IMG/VR virus record: IMGVR_UViG_3300036850_000105
Coordinates: 1-64,000 of that record
Length of the DNA: 64,000 nucleotides
Origin: a virus
Strand: one strand, 5' to 3'
Shown: positions 1 through 64,000 of the stretch, one piece after another
Numbering within the stretch: the first letter of the stretch is position 1
How the letters are laid out: every line of letters starts with the position of its first letter
Made by a program: the position numbers and the translations under genes
Notes under the pieces: generated by a model
What the model saw: only the letters and a program-made list of their open reading frames with translations
Databases searched by the model: none
What the model was told of the DNA's origin: nothing

Positions 1-110
1 GGAGGCGACTCGAGGATGGCGATGACCGTGTCTAACCCAGGTGGTCGGCACAGCTGCGACCAGTGCTCGCGTATAAACTCCACCGCTCGCTTGATTCGCT
101 CGTCGGTCAT
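1..110 (-). CDS. Hypothetical small protein, 3' end outside window
   Basis: ATG at 110 read leftward gives MTDERIKRAVEFIREHW and stays open to the window edge, so the C-terminus is missing. The start overlaps the stop of the upstream gene by 4 bp (ATGA, 107-110), the junction style of this whole operon. The visible part is charged and helical, with no motif I recognise. It is the promoter-distal visible gene of the leftward early operon. Confidence 0.6.
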   Translation of the reverse strand, partial: MTDERIKRAVEFIREHWSQLCRPPGLDTVIAILESP

Positions 111-346
111 CGGCTCAGCCTCCCTGCCGCGAATTCGCGGTGAGTCATGTCGGCGGTGATCCTGGACACCTCGGCAATCGTCAGCGTGGAGCCCTTTTCA
201 CGGGTCGCCACGGCCAAGAATGCAGAGAACAGGGCGCGCCCGATCATCCCGTTCGGCAACGGCGCGGCCCGCTCAATCGCGTCGCACAATTCCGAGGCCA
301 GCCTCACGAACTGTAACGCGTCGTCATCCGAAAGTGTTTCGGTCAT
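107..346 (-). CDS. Hypothetical protein, 79 aa
   Basis: Start chosen at 346 (MTETLSDDDALQFVRLAS) because it makes an ATGA overlap with the upstream stop at 343. The open frame extends further upstream, but that part overlaps the neighbour and reads as arginine-rich noise. Soluble, mostly helical, acidic N-terminus, no recognised domain. Member of the leftward early operon. Confidence 0.7.
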   Translation of the reverse strand: MTETLSDDDALQFVRLASELCDAIERAAPLPNGMIGRALFSAFLAVATREKGSTLTIAEVSRITADMTHREFAAGRLSR

Positions 347-522
347 CGCCGTTTGCTCGCTTTCTTTGCGGGCATCGGGTTGAGGATCTTCAGGACTTGG
401 ATCGCCTGGAACGCTTCGAGCCCGTTCGAGCTGAACAGGTTGCCGTCGCGCTGAGTCCCGCACGTCCGGAGGGCCGCGAGTGCGCGCTTGATTCGCGAGC
501 GTGACGGGTCGGTGGCTCTCAC
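343..522 (-). CDS. Hypothetical basic protein, 59 aa
   Basis: GTG start at 522 overlaps the stop of the upstream micro-gene (GTGA, 519-522). Basic helix near the N-terminus (SRSRIKRALAAL) and a lysine/arginine-rich tail (AKKASKRR) suggest nucleic-acid contact, but no family is recognised. A longer ATG start at 546 is possible but would run through the overlapping gene. Confidence 0.6.
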   Translation of the reverse strand: MRATDPSRSRIKRALAALRTCGTQRDGNLFSSNGLEAFQAIQVLKILNPMPAKKASKRR

Positions 523-596
523 GACGAGAGCCTCTCGAATGCCCACGCGAACAGGTAGGCGCCGGTCAGCAGCGTCACGATGAACGGGTCCGTCAC
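519..596 (-). CDS. Predicted membrane micro-protein, 25 aa
   Basis: Very short frame, supported only by context: a GTG start at 596 overlaps the upstream stop (GTGA, 593-596) and its stop overlaps the next start (GTGA, 519-522). The product is almost entirely one hydrophobic helix (FIVTLLTGAYLFAWAF) followed by ERLSS, i.e. a single-span membrane peptide. Function unknown. Confidence 0.5.
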   Translation of the reverse strand: MTDPFIVTLLTGAYLFAWAFERLSS

Positions 597-781
597 TTCC
601 GCCTGCCCTTCGCCTTCCCGCGCTTCGGGGCGGGTTGGGTTAGGCGGTAGATGCGGCGGATGTCTGAGATCGCGACGTTCATCGGCCACTGATTAGTGGC
701 GCCTCCGCGACACTCCGCGCGCCTGGCTCCCAGGATCCGCCGTATCTCCCTGAGCCTCTCCGTCGGCGTGCGCGGTTTCAC
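593..781 (-). CDS. Hypothetical basic protein, 62 aa
   Basis: GTG start at 781 overlaps the upstream stop (GTGA, 778-781). The product is strongly basic (PTERLREIRRILGARRAEC near the start, KRGKAKGRRK at the end), consistent with DNA or RNA binding. The central ISDIRRIYRL could be a recognition helix; this is inference. Unknown family. Confidence 0.6.
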   Translation of the reverse strand: MKPRTPTERLREIRRILGARRAECRGGATNQWPMNVAISDIRRIYRLTQPAPKRGKAKGRRK

Positions 782-969
782 TTCACGCCCTCCGCGATCA
801 GCTCGGTCTTTCGGCCGTGTGGAGTCAGGCGCCGCGTGATCTTCCACTTCGTTCCGGTGGGCAAGTGTCGAAGCGCTCTCCGCGCGTGCTCCTCGTCCAC
901 GTACGTTGATGGGCCCAGATTGTTGTAGCTCTCCAATTCGAGCCGGTAGGGTCGGGTGCGCGGTTTCAC
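778..969 (-). CDS. Hypothetical protein, 63 aa
   Basis: GTG start at 969 overlaps the upstream stop (GTGA, 966-969). Product has a YRLELESYNNLG segment and a WKITRRLTPHGRKTELI segment with alternating polar/hydrophobic residues suggesting a small beta-rich fold. No domain recognised. Part of the translationally coupled leftward operon. Confidence 0.65.
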   Translation of the reverse strand: MKPRTRPYRLELESYNNLGPSTYVDEEHARRALRHLPTGTKWKITRRLTPHGRKTELIAEGVK

Positions 970-1211
970 TTGGCCCCCAGGCGGTCGAGAGCTTCGAGGG
1001 CTGCCTTCACTTCGCTCATGCGCCGGCTCCCGTCGGCGGTGAGAATGAACTTCCGTACCGTCGCCACATCCTCGGCCCGGGCGGATTGGAGGGCGGCGAT
1101 AATCTCCTCAGCCCATGCTTGCTGACCAGTGGTCAACGGACGCACTTCGCAGCCCGGTGTTGAGAAGTGCGCCCTCAGCTTCGCCTCGATTATCTCGCGC
1201 GTGCTGGTCAT
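966..1211 (-). CDS. Hypothetical helical protein, 81 aa
   Basis: Start at 1211 (MTSTREIIEAKLRAHF) gives an ATGA overlap with the upstream stop at 1208. Mostly amphipathic helices, with two LxAL-type segments, no cysteine motif, no catalytic signature. Unknown function in the early operon. Confidence 0.65.
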   Translation of the reverse strand: MTSTREIIEAKLRAHFSTPGCEVRPLTTGQQAWAEEIIAALQSARAEDVATVRKFILTADGSRRMSEVKAALEALDRLGAK

Positions 1212-1399
1212 GCCGTCTCGATCCTTCCGCGCCTGATGTGGCCGAGTGTCTCCCCGGTTCCAGCGTAGTGTCCCGGGCTGCATGTTTTCCAGACTCGACC
1301 GTCTTTCGTCTTGTAGTAGCTCTCACCAGTGGCGCAGAGGTGGTCGCTCCACGTGCTGACGATACGGTTGCTGTCGTGGTTTTCGTCGCCAGCCATCAC
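1208..1399 (-). CDS. Hypothetical protein, 63 aa
   Basis: GTG at 1399 is followed directly by ATG at 1396; either could initiate. The product carries a KTKDGRVWKTCSPGHYAG segment resembling short phage proteins that describe a sample or tag-like beta hairpin, but no family can be named. It lies 6 bp downstream of the 295-aa zinc protein gene. Confidence 0.6.
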   Translation of the reverse strand: MMAGDENHDSNRIVSTWSDHLCATGESYYKTKDGRVWKTCSPGHYAGTGETLGHIRRGRIETA

Positions 1400-1405
1400 T
1401 TCGCC

Positions 1406-2293
1406 TCACAACGTCGAATACAGCTCATCAGCATCCTCGGCATCCCACGGGTGTTTCGGCTTCCCCTTGCGGTCGAAATCCGCGAGGGTTTGCGTATGCT
1501 TTCGTTGCATGGCGGCGCGGCGTTCGTCCTGCTCTCGGTACCAGCGCCGAGCCCCGTCACTGTGCGAAAGCTCTCGCGTGTGGTGCTCGTTGTGCTCCCG
1601 GTACGGATCTCGCCCCGGCGCGGGAGGCTGAGTGGAGCCTCGCAACGCGTCGCCCGAAGGCGAAGCGTCTGCCGTCTCACGATGGGCAGCATCCACAGAG
1701 ACCCCGGCCGGGGCGAGTTTTGATTGGCGGGCGGCGATCCGCGCGAGGACGATCTGCTTGCCCGTAATGCCGCACGCGTTGCACTTGTCGCCGTAGTTGC
1801 AAAGGTCGGTGCTTCCACACTTTGGGCACTCGTCAGCGGCGGGGAGGCGGCGGAGGGTTTTGCGGCGGGTGATTTCGGCGTCCACGTCTTCAGCTGAGCC
1901 GTGGCGTCCGGCGTCGCAGTACCACGCACGATCCTCGCTTGGCTGTCCCGGAATGTAGTGAGGACCTGAGCCGCGAAAGTGAACGCCAGCTCCGGCGTTT
2001 CCACAGAGACGGCACACGCAGTCGCCCTCGTACAACCGGTCACCATCCGGCAACGGATCGCGGACGGCGGCGTAGTAGGAGGACCAGGTAACCCACTCTG
2101 GCTTGATCCGTGCCGGCCTCTCCCCGCCTTCGCGATCATCCCGAAGACCAATGCCGATCCATCTGTCGGCGTCGTTGTCCCATTCCGCGTCCTGAACCAG
2201 GACGCCCTTGTCGTTGCTGCCGATGCCACAATCCCACCGGGTGCCTTTTGGCAAGACACGGGGAGGCGGACTCGGCGGCTTGTTTTCGCTCAT
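1406..2293 (-). CDS. Zinc-ribbon-containing hypothetical protein, 295 aa
   Basis: Two putative metal sites are visible: CVCRLCG near residue 92, and a classic double ribbon near residues 155-174 (CPKCGSTDLCNYGDKCNACG). The C-terminal third is low-complexity, rich in His, Glu and Arg (REHNEHHTRELSHSDGARRW), likely helical or disordered. The largest unknown of the leftward operon. Zinc ribbons of this kind mostly bind nucleic acid or proteins, but there is no catalytic motif, so function stays open. ATG start at 2293, three bases after the previous stop. Confidence 0.7.
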   Translation of the reverse strand: MSENKPPSPPPRVLPKGTRWDCGIGSNDKGVLVQDAEWDNDADRWIGIGLRDDREGGERPARIKPEWVTWSSYYAAVRDPLPDGDRLYEGDCVCRLCGNAGAGVHFRGSGPHYIPGQPSEDRAWYCDAGRHGSAEDVDAEITRRKTLRRLPAADECPKCGSTDLCNYGDKCNACGITGKQIVLARIAARQSKLAPAGVSVDAAHRETADASPSGDALRGSTQPPAPGRDPYREHNEHHTRELSHSDGARRWYREQDERRAAMQRKHTQTLADFDRKGKPKHPWDAEDADELYSTL

Positions 2294-2296
2294 GGC

Positions 2297-2545
2297 CTAG
2301 CCCTCCCCTTCCCGAAGCGCCCCCGCTGGCAAGCACTCCTTCACGTCGGCGCTGGCGTCTGCAAGCAGAGCCTTCCGCTTCGCCTCGTACTTCGCCTCGA
2401 TCGATTGCGGCGTCGTCAGGAGCTCGGCGTCGGTGTCGCGGCGGAGCTGCTCGAGGCGTCGGGCGAGCTTCGCGGCGAGGGTGTACTTGTCGGGGGCGGA
2501 ACGTTGTTTCGGGTCGGGCGTCGGAGTGGGGGTGGGTTTTGACAT
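2297..2545 (-). CDS. Hypothetical protein, 82 aa
   Basis: Start at 2545 (MSKPTPTPTPDPKQRS) is fixed by a good Shine-Dalgarno, GAAAGGA, 5 nt upstream. A Pro/Thr-rich N-terminus is followed by a charged coiled-coil-like region (LARRLEQLRRD, IEAKYEAKRKALLADA). It directly follows the RecT-like gene and could be an accessory to the recombination module, which is inference. Confidence 0.65.
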   Translation of the reverse strand: MSKPTPTPTPDPKQRSAPDKYTLAAKLARRLEQLRRDTDAELLTTPQSIEAKYEAKRKALLADASADVKECLPAGALREGEG

Positions 2546-2562
2546 GGGGGTCCTTTCAGAAC

Positions 2563-3357
2563 TCACGAGACGACCTCAGAGCCATTCTTTGCGCGCAGCG
2601 CCGCCTCGAGTGAGGCCGGACTCCCTGGCGTGAGCCCAGCTGGCACGTGCGAAACGTCCTCGCCGTAGGTGTCGATCACCTCGTCGCTCGTGTGCATTCC
2701 GAGTGAGAGCTCCGGCGAGTAGACGCGGGTCCAGAACGCGGCGGCCCGGTAGCAGAGCATCTGCTCGGGCATCGTCAGCCACTTCGAGCCGTTCTTCTTC
2801 GTCCAGCCCTCGGCGTCGGCGAGCCGCATCGTGATCAGGGTGCCAACGCACTCCTCGCCGGTTGCCCTGTCCTTGGCGACCGCGCGGCATCCCCAGTCCG
2901 CTTTCCCTTCCTCGCCCTGCCAGCGGAACCGGAGCGGCGTGAAGCGCCCGCTTGCGTTCACCGTGGCGATCAGGAACGTCGACCGCCAGCTCGGGCGCCC
3001 GTGGATGATGTCCAGGTTTTGGGCGACCATCAGAACCGAGCAGCCGATCCGGCTCGCGAGCTCGATTGCGATCAGGGTGTTCGGGATGTTGTTCTGGTAG
3101 GCCTGGGGCATCAGGCTGGACGACGCGAGCGCTTTGGCCATGCGCTGGGCCGTCGTGAACGCCTCACCGCTTGCGAAGGCCGAGATCGCTCGCCCGGGCT
3201 CCTGGGCTTCCGCGATGGCGAGCGCGGCCGGTGGCTCGACGGGTGCAGCCGGTGCCGGGTCCGCCGGAGTGACCACCGGGAGCGGCGTCTGCTCGACGGG
3301 CGGCGCCGGATTCTCGGGGAGTTGTTGCTGTTCGGTCGTGGGTGTTCGGGGAGGCAT
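2563..3357 (-). CDS. RecT-like single-strand annealing protein (putative)
   Basis: 264 aa. Residues 1-55 are Pro/Ala-rich and probably disordered. The remainder has the layout of phage annealing proteins often annotated as RecT-like: a helical AQRMAKALASSSLMP segment, LIAIELASRIGCSVLMVAQNL, then IHGRPSWRSTFLIA, and a late GWTKKNGSKWLTMPEQMLCY stretch. Such proteins coat single-stranded DNA and anneal it to the lagging strand. The gene immediately follows a RecE-like nuclease, the usual SSAP-exonuclease pair. Start at 3357 (MPPRTPTTEQ) is supported by an AAAGGA ribosome site 6 nt upstream. The family call rests on motif memory, not a search, and many homologues are only labelled hypothetical. 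Confidence 0.6.
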   Translation of the reverse strand: MPPRTPTTEQQQLPENPAPPVEQTPLPVVTPADPAPAAPVEPPAALAIAEAQEPGRAISAFASGEAFTTAQRMAKALASSSLMPQAYQNNIPNTLIAIELASRIGCSVLMVAQNLDIIHGRPSWRSTFLIATVNASGRFTPLRFRWQGEEGKADWGCRAVAKDRATGEECVGTLITMRLADAEGWTKKNGSKWLTMPEQMLCYRAAAFWTRVYSPELSLGMHTSDEVIDTYGEDVSHVPAGLTPGSPASLEAALRAKNGSEVVS

Positions 3358-3368
3358 GTTCGGTCCTT

Positions 3369-4175
3369 TCAAGCGGCCCAAAATGGCACTTCGATCGTCT
3401 GGATTGTCTCGCTGTACCCGGGCCAGCGCCCGGTATTCATGCAGTGCGCCAGGGTGTCGATGTCACGCCGCGCCGCCTGGTACCCGCGCCCGATCCCCTC
3501 CGCGTCGAGCGTGAACGGGGCGAGCGCGTAGGGTGGCGACTTCTCGACGGCGAGCAGAACGAAGTGCTGGACCGGCATGTCGAGTGACAGGGCGGCGGAG
3601 CGGTAGAGAGCGTCCTGGACGTGGTAGTCGTACTTCGCAACGTCACGACGGAACTCGTCCCAACTCGCGTCCTCCGTGGTCTTCACGTCCACGATCATCG
3701 CAAGGGATTCGACGTAGTAGTCGAGTCGGCTCTTGCACGAGAGCCCGGTCTCCTCGTCCTTCCAGGCTAGCGTCAGCTCCGGCAGACCGTCGTGGATCAT
3801 CTGCGAAGCGAGCGGGTGTGCCTTCACGGATTCAACCATCGCCGTGATGGTGAGCAGGTCGTCCATCGGCATCGCATCGAAGTCAGCGTGCGCGGCCAGC
3901 CATTCGGCCTTGGCGGCCTTCATGCCCTTGCCCGAGAACTTGGGAAGCTTGACGTAGGCAGACGCGAACTTCTCGGGCTCCAGGAGAGCCATGTGGAACG
4001 CGCGCCCAAACGCTCGGGCGGGCGTGTCCTTGTCGGGCGCCGTGCCGTCGATCCAGGCCTTGTAGTGGGCCGGCGAGCGACGGACGTGCTTCAGCGCCGA
4101 GTTGCTCACGACGCCAAGCTCTCGCCGGTGGTATTCGGTGGCTGGTAGCGCCTTGTGGATTCCGGTCTCGATCAA
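3369..4175 (-). CDS. RecE/YqaJ-like PD-(D/E)XK exonuclease
   Basis: 268 aa. Features of the phage exonuclease family annotated as PDDEXK-like (DUF3799/RecE C-terminal type): SNSALKHVRRSPAHYKAW near residues 25-42, GRAFHMALLEPEKF at 58-71, CKSRLDYY with Asp153, the DxK motif VDVKTT (Asp164, Lys166), and YDYHVQDALYRSA at 183-195. Predicted to resect one strand of double-stranded DNA ends, providing substrate for the annealing protein encoded next. TTG start at 4175 overlaps the upstream stop (TTGA, 4172-4175) and has GGAGG 5 nt upstream. No ATG fits as well. Confidence 0.8.
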   Translation of the reverse strand: MIETGIHKALPATEYHRRELGVVSNSALKHVRRSPAHYKAWIDGTAPDKDTPARAFGRAFHMALLEPEKFASAYVKLPKFSGKGMKAAKAEWLAAHADFDAMPMDDLLTITAMVESVKAHPLASQMIHDGLPELTLAWKDEETGLSCKSRLDYYVESLAMIVDVKTTEDASWDEFRRDVAKYDYHVQDALYRSAALSLDMPVQHFVLLAVEKSPPYALAPFTLDAEGIGRGYQAARRDIDTLAHCMNTGRWPGYSETIQTIEVPFWAA

Positions 4176-4270
4176 CGTCGCCTCCCGTCCGCAACCCCGA
4201 TGGCGGATGCGCACACGATCAGCAAATAGACAAGAGTCCACCAGGGATGAGCATCGATGTACGCGAACAT
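4172..4270 (-). CDS. Predicted membrane micro-protein, 32 aa
   Basis: ATG at 4270; product starts MFAYIDAHPWW and then carries one hydrophobic span (TLVYLLIVCASAIGVA) with a basic tail GRRR. Stop overlaps the nuclease start by 4 bp, so the two are probably translationally coupled. Too short for homology; function unknown. Confidence 0.6.
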   Translation of the reverse strand: MFAYIDAHPWWTLVYLLIVCASAIGVADGRRR

Positions 4271-4272
4271 GC

Positions 4273-4548
4273 TCACTTGGCCGCCCTCCACCTCTCCACC
4301 AACCGCAAGAACCTCGCGAGCTTCTTCGGCTGGTTGTCTTGCGCGTAGTCGAAGGCCGCGTTGTGTGCGACACACCGGCTGGCCTCGTCACACCGACAGA
4401 GGCTCGGCGGGACCTCCGCGTCGAATGCCATGGTCCGGTCGATCGCCCGCGCGATCTCGCCGTACTTCTCCGGCATGTTGCGCAGGATGTACTCCTCGGC
4501 GGTCAGCTCGCGCCATCCGTCGTCGGTGAGTTTGGTGTGCTCGCTCAT
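4273..4548 (-). CDS. Hypothetical protein, 91 aa
   Basis: ATG at 4548 with GAGGA 5 nt upstream. Product MSEHTKLTDDGWRELTAEEY... contains a Cys/His cluster in the middle (SLCRCDEASRCVAHNAAFDYA), possibly a metal site, and a basic helical C-terminus (LARFLRLVERWRAAK). No family recognised. Confidence 0.7.
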   Translation of the reverse strand: MSEHTKLTDDGWRELTAEEYILRNMPEKYGEIARAIDRTMAFDAEVPPSLCRCDEASRCVAHNAAFDYAQDNQPKKLARFLRLVERWRAAK

Positions 4549-4625
4549 GGTTTCCTCGCGGTCAGGCCATCGAGTGAGCCGCGCGGCCTGCCGGGGGGAA
4601 GCAGTTGCCGCGCAGCTCGCTCCAT
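4545..4625 (-). CDS. Possible micro-ORF, 26 aa
   Basis: ATG at 4625 to TGA at 4545, overlapping the next start by ATGA, and filling the only gap of this operon stretch. Product is Pro/Arg/Gly-rich with no structure signal. Supported only by junction style, so weak; it may simply be a leader. Confidence 0.3.
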   Translation of the reverse strand: MERAARQLLPPGRPRGSLDGLTARKP

Positions 4626-4629
4626 GGAC

Positions 4630-4833
4630 TCACCGCTTCCTCGCCTCCTCCAGCACAACAATCAGCGCCCCGACCTCGTTCGCGATCCGCTCGACAATCG
4701 GTCGCACAATGCGGAGCACCGACAGATCACCCGGTGCGTCCTCGAGCAGCCCCGCGCAAAGCCGAAGCTGGTCGGCCGGCTTCATCGCCTCGATTCGGGC
4801 GGCGAGTTCCTCGAGAGTCGAGTGGGGCGTCAC
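4630..4833 (-). CDS. Hypothetical helical protein, 67 aa
   Basis: GTG at 4833 overlaps the upstream stop (GTGA, 4830-4833). Product (MTPHSTLEELAARIEAMKPA...) is entirely amphipathic helix, ending in a hydrophobic VGALIVVLEEARKR. No recognised domain. Confidence 0.65.
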   Translation of the reverse strand: MTPHSTLEELAARIEAMKPADQLRLCAGLLEDAPGDLSVLRIVRPIVERIANEVGALIVVLEEARKR

Positions 4834-4982
4834 GGCATCCCTCCCACATCCCGCCGCCACGAATCGACGGGCTTGCGATCGCGTGCCGCGAGGTGGTGCC
4901 AGTGTCGGATCACGATGGCGCGGACGATGATGGCGGCGAAGACGATGGCGGGGGGGACGAGTATCCAGAGAAGCCAGGTCAT
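4830..4982 (-). CDS. Predicted single-span membrane protein, 50 aa
   Basis: ATG at 4982 overlaps the upstream stop (ATGA, 4979-4982) and the TGA stop overlaps the next GTG. The N-terminal half is one strong transmembrane helix (MTWLLWILVPPAIVFAAIIV) followed by a basic cytoplasmic tail (RHWHHLAARDRKP). Both overlaps and the clean hydrophobic helix support a real gene. Function unknown; small early membrane proteins in phages often alter the host envelope, which is inference. Confidence 0.65.
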   Translation of the reverse strand: MTWLLWILVPPAIVFAAIIVRAIVIRHWHHLAARDRKPVDSWRRDVGGMP

Positions 4983-5233
4983 GGTTCGAGCTCCGGTGAA
5001 CGGTGGTCGCGATCGGGTGAGAGCCGTGGCTCCACGTCCGAAAGCAACCGGCCGAGCAGCTCTTTCCGGTCATGCTGGGCGAGCGCGAGAGCCAACGAGT
5101 TGAGGGCGTCACGCGCACGAAGCACCGCGTAGTCGTACGTAGCCTCACCGGCCGCCGTGAACCGTTGGGCGTCGGCGATGGCGCGCCAGGCGTCGGCGAG
5201 GAGGAATAGGTCGAGGGGGTTCTTGTCGGTCAT
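4979..5233 (-). CDS. Hypothetical protein, 84 aa
   Basis: ATG at 5233 overlaps the upstream stop (ATGA, 5230-5233). Product [20 protein letters not shown]... is helical with a charged C-terminus; no cysteines, no known motif. Part of the coupled early operon. Confidence 0.7.
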   Translation of the reverse strand: MTDKNPLDLFLLADAWRAIADAQRFTAAGEATYDYAVLRARDALNSLALALAQHDRKELLGRLLSDVEPRLSPDRDHRSPELEP

Positions 5234-5796
5234 TCAGTCACCACGTCGGCCTTCGCCCCGTACCCGTCCCCGTACCCGTCCCCGTACCCGGACCCGTACC
5301 CGGACCCGTACCCGGACCCGTACCCGGACCCGTACCCGTACCCGGACCCGTACCCGGACCCGTCCCCGTACCCGGACCCGTACCCGTCCCCGGACCCGTC
5401 CCCGTACCCGTCCCCGTCCCCGGACCCGTACCCGGACCCGTCCCCGGACCCGTCCCCGGACCCGAGATCGATCGTGCCGCTCGCTACGCGCACGCCACGA
5501 TCTTTGGCGTACTGATTTGGCGTGACCTCGCGCAGTAGACGAACGCGGCGCGCGACCACCTTGGTCTCCGTCGCGGCGTCACCGATGATGTCCTCTGCCT
5601 CCGCCTCGAAAAGTCGTGCGGCCCCGTCCCGCCACCAAGACTCAGGCGTCGGCGTGAGATGCAGTCCGCTCTCGCACATGCGGACGCTCGCCACCTCGTG
5701 CCAATCACCCGGCTTCCCTCCTGTCGGAAGGGACCACTGAAGCGACCCGCCGTGACAACTCCGACCGTCCTTGCCAAGGACCTTGTAGAGCTTCAC
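5230..5796 (-). CDS. DUF7666-like protein with Gly-Tyr/Asp/Ser repeat tail
   Basis: 188 aa. Residues 1 to about 105 resemble the small phage domain with [16 protein letters not shown], a [14 protein letters not shown] segment and a [12 protein letters not shown] strand, which I associate with DUF7666 (function unknown). From about residue 108 the protein is an uninterrupted run of X-G dipeptides with X = Ser, Asp or Tyr, ending in AKADVVTE. In related phage proteins this domain is often followed by other short tandem repeats, so the repeat tail is a family habit rather than an error. GTG start at 5796 overlaps the upstream stop (GTGA). Confidence 0.65.
5257..5463 (-). repeat. Hexanucleotide tandem repeat inside coding sequence
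   Basis: About 34 consecutive 6-bp units on the plus strand of the form CCCGTA, CCCGGA or CCCGTC. Read leftward they encode Tyr-Gly, Ser-Gly or Asp-Gly. The 6-bp unit keeps the frame whatever the copy number, so slippage would lengthen or shorten the protein without breaking it. Confidence 0.9.
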
Positions 5797-6089
5797 TTCC
5801 ACGGCCCCTCGTTCCACGCTTTCTCCGCGTCACTGGAGCACTCGAGAACAGATGTGATGTTGCGGAGCGTGATGTCTGCGGCGGGACCGATCTTGCAATT
5901 CTTATTTGGACCGGACGACGCCAAGCCCATGAAGCCGCGCAGCTCTTGGGACCAGTAGACACACAGGCGCGCCTTCTTCAGCGCGATCGTCTCGCCGTCC
6001 GTGTCGTCCGCGTAGCCAAAGAACACGCCGCGGTGGGCGGTGGTGACGACGACGGGGCGACTCTTTTTGCCATTCGACGTGGATTTCAT
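5793..6089 (-). CDS. DUF6948-like protein, 98 aa
   Basis: Start at 6089 (MKSTSNGKKSRPVVVTT) with AGGGA upstream. The body matches the phage family I know as DUF6948: VVVTTAHRGVFFGY, then LKKARLCVYWSQELRGFMGLAS and a late ITSVLECSSDAEKAW. Small beta-rich protein of unknown function found in many siphovirus and myovirus early regions. The stop overlaps the next GTG. Confidence 0.7.
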   Translation of the reverse strand: MKSTSNGKKSRPVVVTTAHRGVFFGYADDTDGETIALKKARLCVYWSQELRGFMGLASSGPNKNCKIGPAADITLRNITSVLECSSDAEKAWNEGPWK

Positions 6090-6109
6090 TTGCGTTCCCT
6101 TCTTGCGAC

Positions 6110-6262
6110 TCAACTCGGCCATCTGTCCTCCAGCTGCATGAGGTAATCGGCGTGAAAACTCGCGAGCTCCAACACGAGCCCTTCGGGGTAGACGCCGCCG
6201 TGTAGGTAGCGGGCGAGGTCGAAGCACAGGCCTCGGAGGTGGGAGGCGTAGCGGGGGTCCAT
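6110..6262 (-). CDS. Hypothetical protein, 50 aa
   Basis: ATG at 6262 shares its A with the TAA stop of the upstream gene (TAATG). Product begins MDPRYASHLRGLCFDLARYL and ends MQLEDRWPS; compact, helical, composition like its neighbours. No family recognised. Fills the gap between two supported genes. Confidence 0.6.
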   Translation of the reverse strand: MDPRYASHLRGLCFDLARYLHGGVYPEGLVLELASFHADYLMQLEDRWPS

Positions 6263-6528
6263 TAGGAAGCCCTCTTGCGCTGAAGCGAAGCGCGCCTGTC
6301 ATATTCAGAAATCACCATCTCCCTCGTCTCCCTCGAGGGCTCCCGACACCCGGCAAGCGCCGCGTACGCCGCCCAGTCAGCCGCGTGAAACAGCCGGAGC
6401 CAGGCAGCGATCACGTGGGCGTCGGCGAGGATGTCAACGCGGGCTTCTACGCGCTCGCGGTCGATGGCGGAGATGAGGGCGCGGGATTTGTTGAGGCGGG
6501 CGATGCGCTCGAAGTTGTTGGCGCTCAC
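6262..6528 (-). CDS. Hypothetical protein, 88 aa
   Basis: GTG at 6528 overlaps the upstream stop (GTGA). Helical, Arg/Ala-rich (MSANNFERIARLNKSRALIS...), one Cys, no motif. Unknown early protein. Confidence 0.65.
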   Translation of the reverse strand: MSANNFERIARLNKSRALISAIDRERVEARVDILADAHVIAAWLRLFHAADWAAYAALAGCREPSRETREMVISEYDRRASLQRKRAS

Positions 6529-6725
6529 GGCTGCACCTCTGCCGGTTTGATGTCACACTTCCGGTCGATCGCGATGGTGAGCGGGTTGCGCGTCGCCGTA
6601 AGGACGACGGGCATCCCAGTGGCCGTCTTGCGTCGCACCCAGGCCGGCAGCCACTTGCCGCCGAACAGGATCTCGACGCGCTGCCGCACGCTGTAGGCGT
6701 CTTGCCAACGGGCGCGTACCTTCAT
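6525..6725 (-). CDS. Hypothetical beta-rich protein, 66 aa
   Basis: ATG at 6725 overlaps the upstream stop (ATGA). Product MKVRARWQDAYSVRQRVEIL... with FGGKWLPAWVRRKTATGMPVV and a late LTIAIDRKCDIKP looks like a small SH3- or KOW-like barrel; fold is inferred from pattern only. Confidence 0.65.
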   Translation of the reverse strand: MKVRARWQDAYSVRQRVEILFGGKWLPAWVRRKTATGMPVVLTATRNPLTIAIDRKCDIKPAEVQP

Positions 6726-6877
6726 GGTTCCTCCTTTTCGCAGCAGTCGTCACAGACGTTGTCGTCCGGATGTCCCGGCTCGAAGTCCTCGCCGCACACG
6801 TCGCACGTGTAGATGTCAGCCAGATCCTCTGATTCGCTGTACTCAGCGTCCGCTCCTCCGAAATCCCAGTCGGTCAT
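6722..6877 (-). CDS. Small zinc-ribbon protein, 51 aa
   Basis: Start at 6877 (MTDWDFGGADAEYSESEDL) makes an ATGA overlap with the upstream stop. Acidic N-terminus, then a four-cysteine site CDVCGEDFEPGHPDDNVCDDC that fits a zinc ribbon. Probably a protein- or nucleic-acid-binding accessory; no partner can be named. Confidence 0.7.
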   Translation of the reverse strand: MTDWDFGGADAEYSESEDLADIYTCDVCGEDFEPGHPDDNVCDDCCEKEEP

Positions 6878-7317
6878 GGCGACGCCTTCGGCGCGTGAAC
6901 GAAACCGGCTGCACGAATCCGCCGAACGCACTCGGGGCACGTGACGAAGGCCGCCTCCCGGCTTTTCTTGCTCTTCAGCGTGGCGAAGGGGTGGAGGCCG
7001 CCGCTCGCCTCGTGCGCGTCCTCGAGCCCACGACCACAGACGAGCTCGACCTGACCGCTCCTGAGCTTGCGCTCCTGGTAGACACGGCGACCGGACCAGC
7101 AACTATCGCCGCCAGAGAAGCCCACGAAGGTCGCCGAGCGCGCATGGATCGGCTCGGGCTCGACGCTGGCGATCCGAGCGTCGTCGCCATTACGACGAGC
7201 CTCGGCCTGGAGCGCGATGCACTCCTCCTTCGTGCCGCGCCCGCTCTCGAGGAACTCGCCACGAACGAAGACGAGTACCCGGTGGGTAGCAGCCACTATG
7301 GCGACTGCGGCGCTCAC
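6874..7317 (-). CDS. Hypothetical protein with C-terminal Cys motif, 147 aa
   Basis: GTG at 7317 overlaps the upstream stop (GTGA, 7314-7317). N-terminus is hydrophobic (SAAVAIVAATHRVLVFVRG), then RGTKEECIALQAEA, and the C-terminus has TCPECVRRIRAAGFV, half of a zinc ribbon. A longer frame to 7434 exists but overlaps the neighbour heavily. Unknown function. Confidence 0.6.
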   Translation of the reverse strand: MSAAVAIVAATHRVLVFVRGEFLESGRGTKEECIALQAEARRNGDDARIASVEPEPIHARSATFVGFSGGDSCWSGRRVYQERKLRSGQVELVCGRGLEDAHEASGGLHPFATLKSKKSREAAFVTCPECVRRIRAAGFVHAPKASP

Positions 7318-7766
7318 GATCCAGCCCTCCCGCACATCGCCCCAACCCCGCCAAACAACTCCGCCCGATCCCACACCCAAAACGTCTGCCGGAATCCCGA
7401 CCCCGTCATCCCGGTACGGTTCCGGCTCGCGCATTCGAGGTCGGCCGCCTCACGGGTCGCGTGCTCGCCGTGGTGCGTCGTGGCGTTGAAGCCCGGGTGG
7501 TCCTCGACGACAACGAAGCGGGAGGCCAGGCGGTTCTCGATGATCTGGTGCGCGCGCTTGATCTCCGAGGCGGTCGGGTAGCCTGAGCGAGAGAGCGCCA
7601 GGAGCTCGCGGGAGAGCGAGGGGGAGGCGATCGGGCGGACGGGGGCGAGCGGGGGGAGGCCTTCGACCAGGGAGATCGTTGGGACCCGGGGCGGCCGAAG
7701 GGGGCTCGCTACGGGGGTGAGGTCGGTCGGGAGGGCTGGAACGGTTGGGGTGGAGAGGGTTTGCAT
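7314..7766 (-). CDS. First gene of the leftward operon, hypothetical, 150 aa
   Basis: ATG at 7766, only 24 bp beyond the operator at 7790-7805, so it is the promoter-proximal early gene, the position of N/CIII-like regulators in lambdoid phages. Residues 1-50 are Pro/Ser-rich; the middle (PTASEIKRAHQIIENRLAS) is helical. The C-terminal part (VVVEDHPGFNATTHHGEHATREAADLECASRNRTGM) looks like the small family of amino-acid-repeat clamp proteins around dosage-like domains, without a confident match. No strong ribosome site. Confidence 0.65.
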   Translation of the reverse strand: MQTLSTPTVPALPTDLTPVASPLRPPRVPTISLVEGLPPLAPVRPIASPSLSRELLALSRSGYPTASEIKRAHQIIENRLASRFVVVEDHPGFNATTHHGEHATREAADLECASRNRTGMTGSGFRQTFWVWDRAELFGGVGAMCGRAGS

Positions 7767-7789
7767 GGGGTGCTCTGTGCTGACTCGTA

Positions 7790-7805
7790 AAGGTAAACAT
7801 ACCTT
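7790..7805. promoter_or_regulatory. Left operator (16-bp palindrome)
   Basis: AAGGTAAACATACCTT, arms AAGGTA/TACCTT around a 4-bp centre. The same palindrome recurs at 8288-8303, so the pair brackets the repressor gene. Leftward, a TTGCCA with a TTTACC 16 bp later would place a promoter across this site; the operator identification is stronger than the promoter boxes. Confidence 0.7.
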
Positions 7806-7859
7806 GACCGTCTTGGCAAAGAGAAATCGACCTACGCGGTGCGTTATTTCACCCTAGGG

Positions 7860-8246
7860 CTACCCCGTGGGCTTGTGGCTCGGGCGCTCTTCGGACTCAG
7901 GAGCGACGCTGTCTCCGCGTCGCTTCCTGGCGAATTCCATGACCTTTCGGTCGCGGTACTCCCGCCCTTGCCGCTCCCACCACCCTAGCGCGTCGTCCAG
8001 GATCTGGCCCGGCGATCTGCCGTCTAGTTTGGCCAGGCGGATGAGCGTCCACACTCCGCCTCCGGGTTTCCCCGTTCGGATCTGCGAGACCTGGGCCTTG
8101 CTGACCCCCGTGCGTCGCTGGATCTCTGGTCCGTTGATGCCAGCGCGGTCCCAGTTCTCGAGCAATAGCCCGAGGTACCAAAAAAGAGCTTCCCCCCGGT
8201 CGTCGTCCGGGTTTGCCATTGGGCGCGCGACACACTCTAGCGTCAA
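7860..8246 (-). CDS. HTH (XRE-type) phage repressor
   Basis: 128 aa. The HTH core is visible as INGPEIQRRTGVSKAQVSQIR (about residues 38-58), followed by TLIRLAKLDGRSPGQIL, typical of lambda-repressor-like folds, and a basic C-terminus. No LexA-like peptidase domain, so induction would not be through self-cleavage. TTG start at 8246 has AAGG 5 nt upstream; an ATG at 8219 is the alternative. Position between two identical operators and opposite to a Cro-like gene identifies it as the immunity repressor. Confidence 0.8.
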   Translation of the reverse strand: MTLECVARPMANPDDDRGEALFWYLGLLLENWDRAGINGPEIQRRTGVSKAQVSQIRTGKPGGGVWTLIRLAKLDGRSPGQILDDALGWWERQGREYRDRKVMEFARKRRGDSVAPESEERPSHKPTG

Positions 8247-8272
8247 GCCGACCTTACGCTAAAAGAAAGTAC

Positions 8273-8303
8273 TTGCACGTTCCGGTAAAGGTATGCTTAC
8301 CTT
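8273..8303 (+). promoter_or_regulatory. Right operator and probable rightward promoter
   Basis: Operator AAGGTATGCTTACCTT at 8288-8303, matching the left copy in both 6-bp arms. TTGCAC at 8273-8278 could serve as -35 with CTTACC 17 bp downstream. The Cro-like start codon lies only 9 bp after the operator, so the mRNA leader must be very short. Confidence 0.65.
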
Positions 8304-8311
8304 GACCCGAG

Positions 8312-8635
8312 ATGAGCGACGCCGAGTTCCCGGGCCCGGAGCTGTTTGAGGGGTTCCTCACGGCTCATGACATCAAGCGGGAGGCGGCCGGCGAGGCGCT
8401 TGGCGTCTCCAGAATGACCATCTGGTCCTGGATAAACCGCGAGTCGGTTCCGTCTGAGCAGTCGCGCCACGACATCGGAATTTGGACGAATGGCGCGGTA
8501 CCGGCCGAGAGCTGGCCCCCGTCTGCCGATCGCCGGAAGAGGGTCGTCGAGGTGGCGCCGTTTGAGCCGAAGCCGTCGGACGACGATCCGCCCGCCTCCG
8601 AATCAAAGCCAAACGGACACGAGGGGGCGGCTTGA
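8312..8635 (+). CDS. Cro/YdaS-like regulator
   Basis: 107 aa, ATG at 8312. The HTH spans about residues 17-50: LTAHDIKREAAGEALGVSRM followed by TIWSWINRESVPSEQSRHDI. The C-terminal 40 residues are charged and probably flexible. Divergent from the repressor and first gene of the rightward operon, the classical Cro position. TTG of the next gene overlaps its stop. Confidence 0.8.
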   Translation: MSDAEFPGPELFEGFLTAHDIKREAAGEALGVSRMTIWSWINRESVPSEQSRHDIGIWTNGAVPAESWPPSADRRKRVVEVAPFEPKPSDDDPPASESKPNGHEGAA

Positions 8636-9585
8636 GACGCCTGGCGCGCCCCACCACCGACACCGAACGCGCCGAGGGCTCGCGGTATGGCCGCTGGGTG
8701 CTCGTCGAGCGAGCGTCCGGCATGAAGGTTCGCGCCCGTTGCGACTGTGGCAACGAGAAGGTTGTTTACTTCTTCAATCTCCGAAGCGGAATGTCGCGGT
8801 CGTGCGGCTGTCTCGCCCGCGAGGTGTGCAGCGCGAATGCCCGCACCCACGGCGGCACGGGGACAGCCATCTACCGGATTTGGGCGGGCATGAAGGCCCG
8901 GTGTCACGGATCGCCAAGGCTGAAGCAGTTCAAGGACTACGGCGGGCGCGGGATCGCGGTCTGTCCGGAGTGGCTCGGCGATGGAGGATTCGAGCGCTTC
9001 GTAGCGGACATGGGGCCACGTCCGTCGCCGAAGCACTCGCTCGATCGCTATCCCGACAACAACGGGAACTACGAGCCGGGAAACTGTCGGTGGGCGACCG
9101 ACAAGGAGCAGGCGCGCAACACTCGCAGAAACGTCTGGCTCGAGCACGGCGGTCGCCGGATGCTCGCCACCGACTGGGCGACGGAGCTCGGCATCTCGCG
9201 TCAGGCCATCGAGCAACGAATCCGTTGGGGCTGGTCGGAGGAAAAAATCTGTACGACGCGGGGTCCCAAGCTTGCAGACGTTCTGCGCGGGCGCGTTCCC
9301 GGAACACGTAAGCTTGTGTGCAACGGAGTCCGCGACACAGTCGCGGGCTGGGAGCGACGGACCGGCGTCAACCACCGAACGATACTCACGCGTCTGAAAG
9401 CCGGTCGCTCGGTTGAGGAAGCATTGACGGTTGGCCGGCTTCCGGTGCGCCGCCGCCCGCGCGAGGCGGTTCCTCGTGTTCGGTATGACCATCCGCGCCC
9501 TCCGCGCAAACGTACCCAGTGCAGCCGATGCGCCGGCTTCGGCCACAACAAGGCCACCTGCGAAAACCAGATCAAGGCCGCCTAG
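8632..9585 (+). CDS. Zn-ribbon / HNH-like DNA-binding protein with C-terminal zinc knuckle
   Basis: 317 aa, TTG start overlapping the previous stop (TTGA). Order of parts: four-Cys N-terminal site (CDCGNEK then SCGCLAR, about 38-61), then the HNH-like core YGGRGIAVCPEW followed by LDRYPDNNGNYEPGNCRWAT (about 135-163). Two HTH-like repeats follow (ATDWATELGISRQAIEQRI and VAGWERRTGVNHRTILTRL). The protein ends in a CX2CX4HX4C knuckle, CSRCAGFGHNKATC. Core plus HTH resembles phage homing-type nucleases. A shorter paralogue lies at 17142-17768. Either a free-standing homing nuclease or a DNA-binding regulator. Confidence 0.7.
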   Translation: MRRLARPTTDTERAEGSRYGRWVLVERASGMKVRARCDCGNEKVVYFFNLRSGMSRSCGCLAREVCSANARTHGGTGTAIYRIWAGMKARCHGSPRLKQFKDYGGRGIAVCPEWLGDGGFERFVADMGPRPSPKHSLDRYPDNNGNYEPGNCRWATDKEQARNTRRNVWLEHGGRRMLATDWATELGISRQAIEQRIRWGWSEEKICTTRGPKLADVLRGRVPGTRKLVCNGVRDTVAGWERRTGVNHRTILTRLKAGRSVEEALTVGRLPVRRRPREAVPRVRYDHPRPPRKRTQCSRCAGFGHNKATCENQIKAA

Positions 9586-9588
9586 CCC

Positions 9589-9717
9589 ATGCGCACTCTC
9601 GCCCGCACCACCCTTCTCGTCACCGTAGCCGTCGGCATCGTCGCGGTCACGGTGGCTGGGTTTGCGTTTGAGCGTCTGTATCAGGTGTTGGAGAAGAAGC
9701 CGAAGGAGGACGCTTGA
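9589..9717 (+). CDS. Predicted membrane micro-protein, 42 aa
   Basis: ATG at 9589, three bases after the previous stop. One clear transmembrane span (TTLLVTVAVGIVAVTVAGFA) then a charged tail with KKPKED. The stop overlaps the TTG of the next gene, supporting translation. Function unknown. Confidence 0.65.
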   Translation: MRTLARTTLLVTVAVGIVAVTVAGFAFERLYQVLEKKPKEDA

Positions 9718-10019
9718 GCGCCCACACCTCTGAGCGTCCGTCGGGACCTGGTCTCGCGAAGTGTCCATCATTCTCCGAGGACGAGAACAGCAACTTGCGC
9801 GCCAAGGTTCAGTTCGAGGCGCGCATCGTCGCGGTTGGTCTCGGTGGCCGCTCTGTTCGCTGGCTCGCCGACAACGTGTTCAAGGTCCCGCACACGACAC
9901 TGGCGGAGCGCAGATCTCGCCGTCGTCTCGATCTGGCGCCGAAGGAAGAATGGTTCCGCGCGCTGAACGAGTGGGCGGACTGGCAGCGGCTCGGATCGAA
10001 GTTTGGAGCGTCGCGCTGA
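9714..10019 (+). CDS. Hypothetical HTH-like protein, 101 aa
   Basis: TTG start at 9714 (TTGA overlap). The stretch VRWLADNVFKVPHTTLAERRSRRRL looks like a helix-turn-helix recognition unit followed by a basic arm, suggesting DNA binding. No family assigned. A 136-bp gap without a gene follows (10020-10155); it contains an 8-T run and no convincing promoter. Confidence 0.6.
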   Translation: MSAHTSERPSGPGLAKCPSFSEDENSNLRAKVQFEARIVAVGLGGRSVRWLADNVFKVPHTTLAERRSRRRLDLAPKEEWFRALNEWADWQRLGSKFGASR

Positions 10020-10155
10020 TGGTCTTTTTTTTGGCCCCACCGTGTCCGCGTACAGCAATCTTTGCGCACGATCGCCAAACCACGCAACGCGCGTGGGTGA
10101 AGGTTCGCTCAGGGTCCACGAATGTTGCGCGTCGCGTATGTTCAGGGGGTGAGTC

Positions 10156-10497
10156 GTGATCAGCACCCGTCAACGCGAGGCCCTCTGTGCCCTCGGCCGT
10201 GATGAATGGGTCGTCGCGTCGGAGGTAGCAAAGCGCGCCGGGATGTCTTCCGCCTATGGCCCGCTGACGCGACTGATGCGCATGGGCCTGGTCGAGCTCG
10301 ACGGCTCAACGTGGCCGCATCGTTGGCGACGCACTGGCGCGAACGTTCGCTTCAACGACGGCGGCCCCCCGTGGGAAACCGCCTGCTCAAGTTTCGAGCC
10401 TGGCGACGAACTGACTCCGTTACCGGACGACATCTGCGGCGCGTGCGGGCGATCCCACGCAGAGCACGCGTCCACCCTTTCAGCCGGAGCCGCGTAG
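10156..10497 (+). CDS. Winged-HTH-like protein with C-terminal Cys/His motif
   Basis: 113 aa, GTG at 10156 with GGGGGTGA upstream. Residues 4-55 fit a winged helix (REALCALGRDEWVVASEVAKR, then LTRLMRMGLVELDG). The C-terminus has CGACGRSHAEH, a motif common at the end of small phage proteins and likely to bind zinc. Possibly a regulator of the rightward operon. Confidence 0.65.
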   Translation: MISTRQREALCALGRDEWVVASEVAKRAGMSSAYGPLTRLMRMGLVELDGSTWPHRWRRTGANVRFNDGGPPWETACSSFEPGDELTPLPDDICGACGRSHAEHASTLSAGAA

Positions 10498-10501
10498 CCG
10501 A

Positions 10502-10609
10502 ATGCCTTCCCCGACTACGCGCACACGTGTCCCCGCTGGTGGGATCCAAATGCACTGGGAATCCTGCCGTATCGGCATGCCCGCCTTGAACTGCAACGGA
10601 GGTGGGTGA
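10502..10609 (+). CDS. Possible micro-ORF, 35 aa
   Basis: ATG at 10502 five bases after the previous stop; the stop TGA overlaps the ATG of the next gene. Contains two Cys, Pro- and Gly-rich, no structure signal. Supported only by spacing and overlap. Confidence 0.3.
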   Translation: MPSPTTRTRVPAGGIQMHWESCRIGMPALNCNGGG

Positions 10610-10827
10610 TGGGTCGCCCGTTTCTCGCCCAGCTCGTCATCGACATCGCCAAGAACCTTGGCGCGCACGTCTGCGTGTCATGCGGCACGTGGTCGTTTCG
10701 CTCGTGGGAGCGGTTGCGCGAACGCGGCTGGTGGCACGGGACGTGGGGCGCCCCGCCCTACGACGGGATCACGCTCTGCGATGACTGCCACCAAAACAGC
10801 GAGGGCGCCGATGTGCCGCTCGGGTAA
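10609..10827 (+). CDS. Small Cys4 protein, 72 aa
   Basis: ATG at 10609 preferred over the adjacent GTG because GGAGGT sits 5 nt upstream. Contains CVSCGTWSF near residue 23 and CDDCHQNSEG near residue 57, a split zinc ribbon, with a Trp-rich middle (RERGWWHGTWG). Unknown role. Confidence 0.65.
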   Translation: MGRPFLAQLVIDIAKNLGAHVCVSCGTWSFRSWERLRERGWWHGTWGAPPYDGITLCDDCHQNSEGADVPLG

Positions 10828-11203
10828 GACCATGCTCTGCTACGTACCGATTCCCGGCAGGTTGAGTCACACCGGCGAGCGTCGGTGGTCGTGGAAACCG
10901 GTGGACTGGTGCATCGCCGAACTCGTGTGCGAGCTCAACCGAGCGGGAGAACTCACGGCCGGTTCGTGCTGTGGCCATCGGCGCGGCGCACCGGGTTCCG
11001 TTGTGTTCCACGACGGGCGGGATCTCACCGTCAAGGAGGCGACGGGGCTTCTTTCGACCCACGGCGTTGTGCTCCAGAAGCACATCCATCCGGCCGATCC
11101 ATCGCGCGGCGACGGCACGGGTTCGGTCTACTACCCAGAGCGCGATCAGTTCCGAGACTTCTCGCGGCCGTCGCACCGCGCGCGCAGCTTGGGGGAAACG
11201 TAA
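10811..11203 (+). CDS. Hypothetical protein, 130 aa
   Basis: ATG at 10811 (MCRSGKTMLCYVPIPG) with GAGGG 5 nt upstream; overlaps the previous gene by 17 bp. ATG at 10832 is an alternative. Contains CIAELVCELNRAGELTAGSC, a pattern seen in small phage proteins with a CxxHxxx-like metal site (SCCGHRRG), and VVFHDGRDL. Function unknown. Confidence 0.65.
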   Translation: MCRSGKTMLCYVPIPGRLSHTGERRWSWKPVDWCIAELVCELNRAGELTAGSCCGHRRGAPGSVVFHDGRDLTVKEATGLLSTHGVVLQKHIHPADPSRGDGTGSVYYPERDQFRDFSRPSHRARSLGET

Positions 11204-11207
11204 GCCG

Positions 11208-11438
11208 ATGTCTCTCTCGATGAACGCCCCCCTAACCCGACTCGACAGAAACGGCCACCACTCCCTAGCCGCGCCGCTGTCCCGCACTTCCCAGCTCTCC
11301 CGCCTTCTGCTCGAGGCCGCCATCGTCTTCGCGATCGTCGGGGCTGCTCTCGTGTACATCGGGTGGTTGGCCGAAGGGTTTGTGCCGGTGTGGGTGGAGC
11401 GGGAGAGCGGGGACGAGATGCGAACGGAGGAGCCGTGA
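11208..11438 (+). CDS. Predicted single-span membrane protein, 76 aa
   Basis: ATG at 11208. Polar N-terminus, then one hydrophobic helix (LLLEAAIVFAIVGAALVYIG, about 33-52) and an acidic tail. Its stop overlaps the next GTG (GTGA), forming a pair with another membrane protein. Confidence 0.65.
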   Translation: MSLSMNAPLTRLDRNGHHSLAAPLSRTSQLSRLLLEAAIVFAIVGAALVYIGWLAEGFVPVWVERESGDEMRTEEP

Positions 11439-11662
11439 GCGACGAAGCCAGGATCCTGATTCTCGGCTTGGCGATCCCGATCTTCGCCTTTGCTGGGCTT
11501 TGGTCCGGCATGCGCCGCGGGAAAATCGATGCCTGGGACGCCACCACCACCGCGATCGAAAACGACAGGTGCGCCCTCCGCGGTCTCGTGCTCCTCCGTG
11601 GCCAAGCCGGCGAGTTCGTCTGCGTGCAGCCCGGGGCGGAGAAGTATCGGGGGAAGCGGTGA
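11435..11662 (+). CDS. Predicted membrane protein, 75 aa
   Basis: GTG at 11435 overlaps the previous stop. N-terminal hydrophobic helix (ILILGLAIPIFAFAGLW) and a soluble C-terminal part with two Cys. Forms a coupled pair with the preceding membrane gene; function unknown. Confidence 0.65.
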   Translation: MSDEARILILGLAIPIFAFAGLWSGMRRGKIDAWDATTTAIENDRCALRGLVLLRGQAGEFVCVQPGAEKYRGKR

Positions 11663-11955
11663 GCCTCCCCGTCGTCCTGATTCCACACCCTCACGTCCGA
11701 ATGGACGCGAGCGTCATGAACGGGAGCCCGTACGTCGTCGGTTCGCGCGTTCCGGTGCGTCGGATCTACGGGTTCTTCAAGGGCGGATCCAGCTTGGAGC
11801 GCATCGTCAAACGTTACCCGCAGCTCGGTGCCGCCAAGGTGATCGACGCGCTCGCCTTCGCGCTCGACAACACGGACCTGTTGGAGGCGGACATCGCTCG
11901 GGAGCAGGCCAATATCGACAGGGTGACAAGGGGCACGGAGGCGCCGAAGCCGTGA
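11659..11955 (+). CDS. DUF433-like protein
   Basis: 98 aa, GTG at 11659 (GTGA overlap). Matches the DUF433 pattern: SVMNGSPYVVGSRVPVRRIY, then FFKGGSSLERIVKRYPQL and VIDALAFALDN. DUF433 is a winged-HTH-like family often found as the antitoxin of VapC-type toxin pairs, but no PIN-domain gene is adjacent here. It may act as a stand-alone DNA-binding regulator. Confidence 0.75.
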   Translation: MSLPVVLIPHPHVRMDASVMNGSPYVVGSRVPVRRIYGFFKGGSSLERIVKRYPQLGAAKVIDALAFALDNTDLLEADIAREQANIDRVTRGTEAPKP

Positions 11956-12116
11956 TGCGCCCCACCCTCTTCACCATCCGCGCAATCCGCGCCTACTCCC
12001 GCCCGCCACGCATCTGGCTCACGTACGGGCTCGATGGCGCGGTCCGGCGGTTGCGGAGGGAGCAGAGGCGGAGCGACGAGCGGCGAACGGATTCAAGCGT
12101 TGGGAGGTGGTGTTGA
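11955..12116 (+). CDS. Hypothetical basic protein, 53 aa
   Basis: ATG at 11955 shares its A with the previous stop (TGATG). Very basic C-terminus (VRRLRREQRRSDERR). Its stop overlaps the TTG of the next gene. No family. Confidence 0.5.
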   Translation: MRPTLFTIRAIRAYSRPPRIWLTYGLDGAVRRLRREQRRSDERRTDSSVGRWC

Positions 12117-12289
12117 AACTACCCGCCGACCTCACCTTCGCCGAGCTCCGGGAGATCGTCCGTGGCATCGTCCGTGAAGAGCGCGCAGCCGAGCGTAAGC
12201 TCCGGTCCGTGAAGGCACCGACGCGCAAGGCTTCGCCGAAGCGCGTCGCCCAGGTCCGCCGCTCACTTCGTCAGTTGGGGGTCGGATGA
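12113..12289 (+). CDS. Hypothetical protein upstream of integrase, 58 aa
   Basis: TTG at 12113 with GGAGG 5 nt upstream and TTGA overlap. Helical and basic (ADLTFAELREIVRGIVREE, then a Lys/Arg-rich tail). Ends 4 bp into the integrase. Size, charge and position would fit an excisionase-like accessory, but no HTH is clear, so this is only inference. Confidence 0.6.
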   Translation: MKLPADLTFAELREIVRGIVREERAAERKLRSVKAPTRKASPKRVAQVRRSLRQLGVG

Positions 12290-13563
12290 GGCGCCAGGCC
12301 GCCACCGTCGAAGAGCACCCGAGGGGATCGGGGCGGTTCCGCGTGCGAGCTCGCGTGAAGGGCAAGCGCCCGGTCATCGCGAGGGGCCTCGGTGAAGCAG
12401 AGGCGCACGAGATCGCTGATGCCTATCACGTGGTCCGCCACGAAACCGACCAGCAGGACCGGCTCACCCTGGCGGAGTTCGGTGAGAGCTTCCTGAAGCG
12501 CCGCGAACGATCCGGCGTCCGCGCTATCCGGACGGATCGGTCTCGCTGGAGCAAGCACATCGCGAAGGCACAGATTGGTGAACTCCCGGTGGCTCAGCTC
12601 CACAGCCGCGATGTTTGGGGGTGGCTCGACGGCCTGACGGACCTCGCGTACCGCACCCAGCTCCGCCTCCTGAACCTGCTCCGGGTGGCCCTCCAAGAAG
12701 CCGTCCGCCGGCGCGTGGCCGAGACCAACCCGGCCCGAGACGTGGAAATCCACAAGGCGGCTGCCGCTCGAGCGACGGACGACCTGGAGGGCATCCTGAA
12801 CCCCGCCGAGCAACAAGCTCTAGTTGCCGCCGTACCCGTCCGGGAGCGACCCACCGTCGTCTTTGCTCTCTGCACCGGCCTCCGTCAGGCCGAGCAGTGG
12901 TGGCTCAAGTGGGAGGACGTGAAGCCCGACCGGGTGGTCGTCTCCCGCTCCGCCGATGGCCTGCCGACGAAGAGCGGGAAGCCTCGCCCGGTGCCCCTGC
13001 TGCCTCCAGCGCTCGCCGCCCTGGAGGCCCTCCCGCGGCGCTCCCCGTGGGTCTTCCCTGCCCTTCGCGGGTCACGCCGAGCGAACGGCAAGCCGCCTCG
13101 CGGCTGGGCGAAGTGGGTCAAGGCGGCCGGTATCAAGCGCCCGATCCGCTGGCACGATCTCCGGCACACCTGCGCGACCTCGCTCCTAGCGGGTTGGTGG
13201 GGACGGAAGTGGTCGCTCGACGAAGTTTGCTCGCTGCTCGGACACTCGTCGGTGCAGGTGACGGAGCGGTACGCGCGGAAGCTAGACAGCACGCTGGAGG
13301 CCGCAGTCATTGGGACCACTGGTCCCACGGTCCCGACGCTGAAAGCGTCTAACCACTTGAGCCGACTGTCGGATTTGAACCGACGACCTGTGCTTTACGA
13401 AAGCGCTGGAGAGGGGAAGGAAAACGCGAGGGTAGGTAAGCCGGTGGTCACACCCAGTGACCTCCATGACGACGCCGACTACTCCTTCGAGTGGGCCGCC
13501 ACCCTAGCCGAACACCAAGAGCGGGCTGAGGCCTTCGCCGCCATCGGGGGAGGGTCGAGGTGA
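12286..13563 (+). CDS. int: Tyrosine integrase
   Basis: 425 aa, ATG at 12286. Arm-binding and core-binding domains occupy about 1-165. The catalytic domain carries the full set: Arg200 (CTGLRQAEQWWL), Lys229 (TKSGK), His290 and Arg293 (WHDLRHTCATSLL), His320 (LGHSSVQV) and the nucleophile Tyr329 (TERYARK). After the catalytic Tyr there is an unusually long C-terminal extension of about 95 residues. Residues 358-373 are encoded by a sequence that, on the other strand, reads as the 3' half of a tRNA-Thr gene (see 13358-13404). The stop overlaps the C5 methylase start. Confidence 0.95.
   Translation: MRRQAATVEEHPRGSGRFRVRARVKGKRPVIARGLGEAEAHEIADAYHVVRHETDQQDRLTLAEFGESFLKRRERSGVRAIRTDRSRWSKHIAKAQIGELPVAQLHSRDVWGWLDGLTDLAYRTQLRLLNLLRVALQEAVRRRVAETNPARDVEIHKAAAARATDDLEGILNPAEQQALVAAVPVRERPTVVFALCTGLRQAEQWWLKWEDVKPDRVVVSRSADGLPTKSGKPRPVPLLPPALAALEALPRRSPWVFPALRGSRRANGKPPRGWAKWVKAAGIKRPIRWHDLRHTCATSLLAGWWGRKWSLDEVCSLLGHSSVQVTERYARKLDSTLEAAVIGTTGPTVPTLKASNHLSRLSDLNRRPVLYESAGEGKENARVGKPVVTPSDLHDDADYSFEWAATLAEHQERAEAFAAIGGGSR
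13358..13404 (-). other. Putative attP: 3' half of a tRNA-Thr(CGT) gene
   Basis: Read on the minus strand: anticodon loop TTCGTAA (anticodon CGT), the 3' anticodon stem, a variable segment, a perfect T-arm (GTCGG TTCAAAT CCGAC) and acceptor AGTCGGC plus TCA. The 5' half of a tRNA is absent, and the anticodon stem already has a mismatch on its 5' side. Phages integrating into tRNA genes carry exactly this kind of 3'-end copy to restore the tRNA. Crossover should fall in or just beyond the anticodon loop. Confidence 0.75.
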
Positions 13564-14303
13564 GCCAACTGGTCCTCTCCCTGTTCCCCGGCGCCGACCT
13601 GCTCGGGATGGCCTTTGAGCTCGAGGGCTTCTGCGTGGTCCAAGGTCCCGACGTTCAGTTCGGGCGGGACGTAAAGGACTTTCATCCGCCGGCGGGAAGG
13701 TTCGACGGGGTGATCGGGGGGCCGCCCTGCCAGGCGTTCTCGCAGCTTCGGACCCAGCACCCAGGGCGCGCGCCGGCGTGGAACGGGATCCCCGAGTTCG
13801 AGCGTGTCGTCGCGGAGGCGCGCCCGGACTGGTTCGTCATGGAGAACGTCCGACAGGCGCCGCTACCAGTGGTCACCGGCTACGCGACGACCGCCGCACT
13901 CTTTCAGAATCGCTGGCTCGGTGAGGAGCAGAGCCGTCTCAGACGCTTCACGCTCGGAGCTCGCGGCGCCAGTACCCCCCCCTCGCTCTACTCGGCACTG
14001 ACGCACGACTTCGTCGTCTTCGAGAACGTCGACAAGGCCGGGTGCTTCACGGCGAACGGTTCACAGTGGGAGCCCGGCATCGACAACGGCAACCGAAAGG
14101 GTCGCTCCCGCTCCGTCCGTACCGACGCCGAATTCCGCCGCGGGTGCCGGCTCCAGGGCTTGCCCGAGACGTTCCTGGAAGACGCACCGTTCACCGTCGA
14201 AGGCAAGATCCGCCTCGTCGGCAACGCTGTGCCTTTGCCCATGGGTCGGGCCGTTGCCCGGGCGGTGAAGCGGTGTCTTGGCCTGGAAACGGAGGCCGCA
14301 TGA
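13560..14303 (+). CDS. C5-cytosine DNA methyltransferase (short)
   Basis: 247 aa, GTG at 13560 (GTGA overlap with int). Motifs: degenerate SAM motif I SLFPGADLLGMAFELEG, catalytic GGPPCQAFSQ with Cys57, ENV at 95-97 (FVMENV), QSRLRRF at 124-130, and GNAVP near residue 217. Shorter than typical Dcm-type enzymes, with a reduced target-recognition region. Predicted to methylate phage or host DNA; no cognate endonuclease is adjacent, so it is probably an anti-restriction orphan. Confidence 0.85.
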   Translation: MSQLVLSLFPGADLLGMAFELEGFCVVQGPDVQFGRDVKDFHPPAGRFDGVIGGPPCQAFSQLRTQHPGRAPAWNGIPEFERVVAEARPDWFVMENVRQAPLPVVTGYATTAALFQNRWLGEEQSRLRRFTLGARGASTPPSLYSALTHDFVVFENVDKAGCFTANGSQWEPGIDNGNRKGRSRSVRTDAEFRRGCRLQGLPETFLEDAPFTVEGKIRLVGNAVPLPMGRAVARAVKRCLGLETEAA

Positions 14304-14818
14304 CGCAGCACGCGCTCTTTCTCGACCCGTCGGAGCCGTCGTGCGCGCTCTCTGCGTGCGGACGTTACCGCTACACGCTGCGCATTCCGCTCACCGCCGA
14401 TCGTCGCGGGGTCTGCCTGTTCGTGATGGCCAATCCGAGCACCGCGATCGTCACGGACGGCGTCTTTGCGTCCGACCCGACCGTCACGCGCTGCATGAAC
14501 TTCGCGCGACGCTGGGGCTGCGGGACGCTCATCGTGGAGAACGTGCGGGCGTGGCGGGAAACGGACCCGGACAAGGTGCCGCCTGACCCGTTGGCAATCG
14601 GACCGGAGAACGACGCGCGGATCCGGCGCTCTGCCAAGGAGGCCGACATCGTGGTTTGCGGTTGGGGAAAGCTCGGTGGTGAGCGAGGCCGCGCAGTCCT
14701 CCGAATGCTCGCCGAAGTGTGCGCGCCGACGGCGCTGAAGCTCAACGGCGATGGGAGCCCTGCGCACCCGCTCTACCTCGCGGCTGACCTCAAGCCGTTC
14801 CCGATGGGGGCCGCATGA
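14300..14818 (+). CDS. DUF1643 protein
   Basis: 172 aa, ATG at 14300 (ATGA overlap). Matches the family through YRYTLRIPL, LFVMANPSTAIVTDG, DPTVTRCMNFARRWGCG, and a later VVCGWGK. DUF1643 is widespread in phages and bacteria and has no established function. Operon position beside methylases suggests an accessory DNA-related role, which is inference. Confidence 0.85.
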   Translation: MTQHALFLDPSEPSCALSACGRYRYTLRIPLTADRRGVCLFVMANPSTAIVTDGVFASDPTVTRCMNFARRWGCGTLIVENVRAWRETDPDKVPPDPLAIGPENDARIRRSAKEADIVVCGWGKLGGERGRAVLRMLAEVCAPTALKLNGDGSPAHPLYLAADLKPFPMGAA

Positions 14819-15066
14819 GCGCCAAGGTCATCCCGATTTCGGACCGCGTCGCCCGCCTCCTTTCCCCACCCACCGGTGGCGTCCGCTTCGAAGCCGTCGT
14901 GGGCGGCGGCATCTGCTTCACCTGGCGGAACGATGACGGGGAGGTCGACCTCTACTTCGGGATCGATGAGGCGGCGGGGCTTGCGCGGCAGCTTGCCGAC
15001 GCAATCGACCTCGCGGCGGAGTTGGTGAGGGCGGAGCGGGAGGAGAGGGGCGGGTGTGAGACGTGA
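14815..15066 (+). CDS. Hypothetical protein, 83 aa
   Basis: ATG at 14815 (ATGA overlap). Beta-rich N-terminal half (FEAVVGGGICFTWRNDDGEV) and helical C-terminus. The stop overlaps the GTG of tnpB. No family recognised. Confidence 0.65.
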   Translation: MSAKVIPISDRVARLLSPPTGGVRFEAVVGGGICFTWRNDDGEVDLYFGIDEAAGLARQLADAIDLAAELVRAEREERGGCET

Positions 15067-16241
15067 CCAGGAGCCAGTCCCTGTGCCGCGCCATGCGATT
15101 CCGCGTCTACCCGACGGTGCATCAGGAGCGCCGACTTTTGGCATGGGAGTCGGCGCTGCGCTTCGTCTGGAATCTGGCGAACGAACAAAGGCTGATGGGC
15201 CTCGCTGGGCCATGGGGCGAGCGCGTCTTTCCGTCTGAGTTCTCTCAATCGCGCGAGGCGACCGAACTCCGCGCTGTGCTGCCATGGCTTTCGGACCTTC
15301 CGCGCGAGTCGATAACGTTTGTTCTGCGCCGGCTCCACGACGCCTGGCGTCGCTGTTTCTCACGCGTCAGCAAGCGCCCAGGCTTCAAGGTGAAGAGGCG
15401 CGACGTTGTGAGCATCGGGCTCAACCACCGGTACTGCCGCATTGAAGGCCAGACGGTGAAGCTGCCGAAGCTCGGCCCGTTGCGCATCGTCGCCCACCGC
15501 CCGCTGGTTGGGAAGTCGCGCGCGGTCTCTCTCGTTCGCGAAGGCGACCAGTGGTTCGCGGTGTTCGTTCGTGAGATAGAGGCGCCGAAGCCCGCTCGCC
15601 TCCCCGGCGCTGTCGCCCTCGACCGCGGCATCGTCTCCCTGGTCACCGACTCCGACAGCAAGACGATCGAAGGCCCCCGCTTCGCCGAGCGCTCCGCTCG
15701 CAAGCTGAAGCGGGCACAGCGCGCTCTCGCGCGCACCAAGAAAGGTTCTAGCAACCGAGCGAAGGCTCGGGAGCGACTGGCGCTGGTCCACCGAACGGTG
15801 AGGCGCCAGCGGGCATGGCTCCAGCATCAGATCAGTCACGACTACGCCAATAGCCACGGCACGGTCGTCATTGAGAAGCTGGAGACCGCCCGGATGACCC
15901 GAAGCGCCAAGGGTTCCGTCGATGCACCCGGACGGAACGTCAAGGCGAAGGCCGGCTTGAACCGAAGCATTCTCGACGCCGGATGGTCCGGCCTTGCGGA
16001 AAAGCTCCGGTACAAGCTGGAAGAGCGAGGTGGCGAGCTCGTCGAAGTTCCGGCCGCCTACAGCTCGCAAACGTGCTCCGCGTGTGGCGTCGTTGACGCT
16101 GCCTCGCGCCGCACACAATCCGCGTTCTGCTGTGTTGCTTGCGGGCACCAGGAGAACGCGGACACGAACGCTGCGCGGGTGATTCTCAGCCGGTGGAACC
16201 CACCGGTTCAGCCTGTGGAGGCATGCGATGGCGCGGCCTGA
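15063..16241 (+). CDS. tnpB: TnpB RNA-guided nuclease (IS200/IS605-type accessory)
   Basis: 392 aa. The N-terminal helical/beta region begins RFRVYPTVHQERRLLAW. The split RuvC site is complete: Asp187 (ALDRGIVSL), Glu271 (VVIEKLE) and Asp367 (ENADTNAARVIL). The zinc finger has Cys338/Cys341 (TCSACG) and Cys357/Cys360 (CVACG). Known TnpBs are DNA nucleases guided by an omega-RNA that starts within the 3' end of the gene and extends past it. No tnpA is adjacent. GTG start is coupled to the preceding gene (GTGA), and the next gene's ribosome site lies inside its 3' end. This looks like a gene fitted into the phage operon rather than a fresh insertion. Confidence 0.9.
   Translation: MTRSQSLCRAMRFRVYPTVHQERRLLAWESALRFVWNLANEQRLMGLAGPWGERVFPSEFSQSREATELRAVLPWLSDLPRESITFVLRRLHDAWRRCFSRVSKRPGFKVKRRDVVSIGLNHRYCRIEGQTVKLPKLGPLRIVAHRPLVGKSRAVSLVREGDQWFAVFVREIEAPKPARLPGAVALDRGIVSLVTDSDSKTIEGPRFAERSARKLKRAQRALARTKKGSSNRAKARERLALVHRTVRRQRAWLQHQISHDYANSHGTVVIEKLETARMTRSAKGSVDAPGRNVKAKAGLNRSILDAGWSGLAEKLRYKLEERGGELVEVPAAYSSQTCSACGVVDAASRRTQSAFCCVACGHQENADTNAARVILSRWNPPVQPVEACDGAA
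16190..16206 (+). other. Hairpin at the tnpB 3' end, possible omega-RNA element
   Basis: CCGGTGG AAC CCACCGG: a perfect 7-bp stem with a 3-nt loop, 35 bp before the tnpB stop. Stable hairpins at this place are characteristic of the omega-RNA/right-end region of tnpB elements. The guide boundary downstream cannot be fixed by eye. Confidence 0.4.
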
Positions 16242-16326
16242 GAAGCAGGAAGCGGAGCGATCTGCGGGTTACGACCTGGCAACGGAGCTCTTAAAGGCCG
16301 AGCGCGAGGGGGGCGAAGGGAAATGA
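16228..16326 (+). CDS. Hypothetical micro-protein, 32 aa
   Basis: ATG at 16228 with GGAGG (16217-16221) 6 nt upstream; starts inside the tnpB end and its stop overlaps the next ATG (ATGA). Product MARPEKQEAERSAGYDLATE... is charged and helical. Good translation signals, unknown function. Confidence 0.5.
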   Translation: MARPEKQEAERSAGYDLATELLKAEREGGEGK

Positions 16327-16751
16327 GCGACCTTGTCGTAACCGTTCCGAAGCCGATCTGGCTAGACTGGATCTACGAGGGCGATGCCGCGGGCGAGCCG
16401 GCCACCGGAGAGGAGTGGGGCTTCTTCCTCGGTGGAGCACGCCCCGCCGCGCTTCCAGGCGACCGACTTTACATCGTGGCTCACGGCCTGCTCCGTGGCT
16501 ACGCACCGATCACGCGTATCGCACGCACGGAGCGCGGCTGGGCAATCTGCCGGAACCACGGCGCCCAAGCGGTAACGATTGCGGGCGAGATCCACGGCTT
16601 CCGCGGGTGGCGAAAGCGCTGGTGGGACCGGGCGCAAGAGATCCCCTTCCCCGATTGGAAGATCGCGGGGGTGAAACCGCAATCGCGCGAGGACCAGTAC
16701 ACGCTCGACCGGCTATTTCGAGAGGCCGTTTCGTTGCCGGGGGCGGAATAG
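16323..16751 (+). CDS. ASCH/PUA-like hypothetical protein, 142 aa
   Basis: Begins with KPIWLDWIYEGDAAG, then EWGFFLGGARPAALPGDRLYIVAHG and later GYAPITRIAR and FRGWRKRWWDRAQE. The strand pattern with a G-D-R-L-Y/V core recalls small beta-barrel (ASCH/PUA-type) RNA-binding folds. Family not certain. Stop overlaps the next GTG (TAGTG). Confidence 0.6.
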   Translation: MSDLVVTVPKPIWLDWIYEGDAAGEPATGEEWGFFLGGARPAALPGDRLYIVAHGLLRGYAPITRIARTERGWAICRNHGAQAVTIAGEIHGFRGWRKRWWDRAQEIPFPDWKIAGVKPQSREDQYTLDRLFREAVSLPGAE

Positions 16752-17158
16752 TGAGCGCCCCCATCCGCTTCCAGCTCTCCCGTCGCAAGGGCTACCGCAA
16801 GCCAGAGGGTGGCGTCGTGTGTACGCGTGCGAGCCGATGGGGCAACCCGCACAAGGTAGCGGACGTGTTTCTCGAGATGCTTCGCGCGATTCCAGAGAGC
16901 GAGCGACCGAAGTATCGAAGCATTGACCACGGGAATCTGCTTCTTGAGGCCACGCGCGCCGCGATCAATCGATTCAGCGCCGACCTCTACGCCGGCAAAC
17001 TCCGGGTGACCGTTGATGACGTGAGGCGTGAATTACGGGGAAAGTCGCTCGGCTGTTTTTGCGCGCTCCCGGCCGAGGGACAGTTGGACTTGTGCCACGC
17101 GGCGATCCTACTTGAAATCAGCAACCAGGAGGACGACGGCGGTGCCGAAGAAGCTTGA
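16751..17158 (+). CDS. DUF4326-like protein
   Basis: 135 aa, GTG at 16751. Shows the DUF4326 signature: GVVCTRASRWGNPHKV near residue 20, a helical middle, and ELRGKSLGCFCALPAEGQLDLCHAAIL with the Cys/His cluster expected near the end. Found in many phages and plasmids; biochemical role not established. Confidence 0.8.
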   Translation: MSAPIRFQLSRRKGYRKPEGGVVCTRASRWGNPHKVADVFLEMLRAIPESERPKYRSIDHGNLLLEATRAAINRFSADLYAGKLRVTVDDVRRELRGKSLGCFCALPAEGQLDLCHAAILLEISNQEDDGGAEEA

Positions 17159-17768
17159 GCTATCTGGCATGTCATTCGGCAGGCTCTCTGTCATCTCTGA
17201 ATCTGGCCGTGACAAGCACGGAGCCACGCTGTGGGCTTGTCGCTGCGCTTGTGGTGCCACGTCCGTTGTGCGTGGCGCAACCCTGGCAAGCGGTCGCGCT
17301 CGGTCTTGCGGGTGTGGTGTTCTGGAAGCAGCCCGGCTTCCAAAGAAGCATGGCGCAACCAAGTCAGCGCTCTACCGCCGTTGGCAAGCAATGAAGGCCA
17401 GGTGCGGCAACGAAAAAGGCTCCGAGTTCCACAACTACGGCGGACGTGGGATAACTGTGTGTCCGCGCTGGCTGCATTCGTTCGAGAACTTTGCTGCCGA
17501 CATGGTGGCTGAGTTCTCAGAAGACCTGGAACTCGATCGCGTCGACGTGAACGGCAACTACGAGCCGGGCAACTGTCGCTGGGCGACCCGCAAAGTTCAA
17601 CAGCGAAACAAGCGCGACAACCACTTCGTCACAATTGGAGCCAAGACCCAGACCGTTCAGGATTGGGCTGAACAACTAGGGATCAAGCCCAATACCATTG
17701 TGACCAGGTTGCGCCGCGGGTGGGACGTTGCTGATGCATTGAAGGTCGCGAACGGAGGCGAGCCATGA
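17142..17768 (+). CDS. Zn-ribbon / HNH-like DNA-binding protein (paralogue)
   Basis: 208 aa, GTG at 17142 with AGGAGG about 9 nt upstream; overlaps the previous gene by 17 bp. Same architecture as 8632-9585 without the knuckle: Cys4 site (CRCACGATS then SCGCGV), core YGGRGITVCPRWL with LDRVDVNGNYEPGNCRWAT, then one HTH (VQDWAEQLGIKPNTIVTRL). Its sequence looks less GC-biased than its neighbours, suggesting separate acquisition. Homing-type nuclease or regulator. Confidence 0.7.
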   Translation: MPKKLELSGMSFGRLSVISESGRDKHGATLWACRCACGATSVVRGATLASGRARSCGCGVLEAARLPKKHGATKSALYRRWQAMKARCGNEKGSEFHNYGGRGITVCPRWLHSFENFAADMVAEFSEDLELDRVDVNGNYEPGNCRWATRKVQQRNKRDNHFVTIGAKTQTVQDWAEQLGIKPNTIVTRLRRGWDVADALKVANGGEP

Positions 17769-17914
17769 CCACCCTGACCCGCCTCCGCATCGCCCCCTAC
17801 TTCCTCGCCGGCCACACCTTCCGCGGTTGCGCCCGAAAGTACCGGTGCACCGTCAGGCAGGCCGAGGAAGCTGTCCGCGTTACGTCGCGGGAGATGCGCG
17901 GGAGGAAGCGGTGA
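17765..17914 (+). CDS. Small HTH-like protein, 49 aa
   Basis: ATG at 17765 (ATGA overlap); stop overlaps the next GTG. Product (MTTLTRLRIAPYFLAGHTFR...) contains FRGCARKYRCTVRQAEEAVR, which fits a minimal sigma-like or resolvase-like HTH. Very basic C-terminus. Could be a regulator. Confidence 0.6.
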   Translation: MTTLTRLRIAPYFLAGHTFRGCARKYRCTVRQAEEAVRVTSREMRGRKR

Positions 17915-18225
17915 GCGAAACCGAGATCTCCCTCAACATCCGCCGAGCCCTGAAGCTGGCCGGCTTCTGGTGCGAGCGTGTGAACAGCGGGAAGGTGCCG
18001 ACGCGGGGCGGGTTCTTCCAAGGGGCAAGCAAGGGCACGCCCGACACCGTCGTCGTCTCCCCGGTGTACGGCTGGCTCGAGACCAAAACGCCCGAGGGGA
18101 AGCTCAGCGACGGGCAGCGCAAGTGGCACGCGAAGGCAAAAGCCCGTTGCGTTCGCATCGCCGTCGTCATGAGCGCGTCAGAGGCGATCGCGGTGGTTAG
18201 GGGATGGCGGAGGGAGGCCACATGA
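17911..18225 (+). CDS. VRR-NUC domain nuclease
   Basis: 104 aa, GTG at 17911. The stand-alone VRR-NUC pattern is clear: CERVNSGKVPTRGGFFQGAS, KGTPDTVVVSPVYGWLETKT (catalytic Asp and Glu-x-Lys) and GKLSDGQRKWHAKAKA. Phage VRR-NUC proteins are structure-specific DNA nucleases, some resolving branched DNA. Sits in the modification cluster directly before the methylases. Confidence 0.85.
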   Translation: MSETEISLNIRRALKLAGFWCERVNSGKVPTRGGFFQGASKGTPDTVVVSPVYGWLETKTPEGKLSDGQRKWHAKAKARCVRIAVVMSASEAIAVVRGWRREAT

Positions 18226-18434
18226 GTGAGCTTCGTCGCAGCGTCGGCGCACTCGTGCTCTTCCACGGGGCGACGATCGAGCGCGCGCTCAGGTTCTCCG
18301 CTTCACAGATGGAGCTTGCCGAGCGCTCGGAGGCAACTGATCCGGAGCTCCGTGACGCAGCGGGGGAACAGCTAGCCAAGATCGACGCTGCACTCGAGGC
18401 GTTCCTGGCGCTCGGGAAGGAGCTGCAGAAGTGA
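18222..18434 (+). CDS. Hypothetical helical protein, 70 aa
   Basis: Start at 18222 (MSELRRSVGALVLFHG) by ATGA overlap. Entirely helical, acidic; no motif. Coupled between the nuclease and the methylase. Confidence 0.65.
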   Translation: MSELRRSVGALVLFHGATIERALRFSASQMELAERSEATDPELRDAAGEQLAKIDAALEAFLALGKELQK

Positions 18435-19228
18435 TGGCTGAGGGTAGCTTGCGGGCGGTGGTGGAGGGGGAGGCAACGTGGGCGATCGTGCATGGGGATT
18501 GTCGCGAAGTGCTCGCCACGCTCCCGGATCGCTCCGTCGACCACGTGATTACGGATCCGCCGTACGACGAGCACACCCAGGCAAACATCTCGTCCGGTAC
18601 CGCGTTCAAGCGGCAGCTCGACGGGTTCACGTCAGGCTCCGGGATCCCACGCGTCGACCTTGGGTTTGCCCCGCTTGAATCGTGCGACTTCGCCCGGGAC
18701 CTCGTCCGCGTTTCTCGCCGCTGGACCATCTGCTTTTCCAGCATCGAGAACATCGGCGCCTACCGCGACGCCGTTGGCTCCGAGCACTGGGTGCGCGGTG
18801 GAGTTTGGTACAAGCCGAACTCGATGGGTCAGCTCACGGCGGACAGGCCGGCGAGCGCATGTGAGTTCCTGGCCATCATGCACGCCGCGGGTGAGAAGCG
18901 GTGGAACGGGAAGGGCTCATATGCGCACTGGGTGTTCAACGGGACCCGCGGAGAACTCGAGCGTCACCCCTGCCAAAAGCCGCTCGATCTGATGCTGCGC
19001 CTCGTCGAGCAGTTCACCGATCCGGGTGACGTGATCCTGGACGCGTTTTGCGGGTCCGCCGCAACCGGGATCGCCGCGCTCAGGCTCGGGCGTCGGTTCA
19101 TCGGCATCGAGTGTGATCCGCCATGGGTCGAGCTCGCGCGTGACAGGTTGATCGCGGAGACCGAGAACTCAACGGTTGCGGCACGAAGAGCAGGGCAGGT
19201 CGCGCTCTTCTCGGAGGTCCCCCAGTGA
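18431..19228 (+). CDS. DNA methyltransferase, N4/N6 (DPPY) class
   Basis: 265 aa; GTG at 18431 followed by ATG at 18434, either possible. Motif IV DPPY at 42-45 (VITDPPYDEHT) precedes HPCQKPLDLMLRLVE (about 179-193) and SAM motif I DAFCGSAATGIAALRLG (about 204-220), the order of beta-class amino-methylases. Methylates adenine N6 or cytosine N4. Its stop overlaps the Dam gene start, so the two modification enzymes are co-translated. Confidence 0.88.
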   Translation: MMAEGSLRAVVEGEATWAIVHGDCREVLATLPDRSVDHVITDPPYDEHTQANISSGTAFKRQLDGFTSGSGIPRVDLGFAPLESCDFARDLVRVSRRWTICFSSIENIGAYRDAVGSEHWVRGGVWYKPNSMGQLTADRPASACEFLAIMHAAGEKRWNGKGSYAHWVFNGTRGELERHPCQKPLDLMLRLVEQFTDPGDVILDAFCGSAATGIAALRLGRRFIGIECDPPWVELARDRLIAETENSTVAARRAGQVALFSEVPQ

Positions 19229-20292
19229 GCGCGCAACTCCTCGCCCCGTACCCCTACTTCGGAGGCAAGCGCGACGTCGCGCCCATGATCTGGTCTCGCC
19301 TCGGACGCCCGAAGCACTACATCGAACCGTTCTGCGGGTCCGCTGCCGTTCTTCTTGCGGCACCCGAGCCCGCTTCGCTTGAGGTCATCGGCGACATGAA
19401 CGGCTTCATCGCGAATTTCTGGCGCTCGGTTGTTCACCAGGCCGCCGAGGTCGCGAAGTGGGCTGACTACCCGGTCTCGCATGTGGACCTCGGTGCGCGT
19501 CACGGGTGGCTGATGGAGCAGCGTGGCGCCATCGAAGCGGGCCTACAAGATCCGAACTGGCCGGGTGACGCGAAGGTCGCCGGTTGGTGGCTCTGGGGTC
19601 AATGCTGCTGGATTGGCTCTGGGTGGTGTGATTGGGACAAGGGCGAGCGGCGCTCGAAGTGGGACCAGCGACCGCACATCACGACTCCAGGCATGGGAGT
19701 TCAAGCGAGTCAGCGACGCCGGGAGGGGGATTCAGGCGACCGGGCAGGTGCCGACGTCACCTCCGCCGGGATGGGCATTCAAGCCGCCGGCAAGGTGCCA
19801 CACGTCAGCGACGCCGGGAGGGGGATTCAGGCGACCGGGCAGGTGCCGCACGTCGGCAACGCCGATCCTAGCTTCTGGACCTCCTCCGGAGCCGTCGCAC
19901 ATCGCTGGCTCGGAATCTTGGCGACTCGCCTCGAGCGCGTCCGCGTTGTGCACGGCGAGTGGTCACGGTGCCTCAACAACCATTACGGCGCTGAGCGGAC
20001 CGCAATCTACTTCGACCCGCCGTACGAGAGCTTCGAAGGCATCTACGGCGTCAAGAACAGCGTCGCCCAAGACGTCGCCGATTGGTGCCGAGAGCACGCC
20101 GATCTCGCGATTGCGCTGTCCGGCCACGTTGGCGACTACGACCTTCCTGGATGGGACGCTGTCCAATGGGAGCGCTCCGGTAACACCTACTCGGGCAGCG
20201 GCACGAAGGACCAGGAGATGATTTGGTTTGCTCCCGCGTGTCTGCCAGCGACGCCGCCAGCTCAGCGGTCGCTTTTCCAGGAGGTCTCCTGA
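19225..20292 (+). CDS. Dam-like (D12 class) adenine methyltransferase
   Basis: 355 aa, GTG at 19225. Alpha-class order: PYFGGKRDVAP at the N-terminus and EPFCGSAAV (34-42), catalytic DPPY at 264-267 (IYFDPPYESF). Between about 153 and 215 there is a repeat insert of units like AGRGIQATGQVPHV, seen in a number of phage Dam proteins and poorly conserved. Inside it one repeat copy is read in a shifted frame (see 19709-19848), but the overall frame is restored and the catalytic half intact. Confidence 0.88.
   Translation: MSAQLLAPYPYFGGKRDVAPMIWSRLGRPKHYIEPFCGSAAVLLAAPEPASLEVIGDMNGFIANFWRSVVHQAAEVAKWADYPVSHVDLGARHGWLMEQRGAIEAGLQDPNWPGDAKVAGWWLWGQCCWIGSGWCDWDKGERRSKWDQRPHITTPGMGVQASQRRREGDSGDRAGADVTSAGMGIQAAGKVPHVSDAGRGIQATGQVPHVGNADPSFWTSSGAVAHRWLGILATRLERVRVVHGEWSRCLNNHYGAERTAIYFDPPYESFEGIYGVKNSVAQDVADWCREHADLAIALSGHVGDYDLPGWDAVQWERSGNTYSGSGTKDQEMIWFAPACLPATPPAQRSLFQEVS
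19709..19848 (+). repeat. Two identical 45-bp direct repeats in different reading frames
   Basis: Copies at 19709-19753 and 19804-19848 are identical over 45 bp, 95 bp apart. As 95 is not a multiple of 3, the first is translated as SQRRREGDSGDRAGAD and the second as VSDAGRGIQATGQVP. A single C present after copy 2 (GCCGCACGTC) is missing after copy 1 (GCCGACGTC). Confidence 0.85.
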
Positions 20293-20381
20293 TGCCCGCC
20301 AAGCGCCAGGGGTGGAGGGGTGGGGTTGCCAGCGCGGGCGGAGGTGTGCTCAATGGAGGATGTCCGGGCGAGAGCCTGGTC

Positions 20382-20430
20382 CGTCGGCTCGGGCTCGCTG
20401 TAGTAGGCAACGCTCGAGCCGACGTTTTTT
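20382..20430 (+). terminator. Intrinsic terminator after the methylase operon
   Basis: Perfect 10-bp stem CGTCGGCTCG (20382-20391) / CGAGCCGACG (20415-20424), 23-nt loop, followed by six T (20425-20430). It lies in the 276-bp interval 20293-20568, where I see no convincing gene. Confidence 0.75.
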
Positions 20431-20443
20431 GTCGCAATCTTCC

Positions 20444-20522
20444 TTGTGATCGCTCACCCGAGCGGGTTACATTACGACGTTCCCGGACCTACTACCGGGA
20501 GACATCGTCCCCACTTAGTGGG
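20444..20522 (+). promoter_or_regulatory. Promoter with three inverted repeats before the replication genes
   Basis: TTGTGA (20444-20449), 17-bp spacer, TTACAT (20467-20472) makes a plausible sigma70-type promoter right after the terminator. Three inverted repeats follow closely: CGCTC ACCC GAGCG inside the spacer (20451-20464), TCCCGG/CCGGGA (20481-20500), and CCCACT T AGTGGG (20510-20522). These may be operators for an activator or repressor of the replication operon. Confidence 0.5.
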
Positions 20523-20568
20523 CGAGTGCTGCTTCGCGATGGCGGGGCGGGAAGGCGGGAGTGTGTCC

Positions 20569-21033
20569 ATGGACGGTGACGGTCGCAAGCCCATCACGAT
20601 GCGCGAAGTGTGCCGCGGGTGCTCGTGCCCCGATGGCTACATCACCGAGACTGGCGCGCAAGACGTGGTCCGTTGCGTGGATTGCGATCGGTTTTGCTAC
20701 AACGCGCCGCGCACGGAGACGGGTAAGAAAGTCCGCAGCGTCCAGACTGTGCACGAGGCGATCAAACCCAAGCTTCGGGCACGAGTGATCACTAGTGCCA
20801 ATGGGCGCTGCCAGCTCTGCGGCAAGGGGCCTGACTCCGGCGCCACGATGCACGTGGCTCATATGGTGAGCGTAAAACAAGGCCTAGAGAGCGGCATGAC
20901 GGACGCCGAAATGAATTCGGAAGCGAATCTCATTTGCGCCTGTGACGAGTGCAACCTGGGGATCGGTGAGGACACGATCCCGCTGCGTCTCGCGCTGGCG
21001 ATGATCATGGCGAAGACGAGGGTGAAGCCTTGA
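20569..21033 (+). CDS. HNH-type zinc protein
   Basis: 154 aa. Start at 20569 (MDGDGRKPITMREV) has GGGAG 7 nt upstream; the frame is open further 5' but that part covers the promoter. N-terminal Cys4 region (CRGCSCPDGYIT ... CVDCDRFCYN), then an HNH core: RCQLCGKGPDSG, MHVAHMVSV and NLICACDECNLGIGE. HNH proteins at the head of phage replication operons may be nucleases acting in replication or packaging. Confidence 0.75.
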   Translation: MDGDGRKPITMREVCRGCSCPDGYITETGAQDVVRCVDCDRFCYNAPRTETGKKVRSVQTVHEAIKPKLRARVITSANGRCQLCGKGPDSGATMHVAHMVSVKQGLESGMTDAEMNSEANLICACDECNLGIGEDTIPLRLALAMIMAKTRVKP

Positions 21034-22010
21034 TCATTGTGAAGGAAGAGTTCCTAAGTAGCGTCAAGACGAAGCTCGCGGTGCGCCTCGGCGGCTGGCA
21101 GGCGATCGCTGTGTGGCTCGCGCTCAAGGGCTACGTCTCACAGAGCAACTCGGGCGGCTTTATCCCCGACGACGTGATCGACGATCTGCCCGGCATACCG
21201 GAGGCGTGGGGCCGCGCAATGAACGGACTACTTGGCTGCGGCAAGATGCGCGACGACGGCACGCGGGGCCCCGGGCTCGTGCTGAAGGTTGAGCACGGGT
21301 ACCGACTGCATGACCACGACGACCACGGCACGGCGGTCGAGGTTGAGGAGTTCCGGCGGCGCAAGGCGAGGGAGCAGAAGCGGCGACGGCGCGAGGAGCT
21401 GAAACGCTTACTCGAAGCCGGACAGTCCTGCGGACAACAACCGGACACGGCAACGGACGGTCCGTCGGACACAGCAACGGACGGAGACGGACAGTCCGAA
21501 CCGGACAGTCATGCGGACAGCCCCCGCGCGCGAGCGGGCACACGCCCGCGCGAGCACGCCCACGCGCGCGCTCCCAGCCCAACCCAGCCCCCTCCGGAGG
21601 AAGAAAATCCCCCTACCCCCAAGCCGAGGGACCGGATGCTCGAGAGCCTAACCGGGAACGCGCCGAAGCAACGGGCGGACGTTCTGGCCCTCTTCGAAGC
21701 CTGGAAAGCGACATTCGGTTTCACCGACGCGAAGCTTGGCGTCGGTATCTGGAACAGCGACGCCGAAACCCTGGCTGAGTGTATCGATGCGCACGGGGCG
21801 GAGGCGTGCGACCTGGTTCTGAAGCACGCGATGGGAGACGGCATGGTGAACGGGCGAGACGACGACAAGCGTCAGGCGCACGACTCGATCGCGTACATCT
21901 TCGGAAACCAAAACGCGTTCAACCGGATACTTCGCGTGGCACGCAAGGCGGCAATATCTGGTGCGCTCACTCCCGCCGAAAAGATCCGCCTCGCCGGAGA
22001 ACTTCGATGA
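21030..22010 (+). CDS. DnaD/O-like replication protein
   Basis: 326 aa, TTG at 21030 (TTGA overlap). Residues 1-95 resemble the phage replisome organiser N-terminal winged helix (LAVRLGGWQAIAVWLALKGYV ... GLLGCGKM). A basic helix (RRRKAREQKRRRREELKRLL) and a disordered Asp/Thr/Pro linker (about 130-205) follow. The C-terminal ADVLALFEAWKATFGF domain is typical of DnaD-like proteins. Expected to recruit the helicase encoded next to the origin. No iterated origin repeats were recognised inside the gene, though the linker DNA carries GGACA-type repeats. Confidence 0.65.
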   Translation: MIIVKEEFLSSVKTKLAVRLGGWQAIAVWLALKGYVSQSNSGGFIPDDVIDDLPGIPEAWGRAMNGLLGCGKMRDDGTRGPGLVLKVEHGYRLHDHDDHGTAVEVEEFRRRKAREQKRRRREELKRLLEAGQSCGQQPDTATDGPSDTATDGDGQSEPDSHADSPRARAGTRPREHAHARAPSPTQPPPEEENPPTPKPRDRMLESLTGNAPKQRADVLALFEAWKATFGFTDAKLGVGIWNSDAETLAECIDAHGAEACDLVLKHAMGDGMVNGRDDDKRQAHDSIAYIFGNQNAFNRILRVARKAAISGALTPAEKIRLAGELR

Positions 22011-23941
22011 TCATCACCCTCTGGAATCGCCTCTTCGACCCAAGCGGAACAGAGCGCGAGCTCACGTGGAACGAACTCGAGCTCATGCTCTCGACGCGGG
22101 CAGAATTTCTCGGCGGCGACCACCATCCGGGGTGGAGCCCGACGCGCTTTGAACCATGCCAGCGCGCGAAGGAGAACGCTCGCGCGGTCTGCGCCGCATG
22201 CTTCGACTTCGACAAGGGCGAATCGATCGCCACGGTGCTCGACCGCGTCCGTCCGATTGCGCGCGGCCTCTTGCACACGAGCCGAAAGCATCGCGAGCAG
22301 GGGCATGGTGACCGATTCCGCGTGGTCTTCCCGCTCTCCCGCTCGGCTTCGTGGTTTGAGTTCGAGGAACTTTGGAAGCGCCTCGCGCCAGCCGTTGGGA
22401 ACGTGGATCCGGCACCGAAGGACGCGAGTCGCTTCTGGTACCTCCCGGGCACGGTGAGCGGAGCCGAGTGGCACGCGGAGAGCTGGGACGGTCCGGACAT
22501 CGACGTCGACGCATGGCTCCGAAAGCCGGATCCGACGGTGCGCGCGCTGCCCGTCGTAGTCTCGCGCTCTGAGCGAACCAACACCGAGGAGCGAGCTCGC
22601 AGGTACATCGCGAAGATGGACCCAGCGGTTTCGGGCCAGAAGGGTCACCAGTCAACGTGGGACGTTGCGCTCGTGCTCATCCGTGGGTTCTCGCTCAGCG
22701 AGGATCGCGCGTACGCGTTGCTCTGTGAGTACAACACGAGATGCGTTCCGCCGTGGAGCGAGCGTGAGCTGAAGCACAAGATCAAGGGCGCTCTCGCGTC
22801 CGAAAAGGTGCCGCGTGGATTCCTGCTCGATCGCCCAGACGAGTGGAAAACCTACAAGAGCAGCATGCCCGCGATGCCGCCCGACGACGGGCACGTGCTC
22901 GAGCCGCCGAAGGACTGGGAAGACCGTTACGCGGGCCCAGAAGAGAGTAACGAGGGTGCCCACGAGTCCGAGTCTGAGCGCGAACCGGGTGCCGACGAAG
23001 GCGAGACCCAGGGCTACGTAAGCGCCGAGCAGCGGTTCGGCGTGGTGGACATCCGGACGCTTTGCTTCGAGGTGCTCTCGGCCGTGAAGAGCGGCGTTGC
23101 TGCGCGCGGCCATACGACGGGACACGCTGACATCGACGCGCTCCTCTGCGGCCTTCGCCCCGGCATGGTCTCGCTCGTCGCCGCGAGTACGAGCTGGGGC
23201 AAGTCGAGCTGGGGAATCATGGTGGCCGACGAGAACCTACGCCGCGGCGTGCCGGTGCTCGTGGTGAGCGTGGAGGACGCGCAGCTCACGTACGGGAAGC
23301 GCATCGTGGCTCGCCGCTCCGGCGTGAACGCGATCCGTATCCGCGACAACACATGCGACGAGGGAGACATCAAGAAGATCGAAAGGGTCGCCATGCGGGC
23401 ACCCAGTGATCCGTTTTACCTGAACGCAATCGGAAAGACCGTGGAGTGGTGCGCGGAGGCCATCGGAGCGATCTGCAAAGAGCGATCGATCGGTGTCATC
23501 GTGTGTGACTACGCCCAGCGCTTCCGGACGAAGAAGAACTTCGGAAGCGATCGGCGCTCCCAGGTGACCTACGTGGCGGAAGTGTTGAGCGACGCCGGTC
23601 GCGTCGGTGGTGCGCACACACTGATCCTTTCGCAGCTCAAGCGCATCGAGGGACGCGAGCCGATGATGGACGACGTGAAGGAATCGGGGGACCTCGAGAA
23701 CATGGCGGATCATGTGCTCCTGGGTCACAAGTTGCCGACCGGCGCGCGTTACTCCGAAGGGGAGGAGAAGCCAATGAAACGCGTGATGAAGGTCCACAAG
23801 AACAAGGACGGCCCAACGTTCACGGACGCTTGGATCGACATGCCGTTCGACCTGGTGACCGCGAGTTTCGTGACCGTAACGGGTGAAGAACAAATCAACC
23901 GCGCGCACGACGACGGAGAGCGCGCACTAGGGAGTTACTGA
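22007..23941 (+). CDS. AEP primase - DnaB helicase fusion
   Basis: 644 aa, ATG at 22007 (ATGA overlap). N-terminal archaeo-eukaryotic-type primase: Asp67/Asp69 (CFDFDKGES), HTSRKH at 90-95, RFRVVFPLS near 103-111 and ASRFWYLPG near 140-148. A PriCT-like helical region follows (GFSLSEDRAYALL ... ERELKHKIKGAL). After an acidic linker comes a RecA-fold helicase: Walker A AASTSWGKSS (392-401), SVEDAQ (421-426), Walker B IVCDYAQ with Asp501, and LILSQLKR near 541. One polypeptide thus primes and unwinds the phage fork. Confidence 0.85.
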   Translation: MIITLWNRLFDPSGTERELTWNELELMLSTRAEFLGGDHHPGWSPTRFEPCQRAKENARAVCAACFDFDKGESIATVLDRVRPIARGLLHTSRKHREQGHGDRFRVVFPLSRSASWFEFEELWKRLAPAVGNVDPAPKDASRFWYLPGTVSGAEWHAESWDGPDIDVDAWLRKPDPTVRALPVVVSRSERTNTEERARRYIAKMDPAVSGQKGHQSTWDVALVLIRGFSLSEDRAYALLCEYNTRCVPPWSERELKHKIKGALASEKVPRGFLLDRPDEWKTYKSSMPAMPPDDGHVLEPPKDWEDRYAGPEESNEGAHESESEREPGADEGETQGYVSAEQRFGVVDIRTLCFEVLSAVKSGVAARGHTTGHADIDALLCGLRPGMVSLVAASTSWGKSSWGIMVADENLRRGVPVLVVSVEDAQLTYGKRIVARRSGVNAIRIRDNTCDEGDIKKIERVAMRAPSDPFYLNAIGKTVEWCAEAIGAICKERSIGVIVCDYAQRFRTKKNFGSDRRSQVTYVAEVLSDAGRVGGAHTLILSQLKRIEGREPMMDDVKESGDLENMADHVLLGHKLPTGARYSEGEEKPMKRVMKVHKNKDGPTFTDAWIDMPFDLVTASFVTVTGEEQINRAHDDGERALGSY

Positions 23942-24423
23942 TGGCCGATGGACTCAACAGATGTATGCTTCTTGGGAATCTAGGCGCTGACCCGGAACTC
24001 AGGATGACGAGCGGCGGACAGGCCGTTCTCAAGTTGCGGCTTGCCACGAGCGAGACGTACCTCGATCGCAACAAGGTCCGCCAGGAGCGCACGGAGTGGC
24101 ACAGCGTCGTCATCTGGGGGAAGCGCGGCGAAGCCCTGGCGAAGATCCTCGCCAAGGGCTCGCGCATTTTCGTCGAAGGTGGGCTCAGGACATCGAGCTA
24201 CGACGACAAGGAGGGTCACAAGCGCTACAAGACCGAGGTCGTGGCGAACAACATCATCCTTTCGGGTGGTGCGCGCGGTGGTGACAAGGGGCCTAGCGAA
24301 TCGCCGACGACAGCAGGCGGCGGATACAGCGACGAGGACTACGGGGTGAAGCCACCGGGGAGCGACGATGAAATCCCGTTTGCCTTCGTGACATACGGTA
24401 GCCGCGAGGCGTGGTGGCCATGA
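23941..24423 (+). CDS. ssb: Single-stranded DNA-binding protein
   Basis: 160 aa, ATG at 23941 (TGATG overlap). OB-fold clear: LNRCMLLGNLGADPELR, TEWHSVVIWGKRGEAL, GSRIFVEGGLRT, and VVANNIILSGG. A Gly-rich linker leads to the acidic DDEIPF element, which normally ends SSB and binds partners; here 12 more residues (FVTYGSREAWWP) follow. Lies directly behind the replicative helicase. Confidence 0.95.
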   Translation: MADGLNRCMLLGNLGADPELRMTSGGQAVLKLRLATSETYLDRNKVRQERTEWHSVVIWGKRGEALAKILAKGSRIFVEGGLRTSSYDDKEGHKRYKTEVVANNIILSGGARGGDKGPSESPTTAGGGYSDEDYGVKPPGSDDEIPFAFVTYGSREAWWP

Positions 24424-24947
24424 CGAGACGAAAAAACATCGAGGAAGCTAGACCGGGTCGTCATGACGATCTTGTGGCAGAGCTTCTGAAAAACTCGAAC
24501 GCGGTTGTGCAAGCTGCCGGTTGGGCGAGTGCACCAGGTAAGCCTTTGATTGTAGTGGAGAGGCCGTGCGGGAAGGGACACATCGACATCTGCATGTCAT
24601 GGAAATGTCGTCTCTGTGCGGAGCACGACAAGGCAATCGGTTTCCGAGGAATAATAGTCGAAGTAAAAAGCGAGCTGGAGCAGTGGTCGGCGGGCGACGT
24701 TATCCGCCAACTGAAGGGGTACAAGAAAAACTTCGACCAGAGGTCGACCGGTTGGTTCTACGACGACGAGGGAACCAGGATAGGTGACACGTCAGAATGC
24801 TTCCGCTGCAAACTGCGCGAATCAACGCTGGCTTTGTTTTCCGGGCGCGCCCTGACTGAATCGGAGAGGCTGCTTCTGCGCCACGAGCGCGTATTCATAG
24901 TCGAGCCGAAGTGGCGTGCCGTGGAGGGGATAGCGCATGCGAACTGA
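24420..24947 (+). CDS. PD-(D/E)XK-like nuclease (putative)
   Basis: 175 aa, ATG at 24420 (ATGA overlap). CGKGHIDICMSW followed by FRGIIVEVKSELEQWSAGDV and IRQLKGYKKNF fits a PD-(D/E)XK core with Asp, Glu-Val-Lys and a downstream helix with Gln. The DNA is visibly less GC-rich than neighbours, with many AT-ending codons, suggesting recent acquisition. Might act as a resolvase or repair nuclease. Confidence 0.6.
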   Translation: MTRRKNIEEARPGRHDDLVAELLKNSNAVVQAAGWASAPGKPLIVVERPCGKGHIDICMSWKCRLCAEHDKAIGFRGIIVEVKSELEQWSAGDVIRQLKGYKKNFDQRSTGWFYDDEGTRIGDTSECFRCKLRESTLALFSGRALTESERLLLRHERVFIVEPKWRAVEGIAHAN

Positions 24948-25110
24948 CATTCCGCCCGACCTCGCCCGCAAGGCCGCGTCCGTCGATCCAGCGCTCCTCC
25001 GCTGGCTCGAGACGGCCTATCCGACCGACGAGGAGCAGGCCGAGCGCGAGCGACGTCGACGCGGACAGCGCAACCAGCTCCCGATCCGCTTCCCGAAGAG
25101 CGCAGCATGA
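24937..25110 (+). CDS. Hypothetical basic protein, 57 aa
   Basis: ATG at 24937 inside the end of the previous gene; stop overlaps the next ATG. MRTDIPPDLARKAASV... with a run of Arg (ERERRRRGQRN) near the middle. Probably nucleic-acid binding; no family. Confidence 0.6.
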   Translation: MRTDIPPDLARKAASVDPALLRWLETAYPTDEEQAERERRRRGQRNQLPIRFPKSAA

Positions 25111-25286
25111 CCCCCGCCGACCCCAACCCCACCCGTACCCGCCGCCCCCTCCACGGCGCCTTCAACCCGAGGCCACGCTCCGGGACGCTTTCGGGGGAGA
25201 GGGTGGCGATGCCGGGGAGGACGGTGCCGGAGTTGGCTGAGTCGATCAGAAGGCCAGCGTTGCCGCCGCATAGGAGGCGGAAGTGA
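25107..25286 (+). CDS. Hypothetical Pro/Arg-rich protein, 59 aa
   Basis: ATG at 25107 (ATGA overlap). Composition Pro- and Arg-rich with RVAMPGRTVPELAESI in the middle; ends RRRK. The overlap at both ends is the main support. Confidence 0.5.
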   Translation: MTPADPNPTRTRRPLHGAFNPRPRSGTLSGERVAMPGRTVPELAESIRRPALPPHRRRK

Positions 25287-25663
25287 TGAGTCACTCGGAT
25301 TTGATCCGCAGAATGATGGACGGTGTCGAGCGGCATACCGCCAAGATGTTCGAGCGCTCATGGTGGTGCGCCGATCGCCTGGAGCGACGGGCGCGGCTAC
25401 AGACGATCGTGGAGCTGTCCGTCGAGCTGACGAAGATTCGTTCGGTGAACATGTTCTCGACGCTGCTCGGTGAGGCCGCGATCGGTGACGTGATCGAGGG
25501 CGACTGGGACGGTTTGAAGATGTGGATCGACCACTTCACGTTCGCCGACGAGGGCCCGGAGATCCGTGAGGTGTACGCGCCGATCTGGTCGCACTTTCGA
25601 GACCTGCTCGCCGCGGCGCACGGGTCGGCAATGGCGAGGACGAAAGGACAACTGAAGTCATGA
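25283..25663 (+). CDS. Hypothetical helical protein, 126 aa
   Basis: AGGAGG (25272-25277) precedes a GTG at 25283 and ATG at 25286; either may start. All-helical, Trp-containing (MFERSWWCADRLERRARL ... IWSHFRDLLAAAHG), no known domain. Confidence 0.65.
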   Translation: MMSHSDLIRRMMDGVERHTAKMFERSWWCADRLERRARLQTIVELSVELTKIRSVNMFSTLLGEAAIGDVIEGDWDGLKMWIDHFTFADEGPEIREVYAPIWSHFRDLLAAAHGSAMARTKGQLKS

Positions 25664-25725
25664 CCCACCCTCCCCCTCCCTCCCGCCTCTGCAACCGGCC
25701 GTGTCCGCGAAGGGGGATGCGGTGA
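25660..25725 (+). CDS. Possible micro-ORF, 21 aa
   Basis: ATG at 25660 overlaps the previous stop and TGA overlaps the next GTG. The product is Pro/Arg-rich with two Cys. Supported only by overlaps; could be a coupling leader. Confidence 0.3.
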   Translation: MTHPPPPSRLCNRPCPRRGMR

Positions 25726-25934
25726 GCGAGCAGCAAGACGTGTTGTGGGCTATCTACATCGTGAGCGATCGCGGCACCCGCGTCGTCAATCGACGATTCA
25801 CCGTGCGCAGCGAGGCGGACATTCTCTACGCGAGCGAGCGCGCCCGGCTTTACGAGAGGGCTAGGTGGCACGTGGAGATGGATCGCGAAGTGTGGCGTGG
25901 GAGCGAGATGATCTCGACGGAGAACGTGCTTTGA
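25722..25934 (+). CDS. Hypothetical protein, 70 aa
   Basis: GTG at 25722 with AGGGGG upstream. Beta then alpha pattern (VLWAIYIVSDRGTRVVNRRF ... ARLYERARWHVEMD). Unknown; its stop overlaps the TTG of the next gene. Confidence 0.6.
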   Translation: MSEQQDVLWAIYIVSDRGTRVVNRRFTVRSEADILYASERARLYERARWHVEMDREVWRGSEMISTENVL

Positions 25935-26491
25935 CCACCAACGGCCCCCCCACCCAGTCCCCGCCCCCAGAGGCTCCCCGCGAACCCACCATGCGCATCT
26001 TCGTCGAAGTGAGCACGCCCGAGGGCATGCGCGAAGTTTGGGATCCGGACGACGAGATGATGGGGGCGCTCGGGTGGGAACGAAAGCCTGTGGTGCCGCC
26101 GGGCGATGCCGTTGTGCACGGGGACGACAAGACCGGCGCCTACACGAACGGCTACACGCTCAGCGACGATGAGCTGAGCCGCGCGGCCGAGGCGAGAGGC
26201 GACGACGAATTCGGCAAGCTCGTAGAAGACACGTGCTCACCCGAGGAAGCAGAGAGGCGGATCGCGTGGGCGAAGCGTGAGCTTCAGAGAATGAGCGACG
26301 ATCCGCCCACCGGCGAAACCGAGCACGGGGACAAGGTGTACAGCGTGAAGCCGGCGGGGAAGCTCCCGAGTGATCGCCTGGACGAGATGCGAGCTGAACG
26401 CTTCCCGCGCCATGACCCGGACGCCTTCGAGGTGCTCGCACTCATTGGGTCGTACCTCGACGAACAGGCGCGGGAGAGGAGCGGAGGGTGA
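25931..26491 (+). CDS. Hypothetical acidic protein, 186 aa
   Basis: TTG at 25931 (TTGA overlap); an internal ATG at 25991 (MRIFVEVSTPEGM) would drop the Pro-rich first 20 residues. Strongly acidic, helical C-terminus (HDPDAFEVLALIGSYLDEQ). No recognised family. Confidence 0.6.
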   Translation: MTTNGPPTQSPPPEAPREPTMRIFVEVSTPEGMREVWDPDDEMMGALGWERKPVVPPGDAVVHGDDKTGAYTNGYTLSDDELSRAAEARGDDEFGKLVEDTCSPEEAERRIAWAKRELQRMSDDPPTGETEHGDKVYSVKPAGKLPSDRLDEMRAERFPRHDPDAFEVLALIGSYLDEQARERSGG

Positions 26492-26682
26492 TGAAAGCCA
26501 CCATCGGCGACATCACCCTCACCAGCGCGAACGGCTACGAGTTCGACGCCTTCGTGATCGGCTGGTGCTTCTGGCGCTGGTTCCGTTGGTGGATGAGCGA
26601 AGAGCGCGGGTGGGTGACGGTGACAGCGGCTGACGGCGGCGAGAGGAAGATTCTAGTTGTGAGAACGAAAGGCAAGTCATGA
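26491..26682 (+). CDS. Hypothetical Trp-rich protein, 63 aa
   Basis: ATG at 26491, GGAGG just upstream. Contains an aromatic patch FVIGWCFWRWFRWWMSEE that could be a membrane-surface helix, flanked by beta-like segments. Function unknown. Confidence 0.6.
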   Translation: MKATIGDITLTSANGYEFDAFVIGWCFWRWFRWWMSEERGWVTVTAADGGERKILVVRTKGKS

Positions 26683-27119
26683 GCGAGCAGGCGATCCAAA
26701 CGGTGAACCTCGAAGACGCGGCGAAGCAGCTTCGGGAAAAGATCCGACTCGCGTTCGTTGATCTCATTCCACCCGAGCAGTGGGACGCGATGGTGAAAAC
26801 GGAGCTCGAGGCCTTCACCAAACCGCGTCCGCCGGAGCGCGATCAGTGGGGACACGTTCGCGTAAATGAGCGCCCGAGCGTGTTCCACGAGGTGGCCGAG
26901 CAGGTGTATCGAGAGCACCTGAAAGAGCTGGTCAAAGCGGAGCTACAGAAGCCGGAGTGGTGCGGGCAGTGGGACAGCTCCGAGGGGCGCTACGTCTTCG
27001 GGGAAAAGGTGAACGCGTGGCTCACGGAGAACTCGGCGGCGATTATGCACACGATGCTGCGGGAGATGTTTGGAGCGGTGGCGCAGGGGATGGTTGAGCG
27101 GCTACGAAACGGAATGTGA
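26679..27119 (+). CDS. Hypothetical protein, 146 aa
   Basis: ATG at 26679 (ATGA overlap) with AAAGG upstream. Helical, charged (LEDAAKQLREKIRLAFVDLI ... WLTENSAAIMHTMLREMFG). No motif recognised; may be a middle-phase structural or assembly helper. Confidence 0.65.
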   Translation: MSEQAIQTVNLEDAAKQLREKIRLAFVDLIPPEQWDAMVKTELEAFTKPRPPERDQWGHVRVNERPSVFHEVAEQVYREHLKELVKAELQKPEWCGQWDSSEGRYVFGEKVNAWLTENSAAIMHTMLREMFGAVAQGMVERLRNGM

Positions 27120-27135
27120 GAACGAAAGGCACCCC

Positions 27136-27354
27136 ATGACCAAGAAGCAGACCAAGAAGAAACCGAAGGCGCGGAAGAGGACGGGGCGTACCAGCCGAAG
27201 CGTCGCCAGCACAGCGGGTAAGCTGCTCGCCGAGCTGAAGAGCGGGAAGCGGATCTACCTAGCGGACGGTAAGAAGCCGTGGCGCGACATTACAGACCGG
27301 GCTGAGCGGGTGTTTGCGAGCGCCTTGGTGCAGCGGGAGAGTCGGGCGAAGTGA
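27136..27354 (+). CDS. Hypothetical Lys-rich protein, 72 aa
   Basis: Start at 27136 (MTKKQTKKKPKARKR) with AAAGG 6 nt upstream. Extremely basic N-terminus followed by a helical SVASTAGKLLAELKSG; fits a DNA-binding or nucleoid-like protein. Its stop overlaps the next GTG. Confidence 0.65.
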   Translation: MTKKQTKKKPKARKRTGRTSRSVASTAGKLLAELKSGKRIYLADGKKPWRDITDRAERVFASALVQRESRAK

Positions 27355-27704
27355 GACTTCCAGACCACATCCGCGACGCCCAGAACGAAGTATTTGGGCA
27401 ACAGATTGAGCTCTGCGGGTTGCTAGCGGCGGCGTTCTGGCAAAAGTACGGAAGCGTGCGGATGACCGTTCGAGAGTCCGGAGATGGCGAATCGTGCATC
27501 CACGAGCCAGTGCCGGCGGAGCCGGTTGTTTGCGCCGAGCCACTCGTGTGGAAGGCGCGCGCCGAGCAGTACCGGCGCGTCTGCGACATCCCGCCGGAGG
27601 AGTGCGTCGTCGTCACTCGGTACCTTGCGGGCGGCCGTGGGACTGTTGGTTTCGAGCGCAAGAGGATGCCCGTGTTGCTTGGGCCGATACCGGAGGCGAA
27701 GTAG
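27351..27704 (+). CDS. Hypothetical protein, 117 aa
   Basis: GTG at 27351 (GTGA overlap). Contains QIELCGLLAAAFWQKYGSVR and a beta-rich C-terminal half. No family recognised. Confidence 0.65.
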   Translation: MRLPDHIRDAQNEVFGQQIELCGLLAAAFWQKYGSVRMTVRESGDGESCIHEPVPAEPVVCAEPLVWKARAEQYRRVCDIPPEECVVVTRYLAGGRGTVGFERKRMPVLLGPIPEAK

Positions 27705-28162
27705 TGCCGCGGGAGAAGTGGCCGACACACGAGTGGGACGCGTACGAGGCCGCGGAGCCGAAGCTCCGTCTGCTAAAGCCGCAGATCCGGGTGACCGAAG
27801 CCGTCGGCCAACGCTTGCTTGCCATGCGTCGCATCGAGTTTGAGCACAACCACATGCTTCTCCTGATGTTTGACTCCGGGTTCGTGGCCATCGAGTCGAC
27901 CCAGGAAGACGAGGCGTTCCACGAGGTCTGGACTGGGCTATCCGACTTGGACATGGACGCACGGGACTCGCTCAATTGCCTAGCTGAGCTGGTTGGCCTC
28001 GGCGTCATCGATGAGACCGAAGCAGAAGACTGGCCGCCCAAGTGGCACGCTTGGAACAAGGACGGCCAGGCATACTTCGATCACCGAGACGACAAGCGGT
28101 GGCTCGTCGGCTTTCGGGAGCGGAATGCCGCGCGGCGGGAGGCCCAAGAAAAAGCCCGCTGA
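27704..28162 (+). CDS. Hypothetical protein, 152 aa
   Basis: GTG at 27704 (TAGTG overlap). Order: helical N-terminus, beta hairpin HMLLLMFDSGFVAIESTQED, helical middle (DARDSLNCLAELVGLGVI) and charged end. Last gene before a hairpin, so it may close the middle operon. Confidence 0.6.
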   Translation: MPREKWPTHEWDAYEAAEPKLRLLKPQIRVTEAVGQRLLAMRRIEFEHNHMLLLMFDSGFVAIESTQEDEAFHEVWTGLSDLDMDARDSLNCLAELVGLGVIDETEAEDWPPKWHAWNKDGQAYFDHRDDKRWLVGFRERNAARREAQEKAR

Positions 28163-28178
28163 CCTTTCGGCGCGGGCT
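28153..28178 (-). terminator. Hairpin, terminator-like mainly for leftward transcripts
   Basis: AGCCCGC (28153-28159) and GCGGGCT (28172-28178) form a 7-bp stem. Read leftward it is followed by TTTTTCTT, a proper U-tract; read rightward the tail is only CCTTCC. It may block antisense entry, or weakly terminate the middle operon ahead of the next gene. Confidence 0.5.
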
Positions 28179-28218
28179 CCTTCCGGTTCCTGGCGGGACT
28201 TGGAAGGAAGTTAGCACG

Positions 28219-28953
28219 ATGGCCGATGGTGAAGCTACCGGGCTGGACCCGGTGACCGATTCAAAGACCAAACGACCCCGAAAAGCACCCGAGGAACACT
28301 ACGACTCGGACGCCGAATGGCTCGTGCTGATGGGCGACACGGCGATGGGGGAACGCGGGACGCTCGCGAGCACCGTTGCCCAACTCGAGCACGGCGGGCC
28401 GTTCACGGGCATCCCCAACACGGACCCGTACTCGGATCAGCAGGTCGGCTGGGGGAAGACCCAGATCGGGCTCGTGGAGAAGCATCGGCACCTGACGGTC
28501 GCGCGGCAGCTCGTCACCCCTGAGTGTTGGGCGGACCTCGTGCTTCGCTACACCGCACCGCCCGCGGTGCTCCGCTCGGACGAGGGCTTTGGTGCCCGCG
28601 ACGCCTGCCCGACCGCCGAGGACATCGAGCACAACCGAGCGATCGAGACGCAGAAGCCCACGGCCTTTCACACCAGGCGTGGCACAGAGGCCCAGCTGGG
28701 GGCTTTCGCGGCCCTCGCGCTCCGGCATTGCGACGACCCGGAAAAGCTCATGGTGGCCTGCCTGGACCCGCAGAAGGGCCGACACTCGCGGGTCATCAAC
28801 GCCGCCCTCGAGAAGGCCAAGAAGATCAGTGCGGCGCGTCACACGGAGTGGCGAGCGGCGAAGGATCTAGCGTCACGCCCGCGGCGAATCGGCGAGCGCC
28901 GAGCGCTCCTGCCGGCGCACGTTCCGCATTTGCCGGAGTCCGAGGTCGAATGA
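28219..28953 (+). CDS. Hypothetical protein near the packaging module, 244 aa
   Basis: ATG at 28219 (MADGEATGLDPVTDSK) with GGAAGGAAG upstream. Charged N-terminus, a WLVLMGDTAMGE segment, and a helical C-terminal half (AFAALALRHCDDPEKLMVAC ... NAALEKAKKISAARH). No motif recognised. Position before the terminases suggests a late-gene regulator or packaging accessory, which is inference. Confidence 0.6.
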   Translation: MADGEATGLDPVTDSKTKRPRKAPEEHYDSDAEWLVLMGDTAMGERGTLASTVAQLEHGGPFTGIPNTDPYSDQQVGWGKTQIGLVEKHRHLTVARQLVTPECWADLVLRYTAPPAVLRSDEGFGARDACPTAEDIEHNRAIETQKPTAFHTRRGTEAQLGAFAALALRHCDDPEKLMVACLDPQKGRHSRVINAALEKAKKISAARHTEWRAAKDLASRPRRIGERRALLPAHVPHLPESEVE

Positions 28954-29375
28954 CCGAGCCCCGCGCGGACCGGTGGATCCGCCTGTACGACCTCGGCGTG
29001 ATCCTCCGAAAAACCCACACGGACCTACAGGGCTTGTCGCGGCGAGTGCTCCGGCAGCGCGTCTACCGAATCGTGCGCACGGCCGAGAGTTTCCATGAGC
29101 GCCGGTTCACAAAGCTCTGGCGAGGGAGGCTCTACGTGAGCGTCAACGCGCTCGACGAGATCAAGCCGCCCGACGATCAGCGGCTCGGCCAGATCGAGAT
29201 CAACCAGGTGGACGCTCGTACAAAAATCGCCCGTCTCGAGCGGCAAAGTAATTCGCACGGTGCAAGAATCCGCAATCTCGAAAAGTGGCGCGAGCTTACG
29301 CAGCAATATATGGCCGACGTTGCGGCCCTCGAGTGCGCCGAGAATGACTCAAAACTGCACACCAGGTCCGGGTAG
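28950..29375 (+). CDS. Hypothetical HTH/coiled-coil protein, 141 aa
   Basis: ATG at 28950 (ATGA overlap). N-terminal half may be an HTH (LYDLGVILRKTHTDLQGLS ... VYRIVRTAESF); the C-terminus is a coiled coil (NQVDARTKIARLERQSNS). Could be a late regulator; not assigned. Confidence 0.6.
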   Translation: MTEPRADRWIRLYDLGVILRKTHTDLQGLSRRVLRQRVYRIVRTAESFHERRFTKLWRGRLYVSVNALDEIKPPDDQRLGQIEINQVDARTKIARLERQSNSHGARIRNLEKWRELTQQYMADVAALECAENDSKLHTRSG

Positions 29376-29461
29376 GGTGTAGGGGCTCGCGCGGTACCAG
29401 GAGAAATCCTGAGGGCCGCCCAGACGCCCCGGCCATCCCAACGGTTCCGGCCCGCACCGGC

Positions 29462-29584
29462 ATGACCTACCAGCTCGACACCCGCCGCGACTCCCTGAAA
29501 GCGAAGCGCGAGCGGACACGAGCCCACGGGTGGAACGTCTCCTCCCTCCGCTCCGAGTCAGCATCGCCGATCGCCTACGGGTGA
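29462..29584 (+). CDS. Hypothetical small protein, 40 aa
   Basis: ATG at 29462, stop overlapping the next GTG. Product MTYQLDTRRDSLKAKRERTR is basic and helical at the start. No clear ribosome site; support comes from the chain of overlaps that follows. Confidence 0.45.
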   Translation: MTYQLDTRRDSLKAKRERTRAHGWNVSSLRSESASPIAYG

Positions 29585-29655
29585 AGGCGGAAGCGGAGGA
29601 TGAGGCGGGGGACAGGGCGGATGAAGTGCTGAGCCAGGCGGGGATGTCAACGTGA
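29581..29655 (+). CDS. Possible micro-ORF, 24 aa
   Basis: GTG at 29581 and TGA overlapping the next GTG at 29652 (GTGA at both ends). Acidic, VKAEAEDEAGDRADEV. Weakly supported. Confidence 0.35.
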   Translation: MKAEAEDEAGDRADEVLSQAGMST

Positions 29656-29957
29656 CCGTCGAGCCGGCCACGGAGTTCTTCACGCTGCTCAGGTACGGCG
29701 AGGACGACCGCTGGTACGTGCTCGGGGTGGCCACCGACGACGCGCTCCTGGTGCTCGCGGTGATGCTCGGCTTCGGCATGGCGTTCGAAAGCCTGAAACA
29801 ACAGATTTGGCCGGCAGGGCTCACGCCCGAGTGGAGTCGTTCGCGGCTCCCGCCGGTTGCTAAGCGGTTCCGGGAAAGGCCGGCTGCCAGTTCGAGACTG
29901 GTGAATCGCACCTGGACCTACATGCGGGGACCGAACGCCCATAGAGACCGAACATGA
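29652..29957 (+). CDS. Hypothetical protein with membrane-like segment, 101 aa
   Basis: GTG at 29652 (GTGA overlap). A central hydrophobic stretch (DDALLVLAVMLGFGMAFESL) could span the membrane; the C-terminus is basic. Stop overlaps the small terminase ATG. Confidence 0.6.
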   Translation: MTVEPATEFFTLLRYGEDDRWYVLGVATDDALLVLAVMLGFGMAFESLKQQIWPAGLTPEWSRSRLPPVAKRFRERPAASSRLVNRTWTYMRGPNAHRDRT

Positions 29958-30448
29958 CCACGGCCGACGAAGACCGGATAGCGGCCAGACGAGCTGAGGC
30001 GATTCGGCTCCGGGTGCGCGGCAAGACGATTCGCGAGATCGCGGACGCGCTCCAAATCGGGGTGGCGACGGCGCACGACGACGTTCGAACGGCCATGCGA
30101 GAGACGGCCAAGCAGGCCGAGGACGACGTGCAGGCCGAGCTTGGCCTCGAGCTTCGCCGGCTGGAACGGGCGCTCGACATCGTCGAGAAGGTCCTGACTG
30201 GCGGCAACTCCGCGGACCCCGAAGACGGTGACGAGCTGACGCTCAAGGCCCTCGATCGCCTCGTCAAAATCCAAGATCAGCGCGCGAAGCTGCTCGGTCT
30301 CTACGCTCCCGAGAAGCGTGACATCAACGCGAAGGTCTCGGCGGTCGGACTCGATGAGCTCGACGAGATGAGGCGCGGGGCGGAAGCGAACGCAGCATGC
30401 CCGCCGACGGAGCCGGAACCGACAGACGACAGCGAGCCGAGTTCCTAG
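29954..30448 (+). CDS. Small terminase subunit (putative)
   Basis: 164 aa, ATG at 29954. N-terminal HTH (RLRVRGKTIREIADALQIG, then VATAHDDVRTAM), a helical oligomerisation region (LELRRLERALDIVEKVL), QRAKLLGLYAPEKR and an acidic tail. This is the usual form of TerS, which binds the packaging-start site and feeds DNA to TerL. Directly upstream of and overlapping terL. Confidence 0.75.
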   Translation: MTTADEDRIAARRAEAIRLRVRGKTIREIADALQIGVATAHDDVRTAMRETAKQAEDDVQAELGLELRRLERALDIVEKVLTGGNSADPEDGDELTLKALDRLVKIQDQRAKLLGLYAPEKRDINAKVSAVGLDELDEMRRGAEANAACPPTEPEPTDDSEPSS

Positions 30449-31923
30449 CCTGGGCGCTCGCCGACTTTCGACGGTTCTGCGGCTTACTTCAAATACAGCC
30501 CAAGGGCGGCGGCGGGCGGATTCGATTCGCGCTTTCGCCGATTCAGCGGCAGTACGACGCGCAACGCACGGCGCGGGACATCATCCTCAAGCCGCGCCAG
30601 GTCTACATCACGACGCTCGAGGCGGCGCGTGACCTCTGGTTCTTTGTTACTCGTCCCGGCGCCCGCGTTGTCGTGGTCTGCCAGTCGCAGACGGACGGCG
30701 CGCCCTTCAAGGACATCGCGGACAAGTTCCGCTTGTTCTTTGATTCGCTGGCCCGCGCCGGGCTTCGGCTCGACTTCGGGCGTGAGGCCGTCGGCGAGTG
30801 GTCGCTCCCGGCGCGCGACTCGACGATGCGCATCATCCAGGCCGGCGCATCCGAGGCAGCGGCGGCGAAGAAGGGGCGCGGCGGCACGGTCAACCGACTC
30901 CACGTCACAGAGGCCGCGTTCTTCGAGCGCGCCGAAACAACCTTCAACTCCCTGTTGGAGTCGGTACCCGGACCCGAGCACGGCTCCGAGATCGTGAACG
31001 AGTCAACGCCCAACGGCGTTGGCGGGTTCTATTACGACCAGTGGCAAGCGGCGATCCGCCACGAGAGCGGCTACCGCGCGCACTTCTTCCGCTGGTGGGA
31101 CCACCCGGAGTACACGCTTGAGCTCGACGTTGGCGAGGCCATCACGCCAGCGTCCGAGCAGGAAGAAAAGCTCGTCGCGCTTGGGGTCAACCCGGCGCAG
31201 CTGAAGTGGTACCGGCGCAAGGTCGCCGAGAAGGGGAAGGCCCTTACCACTCAGGAGTATCCGAGCGATCCGGAAACCTGCTTCCTCGTTTCCGGGCGCG
31301 CGTTCTTCGACGCCGAGGTGACCGCGGCGCTCGGCACGAAGCGAGCTGCGCCGATCGAACTTCGTGAACGCGCTCGCGTTCGGTTGTTTCGTCGGTACGA
31401 GCCCGGCAAATCCTACATCCTCTCCCTCGACACTTCCGAGGGCGGCGGCGGTGACCCGAGCGGCGGCATCCTTCGGGAGCGTTCAACCGGCGAGCACTGC
31501 GCGACGATCGTCGGCCAGTACCAGCCGTGGGAGCTCGCGAAGTCCGCGGCCACAATCGGCCGCGAGTTCGGCGACGCACTGATTGCCGTTGAGCGAAACA
31601 ATCACGGCCACGCCGTGCTCCAGGCGCTCGAGCGTGAAGAGAAGTACAAGAAGATTTACGTCCACGCGGACGAAAAGCCCGGCTGGCCCACCAATGCGGT
31701 GACGCGGCCGACCATGCTTGACGCGCTCGAGGACGCGCATCGGCGCGGTCTTTGGAAGACGCGCGATGAGCTGGTGCTTGAGCAGTTCCGCACCTTCGTG
31801 ATCACCGACTCCGGCAAGGCCGAAGCGCAGCACGGTGCACAAGACGACCTCGTGATGGCCGAAGCGATCGGCTGGGCGGTCCGGCAGATCCCAGTGTTCA
31901 GCTACCGCCGCGTGCAATCGTGA
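30397..31923 (+). CDS. terL: Terminase large subunit
   Basis: 508 aa, ATG at 30397, overlapping TerS by 52 bp. Packaging ATPase: deviant Walker A KPRQVYIT (65-72), adenine-region VVVCQSQTDG, Walker B RLHVTEAAFF with Glu172. Nuclease half: LSLDTSEGGGGDPSGG near residue 345, AVERNNHG near 395, and QDDLVMAEA near 483, giving the RNase H-like Asp/Glu/Asp set. In relatives the Walker A usually reads R-Q-x-G; here the Gly is Tyr. Confidence 0.92.
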   Translation: MPADGAGTDRRQRAEFLAWALADFRRFCGLLQIQPKGGGGRIRFALSPIQRQYDAQRTARDIILKPRQVYITTLEAARDLWFFVTRPGARVVVVCQSQTDGAPFKDIADKFRLFFDSLARAGLRLDFGREAVGEWSLPARDSTMRIIQAGASEAAAAKKGRGGTVNRLHVTEAAFFERAETTFNSLLESVPGPEHGSEIVNESTPNGVGGFYYDQWQAAIRHESGYRAHFFRWWDHPEYTLELDVGEAITPASEQEEKLVALGVNPAQLKWYRRKVAEKGKALTTQEYPSDPETCFLVSGRAFFDAEVTAALGTKRAAPIELRERARVRLFRRYEPGKSYILSLDTSEGGGGDPSGGILRERSTGEHCATIVGQYQPWELAKSAATIGREFGDALIAVERNNHGHAVLQALEREEKYKKIYVHADEKPGWPTNAVTRPTMLDALEDAHRRGLWKTRDELVLEQFRTFVITDSGKAEAQHGAQDDLVMAEAIGWAVRQIPVFSYRRVQS

Positions 31924-31987
31924 TCATCTTCAAGAGTCGCAGCGCCGGACCGAGCATGAGCGCGCTGATCTGCTGGGGACCCCCAAC

Positions 31988-33559
31988 TTGCCGACCTACG
32001 CCCAGCTCAACCAACGTCACCCGAGCCACAACGAAGCGCGACGCGCGGAGCTGTGCGGACTCTACGAGGGTGCCGAGAAACTCGAGCGGCTCTACCCGAC
32101 GCTGCTGCCCCAGCGCGAGCGTGAGCGCCCGCAGCGATACGCCACGCGCCTGAAAGAGGCGCAGTATCGCAACTACCTCGGCCCGATCATTGACTACTTC
32201 GCCTCGATGCTGTTCGTCTCCCGGACGGTCAGCAAGGCGAAGCGAGACGAGAAGCCGGTCGAGTCGCCCGGGGATTACTGGTCTGAATTCCGTGAGGACT
32301 GCGACCGCGGCGGAACCGACCTCGACGACCTATTCAAGTCGCTCCTCACCTCGGCAATGGTCGAGCGCTCCGGGTGGCTCCGGCTGCACCAGCCGACCGA
32401 CGGCGGCCCGACTCCCGAAAGCGCCCTCGACTTTGAGGCCCGCAAGCTCGGGGACTGCTGGGTCGAGAATCTCGACGGCTGCGACGTGCTCGACTGGGAC
32501 ACCGGCGAGGACGGGCGGCTCCTCTGGGCGGTAACGCATCACGAGGAGCGGAAGCGCCAGGGGCTATCCGGCGACCGGAAGCGCGTCGTCGAGACCTGGC
32601 ACTACCTCACGCCCGAGAGCGTCGAGACCTACCGCGTCGAATACGACTCGGACAAGAAGCCTCACGCGGACGACGAGATCGGCCGCTTCGGCGAGCCGAT
32701 ACCTCACAACTTCGGACGAGTGCCGCTCGTCTGCCTCGACCTCCCGCCCGCGCTCTGGGTGGCAAACCGACTGCGTTCCCCGCAGCTCGCGCACTTCCGG
32801 AAGGTAAACGCGCTCTCGTGGTCGCTCGCTTCGACCTGCTACGCGATGCGCGAGTACTTCGTTACCAGTCCCGACGACTTCGAGAAGCAGATCAGTGGCG
32901 CCGGGTACGAGATCGTCCTCCACAAGGACGACAAGACGGCCTGGTCCGCCCCTCCCGGCGATCACTTCGCCGCACTCGACACCGAGATCAAAGCCGAGAA
33001 GGACGAGATTTTCCGCATCGCGCACCAGATGGCGCTCGGCGTGGAGAACAACGCCGCGGCCGTCGGGCGCTCCGCCGAGAGCAAGGCGAGCGACGCCGAG
33101 TCAACGCGGGTCGTGCTCGTCGCGTTCTCCCACATCGTCCGCGAGACCATCAAGTACACGCTCGACCTCATCAGCCGGGCGCGCGGGGAAGACTTCACGT
33201 GGTCTGTTGAGGGACTCGACGACTTCGCGGCGCTCGACGCGGCGGCATTCATCGAGAACCTGAAGGCGCTCTCCGAAGCGGGGCGCACGATCCCGAGCAA
33301 GACGTTCCAGGTCGCGATCAACGAACGCACCGCGGAACTCCTGCTCCCTCACATGGACGAGCAGCTGAAGACGACCGTCCGCGAGGAAATCCAAGCTGGC
33401 ACAACTGACCCCGCGGAAGATGCCGAACGGGAGCGCGAGCTCGCCGCAGAGGTTTTCGGCAAGCGACCGGGAGAAGCACCGAGCGGCGCTAAACGGCCTG
33501 GCAAGGTTGCTCAGCCACCAAAGCCACCCTCGGGTGGTGATAGCGGGCGGGCCCCGTAG
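31988..33559 (+). CDS. Portal protein
   Basis: 523 aa. Recognised by order after terL and content: RERPQRYATRLKEAQYRNYLGPIIDYFASML at the N-terminus, a central WVANRLRSPQLAHFRKVNALSW, and a long helical C-terminus. Resembles the DUF4055-type portals. Forms the dodecameric vertex ring through which DNA enters. TTG start at 31988 is the first usable codon, with GGGGA a few bases upstream; no ATG or GTG fits. Confidence 0.8.
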   Translation: MPTYAQLNQRHPSHNEARRAELCGLYEGAEKLERLYPTLLPQRERERPQRYATRLKEAQYRNYLGPIIDYFASMLFVSRTVSKAKRDEKPVESPGDYWSEFREDCDRGGTDLDDLFKSLLTSAMVERSGWLRLHQPTDGGPTPESALDFEARKLGDCWVENLDGCDVLDWDTGEDGRLLWAVTHHEERKRQGLSGDRKRVVETWHYLTPESVETYRVEYDSDKKPHADDEIGRFGEPIPHNFGRVPLVCLDLPPALWVANRLRSPQLAHFRKVNALSWSLASTCYAMREYFVTSPDDFEKQISGAGYEIVLHKDDKTAWSAPPGDHFAALDTEIKAEKDEIFRIAHQMALGVENNAAAVGRSAESKASDAESTRVVLVAFSHIVRETIKYTLDLISRARGEDFTWSVEGLDDFAALDAAAFIENLKALSEAGRTIPSKTFQVAINERTAELLLPHMDEQLKTTVREEIQAGTTDPAEDAERERELAAEVFGKRPGEAPSGAKRPGKVAQPPKPPSGGDSGRAP

Positions 33560-33905
33560 CGGAAAAAGTCACTTGGCTCAGAAGATCGCCGCGGGCCGCA
33601 TGGTCCACGACGGCGAGGAGCTAAAGGGCATCGAGTGGTCCGCCGGCTCTGAGAAGGCTTCACGCTGGCTCGATGTGCCGGGACCCTGGGTCTGCGAGAA
33701 CGTCGCGATGGCGCGGGCCCTTCGAAAGTGGTTGCTCCGTAACCCCACGGGGTTGCCGGCCGACCTCTTCATCCAGCTCGACACGCAGGTGGCCGAGCGG
33801 GTCCCCGGACAGGAAGCGATGGCCGTCGGCTGTCGGACCGTCTGGGATCAGATTGAACCCGAGCTTGTCAGGCGCGGGGCGAAGATTTTGAGAGCGAGAC
33901 TTTAG
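33534..33905 (+). CDS. Small P-loop NTPase/kinase-like protein
   Basis: About 123 aa. GTG at 33534 or 33537 puts the first strand at the N-terminus (VVIAGGPRSGKSHLAQ), as normal for small kinases; a start at 33420 would overlap the portal by 140 bp. Walker A GGPRSGKS is perfect. A late LFIQLDTQVAERVPG could be the Walker B strand. Unexpected between portal and head genes; might phosphorylate a small molecule or assist assembly. Confidence 0.65.
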   Translation: MVIAGGPRSGKSHLAQKIAAGRMVHDGEELKGIEWSAGSEKASRWLDVPGPWVCENVAMARALRKWLLRNPTGLPADLFIQLDTQVAERVPGQEAMAVGCRTVWDQIEPELVRRGAKILRARL

Positions 33906-33906
33906 G

Positions 33907-34353
33907 ATGAGCGGAAGCTGGGATCTTAGCGGCACAAGCCCCGCCGCAGCCAGCACGGTTGCTGGAGCGTCGGCGTCAGGCCTTTCGAGCTGCCTAGAGC
34001 TCATGGTCGAGGCGCAGCTCGTTGGCGCAACGGGCGGCACGCTCGACGTGTGGCTTCAACGCAAGGTCGGCCCGAACCTTTGGGTTGACTGGGTCCACTT
34101 TCCCCAGCTTGCGGCCGGCGCTTCAGCGATCCGGTACTCGTTCGCGGTGAAGAACGCGGCAACGGCGACCGGGGCACTGACCGCCGTCACGACCGTCGGC
34201 ACGGATGCGGCGCCTGCGGTTGGTGCAGGCGTAGGTCTCATAACCAACGGGCATCCGGGCGACTTCGTGCGCGTCGTCTACGTCGCCGGCGCGAGCACAT
34301 CAGCCGGGGCACTTGCCAGGATCATCATCACGGGTATCGGCCCGAGCCGCTAG
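33907..34353 (+). CDS. Head decoration-like protein (putative), 148 aa
   Basis: ATG at 33907. Ala/Gly/Thr-rich beta protein (VEAQLVGATGGTLDVWLQRK ... FVRVVYVAGASTSAG). Composition and place beside portal suggest a virion surface or decoration protein. Its TAG stop sits inside a CTAG shared with the stop of the gene on the other strand. Confidence 0.55.
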   Translation: MSGSWDLSGTSPAAASTVAGASASGLSSCLELMVEAQLVGATGGTLDVWLQRKVGPNLWVDWVHFPQLAAGASAIRYSFAVKNAATATGALTAVTTVGTDAAPAVGAGVGLITNGHPGDFVRVVYVAGASTSAGALARIIITGIGPSR

Positions 34354-34880
34354 ACGCTGATGCGTGACGGCTTCACGGCCCGCAGAACGAACGCCAGCTG
34401 CGCATCGTTCTCCCAGATTGTCTCAGGCTCGAAGTCGGCCCGGTAGAACTCACGGAAGTCGCTCATCGGGGTCTTTCCGATCTGCTTCGTGTACTCGGCC
34501 TGCGAGAGGAACACGAGCGTTGCGGACGAGATGATCCGAGTGTGTGACGGGTCGCCCCAGGCCCAAACGGATTTCCACGAAGGACACGTGCCGCAGAGCA
34601 GGCCGCCCGGCTTCAACACCCGCCAGTAGTCGGCGAATTGGCCGAGCAGGCAGCGGGCGTCTCCTTGCGGGCCGAGGTGCTCCAAAACCTCGTACGCGTG
34701 CAATTCGTCGAACGAATCGTCGTCGAACGGCAAGCGCGGCTCTCGCAGATCGTGAAGCACGTCGGGCTTGTGCGTCGCGACGTTGTCGAGCGTGACGAGC
34801 TCGCCCCACTCCTTGCGGCCACCCGCCGCAATCACTCTCTCGCGGCGCGTGCCGCAGCCAATCAATAGGTCACGAGGCAT
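34350..34880 (-). CDS. SAM-dependent methyltransferase on the opposite strand
   Basis: 176 aa; start at 34880 (MPRDLLIGCGTRRERV). Class I fold: LLIGCGT motif I, LVTLDN, then LREPRLPFDDDSFDELHAYEVLEHL and WRVLKPGGLLCGTCPSW, the type 11 pattern usually seen in small-molecule, sugar or lipid methylases. It interrupts the rightward head genes in reverse and ends stop-to-stop with its neighbour, the layout of a moron gene with its own transcription. Substrate unknown. Confidence 0.75.
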   Translation of the reverse strand: MPRDLLIGCGTRRERVIAAGGRKEWGELVTLDNVATHKPDVLHDLREPRLPFDDDSFDELHAYEVLEHLGPQGDARCLLGQFADYWRVLKPGGLLCGTCPSWKSVWAWGDPSHTRIISSATLVFLSQAEYTKQIGKTPMSDFREFYRADFEPETIWENDAQLAFVLRAVKPSRISV

Positions 34881-35029
34881 CTGCTGAGTGTACCTGAACA
34901 CCCGGGAGACCGGGTGCGCGGGATTCCAGGCCACCCGTCAACGGCCCGGCGAGACGCCGATCGCAACGGCGCGCGGTGACACCGACCGGATCGGTGCGAG
35001 GCCCCCTGCCAAGGGCCGGAAGGATTGGC

Positions 35030-35833
35030 ATGCGTACGTTTGGAACCACCATCCCCCTGTTCGACAAGGCCGGAGACACCGGCACCGGAAGCGGCGGCGG
35101 TGACCCCGCGAAGCCCTTCACGGACGAACAGCAGGCCGCCATCGGCGCGGCCATCAGTGGCGCGCTCAAGAGCGAGGGCAAGCGCCTCGTTTCGGCAGCC
35201 GTTGGCGAGGCCGTAAAGGCAGCACTCGGCGACCTGAAGATCGGCGAGCAGATTGCGGCCGAGGTCGCGAAGCTCAAGCCCGAGCCACCCGAGCCGAAAC
35301 CCGGCGACAAGAAGCCTGACCCCGAGGTCGCCGCCCTGAAGGCGAAGCTCGAAGAGGTCACGGCGAGCCTCAATAACGAAGCCGAAGAGCGGCAAAAGGC
35401 CGTTCTGCTCGCGCGCGACGAGAAGGCCATGGCGACGCTGAAGAGCGCGCTTGCGCCGCTGGTTCGCCCCGAGGCGCTCGAGATCGCCGCGTCTCATCTC
35501 TTCGTCGCGCAGAAGCGCGTCACGTTCGACGAGCAGGGGAACCCGCTCCTGACCGTTCGCAAGGCGCCGTACGCAGGCCAGGCGGAAGAGGACCTCCCGC
35601 TGCCGCTCGCCGATGGCGTCCAGCATTGGGTCAAGTCGAGCGAGGGCAAGTTCTTCGCTCCCGCCCCGACCGGTGGCGGCGACACGAAGGGCGGAGGCGC
35701 ACCGCGCCGCGTGCAGGCCGGCTCCGACGGGATGCCTCGCTACGACGCCGAAGCCGCGAGCGACGACGAACGCGATCGGCGCGCCGAAGAGCGCGTCGCT
35801 GCCTACAAGCAGCGCTTTCCGAATCTCACCTGA
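35030..35833 (+). CDS. Scaffold protein (putative)
   Basis: 267 aa, ATG at 35030 with AAGGA 6 nt upstream. Low-complexity charged helical protein (VAALKAKLEEVTASLNNEAE ... AVLLARDEKAMATL) with a Gly-rich spacer near residue 220. Its position directly before the major capsid gene and its coiled-coil nature are those of a head scaffold. Confidence 0.7.
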   Translation: MRTFGTTIPLFDKAGDTGTGSGGGDPAKPFTDEQQAAIGAAISGALKSEGKRLVSAAVGEAVKAALGDLKIGEQIAAEVAKLKPEPPEPKPGDKKPDPEVAALKAKLEEVTASLNNEAEERQKAVLLARDEKAMATLKSALAPLVRPEALEIAASHLFVAQKRVTFDEQGNPLLTVRKAPYAGQAEEDLPLPLADGVQHWVKSSEGKFFAPAPTGGGDTKGGGAPRRVQAGSDGMPRYDAEAASDDERDRRAEERVAAYKQRFPNLT

Positions 35834-35937
35834 GCTCGCCCGTTTCCCCACGCTCAATGACGAGCTGGGTGCTGCGCGCGGGCGACCAACAACGACCGTC
35901 CGAATAGCCCGCCGCGCGGGAGAGAAAGAGCAGACCC

Positions 35938-36945
35938 ATGGCTGATACGCCGCAAACCCTTGCCCTCATCGTCCAGGCCCAGGAATACCGGGGCCGCATC
36001 GTCCAGAACATCAACCGTCGGACGGTGCTCCTGAAGACGCTTCCGATCGTTCGCGGCGGAGGGAAGAACGTCTCGTGGGTGGCGCAGTCCTCTGGTCACA
36101 TCGCGGAGAACTACACGGACGGCGCAACGGCCGCGAACTTCGGGAGCGACGCGCAGGACGACGCGATCCTGTCGTGGGCGCTCTACCGCGGCAACATCCA
36201 CGTCACCAAGCTGGCGATGGACTCGGCCGCGACCTCGAACACGCCGGCCGGGAACAAGCGCCTCTGGGTGAAGAACCAGGTCGACGCGATGAGCACGCTC
36301 GCCGCGCTCGTCGAAGACGAGCTCTTCAACGGGCTTGGCACCGGCACGCTCATCGCCGGGCTCGACGTTGCCATCGGCGACGACACGAACACCTACGCGA
36401 CGATCGATCGCACGACTTCGACGTACTGGAAGCCGTACGTGGTGGATCCGGGCTCCCTCACGGCGCCCACGATCGCTCTCATCCGCGCGGATCTCGGTGC
36501 GATCTACGACTCGTGTGGCGAAACGCCCGACATGGCGGTCTGCCCGACTGCCGTGTTCAACAAGATCGCGGGTCTCTTCGACCCGAACCGCCGTTGGACC
36601 ACGATGGACACGTCGCGCGGTCGCATCAGTCTCGATGCCGGCTACGAGGGCATCCAGATCGACAACTGCATGTTCCTGAAGTCGAAGGACGCGACGGCGA
36701 ACCAGATTTACTACATCAACTCGAACTACGTTCACATCGAGACGCTACCCGACTCCGAGGTGCCGCTCGAGATCCAGGACGCGGTTCCGGCAACGGACGG
36801 CTACGGGTCGGTCCCGCTCGACATGAAGTTCCATCCGCTTGCCGAGGTCGGCCCGGCCAAGCGCGCCGAGGTTCTGGCGAACTGCCAGCTCATCGTCGAG
36901 AAGCCGAAGAGCTGCGGCGTCCGTAAGAACGTCGCGACCACGTAA
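35938..36945 (+). CDS. Major capsid protein
   Basis: 335 aa, ATG at 35938 with GAAAGAG upstream. N-terminal helix (LALIVQAQEYRGRIVQNINR), VSWVAQSSGHIAENYTDG, then a long core of strands and EVPLEIQDAVPATDGY near the end. Order after scaffold, size and lack of catalytic motifs indicate an HK97-fold shell protein. The preceding 104-bp gap holds only a GC-rich leader. Confidence 0.8.
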   Translation: MADTPQTLALIVQAQEYRGRIVQNINRRTVLLKTLPIVRGGGKNVSWVAQSSGHIAENYTDGATAANFGSDAQDDAILSWALYRGNIHVTKLAMDSAATSNTPAGNKRLWVKNQVDAMSTLAALVEDELFNGLGTGTLIAGLDVAIGDDTNTYATIDRTTSTYWKPYVVDPGSLTAPTIALIRADLGAIYDSCGETPDMAVCPTAVFNKIAGLFDPNRRWTTMDTSRGRISLDAGYEGIQIDNCMFLKSKDATANQIYYINSNYVHIETLPDSEVPLEIQDAVPATDGYGSVPLDMKFHPLAEVGPAKRAEVLANCQLIVEKPKSCGVRKNVATT

Positions 36946-36971
36946 GCCTGAAAGGGCTCCGGGAAACACCC

Positions 36972-37508
36972 ATGGCATACACCACGCGCAATTTGCCCGA
37001 CGAGATGATCTTCTCGCTCGTGGCGGCCCACAATCTGCGACAGGAAGAGGCGGTCGCGTCGTTCTTCCACGCGGACACGACGCAGGTCACGAGCGGCGAC
37101 TACCGCGCGCGAACCGTAGCGGACGACACTCCGGCCCTGAGCATCGGGGGTAACCCCACCGACTCGACGACCGTCATTTCGTTCACGAACGGCCTCAGGA
37201 AGCTGATCAACCGGCATTTCGCCGACACCCGGGCGCACAACACGGCCGTCAGTGCCGCCACGGCCGCAGCGGTCGCCACTGATCTCACCACCGCCATCAC
37301 GGCGATGAACCTGATGAAGGCCGAGTACGGCACTCACCTCTCGGCGTCGAACGTGCACTTCAACAACGACGGCACGAACACGATCGCGGCGGCCGACGCC
37401 ACGAACCAGACGACCGCCATCACGCTCCTCACGGAGATGCGGACGGACGTTGGTGCGCACGTCGTGAGCGCTCCGCTCGGCGCGATGATCCAACTCGTGG
37501 ACGCCTGA
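36972..37508 (+). CDS. Virion protein with Asn/His-type repeats, 178 aa
   Basis: ATG at 36972. The C-terminal half carries two copies of a helical motif around HFADTRAHNTAVSAATAAAV and HLSASNVHFNNDGTNTIAAA, as in small phage head proteins that follow the capsid. Function unknown; probably a minor head or head-tail component. Confidence 0.6.
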   Translation: MAYTTRNLPDEMIFSLVAAHNLRQEEAVASFFHADTTQVTSGDYRARTVADDTPALSIGGNPTDSTTVISFTNGLRKLINRHFADTRAHNTAVSAATAAAVATDLTTAITAMNLMKAEYGTHLSASNVHFNNDGTNTIAAADATNQTTAITLLTEMRTDVGAHVVSAPLGAMIQLVDA

Positions 37509-37509
37509 C

Positions 37510-38034
37510 ATGCGGTTCTACAACCAGGGCAAGAACGCGCTCTCGTGGGACATGGGAGGCGAACGCTTCTCGTGCGAGCCATGGGGCGCGGTCGAAATAC
37601 CGGATGCCCTGGTGCCAGCCGTGCGCTCGCGCGGTCTCCCGCTCGACGTGACCCCGACGGCGCCCGAGCTCCGGGCGCAGGTTCGGGTTGCTGACGAGCG
37701 GGCGGCTTCCGACGCGGCGCCGCTTCTCGCCTTGCGAAAGCAGGCGGACGACGCGGCGGCTGCGGAGCGCGCGGCAAAGGCAGAGGTTGAGGCCCTGAGC
37801 GTCGAGATTTCTGCCGAGCGCGGTAAGCTACGCGACGCGCGCGAGCAGATCGCGGAGCTGACGAAGAAGCTCAAGGCGGCGGCATCGGACAAGGACGCGG
37901 CCGAAAGGCTGCTCACCGAGGCGAGCGCACAAGCGACCGCGTCGGAGGAGCGCGCGATCAAGGCCGAGGCACTGCTCGCTGAGCGGACGAAGGGCGGCAA
38001 ACCCGAGAAACAGAAGTCTGCCGAGCCGAGGTAG
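37510..38034 (+). CDS. Coiled-coil virion protein, 174 aa
   Basis: ATG at 37510. N-terminal beta module (MRFYNQGKNALSWDMGGERF, residues 1-50) then a long coiled coil of about 100 residues rich in Ala, Glu, Lys and Arg (VEISAERGKLRDAREQIAEL). The N-terminal module resembles short phage proteins placed between capsid and connector genes. Role not certain. Confidence 0.6.
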   Translation: MRFYNQGKNALSWDMGGERFSCEPWGAVEIPDALVPAVRSRGLPLDVTPTAPELRAQVRVADERAASDAAPLLALRKQADDAAAAERAAKAEVEALSVEISAERGKLRDAREQIAELTKKLKAAASDKDAAERLLTEASAQATASEERAIKAEALLAERTKGGKPEKQKSAEPR

Positions 38035-38037
38035 CCG

Positions 38038-38442
38038 ATGGCCTTTACGGCTGCCCAAGAGGACCAGATCCGGCAGTACCTCGGATTCGCGGCTGGGTTT
38101 TACGACCTCAACACGCGATTCGAGAGCATGCTGGACACGATCGGCGCCGACGCGGTCGCACAAGCGAGCGTCGAGGCCATCATGGCCAAGATCGTACTCG
38201 CCGAGGCGGCAATCGCGGCGGGCGGCACGAGCTCGAGCGCAACCGGATCGCTCAAGGCGATTGTCGGTGACGTTGAGTGGTACTCCGTCGGTGAGAGCGA
38301 AGGCGCCGTCACCACCTCGCGCGACTACGGCCGCATCCTGATCAATCGCCTCGCCGCTCGCTTCGGCTTCACTCGTGAAGAGCTCCCGAGCGACTACTTC
38401 GGCGAAGGCGGCTGGCGCGGGGGGGAGATGGCGCTCGGATGA
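38038..38442 (+). CDS. Head-tail connector-like protein, 134 aa
   Basis: ATG at 38038. Helical: FTAAQEDQIRQYLGFAAGFY, then IMAKIVLAEAAIAAGG and a C-terminal SRDYGRILINRLAARFGF. Helix-bundle connector proteins of this size sit here in myovirus and siphovirus late operons; assignment by position. Confidence 0.6.
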   Translation: MAFTAAQEDQIRQYLGFAAGFYDLNTRFESMLDTIGADAVAQASVEAIMAKIVLAEAAIAAGGTSSSATGSLKAIVGDVEWYSVGESEGAVTTSRDYGRILINRLAARFGFTREELPSDYFGEGGWRGGEMALG

Positions 38443-39080
38443 CCTTCAGTCCCTACATCGCGACCCCGACCCACGACGCCCGTGTTCACGGCGTCTACAT
38501 GGTAGGCGTCATCGCGGCTTCGCACACGTTCGAGGGTTGCGACTGGGCCATCATCAACGGGACGGGGCTCATGCGGCAGCGTGACAACCTCGTTGCGCGG
38601 TTCCTGGACGGCAAGTGCTCGCACCTCCTGTTCGTGGACTCGGACATCGGGTGGTGCCCGGCCGACGCCCAAAGACTTTTCGATACTGGTGAAGATTTCG
38701 TTGGCGGCACCTACTGCCGCAAGTCCCCCGGCAAGGCTCCTACCGCCATTCTGCTCCCCAATCGGAAGGGTGAGCTCTACGAGGCAACGCACGTTGGTAC
38801 CGGGTTTCTGCTGATCTCCCGCTCCGCCATCGAGCGCATGGTCGAGCGGTTCGCCGCGGACACCTACCAGAGCGCCGGAGAGAGCTACGCGGCGCTCTTT
38901 CACCAGACTATTCACGAAGGCACCGAAGACCTCGCGTTCTGCCGGAAGTGGCGCGAGTGCGGCGGCAAGGTGTGGATGCACACCGGAGTCGTGCTCCCTC
39001 ACTACGACGGGAACACGCCCTACGTCGCCGACGTGAGCGAGCTTCGAAAGCCGGTCGAGGCTGAGCGAGCGGCGGCGTGA
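38439..39080 (+). CDS. GT-A glycosyltransferase-like protein
   Basis: 213 aa, ATG at 38439 (ATGA overlap). N-terminal nucleotide-sugar domain pattern: TGLMRQRDNLVARFLDGKCS, then HLLFVDSDIGWCP with a DxD-type motif at Asp67-Asp69, EDFVGGTYCRKSP, and GTGFLLISRSAIERM. Later EGTEDLAFCRKWRECGGKVW suits the acceptor side. Several phages carry such a protein in the head module. It may glycosylate a virion protein or host surface sugar. Confidence 0.75.
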   Translation: MTFSPYIATPTHDARVHGVYMVGVIAASHTFEGCDWAIINGTGLMRQRDNLVARFLDGKCSHLLFVDSDIGWCPADAQRLFDTGEDFVGGTYCRKSPGKAPTAILLPNRKGELYEATHVGTGFLLISRSAIERMVERFAADTYQSAGESYAALFHQTIHEGTEDLAFCRKWRECGGKVWMHTGVVLPHYDGNTPYVADVSELRKPVEAERAAA

Positions 39081-39523
39081 CTCTCGCCGACGACCTTCTC
39101 CCTGTTGTATTTGACGCACGGTCGATTGCTGGTGACCTCGGCTTCCGCCCGCATTCGGTGGCGGTGGTCATCGAGTACGCGAACGAGACGACTGGGCAGG
39201 GCGGGATCACCAGCGAGCGCACCCCGATCGTCGAGGCGCAGAGCCAGAATCCGCGGATCGTCTGGGAGAAATCCGACGACGTGCCGTTCGGCAACGCGCC
39301 ATCAAACATCATCATGGTCGGGCCGGTCACCCCGAGTGACTCGCTCGACGAGATCTTTACCCGTGAGCTTGGGGCCGGCGAGAGTCGGCTCCTCATAGTC
39401 ACGGGACCGAACAACCCGGACGGCGAACGGTTCGCGATCGTCGACTACGACGCCTCGCGTCCACTGCGCCGGATGATCCGCGCGCAAGGCATGGAGCAAG
39501 CGCTCCAGGGCTTCACCACCTGA
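39077..39523 (+). CDS. Head completion / neck protein (putative), 148 aa
   Basis: GTG at 39077 (GTGA overlap). Beta-rich with AVVIEYANETTGQGG and RFAIVDYDASRPLRRM. Lies between connector and tail completion proteins; assignment by order only. Confidence 0.55.
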   Translation: MTLADDLLPVVFDARSIAGDLGFRPHSVAVVIEYANETTGQGGITSERTPIVEAQSQNPRIVWEKSDDVPFGNAPSNIIMVGPVTPSDSLDEIFTRELGAGESRLLIVTGPNNPDGERFAIVDYDASRPLRRMIRAQGMEQALQGFTT

Positions 39524-39999
39524 TGCCGCTCTTCGGGGATTTCCAGACGCTCAAGCGCTGGGAAAAGAGCATCGGGCAACTCGCGTCGCGCGGACTCGCG
39601 TTCGATTGCGCCAACGAGATGGCGGAGGCGCACCTTCGTCAGGTGGCGCGCGAGTTCGAGACCGAAAGAGACCCGTTTGGCAAGCCCTGGAAGCCAAAGA
39701 AGCGCCCCGACGGCCGCAAGATCCTTCGCGGCAAGACCGGAAACCTTCGGCGGTTCCGCAAAGCCACGATCAATCAGCGCGGGTACAAGATCGGCACGAC
39801 GGCGCCCTACCTCCGGTTCCACCAGTCGGGGACGAGTCGAATGGCGCAGCGCCGCGTGCTCCCCGGCAAACGACTCCCGACGCAGCTCGCCTCCGAGTTC
39901 CGCTCGATCTTCACCAAATACTGCCGGCAACGGCTGAGGCTCATCGGTGGCGGAATCCGAGTTTCGGGCACTGGTTCAGGCGGTACACGCGCAGCTTGA
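39523..39999 (+). CDS. Phage virion morphogenesis (tail completion) protein
   Basis: 158 aa, ATG at 39523 (TGATG overlap). Contains the family's pattern: helical N-terminus, FETERDPFGKPWKPKKRPDG, then LRGKTGNLRRFRKATINQRG and YLRFHQSGTSRM. This is the gpG/gpS-like protein of Mu and P2 relatives, needed to join heads to tails. Confidence 0.8.
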   Translation: MPLFGDFQTLKRWEKSIGQLASRGLAFDCANEMAEAHLRQVAREFETERDPFGKPWKPKKRPDGRKILRGKTGNLRRFRKATINQRGYKIGTTAPYLRFHQSGTSRMAQRRVLPGKRLPTQLASEFRSIFTKYCRQRLRLIGGGIRVSGTGSGGTRAA

Positions 40000-40543
40000 A
40001 ACGATCCTGACGGCCGAAGGGCGCGCGGTTCCCGAGCTCGTGCTTGAGCGCAAGGTCTGGAACGACGCGATCGATCCCTCGCCACCGCGCATCTGCTGGA
40101 TCGAAATGGGCGGGAGGTTTGCCCGTACGGCGAACCCGGTCGTGCCAGCCACGCTGACCGAGCCAATCGCGCCGCAGCCCACTTTCCTCGGTGCGCGCGA
40201 GGCGCTCGCCGGCATCAAGATTTGGCACACGTCCGAGGAGCACGCGACAAGGGTGCTCGATCGCCTCTGGATGGCGGCCGACCGTACCTACCCTGACCGC
40301 TTCATGTGGGACGCGGCGGGTACGGAGTACGAGTTCCGATCGCAAGTGGTCGGCCCGGGAATGCGCCACGGAGTCGAGGTCGTCACCGTCAAGGTACCGA
40401 TCTGGATCCCGGTGGCCAAGAACTACGACGGCGAGTTCGAGATCGTCACCGTCGAAGGCCACCAGCTCCGCGTCGGCATCGCGAATCCTCCTGACGAAGC
40501 GGACGCGACGGTCGAATTCGATCTGAACCGCTGGTCCGGCTGA
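39947..40543 (+). CDS. Tail terminator-like protein, 198 aa
   Basis: GTG at 39947, overlapping the previous gene by 53 bp. Begins FRALVQAVHAQLETILTAEG, then beta strands (VEVVTVKVPIWIPVAKNYDG). The alpha-beta layout and position fit the ring that ends the tail tube. Confidence 0.6.
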   Translation: MAESEFRALVQAVHAQLETILTAEGRAVPELVLERKVWNDAIDPSPPRICWIEMGGRFARTANPVVPATLTEPIAPQPTFLGAREALAGIKIWHTSEEHATRVLDRLWMAADRTYPDRFMWDAAGTEYEFRSQVVGPGMRHGVEVVTVKVPIWIPVAKNYDGEFEIVTVEGHQLRVGIANPPDEADATVEFDLNRWSG

Positions 40544-40610
40544 GCGCGCCGTCCCGCAAAAACAAGCCACTTCCTCACCGCAGCTCCCGCGCTGCCGAGG
40601 CCGAAGTTTC

Positions 40611-41126
40611 ATGAGCGACGAAGCGAAAGCATCGACGAAGGCGGAGAAGTCCACTCCGCAACCCGCGACGGCACCTGCCGCCACGGAGAAGCGCAGCCCG
40701 CGCGAGTGGGCGCTTGCCCTCGGTCACGGCCCGAAGCCGAAAAGGCCGCAACTTGTCGACGAGGGCACGGTCCAGATGCTTTCCAGCCTGCTGGGCTCAG
40801 CCAAGCACGAGGCCGCGAAAGCGCTCCATGGCTGGGACGACCACGAGCACAACGAGGGCGCGCCGATCGAACTCACGAGCGAGGACTACCTCGCCGCGCT
40901 CGCCGCATCTCACCCGGTCGACGTGTACCTGAAGAAGGGCACCAAAGACGAGCGCACGCCCGACGCTGAAGAGGCGGCGCGCGACCGGTGGGGAAACCCG
41001 GTTCTTCACCCGAAATTCGACGGCACGCCGAAGCCGCACCCGGGCGCCCTGTCCAAGCACAAGGGCAACAAGGTGCGCGTCGGCAAGGACGGCCGCGAAT
41101 ACCGCATCGGTGAGAAGGCGAACTGA
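40611..41126 (+). CDS. Hypothetical charged protein before the sheath, 171 aa
   Basis: ATG at 40611. Lys/Pro/Ala-rich disordered N-terminus, then PREWALALGHGPKPKRPQLV and LTSEDYLAALAASHPVDV; basic, polar tail. Overlaps the sheath by one base (TGATG). No family assigned. Confidence 0.6.
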   Translation: MSDEAKASTKAEKSTPQPATAPAATEKRSPREWALALGHGPKPKRPQLVDEGTVQMLSSLLGSAKHEAAKALHGWDDHEHNEGAPIELTSEDYLAALAASHPVDVYLKKGTKDERTPDAEEAARDRWGNPVLHPKFDGTPKPHPGALSKHKGNKVRVGKDGREYRIGEKAN

Positions 41127-42619
41127 TGTCCTACCCCGCGCAATTCGACGTCCAGATCGCAGACGGCGGCCTCGCCCTCGGCGCCGAGCCGGCGGAAGTC
41201 CCGCTCGTCATCGGCTGCTCGAGCGCCGGCACGGTCGCGACCCTCTACGACTTCACGAGCGCGAGCGCCGACGACCAGACCACGGGCGTCAAGGCGACGC
41301 TCGGCTACGGGGCCCTTACCGAGGTCGGCATGCCCGTCCTCAGGGTGGCGGGCCGCGCGCTCTTCCTGAAGCTCACTGGCTCCGTCGCGGCCACCAATTC
41401 GGCCGTCACCGCGACTCGTATCGGCACCTCGGTCGGCACGATCACGCTCTCCGGAGCGGCAACGCGCGACTTCCGCGGTACCGTCGAGATCACGGCCACG
41501 ACGGCCGCCCTGGGCGACGGGAAGTTCCGCTTCTCACTCGACAACAGGAACACCTGGTCGGAGGAGATCACGATCCCGAGCGGCGGGACGTACCTGATGC
41601 CCAATTCCGGCATCACGCTCACGTTCAACCTCCAGGCCGGAACGCCGGACTTTGAGGACGACGACCTGCACACGTTCACGTGCACGCAGGCGCACTGGAA
41701 CACCACCAACCTCTCCGACGGCATCACGGCGCTCCTCGCGTCGGCACTCCTCATCGGCAAGAAGATCCGGAAGGTCTACTTCACGGGCATCCCGCTGGAC
41801 GCGGCGGCGGCGGCCACGAACGCGGCGGCAATCGCTACCCACATGGCGACGCTCGAGGGGTTAGACCACTTCGCGCGGGCCATCATGGATTGCGGGTCGC
41901 TCGACACGACCACGAACGTCCTAGCGAACTACGTCGCCGCCTTCTCGGATACTCGAGTCGCCGCCTGTTACGGCCGCTGCGAGATGACGAGCGCGCTCCC
42001 CACCGTGGGATTCGGGCTCCCGTTCGTCTCGATCATGCAGCCGGTCGCGGTGCGCGCAAGCGAGGCCGAGATCAGCGAGAACCTCGGGCGCGTGAAGTCG
42101 GGTGCCCTCCGCAGCGTCAAGACGACGACGCTTTCGCACGACGAGGGCCGATCAACGGCGTTCTCGGCGAGCAACAAGATCATCACCCTGATGACCCGCC
42201 GCAACCAGACGGGCGGCGCGTACATCACGACCGGCTTCCTGAAGAGCGGCGTCGGCTCGGACTTCCTCTTCTGGGATTACGGCGTCATCACCGACGAGAT
42301 GAGCACCCAGATGGTCATGGCGGCCGACAACTGGGTGAACAGCAAGCTCCGGGCGCTCACGGACGGCTCGGGGAATCTCCATCCCGTGGACGCGCTCCGT
42401 GTCCAGATGAGCCTCACGGGCCCGGTCAAGAGCAAGCTCGACCGGCCGACGAAGGACGGCTTGCCGAGCCACGCGAGCGGTTGGCAGATCATCGTACCGA
42501 CCGACTTCGACTTTCTCACCTTGCGCGAGCTCCGGATGACGGGGCGCATCGTGCCAACGGTGCCAATCGAGGGCGGAACGATCGTCATCGGGCTCACTCG
42601 TCAGCTGGAGGCCGCGTAG
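41126..42619 (+). CDS. Contractile tail sheath protein
   Basis: 497 aa, ATG at 41126. Sheath proteins of the DUF2586/Mu-like kind show the same order: an N-terminal embellishment, a middle with NAAAIATHMATLEGLDHFAR, and the conserved C-terminal part (DALRVQMSLTGPVKSKLDR ... LTLRELRMTGRIVPTVPIEG). Followed by a tube gene and frameshifted chaperone. Establishes myovirus morphology. Confidence 0.85.
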   Translation: MSYPAQFDVQIADGGLALGAEPAEVPLVIGCSSAGTVATLYDFTSASADDQTTGVKATLGYGALTEVGMPVLRVAGRALFLKLTGSVAATNSAVTATRIGTSVGTITLSGAATRDFRGTVEITATTAALGDGKFRFSLDNRNTWSEEITIPSGGTYLMPNSGITLTFNLQAGTPDFEDDDLHTFTCTQAHWNTTNLSDGITALLASALLIGKKIRKVYFTGIPLDAAAAATNAAAIATHMATLEGLDHFARAIMDCGSLDTTTNVLANYVAAFSDTRVAACYGRCEMTSALPTVGFGLPFVSIMQPVAVRASEAEISENLGRVKSGALRSVKTTTLSHDEGRSTAFSASNKIITLMTRRNQTGGAYITTGFLKSGVGSDFLFWDYGVITDEMSTQMVMAADNWVNSKLRALTDGSGNLHPVDALRVQMSLTGPVKSKLDRPTKDGLPSHASGWQIIVPTDFDFLTLRELRMTGRIVPTVPIEGGTIVIGLTRQLEAA

Positions 42620-42620
42620 C

Positions 42621-43112
42621 ATGCCCGCGCAAGTTCAAAAGGCCGCGTTCGACTTCCAATCGCAGACCGTCACGATCGACCTCTGTGTCATCGAGGGCGA
42701 TCAGCTGCGTCTGCTCCTGTCACTGCCCTTCGCGGACGGTGTTCGCGAGTGCAACTACACGGACACGGCAGAGTTCGAGGCCATGTACGGTTCGAATCGC
42801 CTACCTCAGGATTTCACGGACAGCGTGTTTTCGTTCGAGGGCTCGCTCACGTTCGAACGCTATTGGACCAACTACATCGAAGACGTGCTCGAGGACTTGG
42901 GCATCGGGTACGCGATGGCGCGACTCAATATCGCGTCGAACCTTTACCGCGGCGGCAGCATCCCCGCGCGCCAAGACGTGCTCTGGAGCTGCAAGGTCAA
43001 GAGTTGGGAGTCTGCTTTCAAGCAGGGCCCCGAGGCCATGATGGTCCCACTCAGCCTGACGCCGCTCAACATCTACCGGAACGGGCGCGACCCGTTCGGG
43101 AACACGCTCTGA
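42621..43112 (+). CDS. Tail tube protein
   Basis: 163 aa, ATG at 42621. Beta-rich, VQKAAFDFQSQTVTIDLCVI, and LTPLNIYRNGRDPFGNTL at the end. Position straight after the sheath and before the tail chaperone is the fixed place of the myovirus tube. Confidence 0.8.
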   Translation: MPAQVQKAAFDFQSQTVTIDLCVIEGDQLRLLLSLPFADGVRECNYTDTAEFEAMYGSNRLPQDFTDSVFSFEGSLTFERYWTNYIEDVLEDLGIGYAMARLNIASNLYRGGSIPARQDVLWSCKVKSWESAFKQGPEAMMVPLSLTPLNIYRNGRDPFGNTL

Positions 43113-43156
43113 CGAACAAGTAGACGCAATTTAGCGCCTACCACGGAGGCACACAC

Positions 43157-43519
43157 GTGGCAGACGAACAAACCCCCAGTCCATCCCCAGAACTCACGCC
43201 CGAAGAGCGGCGCCAGGTCGACGAGCTCAAGAAGAAGCACGGGCTCGTCCGTCCGATGCGGATCCATGGACGCCTCACGGTGTTCCGGAAGCCGACTCGC
43301 GCGGAGTGGGCCAGGTTCGAAGGCGAGCCGCGCAAACACCCGCCCGGGCGCTTCGACGAGTACACACACGAGGACAATCTCATCCTCGCGATGTGTTGCG
43401 TCGGCGACGCGACGGCCATCCTCGAGGAAGCCCCGGCTCTCCACGACCTCTTGTTCCAGGCGGTGAAGGATCTGGCTTTCGGCCAGAGGGTGGACGTTCA
43501 ACTCCTGGGAAAAGACTAG
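43157..43519 (+). CDS. Tail assembly chaperone, short (unshifted) product
   Basis: 120 aa, GTG at 43157. Charged N-terminus, RPMRIHGRLTVFRKPTRAEW, then a helical part typical of tail chaperones (MCCVGDATAILEEAPALHDL). Ends LGKD at TAG 43517-43519, immediately after a slippery heptamer. Binds the tape measure protein during tail assembly. Confidence 0.8.
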   Translation: MADEQTPSPSPELTPEERRQVDELKKKHGLVRPMRIHGRLTVFRKPTRAEWARFEGEPRKHPPGRFDEYTHEDNLILAMCCVGDATAILEEAPALHDLLFQAVKDLAFGQRVDVQLLGKD

Positions 43520-43701
43520 AAACGGCCCGAAGCGACCTCCTAGAGGGCGCTCGGGCCGTTTTGGCTTTGTCGGGTACGTACGAGCGCGACGAGTACGGCG
43601 ACCCCACCGAGGACGCGCTGCTCGGTGCGCTGATGGTGGCCGACGATCAAGCCACGAACGCGACGATCGCGCGGCTCATACACAAGGCCTGGTTCAAGTA
43701 A
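43157..43701 (+). CDS. Tail assembly chaperone, -1 frameshift fusion product
   Basis: A -1 slip at GGGAAAA (43507-43513) joins the 119 residues of the short product to a second frame read from 43513, giving RLETARSDLLEGARAVLALS and onward to HKAWFK; about 181 aa. The same arrangement (gpG/gpGT of lambda and equivalents in myoviruses) uses a low ratio of fusion to short protein. The extension frame has no good start of its own. Confidence 0.8.
43507..43560 (+). promoter_or_regulatory. Programmed -1 frameshift signal
   Basis: Slippery heptamer G GGA AAA in the correct phase (CTG GGA AAA GAC), a 7-nt spacer (43514-43520), then a perfect 10-bp stem AACGGCCCGA (43521-43530) with TCGGGCCGTT (43551-43560) and a 20-nt loop. 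All three classical elements are present, in the tail chaperone where such signals are expected. Confidence 0.85.
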
Positions 43702-43702
43702 C

Positions 43703-45217
43703 GTGGCAGCCGACACCGCAGACTTCTACCTACGCCTGCATGAGCAGGTGAATGCGCCGGCGCGACGCGCAGAGGCGGCCGTGCGCCGTCTGTCGGGTGG
43801 GCTCGTCACGTCGCGACGGGAGCTCGGCCGCACGGAAGCGGCGATGCGCAAGCACTTCGCGCTGGAGCAGAAGAACGCGGGCGACGTTGGGCCTGTTTTC
43901 GGCGGCAAGCTGTCCGCGTATGGCGTCGCCGCGATCACAGGCGCGGCACTTGCGGCCACGGCAGCAGTGGCGGCCATTGGCGTCTCTTTCGCCACCGCAA
44001 CGGCGCACGCCCTCGACTTCGGCCAACGCTCCCGCCTGGCCTTCGGCTCCCTCATGGGCGACGCCCGCCTGGGGCGCGAGGAGTTCAACTTCGTCCGCGG
44101 CGAAGCGCAGCGGCTGGGCCTCGACATCGAGGATACGACCGACGACTACCGGAAGCTCCTCGCTGCCCAATTCGAGGTAGGCCAGGCTCGCGAGCTGCTC
44201 CGCGCGTCCGCCGACATGCAGGCGCTCGGCGCCACGGCCGACGACGTGAAGGGCATCCTTCGCGCGATCAGCCAGATCAAGATGAAGGGCGTCCTCCAGG
44301 CGGAGGAGCTCACGGGGCAGCTCGCCGATCGCGGCATCTCGGCTGAGCTCGTTTACCGAGAGCTAGAAAAGCGGCTTGGCAAGACTCGCAAGGAGATCCT
44401 TGCGATGCAGAAGGGCAAGGAGATCACCTCCGAGTTCGCCATCCCCGCGATCATCCAAGCGATCAAGATCAAGGCTCACGAGGAGAACGTCGGCGACATA
44501 GCGACCAAGTTCGCGAGCACGAAGATCAGCGGCATGCTCGCCCAGATGAAGGGGGCGATCAAAAACACCCTCATCGACATCGGGAGCGAACTTGAGGCGC
44601 CGACGACGAACCTCGTGGCGCGCATATTCGAGGACTTCCAGCGGGACCTCCCGATCATCAAGAACACGATGAGCGTCGTCGCCAACGAGATGTTCTTCCT
44701 GCTCTCCGCGGGTGCCGACAAAGTCAAAAACGACATCGGGGGACTGGGCAACGTTGCGCTCTTCCTCGGCGAAGCCTTCTTCTTCGCAGAAGACGCCGTG
44801 CGGGCGCTCTTCTACGCGTTCTCGCCCCTCAAGGTGGTGCTCGCCGGTATCGAGGCTCTCGTGTTCGCGATTCAGGGTGATTTCGACATGGCGGCGAAGG
44901 CCGGGAAGGCTTTCATGACGGGCCGCTCGGACGTTTCGCGCTGGAACATCGCCACCTCGGAGGAGCGCATCGCTGAGCGCATGGATCTGAACACCCGCGC
45001 GGAGGCGCTCAGGCTCCGCGGCACGACCGCTGGACTCGAGAATCGCGGCGTGGCGTCAGCCCCGGGCGCGGCTGGCGGCAAAGTCGTCAACATCGGCACC
45101 CTGAACCAGACGACCAACGTCGAAGCGGTCGATCACAAGGGCGACCCGAACGCGGCCGGTGAAGAGGTCGGCGCCGCGGCCCTCAAGAAGTTTCTCGGCG
45201 CGATCGAGACCGCCTGA
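43703..45217 (+). CDS. Tape measure protein (short)
   Basis: 504 aa, GTG at 43703. Helical start, two hydrophobic helices (YGVAAITGAALAATAAVAAIG and a segment near 345-395), long amphipathic stretches (LRASADMQALGATADDVKGI). Follows the tail chaperone as always. Tape measure length fixes tail length; at 504 residues the tail would be unusually short for a myovirus. Confidence 0.8.
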   Translation: MAADTADFYLRLHEQVNAPARRAEAAVRRLSGGLVTSRRELGRTEAAMRKHFALEQKNAGDVGPVFGGKLSAYGVAAITGAALAATAAVAAIGVSFATATAHALDFGQRSRLAFGSLMGDARLGREEFNFVRGEAQRLGLDIEDTTDDYRKLLAAQFEVGQARELLRASADMQALGATADDVKGILRAISQIKMKGVLQAEELTGQLADRGISAELVYRELEKRLGKTRKEILAMQKGKEITSEFAIPAIIQAIKIKAHEENVGDIATKFASTKISGMLAQMKGAIKNTLIDIGSELEAPTTNLVARIFEDFQRDLPIIKNTMSVVANEMFFLLSAGADKVKNDIGGLGNVALFLGEAFFFAEDAVRALFYAFSPLKVVLAGIEALVFAIQGDFDMAAKAGKAFMTGRSDVSRWNIATSEERIAERMDLNTRAEALRLRGTTAGLENRGVASAPGAAGGKVVNIGTLNQTTNVEAVDHKGDPNAAGEEVGAAALKKFLGAIETA

Positions 45218-45957
45218 TGAAGCTCACGCGGCGGGCGTTCCTTCTGGCGCCACTCGCCGCCTTCGTCACCACCGAAAACACCCACGCAATGGCCGCCACC
45301 GAACCCGCCGGCACGCCCGCATGGGACGGCTCGCACGCGAATTCCAAGGACTGGGACAACCCCATCCTCGGCGAAGCGAAGCTCCCGGGCTTCTGGTCCG
45401 TGCAGGGCCTCAAGCTCGCCATCGAGGTGCAGACCAAGAAGGCGAAGGGTAGCGACCAGCCGACGAGCAAAGACCTCGGCTCGGAGTCGTCGAAATTCAA
45501 GCTCGTCGGCGAGATGAACACGAGCCACCTCGCGGCCTACGAGGGCGTGCTCACACAGATCAATCCGCGGCGCCCAGGTCGTGAACGTGCGCCGGTCGGC
45601 ATCATTCACCCCCTTGTAAACCTTCACGGCATCGTCGCCGTCCGCATTCTATCGATCGATACCGACCAACCGAAAGCCGGCAAACCCTGGGTCGTCACGA
45701 TCCACCTCGAGGAGTGGTTCGACGCACCCAAGGAAACGAAGAACGTGAAGAAGCTCCAGCCGCCCGCGGGCCGCGGATCGATGACCAATCGCGAGGCGGC
45801 AAACGTCCTACTAGCGGACAAGCTGGCGCGCGATGCGATTGAGCGGAATCGAAGGGACGGGCTGAAAAACTTGAGTGCGATGCCCGACAACCCCGAGACG
45901 GTCATGGACAGCTTCAACGACGACGATCTCGGCGCTGGCGGCGGCAGAGGATTCTAG
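45217..45957 (+). CDS. Tail/baseplate protein with Tat-like signal sequence
   Basis: 246 aa, ATG at 45217 (TGATG overlap). N-terminus has twin Arg (LTRRAFLLAPLAAF, Arg5-Arg6), a hydrophobic core and an AMA site near 24-26, i.e. a typical Tat signal. The rest (LAIEVQTKKAKGSDQ, HPLVNLHGIVAVRILSID, VTIHLEEWFDAPK) looks like a phage tail protein following the tape measure. If translation starts at ATG 45289 the signal would vanish. See findings. Confidence 0.6.
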   Translation: MKLTRRAFLLAPLAAFVTTENTHAMAATEPAGTPAWDGSHANSKDWDNPILGEAKLPGFWSVQGLKLAIEVQTKKAKGSDQPTSKDLGSESSKFKLVGEMNTSHLAAYEGVLTQINPRRPGRERAPVGIIHPLVNLHGIVAVRILSIDTDQPKAGKPWVVTIHLEEWFDAPKETKNVKKLQPPAGRGSMTNREAANVLLADKLARDAIERNRRDGLKNLSAMPDNPETVMDSFNDDDLGAGGGRGF

Positions 45958-47538
45958 TTGGCGCTCTCACTCACGCAGCGAAAGAAGATCGAGGCCGCGG
46001 TCGGCATCGCCGTCGAAAAGGCGATCCCGGCGGAGCTCTCGGCTCAGCTCTCGCTCGACGCTACAGCCCTCGCGTCACTCGGCGGCGCCCTCACCACTTC
46101 CGTTCGGTCAAAGCTTGCGGCCGAGCTCGGGATCGGCGCGGTCGCGACCGTCGGGACTGGTGTCGAGGTGACCGGCGCGGTGAGTCTGAATGCCTCCGTG
46201 TCAGCTGGAGCCGCTTCGCCCACGTTCGGAGTCGCCGCCGTCGGGCGCCTGCAATCGAGCCTAAACGCCAAGCTGACGGCCGCCATCGAGGCCTCGCTCC
46301 TCGGCATCGGCCTATCAACGTCCGAGCGAGAAGAGGCGCGCCGAACCCTCACGCCGAGGCTCACCGATGCCCTCGCGCGCGGTGTCCGCTCGGCCGTCGC
46401 CTCGCCGACCGCCTACCCGAGCGGCGCCGGGGCACCAGTTCTCGACGCCGAGGTGACGATGCAGCGCGTCGGCACGTGGCACGCCGAGGTGACGCTCGAT
46501 CTCGACGAGGAACAGGCGCCGAGCGGGCTTCTCGTCTTCCAGATCGATGGCATCGAGTTTCGCGGGACCGTTTTGCCGTCCCGCTCCGGCGCGCACGCAG
46601 GCAAGACGAAGGTCAAGGTCGTTGGTGGAGCCGGCGGTCTCCAGCGCGACCTCGACCCACGAAACTACGCGGGCGGCGTCACGCGCGTGCGGACGGTCGT
46701 GGCGGACATCCTCCGGGATGCCGGCGAAACGCTCTCCACCGAGTCGCAGGCGTCTGTCCTCGACGCCCAGATCCCCGCCTGGCAGCGCTCGAAGGGCCCC
46801 GGGCAAGTGGCGCTCACCAAGCTACTCGACCGGCAGGGCGCGACGTGGCGCACGCTCCGTGACGGCACCATTTGGGTCGGCGTGGACGGTTGGCCCGAGG
46901 TCACCCCGACCGGCGTCGTGACGGACGAGGATTGGGCTACGGGATCGATCACCATCGAACCGAACGAGCCCAGCATCGTTCCCGGCGTCATCTGCCGAGG
47001 GCAGCGCGTCGAGTCCGTTACGCACCGGGTCGGGCGCCGCGGGTCCACGCAAGAGCTGAATGCCAACGGCGTGCGGTCAGCAATGGACGCGTTTCTCAGG
47101 CGCATCCGCTCCGAGACGGAGTATGCCTACCGGTACCGCTGCAAAGTGGACCGACAGAAGGCGAGCGGCCGGGTCGACGTCACGGTCACGGACGACCGCA
47201 TGAAGGGGCGCGGCGTCGGTGACTGCAACGTCCGCGTCGGCATCCCGATCGCGACGCTCAAGCTGCTCCCCGGTGCGACTTGCTTGGTTGGCTGGGAAGA
47301 TGGTGATCCGGCGATACCGTACGTAACGGGTTTCGACCAAGGGGCGTTCGCGACGAGCATTCAAGTCGGCGACCAGGCGCGCGGGGCGGCTTACGTGGGT
47401 GGCACAGTCACGGTCCCCTGGCCGCCTGTTTTGCCATTCTCGGGCACGGTTGGCGGCGCTCCCGCGGTGGGCGTGATCACGGTCGTAGAGGCCGGCGTTG
47501 GCATCATCGAGACGGGCTCTGACCAGCTCTTGGTGTAG
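45958..47538 (+). CDS. Baseplate hub protein (gpD/late control-like)
   Basis: 526 aa, TTG at 45958 directly after the previous TAG. N-terminal about 160 residues are Ala/Gly-rich helices; the middle has IPAWQRSKGPGQVALTKLLD and GATWRTLRDGTIWVGVDGWP, the pattern of hub proteins. The C-terminus is strand-rich (IPIATLKLLPGATCLVGWED, GTVTVPWPPVLPFSG), suggestive of an OB-fold/spike part. Forms the central hub and possibly part of the spike. Confidence 0.65.
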   Translation: MALSLTQRKKIEAAVGIAVEKAIPAELSAQLSLDATALASLGGALTTSVRSKLAAELGIGAVATVGTGVEVTGAVSLNASVSAGAASPTFGVAAVGRLQSSLNAKLTAAIEASLLGIGLSTSEREEARRTLTPRLTDALARGVRSAVASPTAYPSGAGAPVLDAEVTMQRVGTWHAEVTLDLDEEQAPSGLLVFQIDGIEFRGTVLPSRSGAHAGKTKVKVVGGAGGLQRDLDPRNYAGGVTRVRTVVADILRDAGETLSTESQASVLDAQIPAWQRSKGPGQVALTKLLDRQGATWRTLRDGTIWVGVDGWPEVTPTGVVTDEDWATGSITIEPNEPSIVPGVICRGQRVESVTHRVGRRGSTQELNANGVRSAMDAFLRRIRSETEYAYRYRCKVDRQKASGRVDVTVTDDRMKGRGVGDCNVRVGIPIATLKLLPGATCLVGWEDGDPAIPYVTGFDQGAFATSIQVGDQARGAAYVGGTVTVPWPPVLPFSGTVGGAPAVGVITVVEAGVGIIETGSDQLLV

Positions 47539-47541
47539 CCC

Positions 47542-48075
47542 GTGGCCGCCACCTACGTAGCGGGCGGCTCAATCGGGACGCTGCTCCCGATGACGATGCA
47601 AGGCGTCATCGCGCTTGAGTCATCGACGGCGCTGATCCTGCCACAACTGGCGGCAAAACTCGCGGGCGCCCTCAAGTCGCAACTCGCGCTGGTGCTGAAG
47701 CCGCCGGGCGTCGTCGCAAGCATCGACGTTGCGACCCGCGTCCTGGCGAGCTTGAACCTAGCCATCACGGCACCGGGCGCCGTCGTGGACTTTTCCGCGA
47801 TTGCCGCGTTGATCGCTGAAGTGGTCGCCGCGATTGCAGGACTCTCGGCGTCGGCAGCCCTGGCTGTCGAACTCACCGCCACGCTAGGGCGCGCCGGAAT
47901 TCATCTGATCACGCTCGAGGGGCGCGTCGGTGACTGGTCGAATGATCTCGGGACCATCACAAACGGTGGCCTTCCCGGCGGAACCGCCGATGACCAAGGC
48001 TTCGCGCTCGTGCTCGCTTGCGGAGCTGACCCGGGCACGATCGCGACCCTGAAGCTCGTCGCGGGTCTCGCGTGA
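47542..48075 (+). CDS. Ala-rich virion protein, 177 aa
   Basis: GTG at 47542. Hydrophobic, Ala/Leu-rich helices (SSTALILPQLAAKLAGALKS ... AALIAEVVAAIAGLSASAAL), resembling in composition the N-terminus of the hub. No family. Might be a small baseplate component. Confidence 0.55.
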   Translation: MAATYVAGGSIGTLLPMTMQGVIALESSTALILPQLAAKLAGALKSQLALVLKPPGVVASIDVATRVLASLNLAITAPGAVVDFSAIAALIAEVVAAIAGLSASAALAVELTATLGRAGIHLITLEGRVGDWSNDLGTITNGGLPGGTADDQGFALVLACGADPGTIATLKLVAGLA

Positions 48076-49055
48076 CCGACTGGGCCGAGGTCGCCGGAGC
48101 GATTGAGGCGCAGCTTCCGAGCGAGACGGGCTTCCGTGTCCCGCACGGCGAAGCGCTCGCGGACAGGCTGCGAACGTACGGCGCTTTTCGCGACGAGCTC
48201 GAGCGGGAGAAGGCATACGACGAGGCCGTTGCGGCGACGCAGGCGATCGATCCTATCGAGCCGACGCCCGCCGTTTCGGCGACGCTCACGATCGGCGGGC
48301 TCACCCTGACCGCCCGTCCGCCCGGGGCGAGCGGCAACGGGATCGCGGTCACCGTAGCGAACGGAGCCGCCGCATCGTTCACTGTCGCGCCAATCGATCC
48401 GGACATCGCCGAGCAGCACCGGCAATCGGCCATCACCGCGCTATCTGGCACCATTGAGCATCTCTCCACAGACCCGGCGCTCGCTGCGTTGCAGCAAGAG
48501 GCCGCCGCGTACCTCGGATCACTCGATCCTGGGACGCGCGCCCGAGCCGAAGAGATCATCACCGAGCGGTGGCCAGACTACCGGGTGGCACGAGCTGGGC
48601 TTGCCGTGCCTCGTGAGCGCAAAAAGCTTGAGGATGCGCTCGACTCCCTGGGTCTCGACGCCGAAGTGAAGACTTCCGCGCTCCAGACGTGGGACGCGCG
48701 CGATACGGCGTTTGCGGAAGCGGCTCAGCAGGTTTTCACGCTCACGATCTCGCAGGGCGAGGTCATCGAAACCTATTCTGAGGTCGTGCCGGGCTACGAC
48801 TTTCGGATTGCATCGTCGGTACTCATTCAATCGGCCGCGTGGGACGGGAACACGAGGCCTCCGAACGGAACCTACGCTCTTGCCGCTGGCGTGAACGGAA
48901 CGCCTGGCCGCGCCGGCAGAAAAGCGCCGAAGCCCATCGGGGAATACGTGTTTCACGTGGACTCCGAGCGGGTGTTTACTCTCGAGGAGCTTCGGGAGAT
49001 CGTGGCTCAGGCGATCGAGGGTGGGCGGGAGTGGCTTGCTGGTTCCGGCGCGTGA
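48072..49055 (+). CDS. Tail-associated hypothetical protein, 327 aa
   Basis: GTG at 48072 (GTGA overlap). Contains TLTIGGLTLTARPPGASGNG, a strand-rich motif found in sheath and other tail proteins, two helical parts and a C-terminal EYVFHVDSERVFTLEELREI. Last rightward gene before the leftward cassette; its 3' end overlaps a convergent small gene. Confidence 0.6.
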   Translation: MTDWAEVAGAIEAQLPSETGFRVPHGEALADRLRTYGAFRDELEREKAYDEAVAATQAIDPIEPTPAVSATLTIGGLTLTARPPGASGNGIAVTVANGAAASFTVAPIDPDIAEQHRQSAITALSGTIEHLSTDPALAALQQEAAAYLGSLDPGTRARAEEIITERWPDYRVARAGLAVPRERKKLEDALDSLGLDAEVKTSALQTWDARDTAFAEAAQQVFTLTISQGEVIETYSEVVPGYDFRIASSVLIQSAAWDGNTRPPNGTYALAAGVNGTPGRAGRKAPKPIGEYVFHVDSERVFTLEELREIVAQAIEGGREWLAGSGA

Positions 49056-49155
49056 CGAAGTAAACGATCGCGACGATGCCGGCGACCGGGGCGACGCACG
49101 CGGCAAGTACCACAAGGATCACGAGCAGCCAGTGAACCGCCGACAGTGTCCCCAT
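48976..49155 (-). CDS. Predicted membrane protein of the leftward cassette, 59 aa
   Basis: ATG at 49155 shares bases with the upstream stop (TGATG). One strong transmembrane helix (HWLLVILVVLAACVAPVAG, IVAIVYFV) then a basic Pro-rich tail. Convergent with, and overlapping 80 bp of, the gene on the other strand. Holin-like size, but identity unproven. Confidence 0.55.
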   Translation of the reverse strand: MGTLSAVHWLLVILVVLAACVAPVAGIVAIVYFVTRRNQQATPAHPRSPEPRSPEAPRE

Positions 49156-50105
49156 CAGAGAAAACTCACGTCATCGACCCAGAGCTCGACGTCTGGGCCG
49201 CCTGAGACGAACATCACGCCGATCACCGACTCCACATCAAAGGCGCGCGGCTCACCCGTCGGCTGCGGCTTCATCGGTGGCGTCCCGATCACCTGGTCGC
49301 CACGGAGTTCCTCCCACGTAACGCTCGCTTGGGTCCACGACTCTGCCGCGGCAAAACCCTTGCCGCGGGATTCTGCGGGAGGCCACGACGGGTCGACAAC
49401 GACCACAACCCGAACCGCCGCGCCGCGGTATCGGAAGGTGAGCCCGGCATACGTTGAAACGTCGTACGGCTTTGGGGTGTCGCCGCATCGGTGCAAGTCG
49501 AATGCGACCCATGCCTCCAAGCAGTCGAAGCCCGAGGTTGTAGCGGCGAGATTCCCGTCCCCATCTTCTTCCGGCGTGAGCTCGCCGGTTGTCTGCAGGC
49601 ACAGGCCCGGCGACGAGTTACCGGCCGACCAGATGCCGAAGCGAGCGGGCGGCTCCGGGTCGCGCTCCCCGTTCCCCACGATACCGTCCCCGTCCTCTAG
49701 ATCGTCGATTGTCTTGTAGCCCGGCGAGCCGTAGGCAAGCCCGCACTGCTCGGCACCAGCCGCCCCAGCGGTGTCCATGCCCGCCATGCCCGCCATGGGC
49801 TCTCCAGCTGAGCCACCGCTTCCACCCATGGGCGGCTCTCCCCCGGTGCCAGCGACATCACCAGCGCGGCCGCCATTGCCCGCCGCGGTCTCTCCGGAAT
49901 TACCCGCGCCACCGGTTGAACCGGCGCCGGCCATCTGCGCCCCGCCGCTCCCCGCCTGCTCTCCCGCGGTACCGCCCGCACCGGCGAGACCGGCACTACC
50001 AGCGAGGCCTTCGCCCGCTGAGCCCGCTCCACCACGTGGTCCGTCTCCCGCGCTGAAGGATGAGCCGCAGCCGAGCAGGAAGAGTGCTGTACCCAGCAGC
50101 CTCAC
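49155..50105 (-). CDS. Lipoprotein with Gly/Ala-rich linker (moron candidate)
   Basis: 316 aa, GTG at 50105 (GTGA overlap). Signal MRLLGTALFLLGC with lipobox Cys13, then about 120 residues of Gly/Ala/Ser linker (e.g. GSAGLAGAGGTAGEQAGSGG), then a globular domain (IDDLEDGDGIVGNGE ... YAGLTFRYRGAAVRVVVVVD ... VELWVDDVSFL) that resembles a carbohydrate-binding beta-sandwich. This lipoprotein style is typical of Myxococcota, suggesting a host-derived gene. Likely an outer-membrane protein made in the lysogen, for instance blocking superinfection. Confidence 0.7.
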   Translation of the reverse strand: MRLLGTALFLLGCGSSFSAGDGPRGGAGSAGEGLAGSAGLAGAGGTAGEQAGSGGAQMAGAGSTGGAGNSGETAAGNGGRAGDVAGTGGEPPMGGSGGSAGEPMAGMAGMDTAGAAGAEQCGLAYGSPGYKTIDDLEDGDGIVGNGERDPEPPARFGIWSAGNSSPGLCLQTTGELTPEEDGDGNLAATTSGFDCLEAWVAFDLHRCGDTPKPYDVSTYAGLTFRYRGAAVRVVVVVDPSWPPAESRGKGFAAAESWTQASVTWEELRGDQVIGTPPMKPQPTGEPRAFDVESVIGVMFVSGGPDVELWVDDVSFL

Positions 50106-50509
50106 GTCAGGCTCCGGACGAACTCGCAGACGCGGCGCATCAGCGCGGCATTCACCGACGAGCCCATGAAACGCCGGTTCATTGCGGCGGTGCCGGGCCG
50201 GTCGACGCGACCGGCGCCGATGATCCGGAAGTGCCACCCGATCAGGGCACCATGCCGAACCTCGACCACACGGTCCGTGTCGCGGACTCGGTAGAAGGCC
50301 GTCTGCTCGTCACCGTCCTGAACATCGTCAAGGAGCGGCAGATCCCCAGTGGGAATACTGGGCTCACTCGCCTCCCACTCGGTCTGCTCAAGCTCAGCCT
50401 TCAGGCGCGCGCCGTCTATCTCCGCCGCCATGTTCTGCAAAGCATTGCGCGCCTCAGAGGAAGAGCGTCCGAAGTCGCGGCAAGCGTCCAAAAACTCGTC
50501 GCGGCTCAT
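50102..50509 (-). CDS. Hypothetical protein of the leftward cassette, 135 aa
   Basis: Start at 50509 (MSRDEFLDACRDFG) by ATGA overlap with the upstream gene. Helical N-terminus, beta-rich middle (TAFYRVRDTDRVVEVRHGAL), late FMGSSVNAALMRRVCEFVRS. No signal peptide. Encoded between a secreted and a lipoprotein gene. Confidence 0.6.
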   Translation of the reverse strand: MSRDEFLDACRDFGRSSSEARNALQNMAAEIDGARLKAELEQTEWEASEPSIPTGDLPLLDDVQDGDEQTAFYRVRDTDRVVEVRHGALIGWHFRIIGAGRVDRPGTAAMNRRFMGSSVNAALMRRVCEFVRSLT

Positions 50510-50709
50510 TCGTAAAGCCCCCGAATACACCGCTCGCGAGCCCACTTCGTCGGCCGCTCCGCACACCTTCTGACCGCGCGTTCCCAGCTCCACCGGTCTC
50601 CGTGGCTCTTCCACGAGTCCGGCATGGGCGGGATCACTACGTCGTAGGCGAGCGCGCTCCCGGCGCTCAGCGCCATTGCAACCATGAACCCCATCGCTAT
50701 TGTTCGCAT
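50506..50709 (-). CDS. Small secreted protein, 67 aa
   Basis: ATG at 50709. Sec-type signal: MRTIAMGFMVAMALSAGSALA with cleavage after ALA, leaving a mature chain of about 46 residues rich in Trp, Arg and two Cys (WERAVRRCAERPTKWARERC). First gene of the leftward cassette; a weak promoter is possible upstream (TTGAAT, 17-bp spacer, TGTGTT between 50709 and 50785). Confidence 0.6.
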   Translation of the reverse strand: MRTIAMGFMVAMALSAGSALAYDVVIPPMPDSWKSHGDRWSWERAVRRCAERPTKWARERCIRGLYE

Positions 50710-50785
50710 GTCGGGACTAACTCTCCCGGCCGGGCCCGGGCTGCTGAACACAGTGCCGGGCCGACCTACATTCAAAGTGTAGCCG

Positions 50786-51241
50786 ATGGCCCGCGTTTTC
50801 TCCACGCAGGCCGAGATTTCGGCCGCAAAAGCCCTGCTCGCCTCGGGGGATCGCTCCGCCGCCGCGACGGTTGACCTGTTCCACGATGGCGACATCACGC
50901 CCGAGTGCCCGGAAGTGGCCGGGCCGATCGCGCTTGCTCAGCGGATCGCGCGCCGACTCCGGACCTCCAACGGGTTCTTCCCGTGGTGGCCAAACGAGGG
51001 CCTCAACGTCTCCGACTACCTGCTTTCTCGTGCGCCAACCTGGCAGATCGAGAACCAGATCAAAGAAGAGGTGAAGCGCGATCAGGGCGTCGTCGACGCG
51101 GTCGTGATCGCGACGCTTTCCTCCGGCGGTCGCGATCTCCGCGTCGAGATCTTTGTCTCGTCAGTCTTTGGTCCGCTTGAGCTGACGATGACAGCAAGCG
51201 AAGCGAGCTCGAAGCTGCTCGACATCCGCCGCGCTGCGTAA
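50786..51241 (+). CDS. Baseplate wedge protein (gp25/W-like)
   Basis: 151 aa, ATG at 50786. ALAQRIARRLRTSNGFFPWW followed by ISDY-like NVSDYLLSR and a strand-helix core (VDAVVIATLSSGGRDLRVEI) fits the small gp25/W family of contractile tails, a conserved element of the baseplate that starts sheath polymerisation. Confidence 0.7.
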   Translation: MARVFSTQAEISAAKALLASGDRSAAATVDLFHDGDITPECPEVAGPIALAQRIARRLRTSNGFFPWWPNEGLNVSDYLLSRAPTWQIENQIKEEVKRDQGVVDAVVIATLSSGGRDLRVEIFVSSVFGPLELTMTASEASSKLLDIRRAA

Positions 51242-51246
51242 CCCCG

Positions 51247-52431
51247 ATGGCAAGTCTCAACTGGAACGACCTCGTCGAGCTCACCGAGGAGGAAGGGCAG
51301 CAAGATGTGCTTTCGCTCCTCGAAGATCAGGGGCTCACGGCGACGGCATGGCAGCCATTCTCGATCGCGCCGATCGTCACATTCCTCGGCGCCGAGATCA
51401 TGGTGCGCGGCTCGAAGGTCGGGGTGCTCATCAAGGAGTCGCACCACCCGGACACGGCGACCAATGACGCCCTAAAGCGGGTATTCAGCGGCTTCTATAA
51501 CAAGGAGCACGAGCCGGCCGTCGAGGCTCAGCTGCTCGTCACGCTCTCGTGTCTTGCGACGAGCGGCCCACATAGCATTGCGCTTGGTGATCTCGTGCTC
51601 TCGAACGTGAGCGGCGGCACCTACCGCAACGTCGAGGGAAACGGCATCAGCTACCCGGTGACGCTCACCGCGGGCGGCACGCAGGAGCTCCTATTCGAGG
51701 CCGAGGTGGCCGGCACTGCGGCCAACATCGCCGACGCGCTCACCGAGGCGACCGTCGCGCTCGAGATGGTGACCACGCTTTCGGGCGTCACCATCACCAC
51801 CTACACGCTCGAGCAGTCCGGTCAGGACGAGGAGAGCGACGACCGAATCAAAGAGCGGGCGCAGCTTCGCTGGTCGGAGCGCTCGATCTCCAAGTCAGAC
51901 GACGCGCTCAAGCAGCGGGCTCTTGACGTGGCCCCCGGCGTCGTCAGCGTTGCCGTGGACTCCACGAATCCACGTGGGCCGGCAACGACCGACGTTTACA
52001 TTGCGGGACTCGACTCGACCGCGAGTGCCGACGAGGTTTCTGCCGTCCAGATTGCGCTTGACCTCGCGACTTTTGGGCGCAAGGCCACCCCGAAGACGGT
52101 GCAAGTCTACGCGGCACCGGAGGTCCCACTGGGCGTTACCGGGGTAGCGCACTTCGCCGGCATCGACACCACCACGGCGTCTACCGCCGTCGACGCGGCA
52201 CTCCTGGCCTTCGTGCGCGCAACGCCACCTGGCGGCTTCGACTTCTCACCAGGCCCGAGCGGCGTCGTGCGGGTCAACGATATCGAGACCGCGATCAAGA
52301 ACGCATTGACTGGCGCTGGCGCGACCAAGGCGACTGTGACACTCACCGTGCCGAGTGCGGACGTTGTGCTCTCCGCCTACGACAAGGTTGTCCAGGGCAC
52401 CTGGAACATCACCTACACCGTGCTGAACTGA
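51247..52431 (+). CDS. Baseplate J-like protein
   Basis: 394 aa, ATG at 51247. Follows the W-like gene as in P2 and Mu. Typical markers: an early ATAWQPFSIAPIVTFLG, TLEQSGQDEESDDRIKERAQL before RWSERSISKSDDALKQRALD, then a strand-rich C-terminus. Forms the wedge arms of the baseplate. Confidence 0.85.
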   Translation: MASLNWNDLVELTEEEGQQDVLSLLEDQGLTATAWQPFSIAPIVTFLGAEIMVRGSKVGVLIKESHHPDTATNDALKRVFSGFYNKEHEPAVEAQLLVTLSCLATSGPHSIALGDLVLSNVSGGTYRNVEGNGISYPVTLTAGGTQELLFEAEVAGTAANIADALTEATVALEMVTTLSGVTITTYTLEQSGQDEESDDRIKERAQLRWSERSISKSDDALKQRALDVAPGVVSVAVDSTNPRGPATTDVYIAGLDSTASADEVSAVQIALDLATFGRKATPKTVQVYAAPEVPLGVTGVAHFAGIDTTTASTAVDAALLAFVRATPPGGFDFSPGPSGVVRVNDIETAIKNALTGAGATKATVTLTVPSADVVLSAYDKVVQGTWNITYTVLN

Positions 52432-52432
52432 C

Positions 52433-53227
52433 GTGGCGGAAGACGACTACGCGCCGCCAAACACGTTCCGCGCGCTCGTTGAGCTCCGGTCGCCCGACTG
52501 GATGTCCGAGCCCGAGGCGCCGCTTATGGCTGCGTTCGTCGGCATCACGCTTGGAGTCACGCAGGATCAGCAGGTCGAGGCGTGGATCCTCGCCACGCGG
52601 ATGCACCTGCTCGACGATCCGGAAAGCCCGGACGACGTGCTCCCGGTCATCGGCCGGGACAGGCGCCTGCCCCAGTACCACCTTGAAACTAGCGCCCAGT
52701 ACCGCGAGCGCCTGAAGGCCGCCTGGGAAATCTACGAAGAAGGCGGCACCGAAGAGGTCATCGAAAAGCAGCTACTCGCCGCTGGCTACGGGCCGACAAC
52801 GACAATGGGGTCGTGGGGCGGTCCCGGAGCTGACTGGGGCGAGGCCGGCTACTACTGGAACGACCGCGGCGCTTACGTGCAGTTCCGGCCAACGGCGCCG
52901 GGCCCGCGTGGAGAACCGCCGCCGTATCGCACCCAATTTTGGGTCGTCTTTCAGAACGGATTTCACCCGGTCACGGGACTCCCGATCCCCTGGGGTGACT
53001 TCGTCTGGGGAGATACGAGCACGGGAGTTTGGGGGCCGCAGGGATACGACCGTGACTTCCAGCAAACGGTTGAGGGCATCGTCTACAAGTGGAAGCCGCA
53101 CGAGTGGATCTTTCGTGGGTTCCTCTTCAAGATTGGTCTCGGTCTATGGGGTGAGGGTTCTCCGTGGGGAGATCCGCTCGGCGTCGTGTGGGGCGGCGGC
53201 GTCGAAGTGCAAGTTCCACTGAGGTAG
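52433..53227 (+). CDS. Baseplate/tail protein I-like
   Basis: 264 aa, GTG at 52433. Position after J. The N-terminal half (QVEAWILATRMHLLDDPESP ... YRERLKAAWEIYEEGGTEEV) agrees with gpI-type proteins that couple the baseplate to fibres. The C-terminal half is Trp/Gly-rich (WGDFVWGDTSTGVWGPQGYD). Confidence 0.75.
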   Translation: MAEDDYAPPNTFRALVELRSPDWMSEPEAPLMAAFVGITLGVTQDQQVEAWILATRMHLLDDPESPDDVLPVIGRDRRLPQYHLETSAQYRERLKAAWEIYEEGGTEEVIEKQLLAAGYGPTTTMGSWGGPGADWGEAGYYWNDRGAYVQFRPTAPGPRGEPPPYRTQFWVVFQNGFHPVTGLPIPWGDFVWGDTSTGVWGPQGYDRDFQQTVEGIVYKWKPHEWIFRGFLFKIGLGLWGEGSPWGDPLGVVWGGGVEVQVPLR

Positions 53228-53231
53228 CGCC

Positions 53232-53987
53232 ATGCGCCGCCTACTGCTCGCGCTCTCCCTCGTCGGGTGTCGCGGCGAATCGACCACTTACATCACCGAG
53301 GACGTGCCGTCGTGCGTCCGCAGCATCTGCGAAGTAACCATGAGTACAGTCCTAACCGGCACTCCCGCAAACGCGAACTTTGGAACGGGACTCACGCGTC
53401 CGGACAGCGGAGAAGATCCGTCTATTTGGTCGTCCATTCTAGAGCAGCAGCTGCAGCAGATCGAGGATCGCGAGCAGTGGCTGAAGCTGTGGCTTCCGAC
53501 TAGTCGCCTGCTGACAGTTCCGATCGCTTACTCGCTCATCAACACGTCGACCCGGTTTGATCTCACTACTTCAGGCGGGGCCCACTACTGGCTTCAAAGC
53601 AGCGTAGCCAGCGCCGGCCTGCTGATGTTTGAGGTGCCGTGGATGCCGCCAGGCGTGGTTATCAAGGGCGCGCATGCGTGGATTGGAAACGGTAGCGCAA
53701 CGAACCTGACGGGCCTCACCAAGCCGACGCTTGAGCTCAACAAGTCAGTGCTGACGGTCGGCGGAGACCCCATTGTTAGCAACACAGAGGTCTCGATTGG
53801 CACGGCCTCGGATGCCACCACCGTTCTCGCGACCTACCAACTTCTACACAAGGTCGAGATCACGGGCCTGTCGGAAACCGTGACGGACAACACGATCTAC
53901 CGCGTGCGGTTCACTGGGGAGACCGCGGGTAGCGCGACCCCCAACCTGGCCATGTCGGGGATCTTCGTTACCGTGGAAAGGCCTTAG
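53232..53987 (+). CDS. Tail protein with N-terminal lipobox-like signal, 251 aa
   Basis: ATG at 53232 gives MRRLLLALSLVGC, which reads as a lipoprotein signal; a second ATG at 53340 (MSTVLTGTPANANFGTG) would give a normal virion protein of 215 aa. The rest is a beta-rich protein (NLTGLTKPTLELNKSVLTVG). Place between I-like and fibre genes suggests an adhesion component. Which start is used is unresolved. Confidence 0.55.
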   Translation: MRRLLLALSLVGCRGESTTYITEDVPSCVRSICEVTMSTVLTGTPANANFGTGLTRPDSGEDPSIWSSILEQQLQQIEDREQWLKLWLPTSRLLTVPIAYSLINTSTRFDLTTSGGAHYWLQSSVASAGLLMFEVPWMPPGVVIKGAHAWIGNGSATNLTGLTKPTLELNKSVLTVGGDPIVSNTEVSIGTASDATTVLATYQLLHKVEITGLSETVTDNTIYRVRFTGETAGSATPNLAMSGIFVTVERP

Positions 53988-53993
53988 CGGTCC

Positions 53994-54770
53994 ATGAGCG
54001 CCCCCGTCACCGAATCCGACACGTTCCCCTCGGCGATCAACGCGCCGGAGGTGAACGACACGAACTACCCTGCGGTAGTTACGCAGCTCACAACGGATCT
54101 CGCCAACCGGACCAAGCATCTCAAGAACACGCTCACGACCGGCGGCTCGACCGAGCTCTTTACGGCCAACGGTCAGGATCCGGTCCTTGCCGACCTAACG
54201 CTGCCCGCGGCTGGCCGCGCGGACATGATCCGGAACCTCGGGATCGCGCTGCACAAGCAGATCCGTTGGGTGCGCGAGCGACTGCTCGGGACTGGGGCGT
54301 CAGCGACGACGATCCTCTGGCAACCCGCGCTCATCGGCGGAACTAGCACCTACTGGGGCTCGGACTCCGTTGCTTCGGCGGTCACGGTCCCATACATCAA
54401 CCAGAAGACGGCGGATGTGAACTACGCGTCCCTTACGATGCCGCACGTCATGCCTGGACTCGTATTTGGGACGCTAACAGCAACCGTGCAGTCGGCCACC
54501 AGCCACGGTGGCAGCCTCCCGGCGAGTATGCCGCGCCTTGCGCTCGGTGGGGTCGATTCCACCGGAACGGCCATTGAGATCGCCGGCGCGCTGGATACGT
54601 CGGGTAGCGCCGCGGCGTTCGAGGCGATGCATACGATCTCGTGCCCCATCAACTCGCTCGTGCAGACGGGACTCTCCTACTTCGTAGCCGTACGCGGCGA
54701 GGGCTCCACGAACGCACAGAACAACAGCTTCAAGGTCCACCGATTGAGCCTGACGGTCTGGTACGTTTGA
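53994..54770 (+). CDS. Tail-fibre-associated protein, 258 aa
   Basis: ATG at 53994. N-terminal helical segment (FPSAINAPEVNDTNYPAVVT, LANRTKHLKNTLTT) like fibre attachment regions, followed by a beta-rich C-terminus (LPHVMPGLVFG-like, HTISCPINSLVQTGLSYF). Probably a fibre or adapter protein. Confidence 0.6.
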   Translation: MSAPVTESDTFPSAINAPEVNDTNYPAVVTQLTTDLANRTKHLKNTLTTGGSTELFTANGQDPVLADLTLPAAGRADMIRNLGIALHKQIRWVRERLLGTGASATTILWQPALIGGTSTYWGSDSVASAVTVPYINQKTADVNYASLTMPHVMPGLVFGTLTATVQSATSHGGSLPASMPRLALGGVDSTGTAIEIAGALDTSGSAAAFEAMHTISCPINSLVQTGLSYFVAVRGEGSTNAQNNSFKVHRLSLTVWYV

Positions 54771-54781
54771 TCCCCCGCTAG

Positions 54782-54858
54782 AGAGCTGCCCCGCCTCGGC
54801 GCTCCTGTTCGGTTGTGTGCCAACTCTCCCGCGCGGACGTTCGCGTCGGGGCGGCTCT
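54782..54858. other. Long-range stem in the 131-bp gap before the tailspike gene
   Basis: AGAGCTGCCCCG (54782-54793) pairs with CGGGGCGGCTCT (54847-54858), 11 of 12 Watson-Crick plus one G-T, enclosing 53 nt with a further imperfect palindrome CGCGGACGTTCGCG. No U-tract follows, so it is not a standard terminator; it could be an mRNA processing or regulatory structure for the fibre genes. Confidence 0.45.
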
Positions 54859-54901
54859 GTGGCGGGCGCTTACCTATTTTCGCTGAAAGCACGAACGCAG
54901 A

Positions 54902-56989
54902 ATGACCATCTGGACCGCAAAGATGCGCGGCGTAAAAGCCGAGCAGGATGGTGAGCAGGTAGCGGGCACGGGCCGCGTTGCGACCCTGAACTTCCGCAGT
55001 CTACTGACCGAGTACGACGCGGCCACGGGTACGCTCAGCATCGGCCCCGAGTCCAACACCACTCGCGCCGAAGTCAACGCCGCCACTACCGCGGCCCTCG
55101 CCGCAAACACGCGCACGGGCAACACGCTCACGGCGGACGCAAACGGTGCGCTGGCTGCGATCGACGGCGTCACCCTCACGACGAATAACCGGCTGCTGGT
55201 CAAAGACGAGGCGTCCACGCTCAAGAACGGCTGGTACTACGTCGCCGATCCGGGAAGCGCGTCCACACCGTGGCAGTTGACGCGGACGGCGGATGCGGAT
55301 GCTTCGGCGGAGTTCGTCAGTGGGGCGATTACGCGGGTGCTTGCGGGCACGGTGAACGCGGGGACTAGCTACGTCCTCACGGTCGGCGGCGGGTTCACGC
55401 TGAACACCGATGCCGTCACGTTTACGCTCTACAACCTGAACGCGATCGAGCAGGGGGTCAATGTTGGAGATGTGCCCCAGTTCGAGGGGACCACATACGT
55501 CCCGCGCCGTTTCTGGATCACCCCCGACATCGACCTGACGGGCACGACCGACGCTACGGCAGCAATTCTGGCCGCAGCGCAAGAGCGGGTCGGGGCTTGC
55601 GTGTATCTGCCAGATGGTGTGATCCGTATGAATAGTGGAATCACCCTTCCGCAAGGTGCCTGCATCACTGGCCGTGAGCGCGGGATGGCGCGGGGGCACC
55701 GTGGAACCGGCGGAACACCCCTGCTGAACACGGGGACCCTGATCCACGTCTACGGGACGGGCAAGCTCTTCACGATGGGCATGCAGAGCGCCGTGAGGAA
55801 TCTCGAACTCTACTATCCGAGCCAGGTCACGACGGGGACGCCCACAGCGTACGATTACGCCTTCTACTGCGGGTCAAACGCCGATGGCTGCACGATCGAG
55901 AACATCACAGCGATCAACCCGTACGACCTGATCCATATCGACACTCAGGGTGGCGGCGGCGCTCGCATCGACAACGTCTGGGCCTTCCCGTTCTCGCACG
56001 GTATCCGGCTCGGGCGGGTTGCCGACGTGGCCCGCATCTCGAACGTCCACTTCAACCCAGCTAACAACGATAGCGGTGCGCCGACTGCTTGGGTGCTCGC
56101 CAACGGGATCGCCTTCCTTGTCGATGGCGCCGAGCAGTTCAGTTTTACGGACTGTTTCGCTTACGGCTACCTTCGCGGCCTGCTCCTGATTGACGCCGAC
56201 GCGGACAGTTTCCAGGGGGTCTATGGCGACTGGAAGGGCGGTGGCTTTGACCAGTGTGAGGTCTGCGTCCTGATCGCCGATCCGACGGGCCTTTGCATGC
56301 GTGGACTGAAGATGAGCGACGTGTCGTTCATCCCGATCGACACCACGGGCTACGGCATCGTCTCGCAGGATGACACAGCGGCGAGCATACCGGACAACCG
56401 GCCCACCATCTACGTCACCAACTGCCAGTTTTCTGGGACGAGCCATCCGAAAAACGTCTGGCTGTTTCCAAACAGCAATGCGCGCGTTGTCATCAAGGGC
56501 GGGAGCATGCAGGGCGCGTCCACCCAGCACTGTCACGCGGAGGGGACCGCGTCGATAATCGATCTTGACGATGTCATCACAACTGGCGCCGTCACGCGCA
56601 TCTCTGGCGGCGGCAAGTGGAGCGATCGCAACGGACGCAAGCAGGTCGCTGGCGAGATGGGACCGAGCTACCGCAACGGGGACGAGTCTCTCGGAGCGGA
56701 TCTGACCGATGCGGACGCAACCATCACGATCGCGGGCGCGGCCTGGCGGGTCTTGCCACCCGCGACGCTCTCGACAAATCGCGTGGTGGACATCGATAAC
56801 ACGTCGGCTGTCGACGAAGAGACGATCACGATCGATCGGCAGGACACGACGGCTAACACGTTGACCATTCGCGACAATGCAAACGCGACCATCTTCACCT
56901 TCCCCGCGTCAACCGCGATGAAGTGCGTCTTCCGGAAAGCGGCCGGCGGGAACTTCGTTCCGCTGCGCGCGACCCGCACCACGGGCTAA
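54902..56989 (+). CDS. Beta-helix tailspike
   Basis: 695 aa, ATG at 54902. N-terminal virion-binding part (1-60), then a module widespread in fibres (VTLTTNNRLLVKDEASTLKN ... AGTSYVL, about 88-160). The middle, about 210-590, is a parallel beta-helix of pectate-lyase type: GACVYLPDGVIRMNSGITLP, AVRNLELYYPSQ, GCTIENITAINPYDLIHID, ARIDNVWAFPFSHGIRLG. A trimerisation-like C-terminus follows. Predicted to bind or cleave host surface polysaccharide. Confidence 0.8.
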   Translation: MTIWTAKMRGVKAEQDGEQVAGTGRVATLNFRSLLTEYDAATGTLSIGPESNTTRAEVNAATTAALAANTRTGNTLTADANGALAAIDGVTLTTNNRLLVKDEASTLKNGWYYVADPGSASTPWQLTRTADADASAEFVSGAITRVLAGTVNAGTSYVLTVGGGFTLNTDAVTFTLYNLNAIEQGVNVGDVPQFEGTTYVPRRFWITPDIDLTGTTDATAAILAAAQERVGACVYLPDGVIRMNSGITLPQGACITGRERGMARGHRGTGGTPLLNTGTLIHVYGTGKLFTMGMQSAVRNLELYYPSQVTTGTPTAYDYAFYCGSNADGCTIENITAINPYDLIHIDTQGGGGARIDNVWAFPFSHGIRLGRVADVARISNVHFNPANNDSGAPTAWVLANGIAFLVDGAEQFSFTDCFAYGYLRGLLLIDADADSFQGVYGDWKGGGFDQCEVCVLIADPTGLCMRGLKMSDVSFIPIDTTGYGIVSQDDTAASIPDNRPTIYVTNCQFSGTSHPKNVWLFPNSNARVVIKGGSMQGASTQHCHAEGTASIIDLDDVITTGAVTRISGGGKWSDRNGRKQVAGEMGPSYRNGDESLGADLTDADATITIAGAAWRVLPPATLSTNRVVDIDNTSAVDEETITIDRQDTTANTLTIRDNANATIFTFPASTAMKCVFRKAAGGNFVPLRATRTTG

Positions 56990-57059
56990 TCTCACCCACC
57001 CGCCCGCCGTCCCGCGGTGCCCTGCTCTCCCACCAGAGCGAGGCGAAGGGGCGGCAACT

Positions 57060-57236
57060 CTACCAGGTCTCCGGATCGTCCGGATCAATCTCTGGACCGA
57101 ATACGTACACGGTGAGAGTTCCGTCAGGGGCGACGATGACATCAGAAGCCGGTTCGTCCGAGCCGATGCCGCACTGCTCCCGTAGGCTCCGCTCTTCTTC
57201 CGGAGTCAGCGGGCGGTAGCGAGGGGCCGGCGTCAT
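57060..57236 (-). CDS. Small leftward protein, 58 aa
   Basis: ATG at 57236 (TGATG with the upstream stop). Pro-rich start (MTPAPRYRPLTPEEERSL), acidic end (PEIDPDDPETW). Forms a leftward pair with the next gene, between two large fibre genes. Function unknown. Confidence 0.6.
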   Translation of the reverse strand: MTPAPRYRPLTPEEERSLREQCGIGSDEPASDVIVAPDGTLTVYVFGPEIDPDDPETW

Positions 57237-57457
57237 CACGATCGCACCAGCGGGATCCTCACCCACCCGTCCGCATCCGGCACGACCTCGCGGCCGTCGC
57301 CCCAGGTCGCCGAACCGTCAGGGCGCACGAACATTCGCGGCTCGCCCTTCCGTTCATCGATCACGATGGCGACATCCAGGAGCCCGGGCATCTCGCGCAA
57401 ACGCCGACCCTGCTCCGCGGTGAGCCGGAAGCGACTCGTCAACACGAAACTCGTCAT
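57236..57457 (-). CDS. Small leftward protein, 73 aa
   Basis: ATG at 57457. MTSFVLTSRFRLTAEQGRRL, then VAIVIDERKGEPRMFVRPDG and WGDGREVVPD: an alternating alpha/beta layout. Divergent from the large fibre gene that starts 36 bp away; no ribosome site visible. Moron-like. Confidence 0.6.
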   Translation of the reverse strand: MTSFVLTSRFRLTAEQGRRLREMPGLLDVAIVIDERKGEPRMFVRPDGSATWGDGREVVPDADGWVRIPLVRS

Positions 57458-57492
57458 GAGCGAAAGCTTACGCGCGCGAGCGCAAGACAGCA

Positions 57493-60400
57493 ATGGCTGA
57501 CACCGTTGTCGTCAACGCCGGAGGACCAGGCTCCGATGATTTCCCGCGCAAATGCTGCGGCGAATCGCTCGTCTGGACGAGCTCGACCGTCGGCTATTTC
57601 TTCTACGTCGATTCAAGCAATGATCTAAAGTACATCAAAAGCACTGACGCGGGGCTGACGTTTGGGTCGGCGGTCAACGTCAAGACGGGGACGATCGGGT
57701 GCTTTGCGATCTGGTTCGACAAATGGACCCCCTCGCTCACCGGCACGAAGATTTACTGTGCTTACACCGACACGACCGCCAACGACTTCCTTTACCGCGG
57801 GCTCGAGACATCGACCGACACGCTCGACACCGAGCAGATCATCAGCAATGCGACCGACCTCCGCGGTTCGGGCGGCACGATGGCTCAGCGCTCGTGCTCG
57901 ATCACTAAAGCGGTAGGCGGAAATCTATACGCGACCTTCATTGACGATCTAACGGCGGTCGAAAGCGGGTTCTTCCGCTCGACCGACGACGGCGCGACGT
58001 GGGGCGCGCGCACCAACCTCACGACCGTCACGCCGGCAGCAGGCGATCGGATGCGCCTGTTCCCGGGCAATGCCGCGGACAACCAGGACGTGTGGATGCT
58101 GTTCTTCGACGCCTCGGCGTCGGACCTGCTTTTCGCGACGCACGACGACAGCGCGAATACGACGACCAGCACAGCGATCAACACGTCGATCGCTATCAGC
58201 GGTGCCCTTCACGACATGGGCTTTTCGGGGGCGGTGCGCCACTCTGATGGGCACCTTTTCGCGGTGGCGTGGACGGCCGTCGATAGCGCCTCCGGTGACT
58301 TCCTCGCCTACCAGATCAACGGCTCGGCCTCGATCACACAGCGCACCAACGTAGTAACCGACCAGGACGACACATTCGGCGGCGGCTGCTATTTCGATCA
58401 ACAGACCGGCTCGCTCACCGTCTTCTATTACGGCACGAGCTCTGAGGTCTACAACTCGGCGGTCCATGTCCGCTATCGCACGAGCACGGACGGCGCCGTC
58501 TCGTGGGGCCGGCAATGGCGCATCGACGTAGATACAACTCGCGACACTCGGTACGTGACGGGCGGAATGAGCGTCGGCTCAAGCAACGCCGGCCCCTTTC
58601 GCCCGATCTGGATCGCGGACGCCTCCGCCTACTCGAACGTCGCGCCGCTCTCGGCGATGTTCGACCGCCCGCCGATCCAATGCACGGACATCAACCCGTA
58701 CGTCAATGCAAGCGGCGTCGCGAGCGACACGAACGAGGTCAAGGCCGGCGTCACCGACTGGCTGCGCACCGAGGGCTACCCGGGTGCGCCGGCCAAATAC
58801 AGCGGGATCGGCGAGGTGATCGAAAGCGGAGCGCCTCAGCCCACACTGACCTCCCGCATCGGCGGCAGCACGCCGCTTGCGCTCGACTATGACCCTGCGG
58901 CCGGCGCGGGCGGGCCCGCAACGCTGTGGACCGCGGGCGGCGCTGGCGAAAACAACGAAAACGTCACGACGGCGATCTGGCCGCGGCGAGATGCGGCCGG
59001 CTGGGTCGTCTTCAACCACCGCGGCAACAACGGAAACCCGCGCCAAGGCGTCGGCAAATACAATACGAGTTATGACTTCCAAACGGGGTGGACTGAGCTC
59101 GGATCTCCGCCCCTGATCGACGTTGGTAGCGGCGGCACTTGGGACGACGCGAACGTCCCTGATTTGAACGGTTGGACTTGGATCGGGAACAAGCTCGTCG
59201 GTTTCTATCGCGGCCATGATGGATCCATCACGCAAGTCGGCCGCGTTGATGCGACGTGGGATGGTGCGGTCGGTTCGTTCCCCGGGCTTACGAAGTACGG
59301 ATCCAACCCCGTCATCACCTCGAGCGCGGCGCCGTGGATCACGACGAACAACGGCTGCGTTCCCGGCTCGATCTGGATCGATCCTGCCGGCCGGTGGTGG
59401 ATGTATTTGTCGTGTAACTCGCCCAACGCGGCGGGCTTGTCGTACTCCGACGACCTCGGCTTCACGTGGGTGGTCGGTCAGTACGCGACCATCACGCCCG
59501 TTAGCCCGCAGACGAGCTGCGGTGACGGCGTCGCGATCTGTATCGACGACACTCCACATCGGGCATACGGCGCGAGCTTCGTTTGGATCGACTCCGGCTC
59601 TCAAGGCGCGGCCACGCTCGAGGGTCGGTATCTGTACTTCTTGCCGTTCGAAAAAACGGCAGCGCAGATCACGAAGAAGGGAAAGTCCTACTTCCCGAAC
59701 GGGTCCCCGTACTCGGGCGCCGCGCTCGCGAGCGGAGGCGTGCAGGGCACGAATAGCTTCGCCCTCGCCGGTAGGTTCCGCGTTCCGCGCTGCGTTCGAA
59801 CAAGCGATCTTCACACGATCTACCAGCAGGGCGTCGATGGTTCGGACGTTATGGTTTATGTCCGGATCGGCAGCACCGGGCTTTTGACTGCCTTTTGGAG
59901 CACGACGACAACCGCAGCCGCCGGCCCCCCGTTCGACAAGACGCTGACCGGCGCCTCCGCAGTGGACGACGCGGAGTGGTGGGACTTCTGTTTTGCGCGC
60001 TTCGGCGCAAACGACTTCCGGCTCTACACGCGGCGGGCCGGCGGCGCTTGGGTGCTCGACGCAACCAACACCGCAGAGGACGGCGGTACTACGAGCAGCA
60101 CACAGAACGCTGCGATCGGAAACGGATTCCCCACGAACGGCTTTGGCAATTCCCCATGCCGCGGCGTCATCAGTGACCTCGTTTTCATGACGGGGGCGCC
60201 GCCGGACACGAGCTTGACGGCTACCGGAGCCGCGTTCGCCGGGATGCTCCACTCCTCGCGGACTGCCTACTCGGGAGGCACGTTCCAGTGGGACGAATCA
60301 AACGCGCAATGGGTGGACAACGGCGACGTTGTGCTGGTCGAGGCAATCGACTCCACCGATCTGCCAACGATCTCCACCGACGGCAGCACGGGGACGAGCG

Positions 60401-61047
60401 ACCACACGGCGAGCGGCGTCCTGTTCTTGCCGGCCTCGAGCGAACGCGGCCGGATCGTCTGGCTCGACGTGGAGTTCAAAAACGTTAGCACGGGCGTCAC
60501 CGCGATCACATTCGACGGCGTCACGATGACGCTCGCGCACTCGCGCACGGTCTCCACCGCGGGAGTGGCCACCTATTACCTGCTTTCTGACAGCCTGCCG
60601 GCCACCGCGGGTCCCTACACGTGGAGCGTGACGGTTGACGGCGCTTCGGGCCAAGTCAACGCCGCCTGCTCTTACAAGCCGGGAATGCTTCAGGGTGGTC
60701 CGTTTGCCACCGGCGGCGCCGACAACACGAGCACAAGCATCAGCGCAACGCTCAACGCGCCCTCGAACGGCTGGATCCGCGACGTGCTCTACAACGTGAC
60801 CGGTACGGACGACGCGACGCCGCACCCGACGCAGACCGAGACGGCAGACTTCTCGACCGACAGTGCGAATGCCGGGCGGATTGCAACGTCCATGCGCCAA
60901 TCGTGGGTGCAGGCCTCGTTCGACATGAGCTGGACCAGCATCACGACGGCCGAGCAGCACATCTTGATTGCTACGTCTTGGCAGGTCGAGGAACCGCCGG
61001 TCCTCGCCCTACAGCAGCCGATGGTGCCCGCCAATAGAGCGGCCTGA
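57493..61047 (+). CDS. Large Asp-box (sialidase-like) fibre protein
   Basis: 1184 aa, ATG at 57493. Four Asp-box-like motifs mark beta-propeller blades: STDAGLTF (50-57), STDDGATW (163-170), STDGAVSW near 331, and SDDLGFTW near 650. A second part near 750-930 (FALAGRFRVPRCVRT ... WWDFCFARFGANDFRLYTRR ... GVISDLVFMTG) looks like a LamG/concanavalin-type lectin fold. The C-terminus has a third beta domain. Likely a receptor-binding or glycan-cleaving fibre. Confidence 0.75.
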   Translation: MADTVVVNAGGPGSDDFPRKCCGESLVWTSSTVGYFFYVDSSNDLKYIKSTDAGLTFGSAVNVKTGTIGCFAIWFDKWTPSLTGTKIYCAYTDTTANDFLYRGLETSTDTLDTEQIISNATDLRGSGGTMAQRSCSITKAVGGNLYATFIDDLTAVESGFFRSTDDGATWGARTNLTTVTPAAGDRMRLFPGNAADNQDVWMLFFDASASDLLFATHDDSANTTTSTAINTSIAISGALHDMGFSGAVRHSDGHLFAVAWTAVDSASGDFLAYQINGSASITQRTNVVTDQDDTFGGGCYFDQQTGSLTVFYYGTSSEVYNSAVHVRYRTSTDGAVSWGRQWRIDVDTTRDTRYVTGGMSVGSSNAGPFRPIWIADASAYSNVAPLSAMFDRPPIQCTDINPYVNASGVASDTNEVKAGVTDWLRTEGYPGAPAKYSGIGEVIESGAPQPTLTSRIGGSTPLALDYDPAAGAGGPATLWTAGGAGENNENVTTAIWPRRDAAGWVVFNHRGNNGNPRQGVGKYNTSYDFQTGWTELGSPPLIDVGSGGTWDDANVPDLNGWTWIGNKLVGFYRGHDGSITQVGRVDATWDGAVGSFPGLTKYGSNPVITSSAAPWITTNNGCVPGSIWIDPAGRWWMYLSCNSPNAAGLSYSDDLGFTWVVGQYATITPVSPQTSCGDGVAICIDDTPHRAYGASFVWIDSGSQGAATLEGRYLYFLPFEKTAAQITKKGKSYFPNGSPYSGAALASGGVQGTNSFALAGRFRVPRCVRTSDLHTIYQQGVDGSDVMVYVRIGSTGLLTAFWSTTTTAAAGPPFDKTLTGASAVDDAEWWDFCFARFGANDFRLYTRRAGGAWVLDATNTAEDGGTTSSTQNAAIGNGFPTNGFGNSPCRGVISDLVFMTGAPPDTSLTATGAAFAGMLHSSRTAYSGGTFQWDESNAQWVDNGDVVLVEAIDSTDLPTISTDGSTGTSDHTASGVLFLPASSERGRIVWLDVEFKNVSTGVTAITFDGVTMTLAHSRTVSTAGVATYYLLSDSLPATAGPYTWSVTVDGASGQVNAACSYKPGMLQGGPFATGGADNTSTSISATLNAPSNGWIRDVLYNVTGTDDATPHPTQTETADFSTDSANAGRIATSMRQSWVQASFDMSWTSITTAEQHILIATSWQVEEPPVLALQQPMVPANRAA

Positions 61048-61063
61048 TTACCGAGGAAACAAC

Positions 61064-61501
61064 ATGGCACGATTCTCAATCGCTGGTCGCTCAACGGTGG
61101 CCGGCACGACCTTGCGCGCGGTGGCGTCGCTGTTCGCCGTCGCGAGCCGCACGCTGAAACTACGCGAGGTCGGCGTCACCAACACGACCTCTACAGCCGT
61201 TGCTGTGGCGCTCGTGCGATTCACGAACGCAACGGGCGTAGGCGCTGGCCTGACGGAGGTGGCGTACGATGAGGCGGGGCCGGCTCCGAACGGCACCGGG
61301 TTTGCTGGGCACACGGCGGACGGCGCGGTCGGATCGCCGCTCCGCCAGACTGTTCTCGGGGCAAGCGTTGGATCCGCCCACATCTGGACGTTCGGCGACA
61401 CGGGGATCCTCGTGGCGGCCGGTACGGCGAACGGCATTGGCCTCATCTGTCCGACCGGCACGGGACAGATCTTAGACTATTGGTTTGACTGGGACGAATG
61501 A
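61064..61501 (+). CDS. Virion-associated protein, 145 aa
   Basis: ATG at 61064 (MARFSIAGRSTVAGTTLRAV) with AGGA 6 nt upstream. Thr/Ala/Gly beta protein (TLKLREVGVTNTTSTAVAVA ... HIWTFGDTGILVAAGTANGI), typical of small structural proteins in the fibre cluster. Confidence 0.6.
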   Translation: MARFSIAGRSTVAGTTLRAVASLFAVASRTLKLREVGVTNTTSTAVAVALVRFTNATGVGAGLTEVAYDEAGPAPNGTGFAGHTADGAVGSPLRQTVLGASVGSAHIWTFGDTGILVAAGTANGIGLICPTGTGQILDYWFDWDE

Positions 61502-61515
61502 CGGGGGGCCGGTAG

Positions 61516-62529
61516 ATGGCGATCTACAACCGGGCCAAGCCTCGCGCCGATACCCGGGCCAGGTCGCGCGTTGTTGCGATCACGGGCGCAGCCGGCGGGA
61601 GCATCGAATCCGCCGATGGCGCATCAGCGGTTGTCTGCTCCGCTTCTGGTGTCGGGGCGAGCACAGCGGAAGCCGCCGGGTCCTGCGCCATTGTCGTCAC
61701 GGGGGCCGGCGTCGGGGAGGGTAACACCAGCTCAGTCGGCGCCGGAGCGGTCGTCTGCACAGCGACCGGAGTCGGGAGCTCAACCTCCGCGGCGGACGGA
61801 GCCGGAGCCGTTGTCGTTTCATGCGCTGGCGCAGGCGGCTCGACTGCTGCGTCCGCCGGCGCTTCCGCCATCGTCGTCGCCGGTGCAGGCGCCGGCGCGT
61901 CGACTTCGGCATCGGACGGATCGTCCTCCGTAATCCTGACCGCGTCCGGCGTCGGCTCGACCACCGCTGCCTCCAGCGGCGCCTCCTCAATCGTGGTCGG
62001 CGCCGCTGGCGTCGGGACCGAGGTAGGCACGGACCCGGCCGCCGGTGCGTCAGCGATCGTTTGCACCGGTACCGGCGTCGGCGCCTCGACAGCCGCGAGC
62101 ACCGGAGCCGGAGCCATCGCGATTGCGGGCGCGGGAGCTGGCTCATCGATAGTAGCGGGCGCGGGCACTTCCGCAGTTGTCTGCACGGCTTCCGGAGCAG
62201 CCGAGGAGCTCCGGTGGGGCACCGGGGTCTCCTCGTGTGTCGTCTCCGCCGCTGGCGTCGGAGTATCGACCTCCGCCGCCGCCGGCTCAAGCGCGATCGT
62301 CATCGCCGGATCGGGCGTCTCCGGGCAAACCATAGAGGCCGTGGGCGCGTCGGCGATCGTCGTCTCGTGCGCAGCCGTGAGCGCCAGCATCATTCCGCCC
62401 AATCCACCGATCACCACGGCATGGACGCGTCCGGCGAACGAACCGGTCGTTGCTACGCAGGTCGTGTCAGGGCGCACCGTCACCACCTGGACAAAAAACC
62501 AAGACGAGGAGCTGCCATTGGCAGCGTGA
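61516..62529 (+). CDS. Protein of thirteen about-20-residue tandem repeats
   Basis: 337 aa, ATG at 61516. After 15 residues the chain is almost only units of the form A-I-V-V-x-G-A-G-V-G-x-S-T-x-A-A-x-G-A-S, thirteen times, with Cys at a fixed place in many units (AVVCTATGVG, AIVCTGTGVG). One unit (EELRWGTGV) is irregular. The last 35 residues (WTRPANEPVVATQVVSGRTV) are non-repetitive. Regular strand-turn spacing suggests a beta-solenoid; probably a fibre or surface protein. Confidence 0.75.
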   Translation: MAIYNRAKPRADTRARSRVVAITGAAGGSIESADGASAVVCSASGVGASTAEAAGSCAIVVTGAGVGEGNTSSVGAGAVVCTATGVGSSTSAADGAGAVVVSCAGAGGSTAASAGASAIVVAGAGAGASTSASDGSSSVILTASGVGSTTAASSGASSIVVGAAGVGTEVGTDPAAGASAIVCTGTGVGASTAASTGAGAIAIAGAGAGSSIVAGAGTSAVVCTASGAAEELRWGTGVSSCVVSAAGVGVSTSAAAGSSAIVIAGSGVSGQTIEAVGASAIVVSCAAVSASIIPPNPPITTAWTRPANEPVVATQVVSGRTVTTWTKNQDEELPLAA

Positions 62530-62542
62530 AGGAAAGCAAATC

Positions 62543-62974
62543 ATGAGCGACGCATCCGACGCATTCGAGAACGCAGCGGCACTACTCTTTTTCAACGCGA
62601 CCAACTGGGCGAACGTTGCCGACAATGCCGCGACATCTCCGTTCACCAACTGGTACCTCGGGCTGCACACGTCCTCGCCGGGTGAAGCGGGCAACCAGAC
62701 ATCGAACGAGATTGGTTACACGAGCTACGCCCGCGTGGCCCGCGCGCGAACGTCGGGTGGATTCACCGTGACCGGTGGCTCGACCGTGCTTGCAGCAAAC
62801 GCCGATTTCCCCGCTGGAACTGGCGGCTCCGGCACGGCCACGCATCTCGGGCTTGGCTCGGCGTCCAGCGGTACCGGGATCCTCGAGATCCTTGGCACGG
62901 TCACGCCCAATATCGTGTGCGGGAGCGGCGTGACGCCGCGGCTCACGACTGCCACGGCGTTTACTATCGCCTAA
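62543..62974 (+). CDS. Virion protein, phage-fibre type, 143 aa
   Basis: Start at 62543 (MSDASDAFENAAALLFFNAT) with AAGGAAA upstream. Contains the pattern WYLGLHTSSPGEAGNQTSNE and YTSYARVARARTSGG, which I know from a common family of small phage structural proteins near tail fibres. C-terminus beta-rich. Confidence 0.7.
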   Translation: MSDASDAFENAAALLFFNATNWANVADNAATSPFTNWYLGLHTSSPGEAGNQTSNEIGYTSYARVARARTSGGFTVTGGSTVLAANADFPAGTGGSGTATHLGLGSASSGTGILEILGTVTPNIVCGSGVTPRLTTATAFTIA

Positions 62975-62978
62975 CGCC

Positions 62979-63416
62979 GTGCTTCCGGTACTCCAAACCT
63001 GGCGCGACTTCCGCGAGTTCGTCGCGGCCAAGAAGCGGAAGCGCGAACCGCTCTGCTTCAAGGGCCGCGGCGTCGCGGAGGCGTCCTACCGTCCGCGGCA
63101 CGCTCAGGGCTTCGCGAACTTCCGCGCGTCGCTCCGTGGTGTCGGCAGCTGGGGGCAGGCGAGTGAGCGGGTCGACGCACTTGAGCACGCTCTCCATGCT
63201 CGCCACGGGGTCGGTCTGCCGCTGCCGCGCAAGGTGATCCAAAATTCTGACAAGTCCCTGTCCCTGTGGTGGGGACCGTCGAGCCATCTGATGGTGCGAG
63301 CCCTCCCGGATGGATTCACGAGCCTGATCGGCGGCGCGCGCGGGGTTGTGGCCAAGTGCATCACCAACGAATTGCTTGATGCTCTCGCGTTCCAGCGGCG
63401 GATACAGAGCCAGTGA
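62979..63416 (+). CDS. Hypothetical protein, 145 aa
   Basis: GTG at 62979. Begins LPVLQTWRDFREFVAAKKRK, contains RPRHAQGFANFRASLRGVG and two Trp near SLWWGPSSHLMV. No family recognised; ends 2 bp from the convergent HNH gene. Confidence 0.6.
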   Translation: MLPVLQTWRDFREFVAAKKRKREPLCFKGRGVAEASYRPRHAQGFANFRASLRGVGSWGQASERVDALEHALHARHGVGLPLPRKVIQNSDKSLSLWWGPSSHLMVRALPDGFTSLIGGARGVVAKCITNELLDALAFQRRIQSQ

Positions 63417-63418
63417 TG

Positions 63419-64000
63419 TCACTCGACGTGCTTCCAGATCTGACAGAGCGCTACCATAGCGACCAGCCTGGGACTGATGCCAAGTCTGGACGCAACGACC
63501 CTGTGCGTTTCGCCGCGTTGGACAGATTCTCGGATTTGCCTCACGAGTGGCTCCGTGAGTTTTGCGTTAGGAACGGCCGCGCCGCGCCGCTGGCGACCCT
63601 TCTGTACCTTGTCGAGCATGTTGTCGGCAGTGGTCCCCTCGAACAGGTGAGCAACTCTCACGCAACCAAGCGCCCCGCCGTCGCACCTGTGGAGAGCCTG
63701 GGGGTCAGGCCATCGCCCATGTTCCAGGTACCAAGCAACGCGATGAGAATATTCGGGCTTGCCCAAGAACCGCACGCGCCCGTAACCACGGATGGCGCAT
63801 CCGGTCCACACCCAGCATGGGCCAAGTTCCGGCACGAGCACGGGGCCGTCCTTGTTGACGTATGCCCAGAAGCGCTCCTCGTCGCTGACGGTCCCGTGGG
63901 GACGAACGCATGCGCGACAATTCGGCGCCCTACCACCGCTAGCGCTGTGCCCGAAGCTCCTGATCGATTTCTCTCTCCCGCATCGCGAGCAGCGTCGTAC
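63419..64000 (-). CDS. Zn-ribbon / HNH endonuclease, 5' end outside window
   Basis: The frame stays open to the window edge, so at least 193 residues without a visible start. Near the edge: CSRCGREKSIRSFG and NCRACVRPHG form a Cys4 ribbon, then SDEERFWAYVNKDG. The HNH_3-type core follows: CWVWTGCAIRGYGRVRF, YSHRVAWYLEHGRW, HRCDGGALGCVRVAHLFEGT and NMLDKVQKGR. The C-terminus is an HTH (ETHRVVASRLGISPRLVAMV). A free-standing homing-type nuclease; leftward, against the virion genes. Confidence 0.85.
   Translation of the reverse strand, partial: VRRCSRCGREKSIRSFGHSASGGRAPNCRACVRPHGTVSDEERFWAYVNKDGPVLVPELGPCWVWTGCAIRGYGRVRFLGKPEYSHRVAWYLEHGRWPDPQALHRCDGGALGCVRVAHLFEGTTADNMLDKVQKGRQRRGAAVPNAKLTEPLVRQIRESVQRGETHRVVASRLGISPRLVAMVALCQIWKHVE

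Follow-up and report, generated by a model that had tools for sequence, protein, structure and literature searches.

The closest described counterpart of the locus reported here is that of the myxophage Mx8, in which attP lies within int and integration makes a new 3' end for the gene; a review of the myxophages reports that the Mx8 enzyme stays active after integration with altered specificity, and gives a similar principle for Mx9 (PMC6070905). The Islander paper also describes the integrases of Mx8 and SSV as extending across attP (PMC4383910). In the SSV-type "suicidal" integrases the recombination site lies in int and integration splits the gene, and a review of archaeal recombinases considers such self-disrupting integrases exclusive to archaea (PMC8371274). 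Mycobacteriophage BPs carries attP in its repressor gene, from which the prophage makes a product that is C-terminally shorter than the virion-encoded one (PMC4557955).

We analysed a 64,000 nt stretch of DNA (the window) belonging to a 65,774-base virus record. Its integrase resembles ordinary tRNA-targeting integrases of the Islander type insofar as a tRNA 3' half lies at attP, the tRNA is rebuilt on integration and int is located beside attP (PMC4383910), but differs in that int normally ends before attP in those elements. The original prediction for this locus took mycobacteriophage repressors as its precedent; Mx8 is nearer, since attP inside int was described there decades ago (PMC6070905, PMC4383910). 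The principle is thus already known from Mx8, which has hitherto been an isolated oddity, and the window is a further case. The present data add breadth across a clade, a stop codon supplied by the tRNA D-arm, and signs of selection on some of the phage-only tails; clade-wide occurrence, the D-arm stop and conserved tails were not found described in the open-licence literature searched.

The tRNA half within the window integrase gene

The int gene at 12286..13563 (plus strand, free-phage form, stop codon at 13561-13563) encodes a tyrosine integrase of 425 aa, identified from its open reading frame and by Pfam, PHROG and Foldseek comparison. Its product matches Pfam PF00589 Phage_integrase over residues 166-334 (E 5.9e-21) and phrog_1 integrase (E 3.6e-49), and its predicted fold matches those of the lambda and Tn1549 integrases (Foldseek, E 1e-10 to 1e-11). 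The R...HxxR...H...Y pattern of tyrosine recombinases is present in the Phage_integrase domain, and the catalytic residues R200, D-L-R-H 291-294 (including R293), H320 and Y329 are invariant in alignment A1 of 9 members; the codon of the catalytic Tyr329 is at 13270..13272 (plus strand). AlphaFold2 models the core of the protein confidently, predicts residues 343-404 to be disordered (pLDDT below 50) and places a possible C-terminal helix, of low confidence (pLDDT ~50), at residues 400-421 of the free form (13483..13548, plus strand).

Antisense to int codons 358-373, and beginning 29 residues past Tyr329 as the original prediction had correctly placed it, is the 3' half of a tRNA-Thr(CGT) on the minus strand at 13359..13404. 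This core spans the anticodon stem-loop through the acceptor 3' strand and discriminator, and the part of Int that it encodes in antisense falls within the predicted disordered linker. The minus strand of 13358-13404 reads GCTTTCGTAAAGCACAGGTCGTCGGTTCAAATCCGACAGTCGGCTCA, with an anticodon loop TTCGTAA, a 5-nt variable loop and an acceptor strand AGTCGGC. Its T-arm GTCGGTTCAAATCCGAC (13368..13384, minus strand) has the form GTCGG-TTCAAAT-CCGAC, in which 5/5 stem pairs are Watson-Crick. When both strands of the 64 kb were scanned for a T-arm pattern, defined as GTTCRANYC with five paired stem positions, the only occurrence was the one in the int core. The tRNA half proposed within int is confirmed by this T-arm, by the anticodon loop and by a 46/46 match to the tRNA of a related provirus, described below. 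The position of the segment also stands; its limit needs a small correction, as identity to the host tRNA begins at 13359 and not at 13358, meets a mismatch at 13405 and continues for 3 nt more, giving 50 nt at 98%. According to ARAGORN the window lacks an intact tRNA, and 13359-13404 is therefore the phage-borne half (attP) and not attL. A search for arm-type repeats flanking the core gave short two-copy pairs only, with no convincing set.

The exact 46-nt core occurs in only two contigs among the 2.9 million viral contigs of IMG/VR that were scanned. One (L002/L096) represents the same phage in a longer assembly (82.5 kb), with an identical int; the other (L003/L097) is a different provirus, in which the core lies within a nearly complete host tRNA gene. 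Because the tRNA junction of this provirus carries the same 46 nt, the segment is a real attachment core, common to two phages.

C-terminal exchange in integrated relatives

The provirus L003 shows the integrated form of such a system. Its integrase is 61% identical to the window Int, and the tRNA at the provirus end matches the window core 13359..13404 in 46/46 positions. The L003 int gene runs through the core and into the antisense of the host 5' tRNA half, where it ends at a TAA in the antisense of TTAGCTCAG, part of the D-arm; outside the core, the tails of the window and L003 int genes differ. The lysogen form of the window Int was predicted by attaching the host half from L003 to the window int, with only the flanks joined. 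In this graft Int is shortened from 425 to 379 aa and ends PVLYESTALPLS, having lost the last 52 phage codons (the phage-only tail, 13405..13560, plus strand) and gained 6 host-encoded residues (TALPLS). The original prediction that integration rewrites the integrase C-terminus thus stands for the related prophages, where the C-terminus is replaced, but the change is mainly a truncation, and the host-encoded tail that had been expected on the lysogen Int amounts to these six residues and nothing substantial.

A replaced C-terminus was found in the integrated relatives L003, L024, L110, L013, L015-L019, L023, L030, L085 and G005. A comparison of free and integrated tails, as had been suggested, was possible for the tRNA-less viral contig L119 and for L024, which is from a Myxococcaceae MAG and sits at a tRNA-Arg: the two are 87% identical over 1300 bp and part at the core. 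The suggested search for a prophage with split attL and attR found both ends of one in Polyangium sp. 6x1 (L017, G005). Direct repeats of 47 bp lie at both ends of this prophage, 34 kb apart; at the int-side copy the lysogen int has its stop within the tRNA (Int ending ...PEADALSS), and when the ends are joined the ORF regains a 122-aa tail, so that the exchange is visible directly from the two prophage ends. A second Polyangium genome (G004) has an int contig without a second core, and pairing it with partners on other contigs gave inconsistent tails; it was set aside.

At 16 loci the int ORF extends into an intact tRNA that lies on the other strand. The int stop codon is inside the tRNA in 11 of these, and eight of the 11 stops are a TGA antisense to tRNA positions 14-12 in the conserved D-arm. 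The remaining five loci (L020, L027, L028, L117 and L035) read through the tRNA. Together with four short-tailed members of the clade described below, these five show that the D-arm stop and the long tail are not universal. At L020:1841-3550 the int ORF meets no stop in two successive host tRNA genes, Arg-TCT and Pro-TGG, both of which it reads in antisense.

Small elements in two Myxococcales MAGs (G006 and G007) carry repeats of 46-47 bp, and their displaced core is followed by a short tail rich in Cys. Those at L204 and L205 (G006:C8 and G007:C149) are ~5-10 kb in length and carry the same type of int. In G007 two displaced cores are found 1.1 kb apart, from tandem or decayed elements, and a conserved CxxC...CxxC tail follows each of the two.

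From these relatives we infer the same exchange for the window phage, whose int has the anatomy for it; that 13359-13404 is the attP core and that the C-terminus is swapped on integration is very probable. As in Mx8, attP is an antisense tRNA 3' half within int and lies 3' of the catalytic Tyr codon (codons 358-373 in the window), and the different C-terminus of integrated relatives (L003; L024 against L119; both ends of G005) parallels the new int 3' end that Mx8 acquires on integration in its myxobacterial host. We located the Mx8 core at ~6460 in AF396866. The two systems differ in that the window and Mx8 Ints are ~24% identical over part of their length only, Mx8 retains ~105 aa past the core against 52 in the window, the tRNA cores are different, and the tails have no significant similarity. 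An SSV-like suicidal integrase was considered and rejected, all window catalytic residues being upstream of the core and the catalytic part not severed: whereas the SSV-type int is cut into two inactive pieces, the window catalytic core stays whole because the site follows the catalytic Tyr, and the tail alone is exchanged. A site within the recombinase gene is not peculiar to archaeal elements, though the catalytic part is unbroken here. In BPs the free-form tail is an ssrA-like degron, whereas the gene in the window is an integrase and its tail, ending GGGSR, lacks an ssrA-like end.

The integrase clade and its phage-only tails

Relatives were drawn from viral contigs and from one genome per prokaryote species, and a maximum likelihood tree was constructed from the catalytic parts only. 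With support of 100/100, the window groups with viral contigs and mostly Myxococcota genomes in a clade that numbers 46 rows. A strict T-arm is present inside the int ORF in 34 of the 46 rows, which is a lower bound because the strict scan misses real cores in L100, L106, L110 and L127; in eight further rows the tail is long but no strict T-arm is found, although an antisense tRNA can be recognised in several of these, and four (L022, L115, L125 and L128) have short tails. An int gene with an internal antisense tRNA 3' half is a family trait, found in nearly all members of this clade. Outside the clade the arrangement is found in one of 58 rows, that of Mx8, and in none of the 57 other full-length rows; these integrases typically stop ~20-45 residues past the Tyr, in most rows before attP. 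The tree places the Mx8 Int itself outside the clade, at the end of a very long branch, but the AU test does not reject a clade that includes it (p 0.54).

Within the clade, 25-67 residues mostly separate the Tyr from the start of the T-arm. On viral contigs without a tRNA, int reads on for 140-330 nt beyond the T-arm, and 39-104 further phage-encoded residues are retained; such a contig is called free here insofar as no intact tRNA is present in it, and not from virion sequencing. The targets include tRNA-Thr(CGT), Arg(CCG, CCT, ACG, TCT), Gly(CCC), Cys(GCA) and Trp(CCA). All three frames are used to read the antisense tRNA (12/10/10), so that the constraint on the core is one of DNA and not of protein. 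On these data, an integrase C-terminus that reports the state of the phage, free or integrated, seems to be the general arrangement across a broad Myxococcota clade that spans many tRNA targets and three antisense frames and borrows its stop codon from conserved tRNA sequence.

Three partial integrase matches from other phyla (L054, L072 and L079), too short for the tree, also have ORFs that read into an antisense tRNA, so the arrangement may extend beyond the clade. One contig of 52,618 bases was recovered twice, in a "Gammaproteobacteria" MAG (L014) and as an IMG/VR virus (L112). As it carries a free-form int and no intact tRNA, it probably derives from a phage and was binned with the MAG, in which case it is no evidence of a gammaproteobacterial host.

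Some of the tails show signs of being selected protein. The sister tails of L004 and L007 are 55% identical (E 7e-13) with dN 0.41, dS 2.27 and dN/dS 0.18, and their changes fall 42 times in third, 20 times in first and 21 times in second codon positions; the attR tails of G006 and G007 have dN/dS of 0.23-0.31. Where the tail dS is near or above 1 it is saturated, and those ratios are rough. The tails of L122, L112, L116, L111 and the Polyangium prophage G005 are homologous (E 2e-8 to 1e-3, and 2e-8 to 1e-4 for L122, L112 and L116), and AlphaFold2 predicts a helical hairpin at 365-405 in that of L122 (pLDDT ~84). For the window's own tail, selection as a protein is only suggested: it has no significant match to the other tails, with shuffled decoys scoring equally, and most other tails likewise lack recognisable kin in another subgroup, their scores being like those of shuffled decoys. 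No domains were found in the tails in Pfam or PHROGs. The codon composition of the L119 tail is odd, and its free form may therefore be degenerate.

Possible roles of the exchange, host and neighbouring genes

The mechanism that we propose begins with a temperate phage that would integrate into a host tRNA-Thr(CGT) gene. Its free Int of 425 aa would have, after the catalytic part, a disordered linker, the central portion of which the antisense tRNA determines, and then a phage-encoded tail of 52 residues in which a helix is predicted. Made from the circular phage DNA, this long Int would act on attP in its own gene, with recombination probably taking place across the anticodon loop, where identity ends. 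At attL the tRNA would be rebuilt antisense to the int 3' end, and the lysogen int would read the host 5' tRNA half as far as a stop that lies antisense to the conserved D-arm (TTAGCTCA giving TGAGCTAA), yielding a tail-less Int of ~379 aa. At attR, the headless core and tail and the coupled methylase gene would lie at the other prophage end, and excision would bring back the long form.

What the tail would do can be suggested by analogy. It may aid integrative recombination, or assembly, by the Int made from circular DNA, with the tail-less Int differing in activity or specificity in the way described for Mx8 (PMC6070905), and we give this not quite an even chance. The original prediction had likewise envisaged a possible switch for directionality or stability. 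Somewhat more tentatively, the C-terminus could act as a sensor of the integration state: the phage-only tail would be selected though it is cut off, the D-arm antisense would give the stop, and the exchange would replace part of the work of a recombination directionality factor. The type of tail would then vary by subgroup as a helix, a helical hairpin or a Cys-rich knuckle, a point on which we are equally hesitant. As the D-arm that gives the stop is near-universal, such a switch would be usable at nearly all tRNA genes. The long and short forms of Int in the clade make up many natural pairs for testing the role of the C-terminal tail.

It is also possible, but unlikely, that attP lies in int for compactness, which keeps the enzyme and its site in one transferable module, and that the tail is passive read-through whose loss has no function. 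The wide variation of tails among subgroups, with that of the window matching nothing, the antisense tRNA readable in all three frames, and the members that are short-tailed or read through the tRNA are consistent with such an origin, but the amino-acid constraint on the tails of several sister pairs, the folded hairpin predicted in L122 and the recognisable homology of the tails in L112, L116, L122, L111 and G005 argue against it. Protein-level constraint would also be left unexplained if the effect of integration were transcriptional, with an active host tRNA gene, convergent with the int 3' end, lowering int expression in the lysogen. The rebuilt tRNA does overlap the int 3' end on the opposite strand in every integrated locus, and the free phage has no tRNA promoter, but any int ending at a tRNA has the same antisense overlap, and we regard this explanation as improbable.

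More doubtful still is a degradation tag of the BPs type, by which the free Int would be unstable and the lysogen Int stable. The same geometry governs the BPs repressor through an ssrA-like tag (PMC4557955), and some free tails have small nonpolar ends (...GAA in L004 and L126, ...VVA in L009), whereas the last residues are GGGSR in the window tail and charged or polar in several others, with no terminal motif common to them. We give least credence of all to an accidental likeness to a tRNA, or to a captured piece of tRNA that plays no part in integration. In their favour are the presence of no more than half a tRNA and the absence of an exact host attB from the genome collections. Both are effectively refuted by the single T-arm in 64 kb, which is placed exactly in the core, by the 46 nt shared exactly with the junction of a related provirus, and by the same site in dozens of relatives.

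The host of the window phage is probably in Myxococcota. No exact attB was found in the 379 Myxococcota species sampled, nor in the order of the nearest match, and the window phage itself was not found in integrated form. The alignment of the core with candidate-host tRNA-Thr(CGT) genes that the original prediction called for thus gave a complete match in L003 (46/46), but the best matches among genomes, in tRNA-Thr(CGT) genes of two Myxococcota, have 3 mismatches. Neither of the conditions under which the original prediction would have failed applies: a matching host tRNA-Thr gene exists, at L003, and the related prophages sit at tRNA genes.

Immediately 3' of int is a DNA (cytosine-5) methylase-like gene (13560..14303, plus strand; PF00145, E 1.2e-16), whose start overlaps the int stop by 4 nt, GTGA at 13560-13563, as expected of a real operon joint. 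The methylase is coupled to the free-form int, and integration parts the two. The expectation that the genes downstream of int move to the other prophage end is true, but it holds for any attP, except for the loss of this 4-nt coupling. Further downstream are a DUF1643 protein gene (14300-14818, plus strand; E 2.6e-29) and, 3' of int and the methylase gene with the DUF1643 gene in between, a TnpB-type gene (OrfB_IS605, Cas12f1-like TNB; 15063-16241, plus strand). On the 5' side, an ORF of 60 aa (12107..12289, plus strand) overlaps the int start by 4 nt (ATGA), in the same position as the excisionase gene uoi before Mx8 int; its sequence gives no sign of an excisionase, with no match in Pfam, and in PHROGs it matches phrog_20884, of unknown function, at E 0.004. 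This ORF and a DUF433 protein gene just 5' of int (11701-11955, plus strand; PF04255, E 7.7e-14) are candidates for a regulator or directionality factor. Elsewhere in the window, the plus-strand ORFs at 8632-9585 and 17028-17768 have a Cys-rich N-terminal part and the motif YGGRGI.VCP.W...F....D......LDR...NGNYEPGNCRWA in common, and look like paralogous phage DNA-binding or HNH-like genes.
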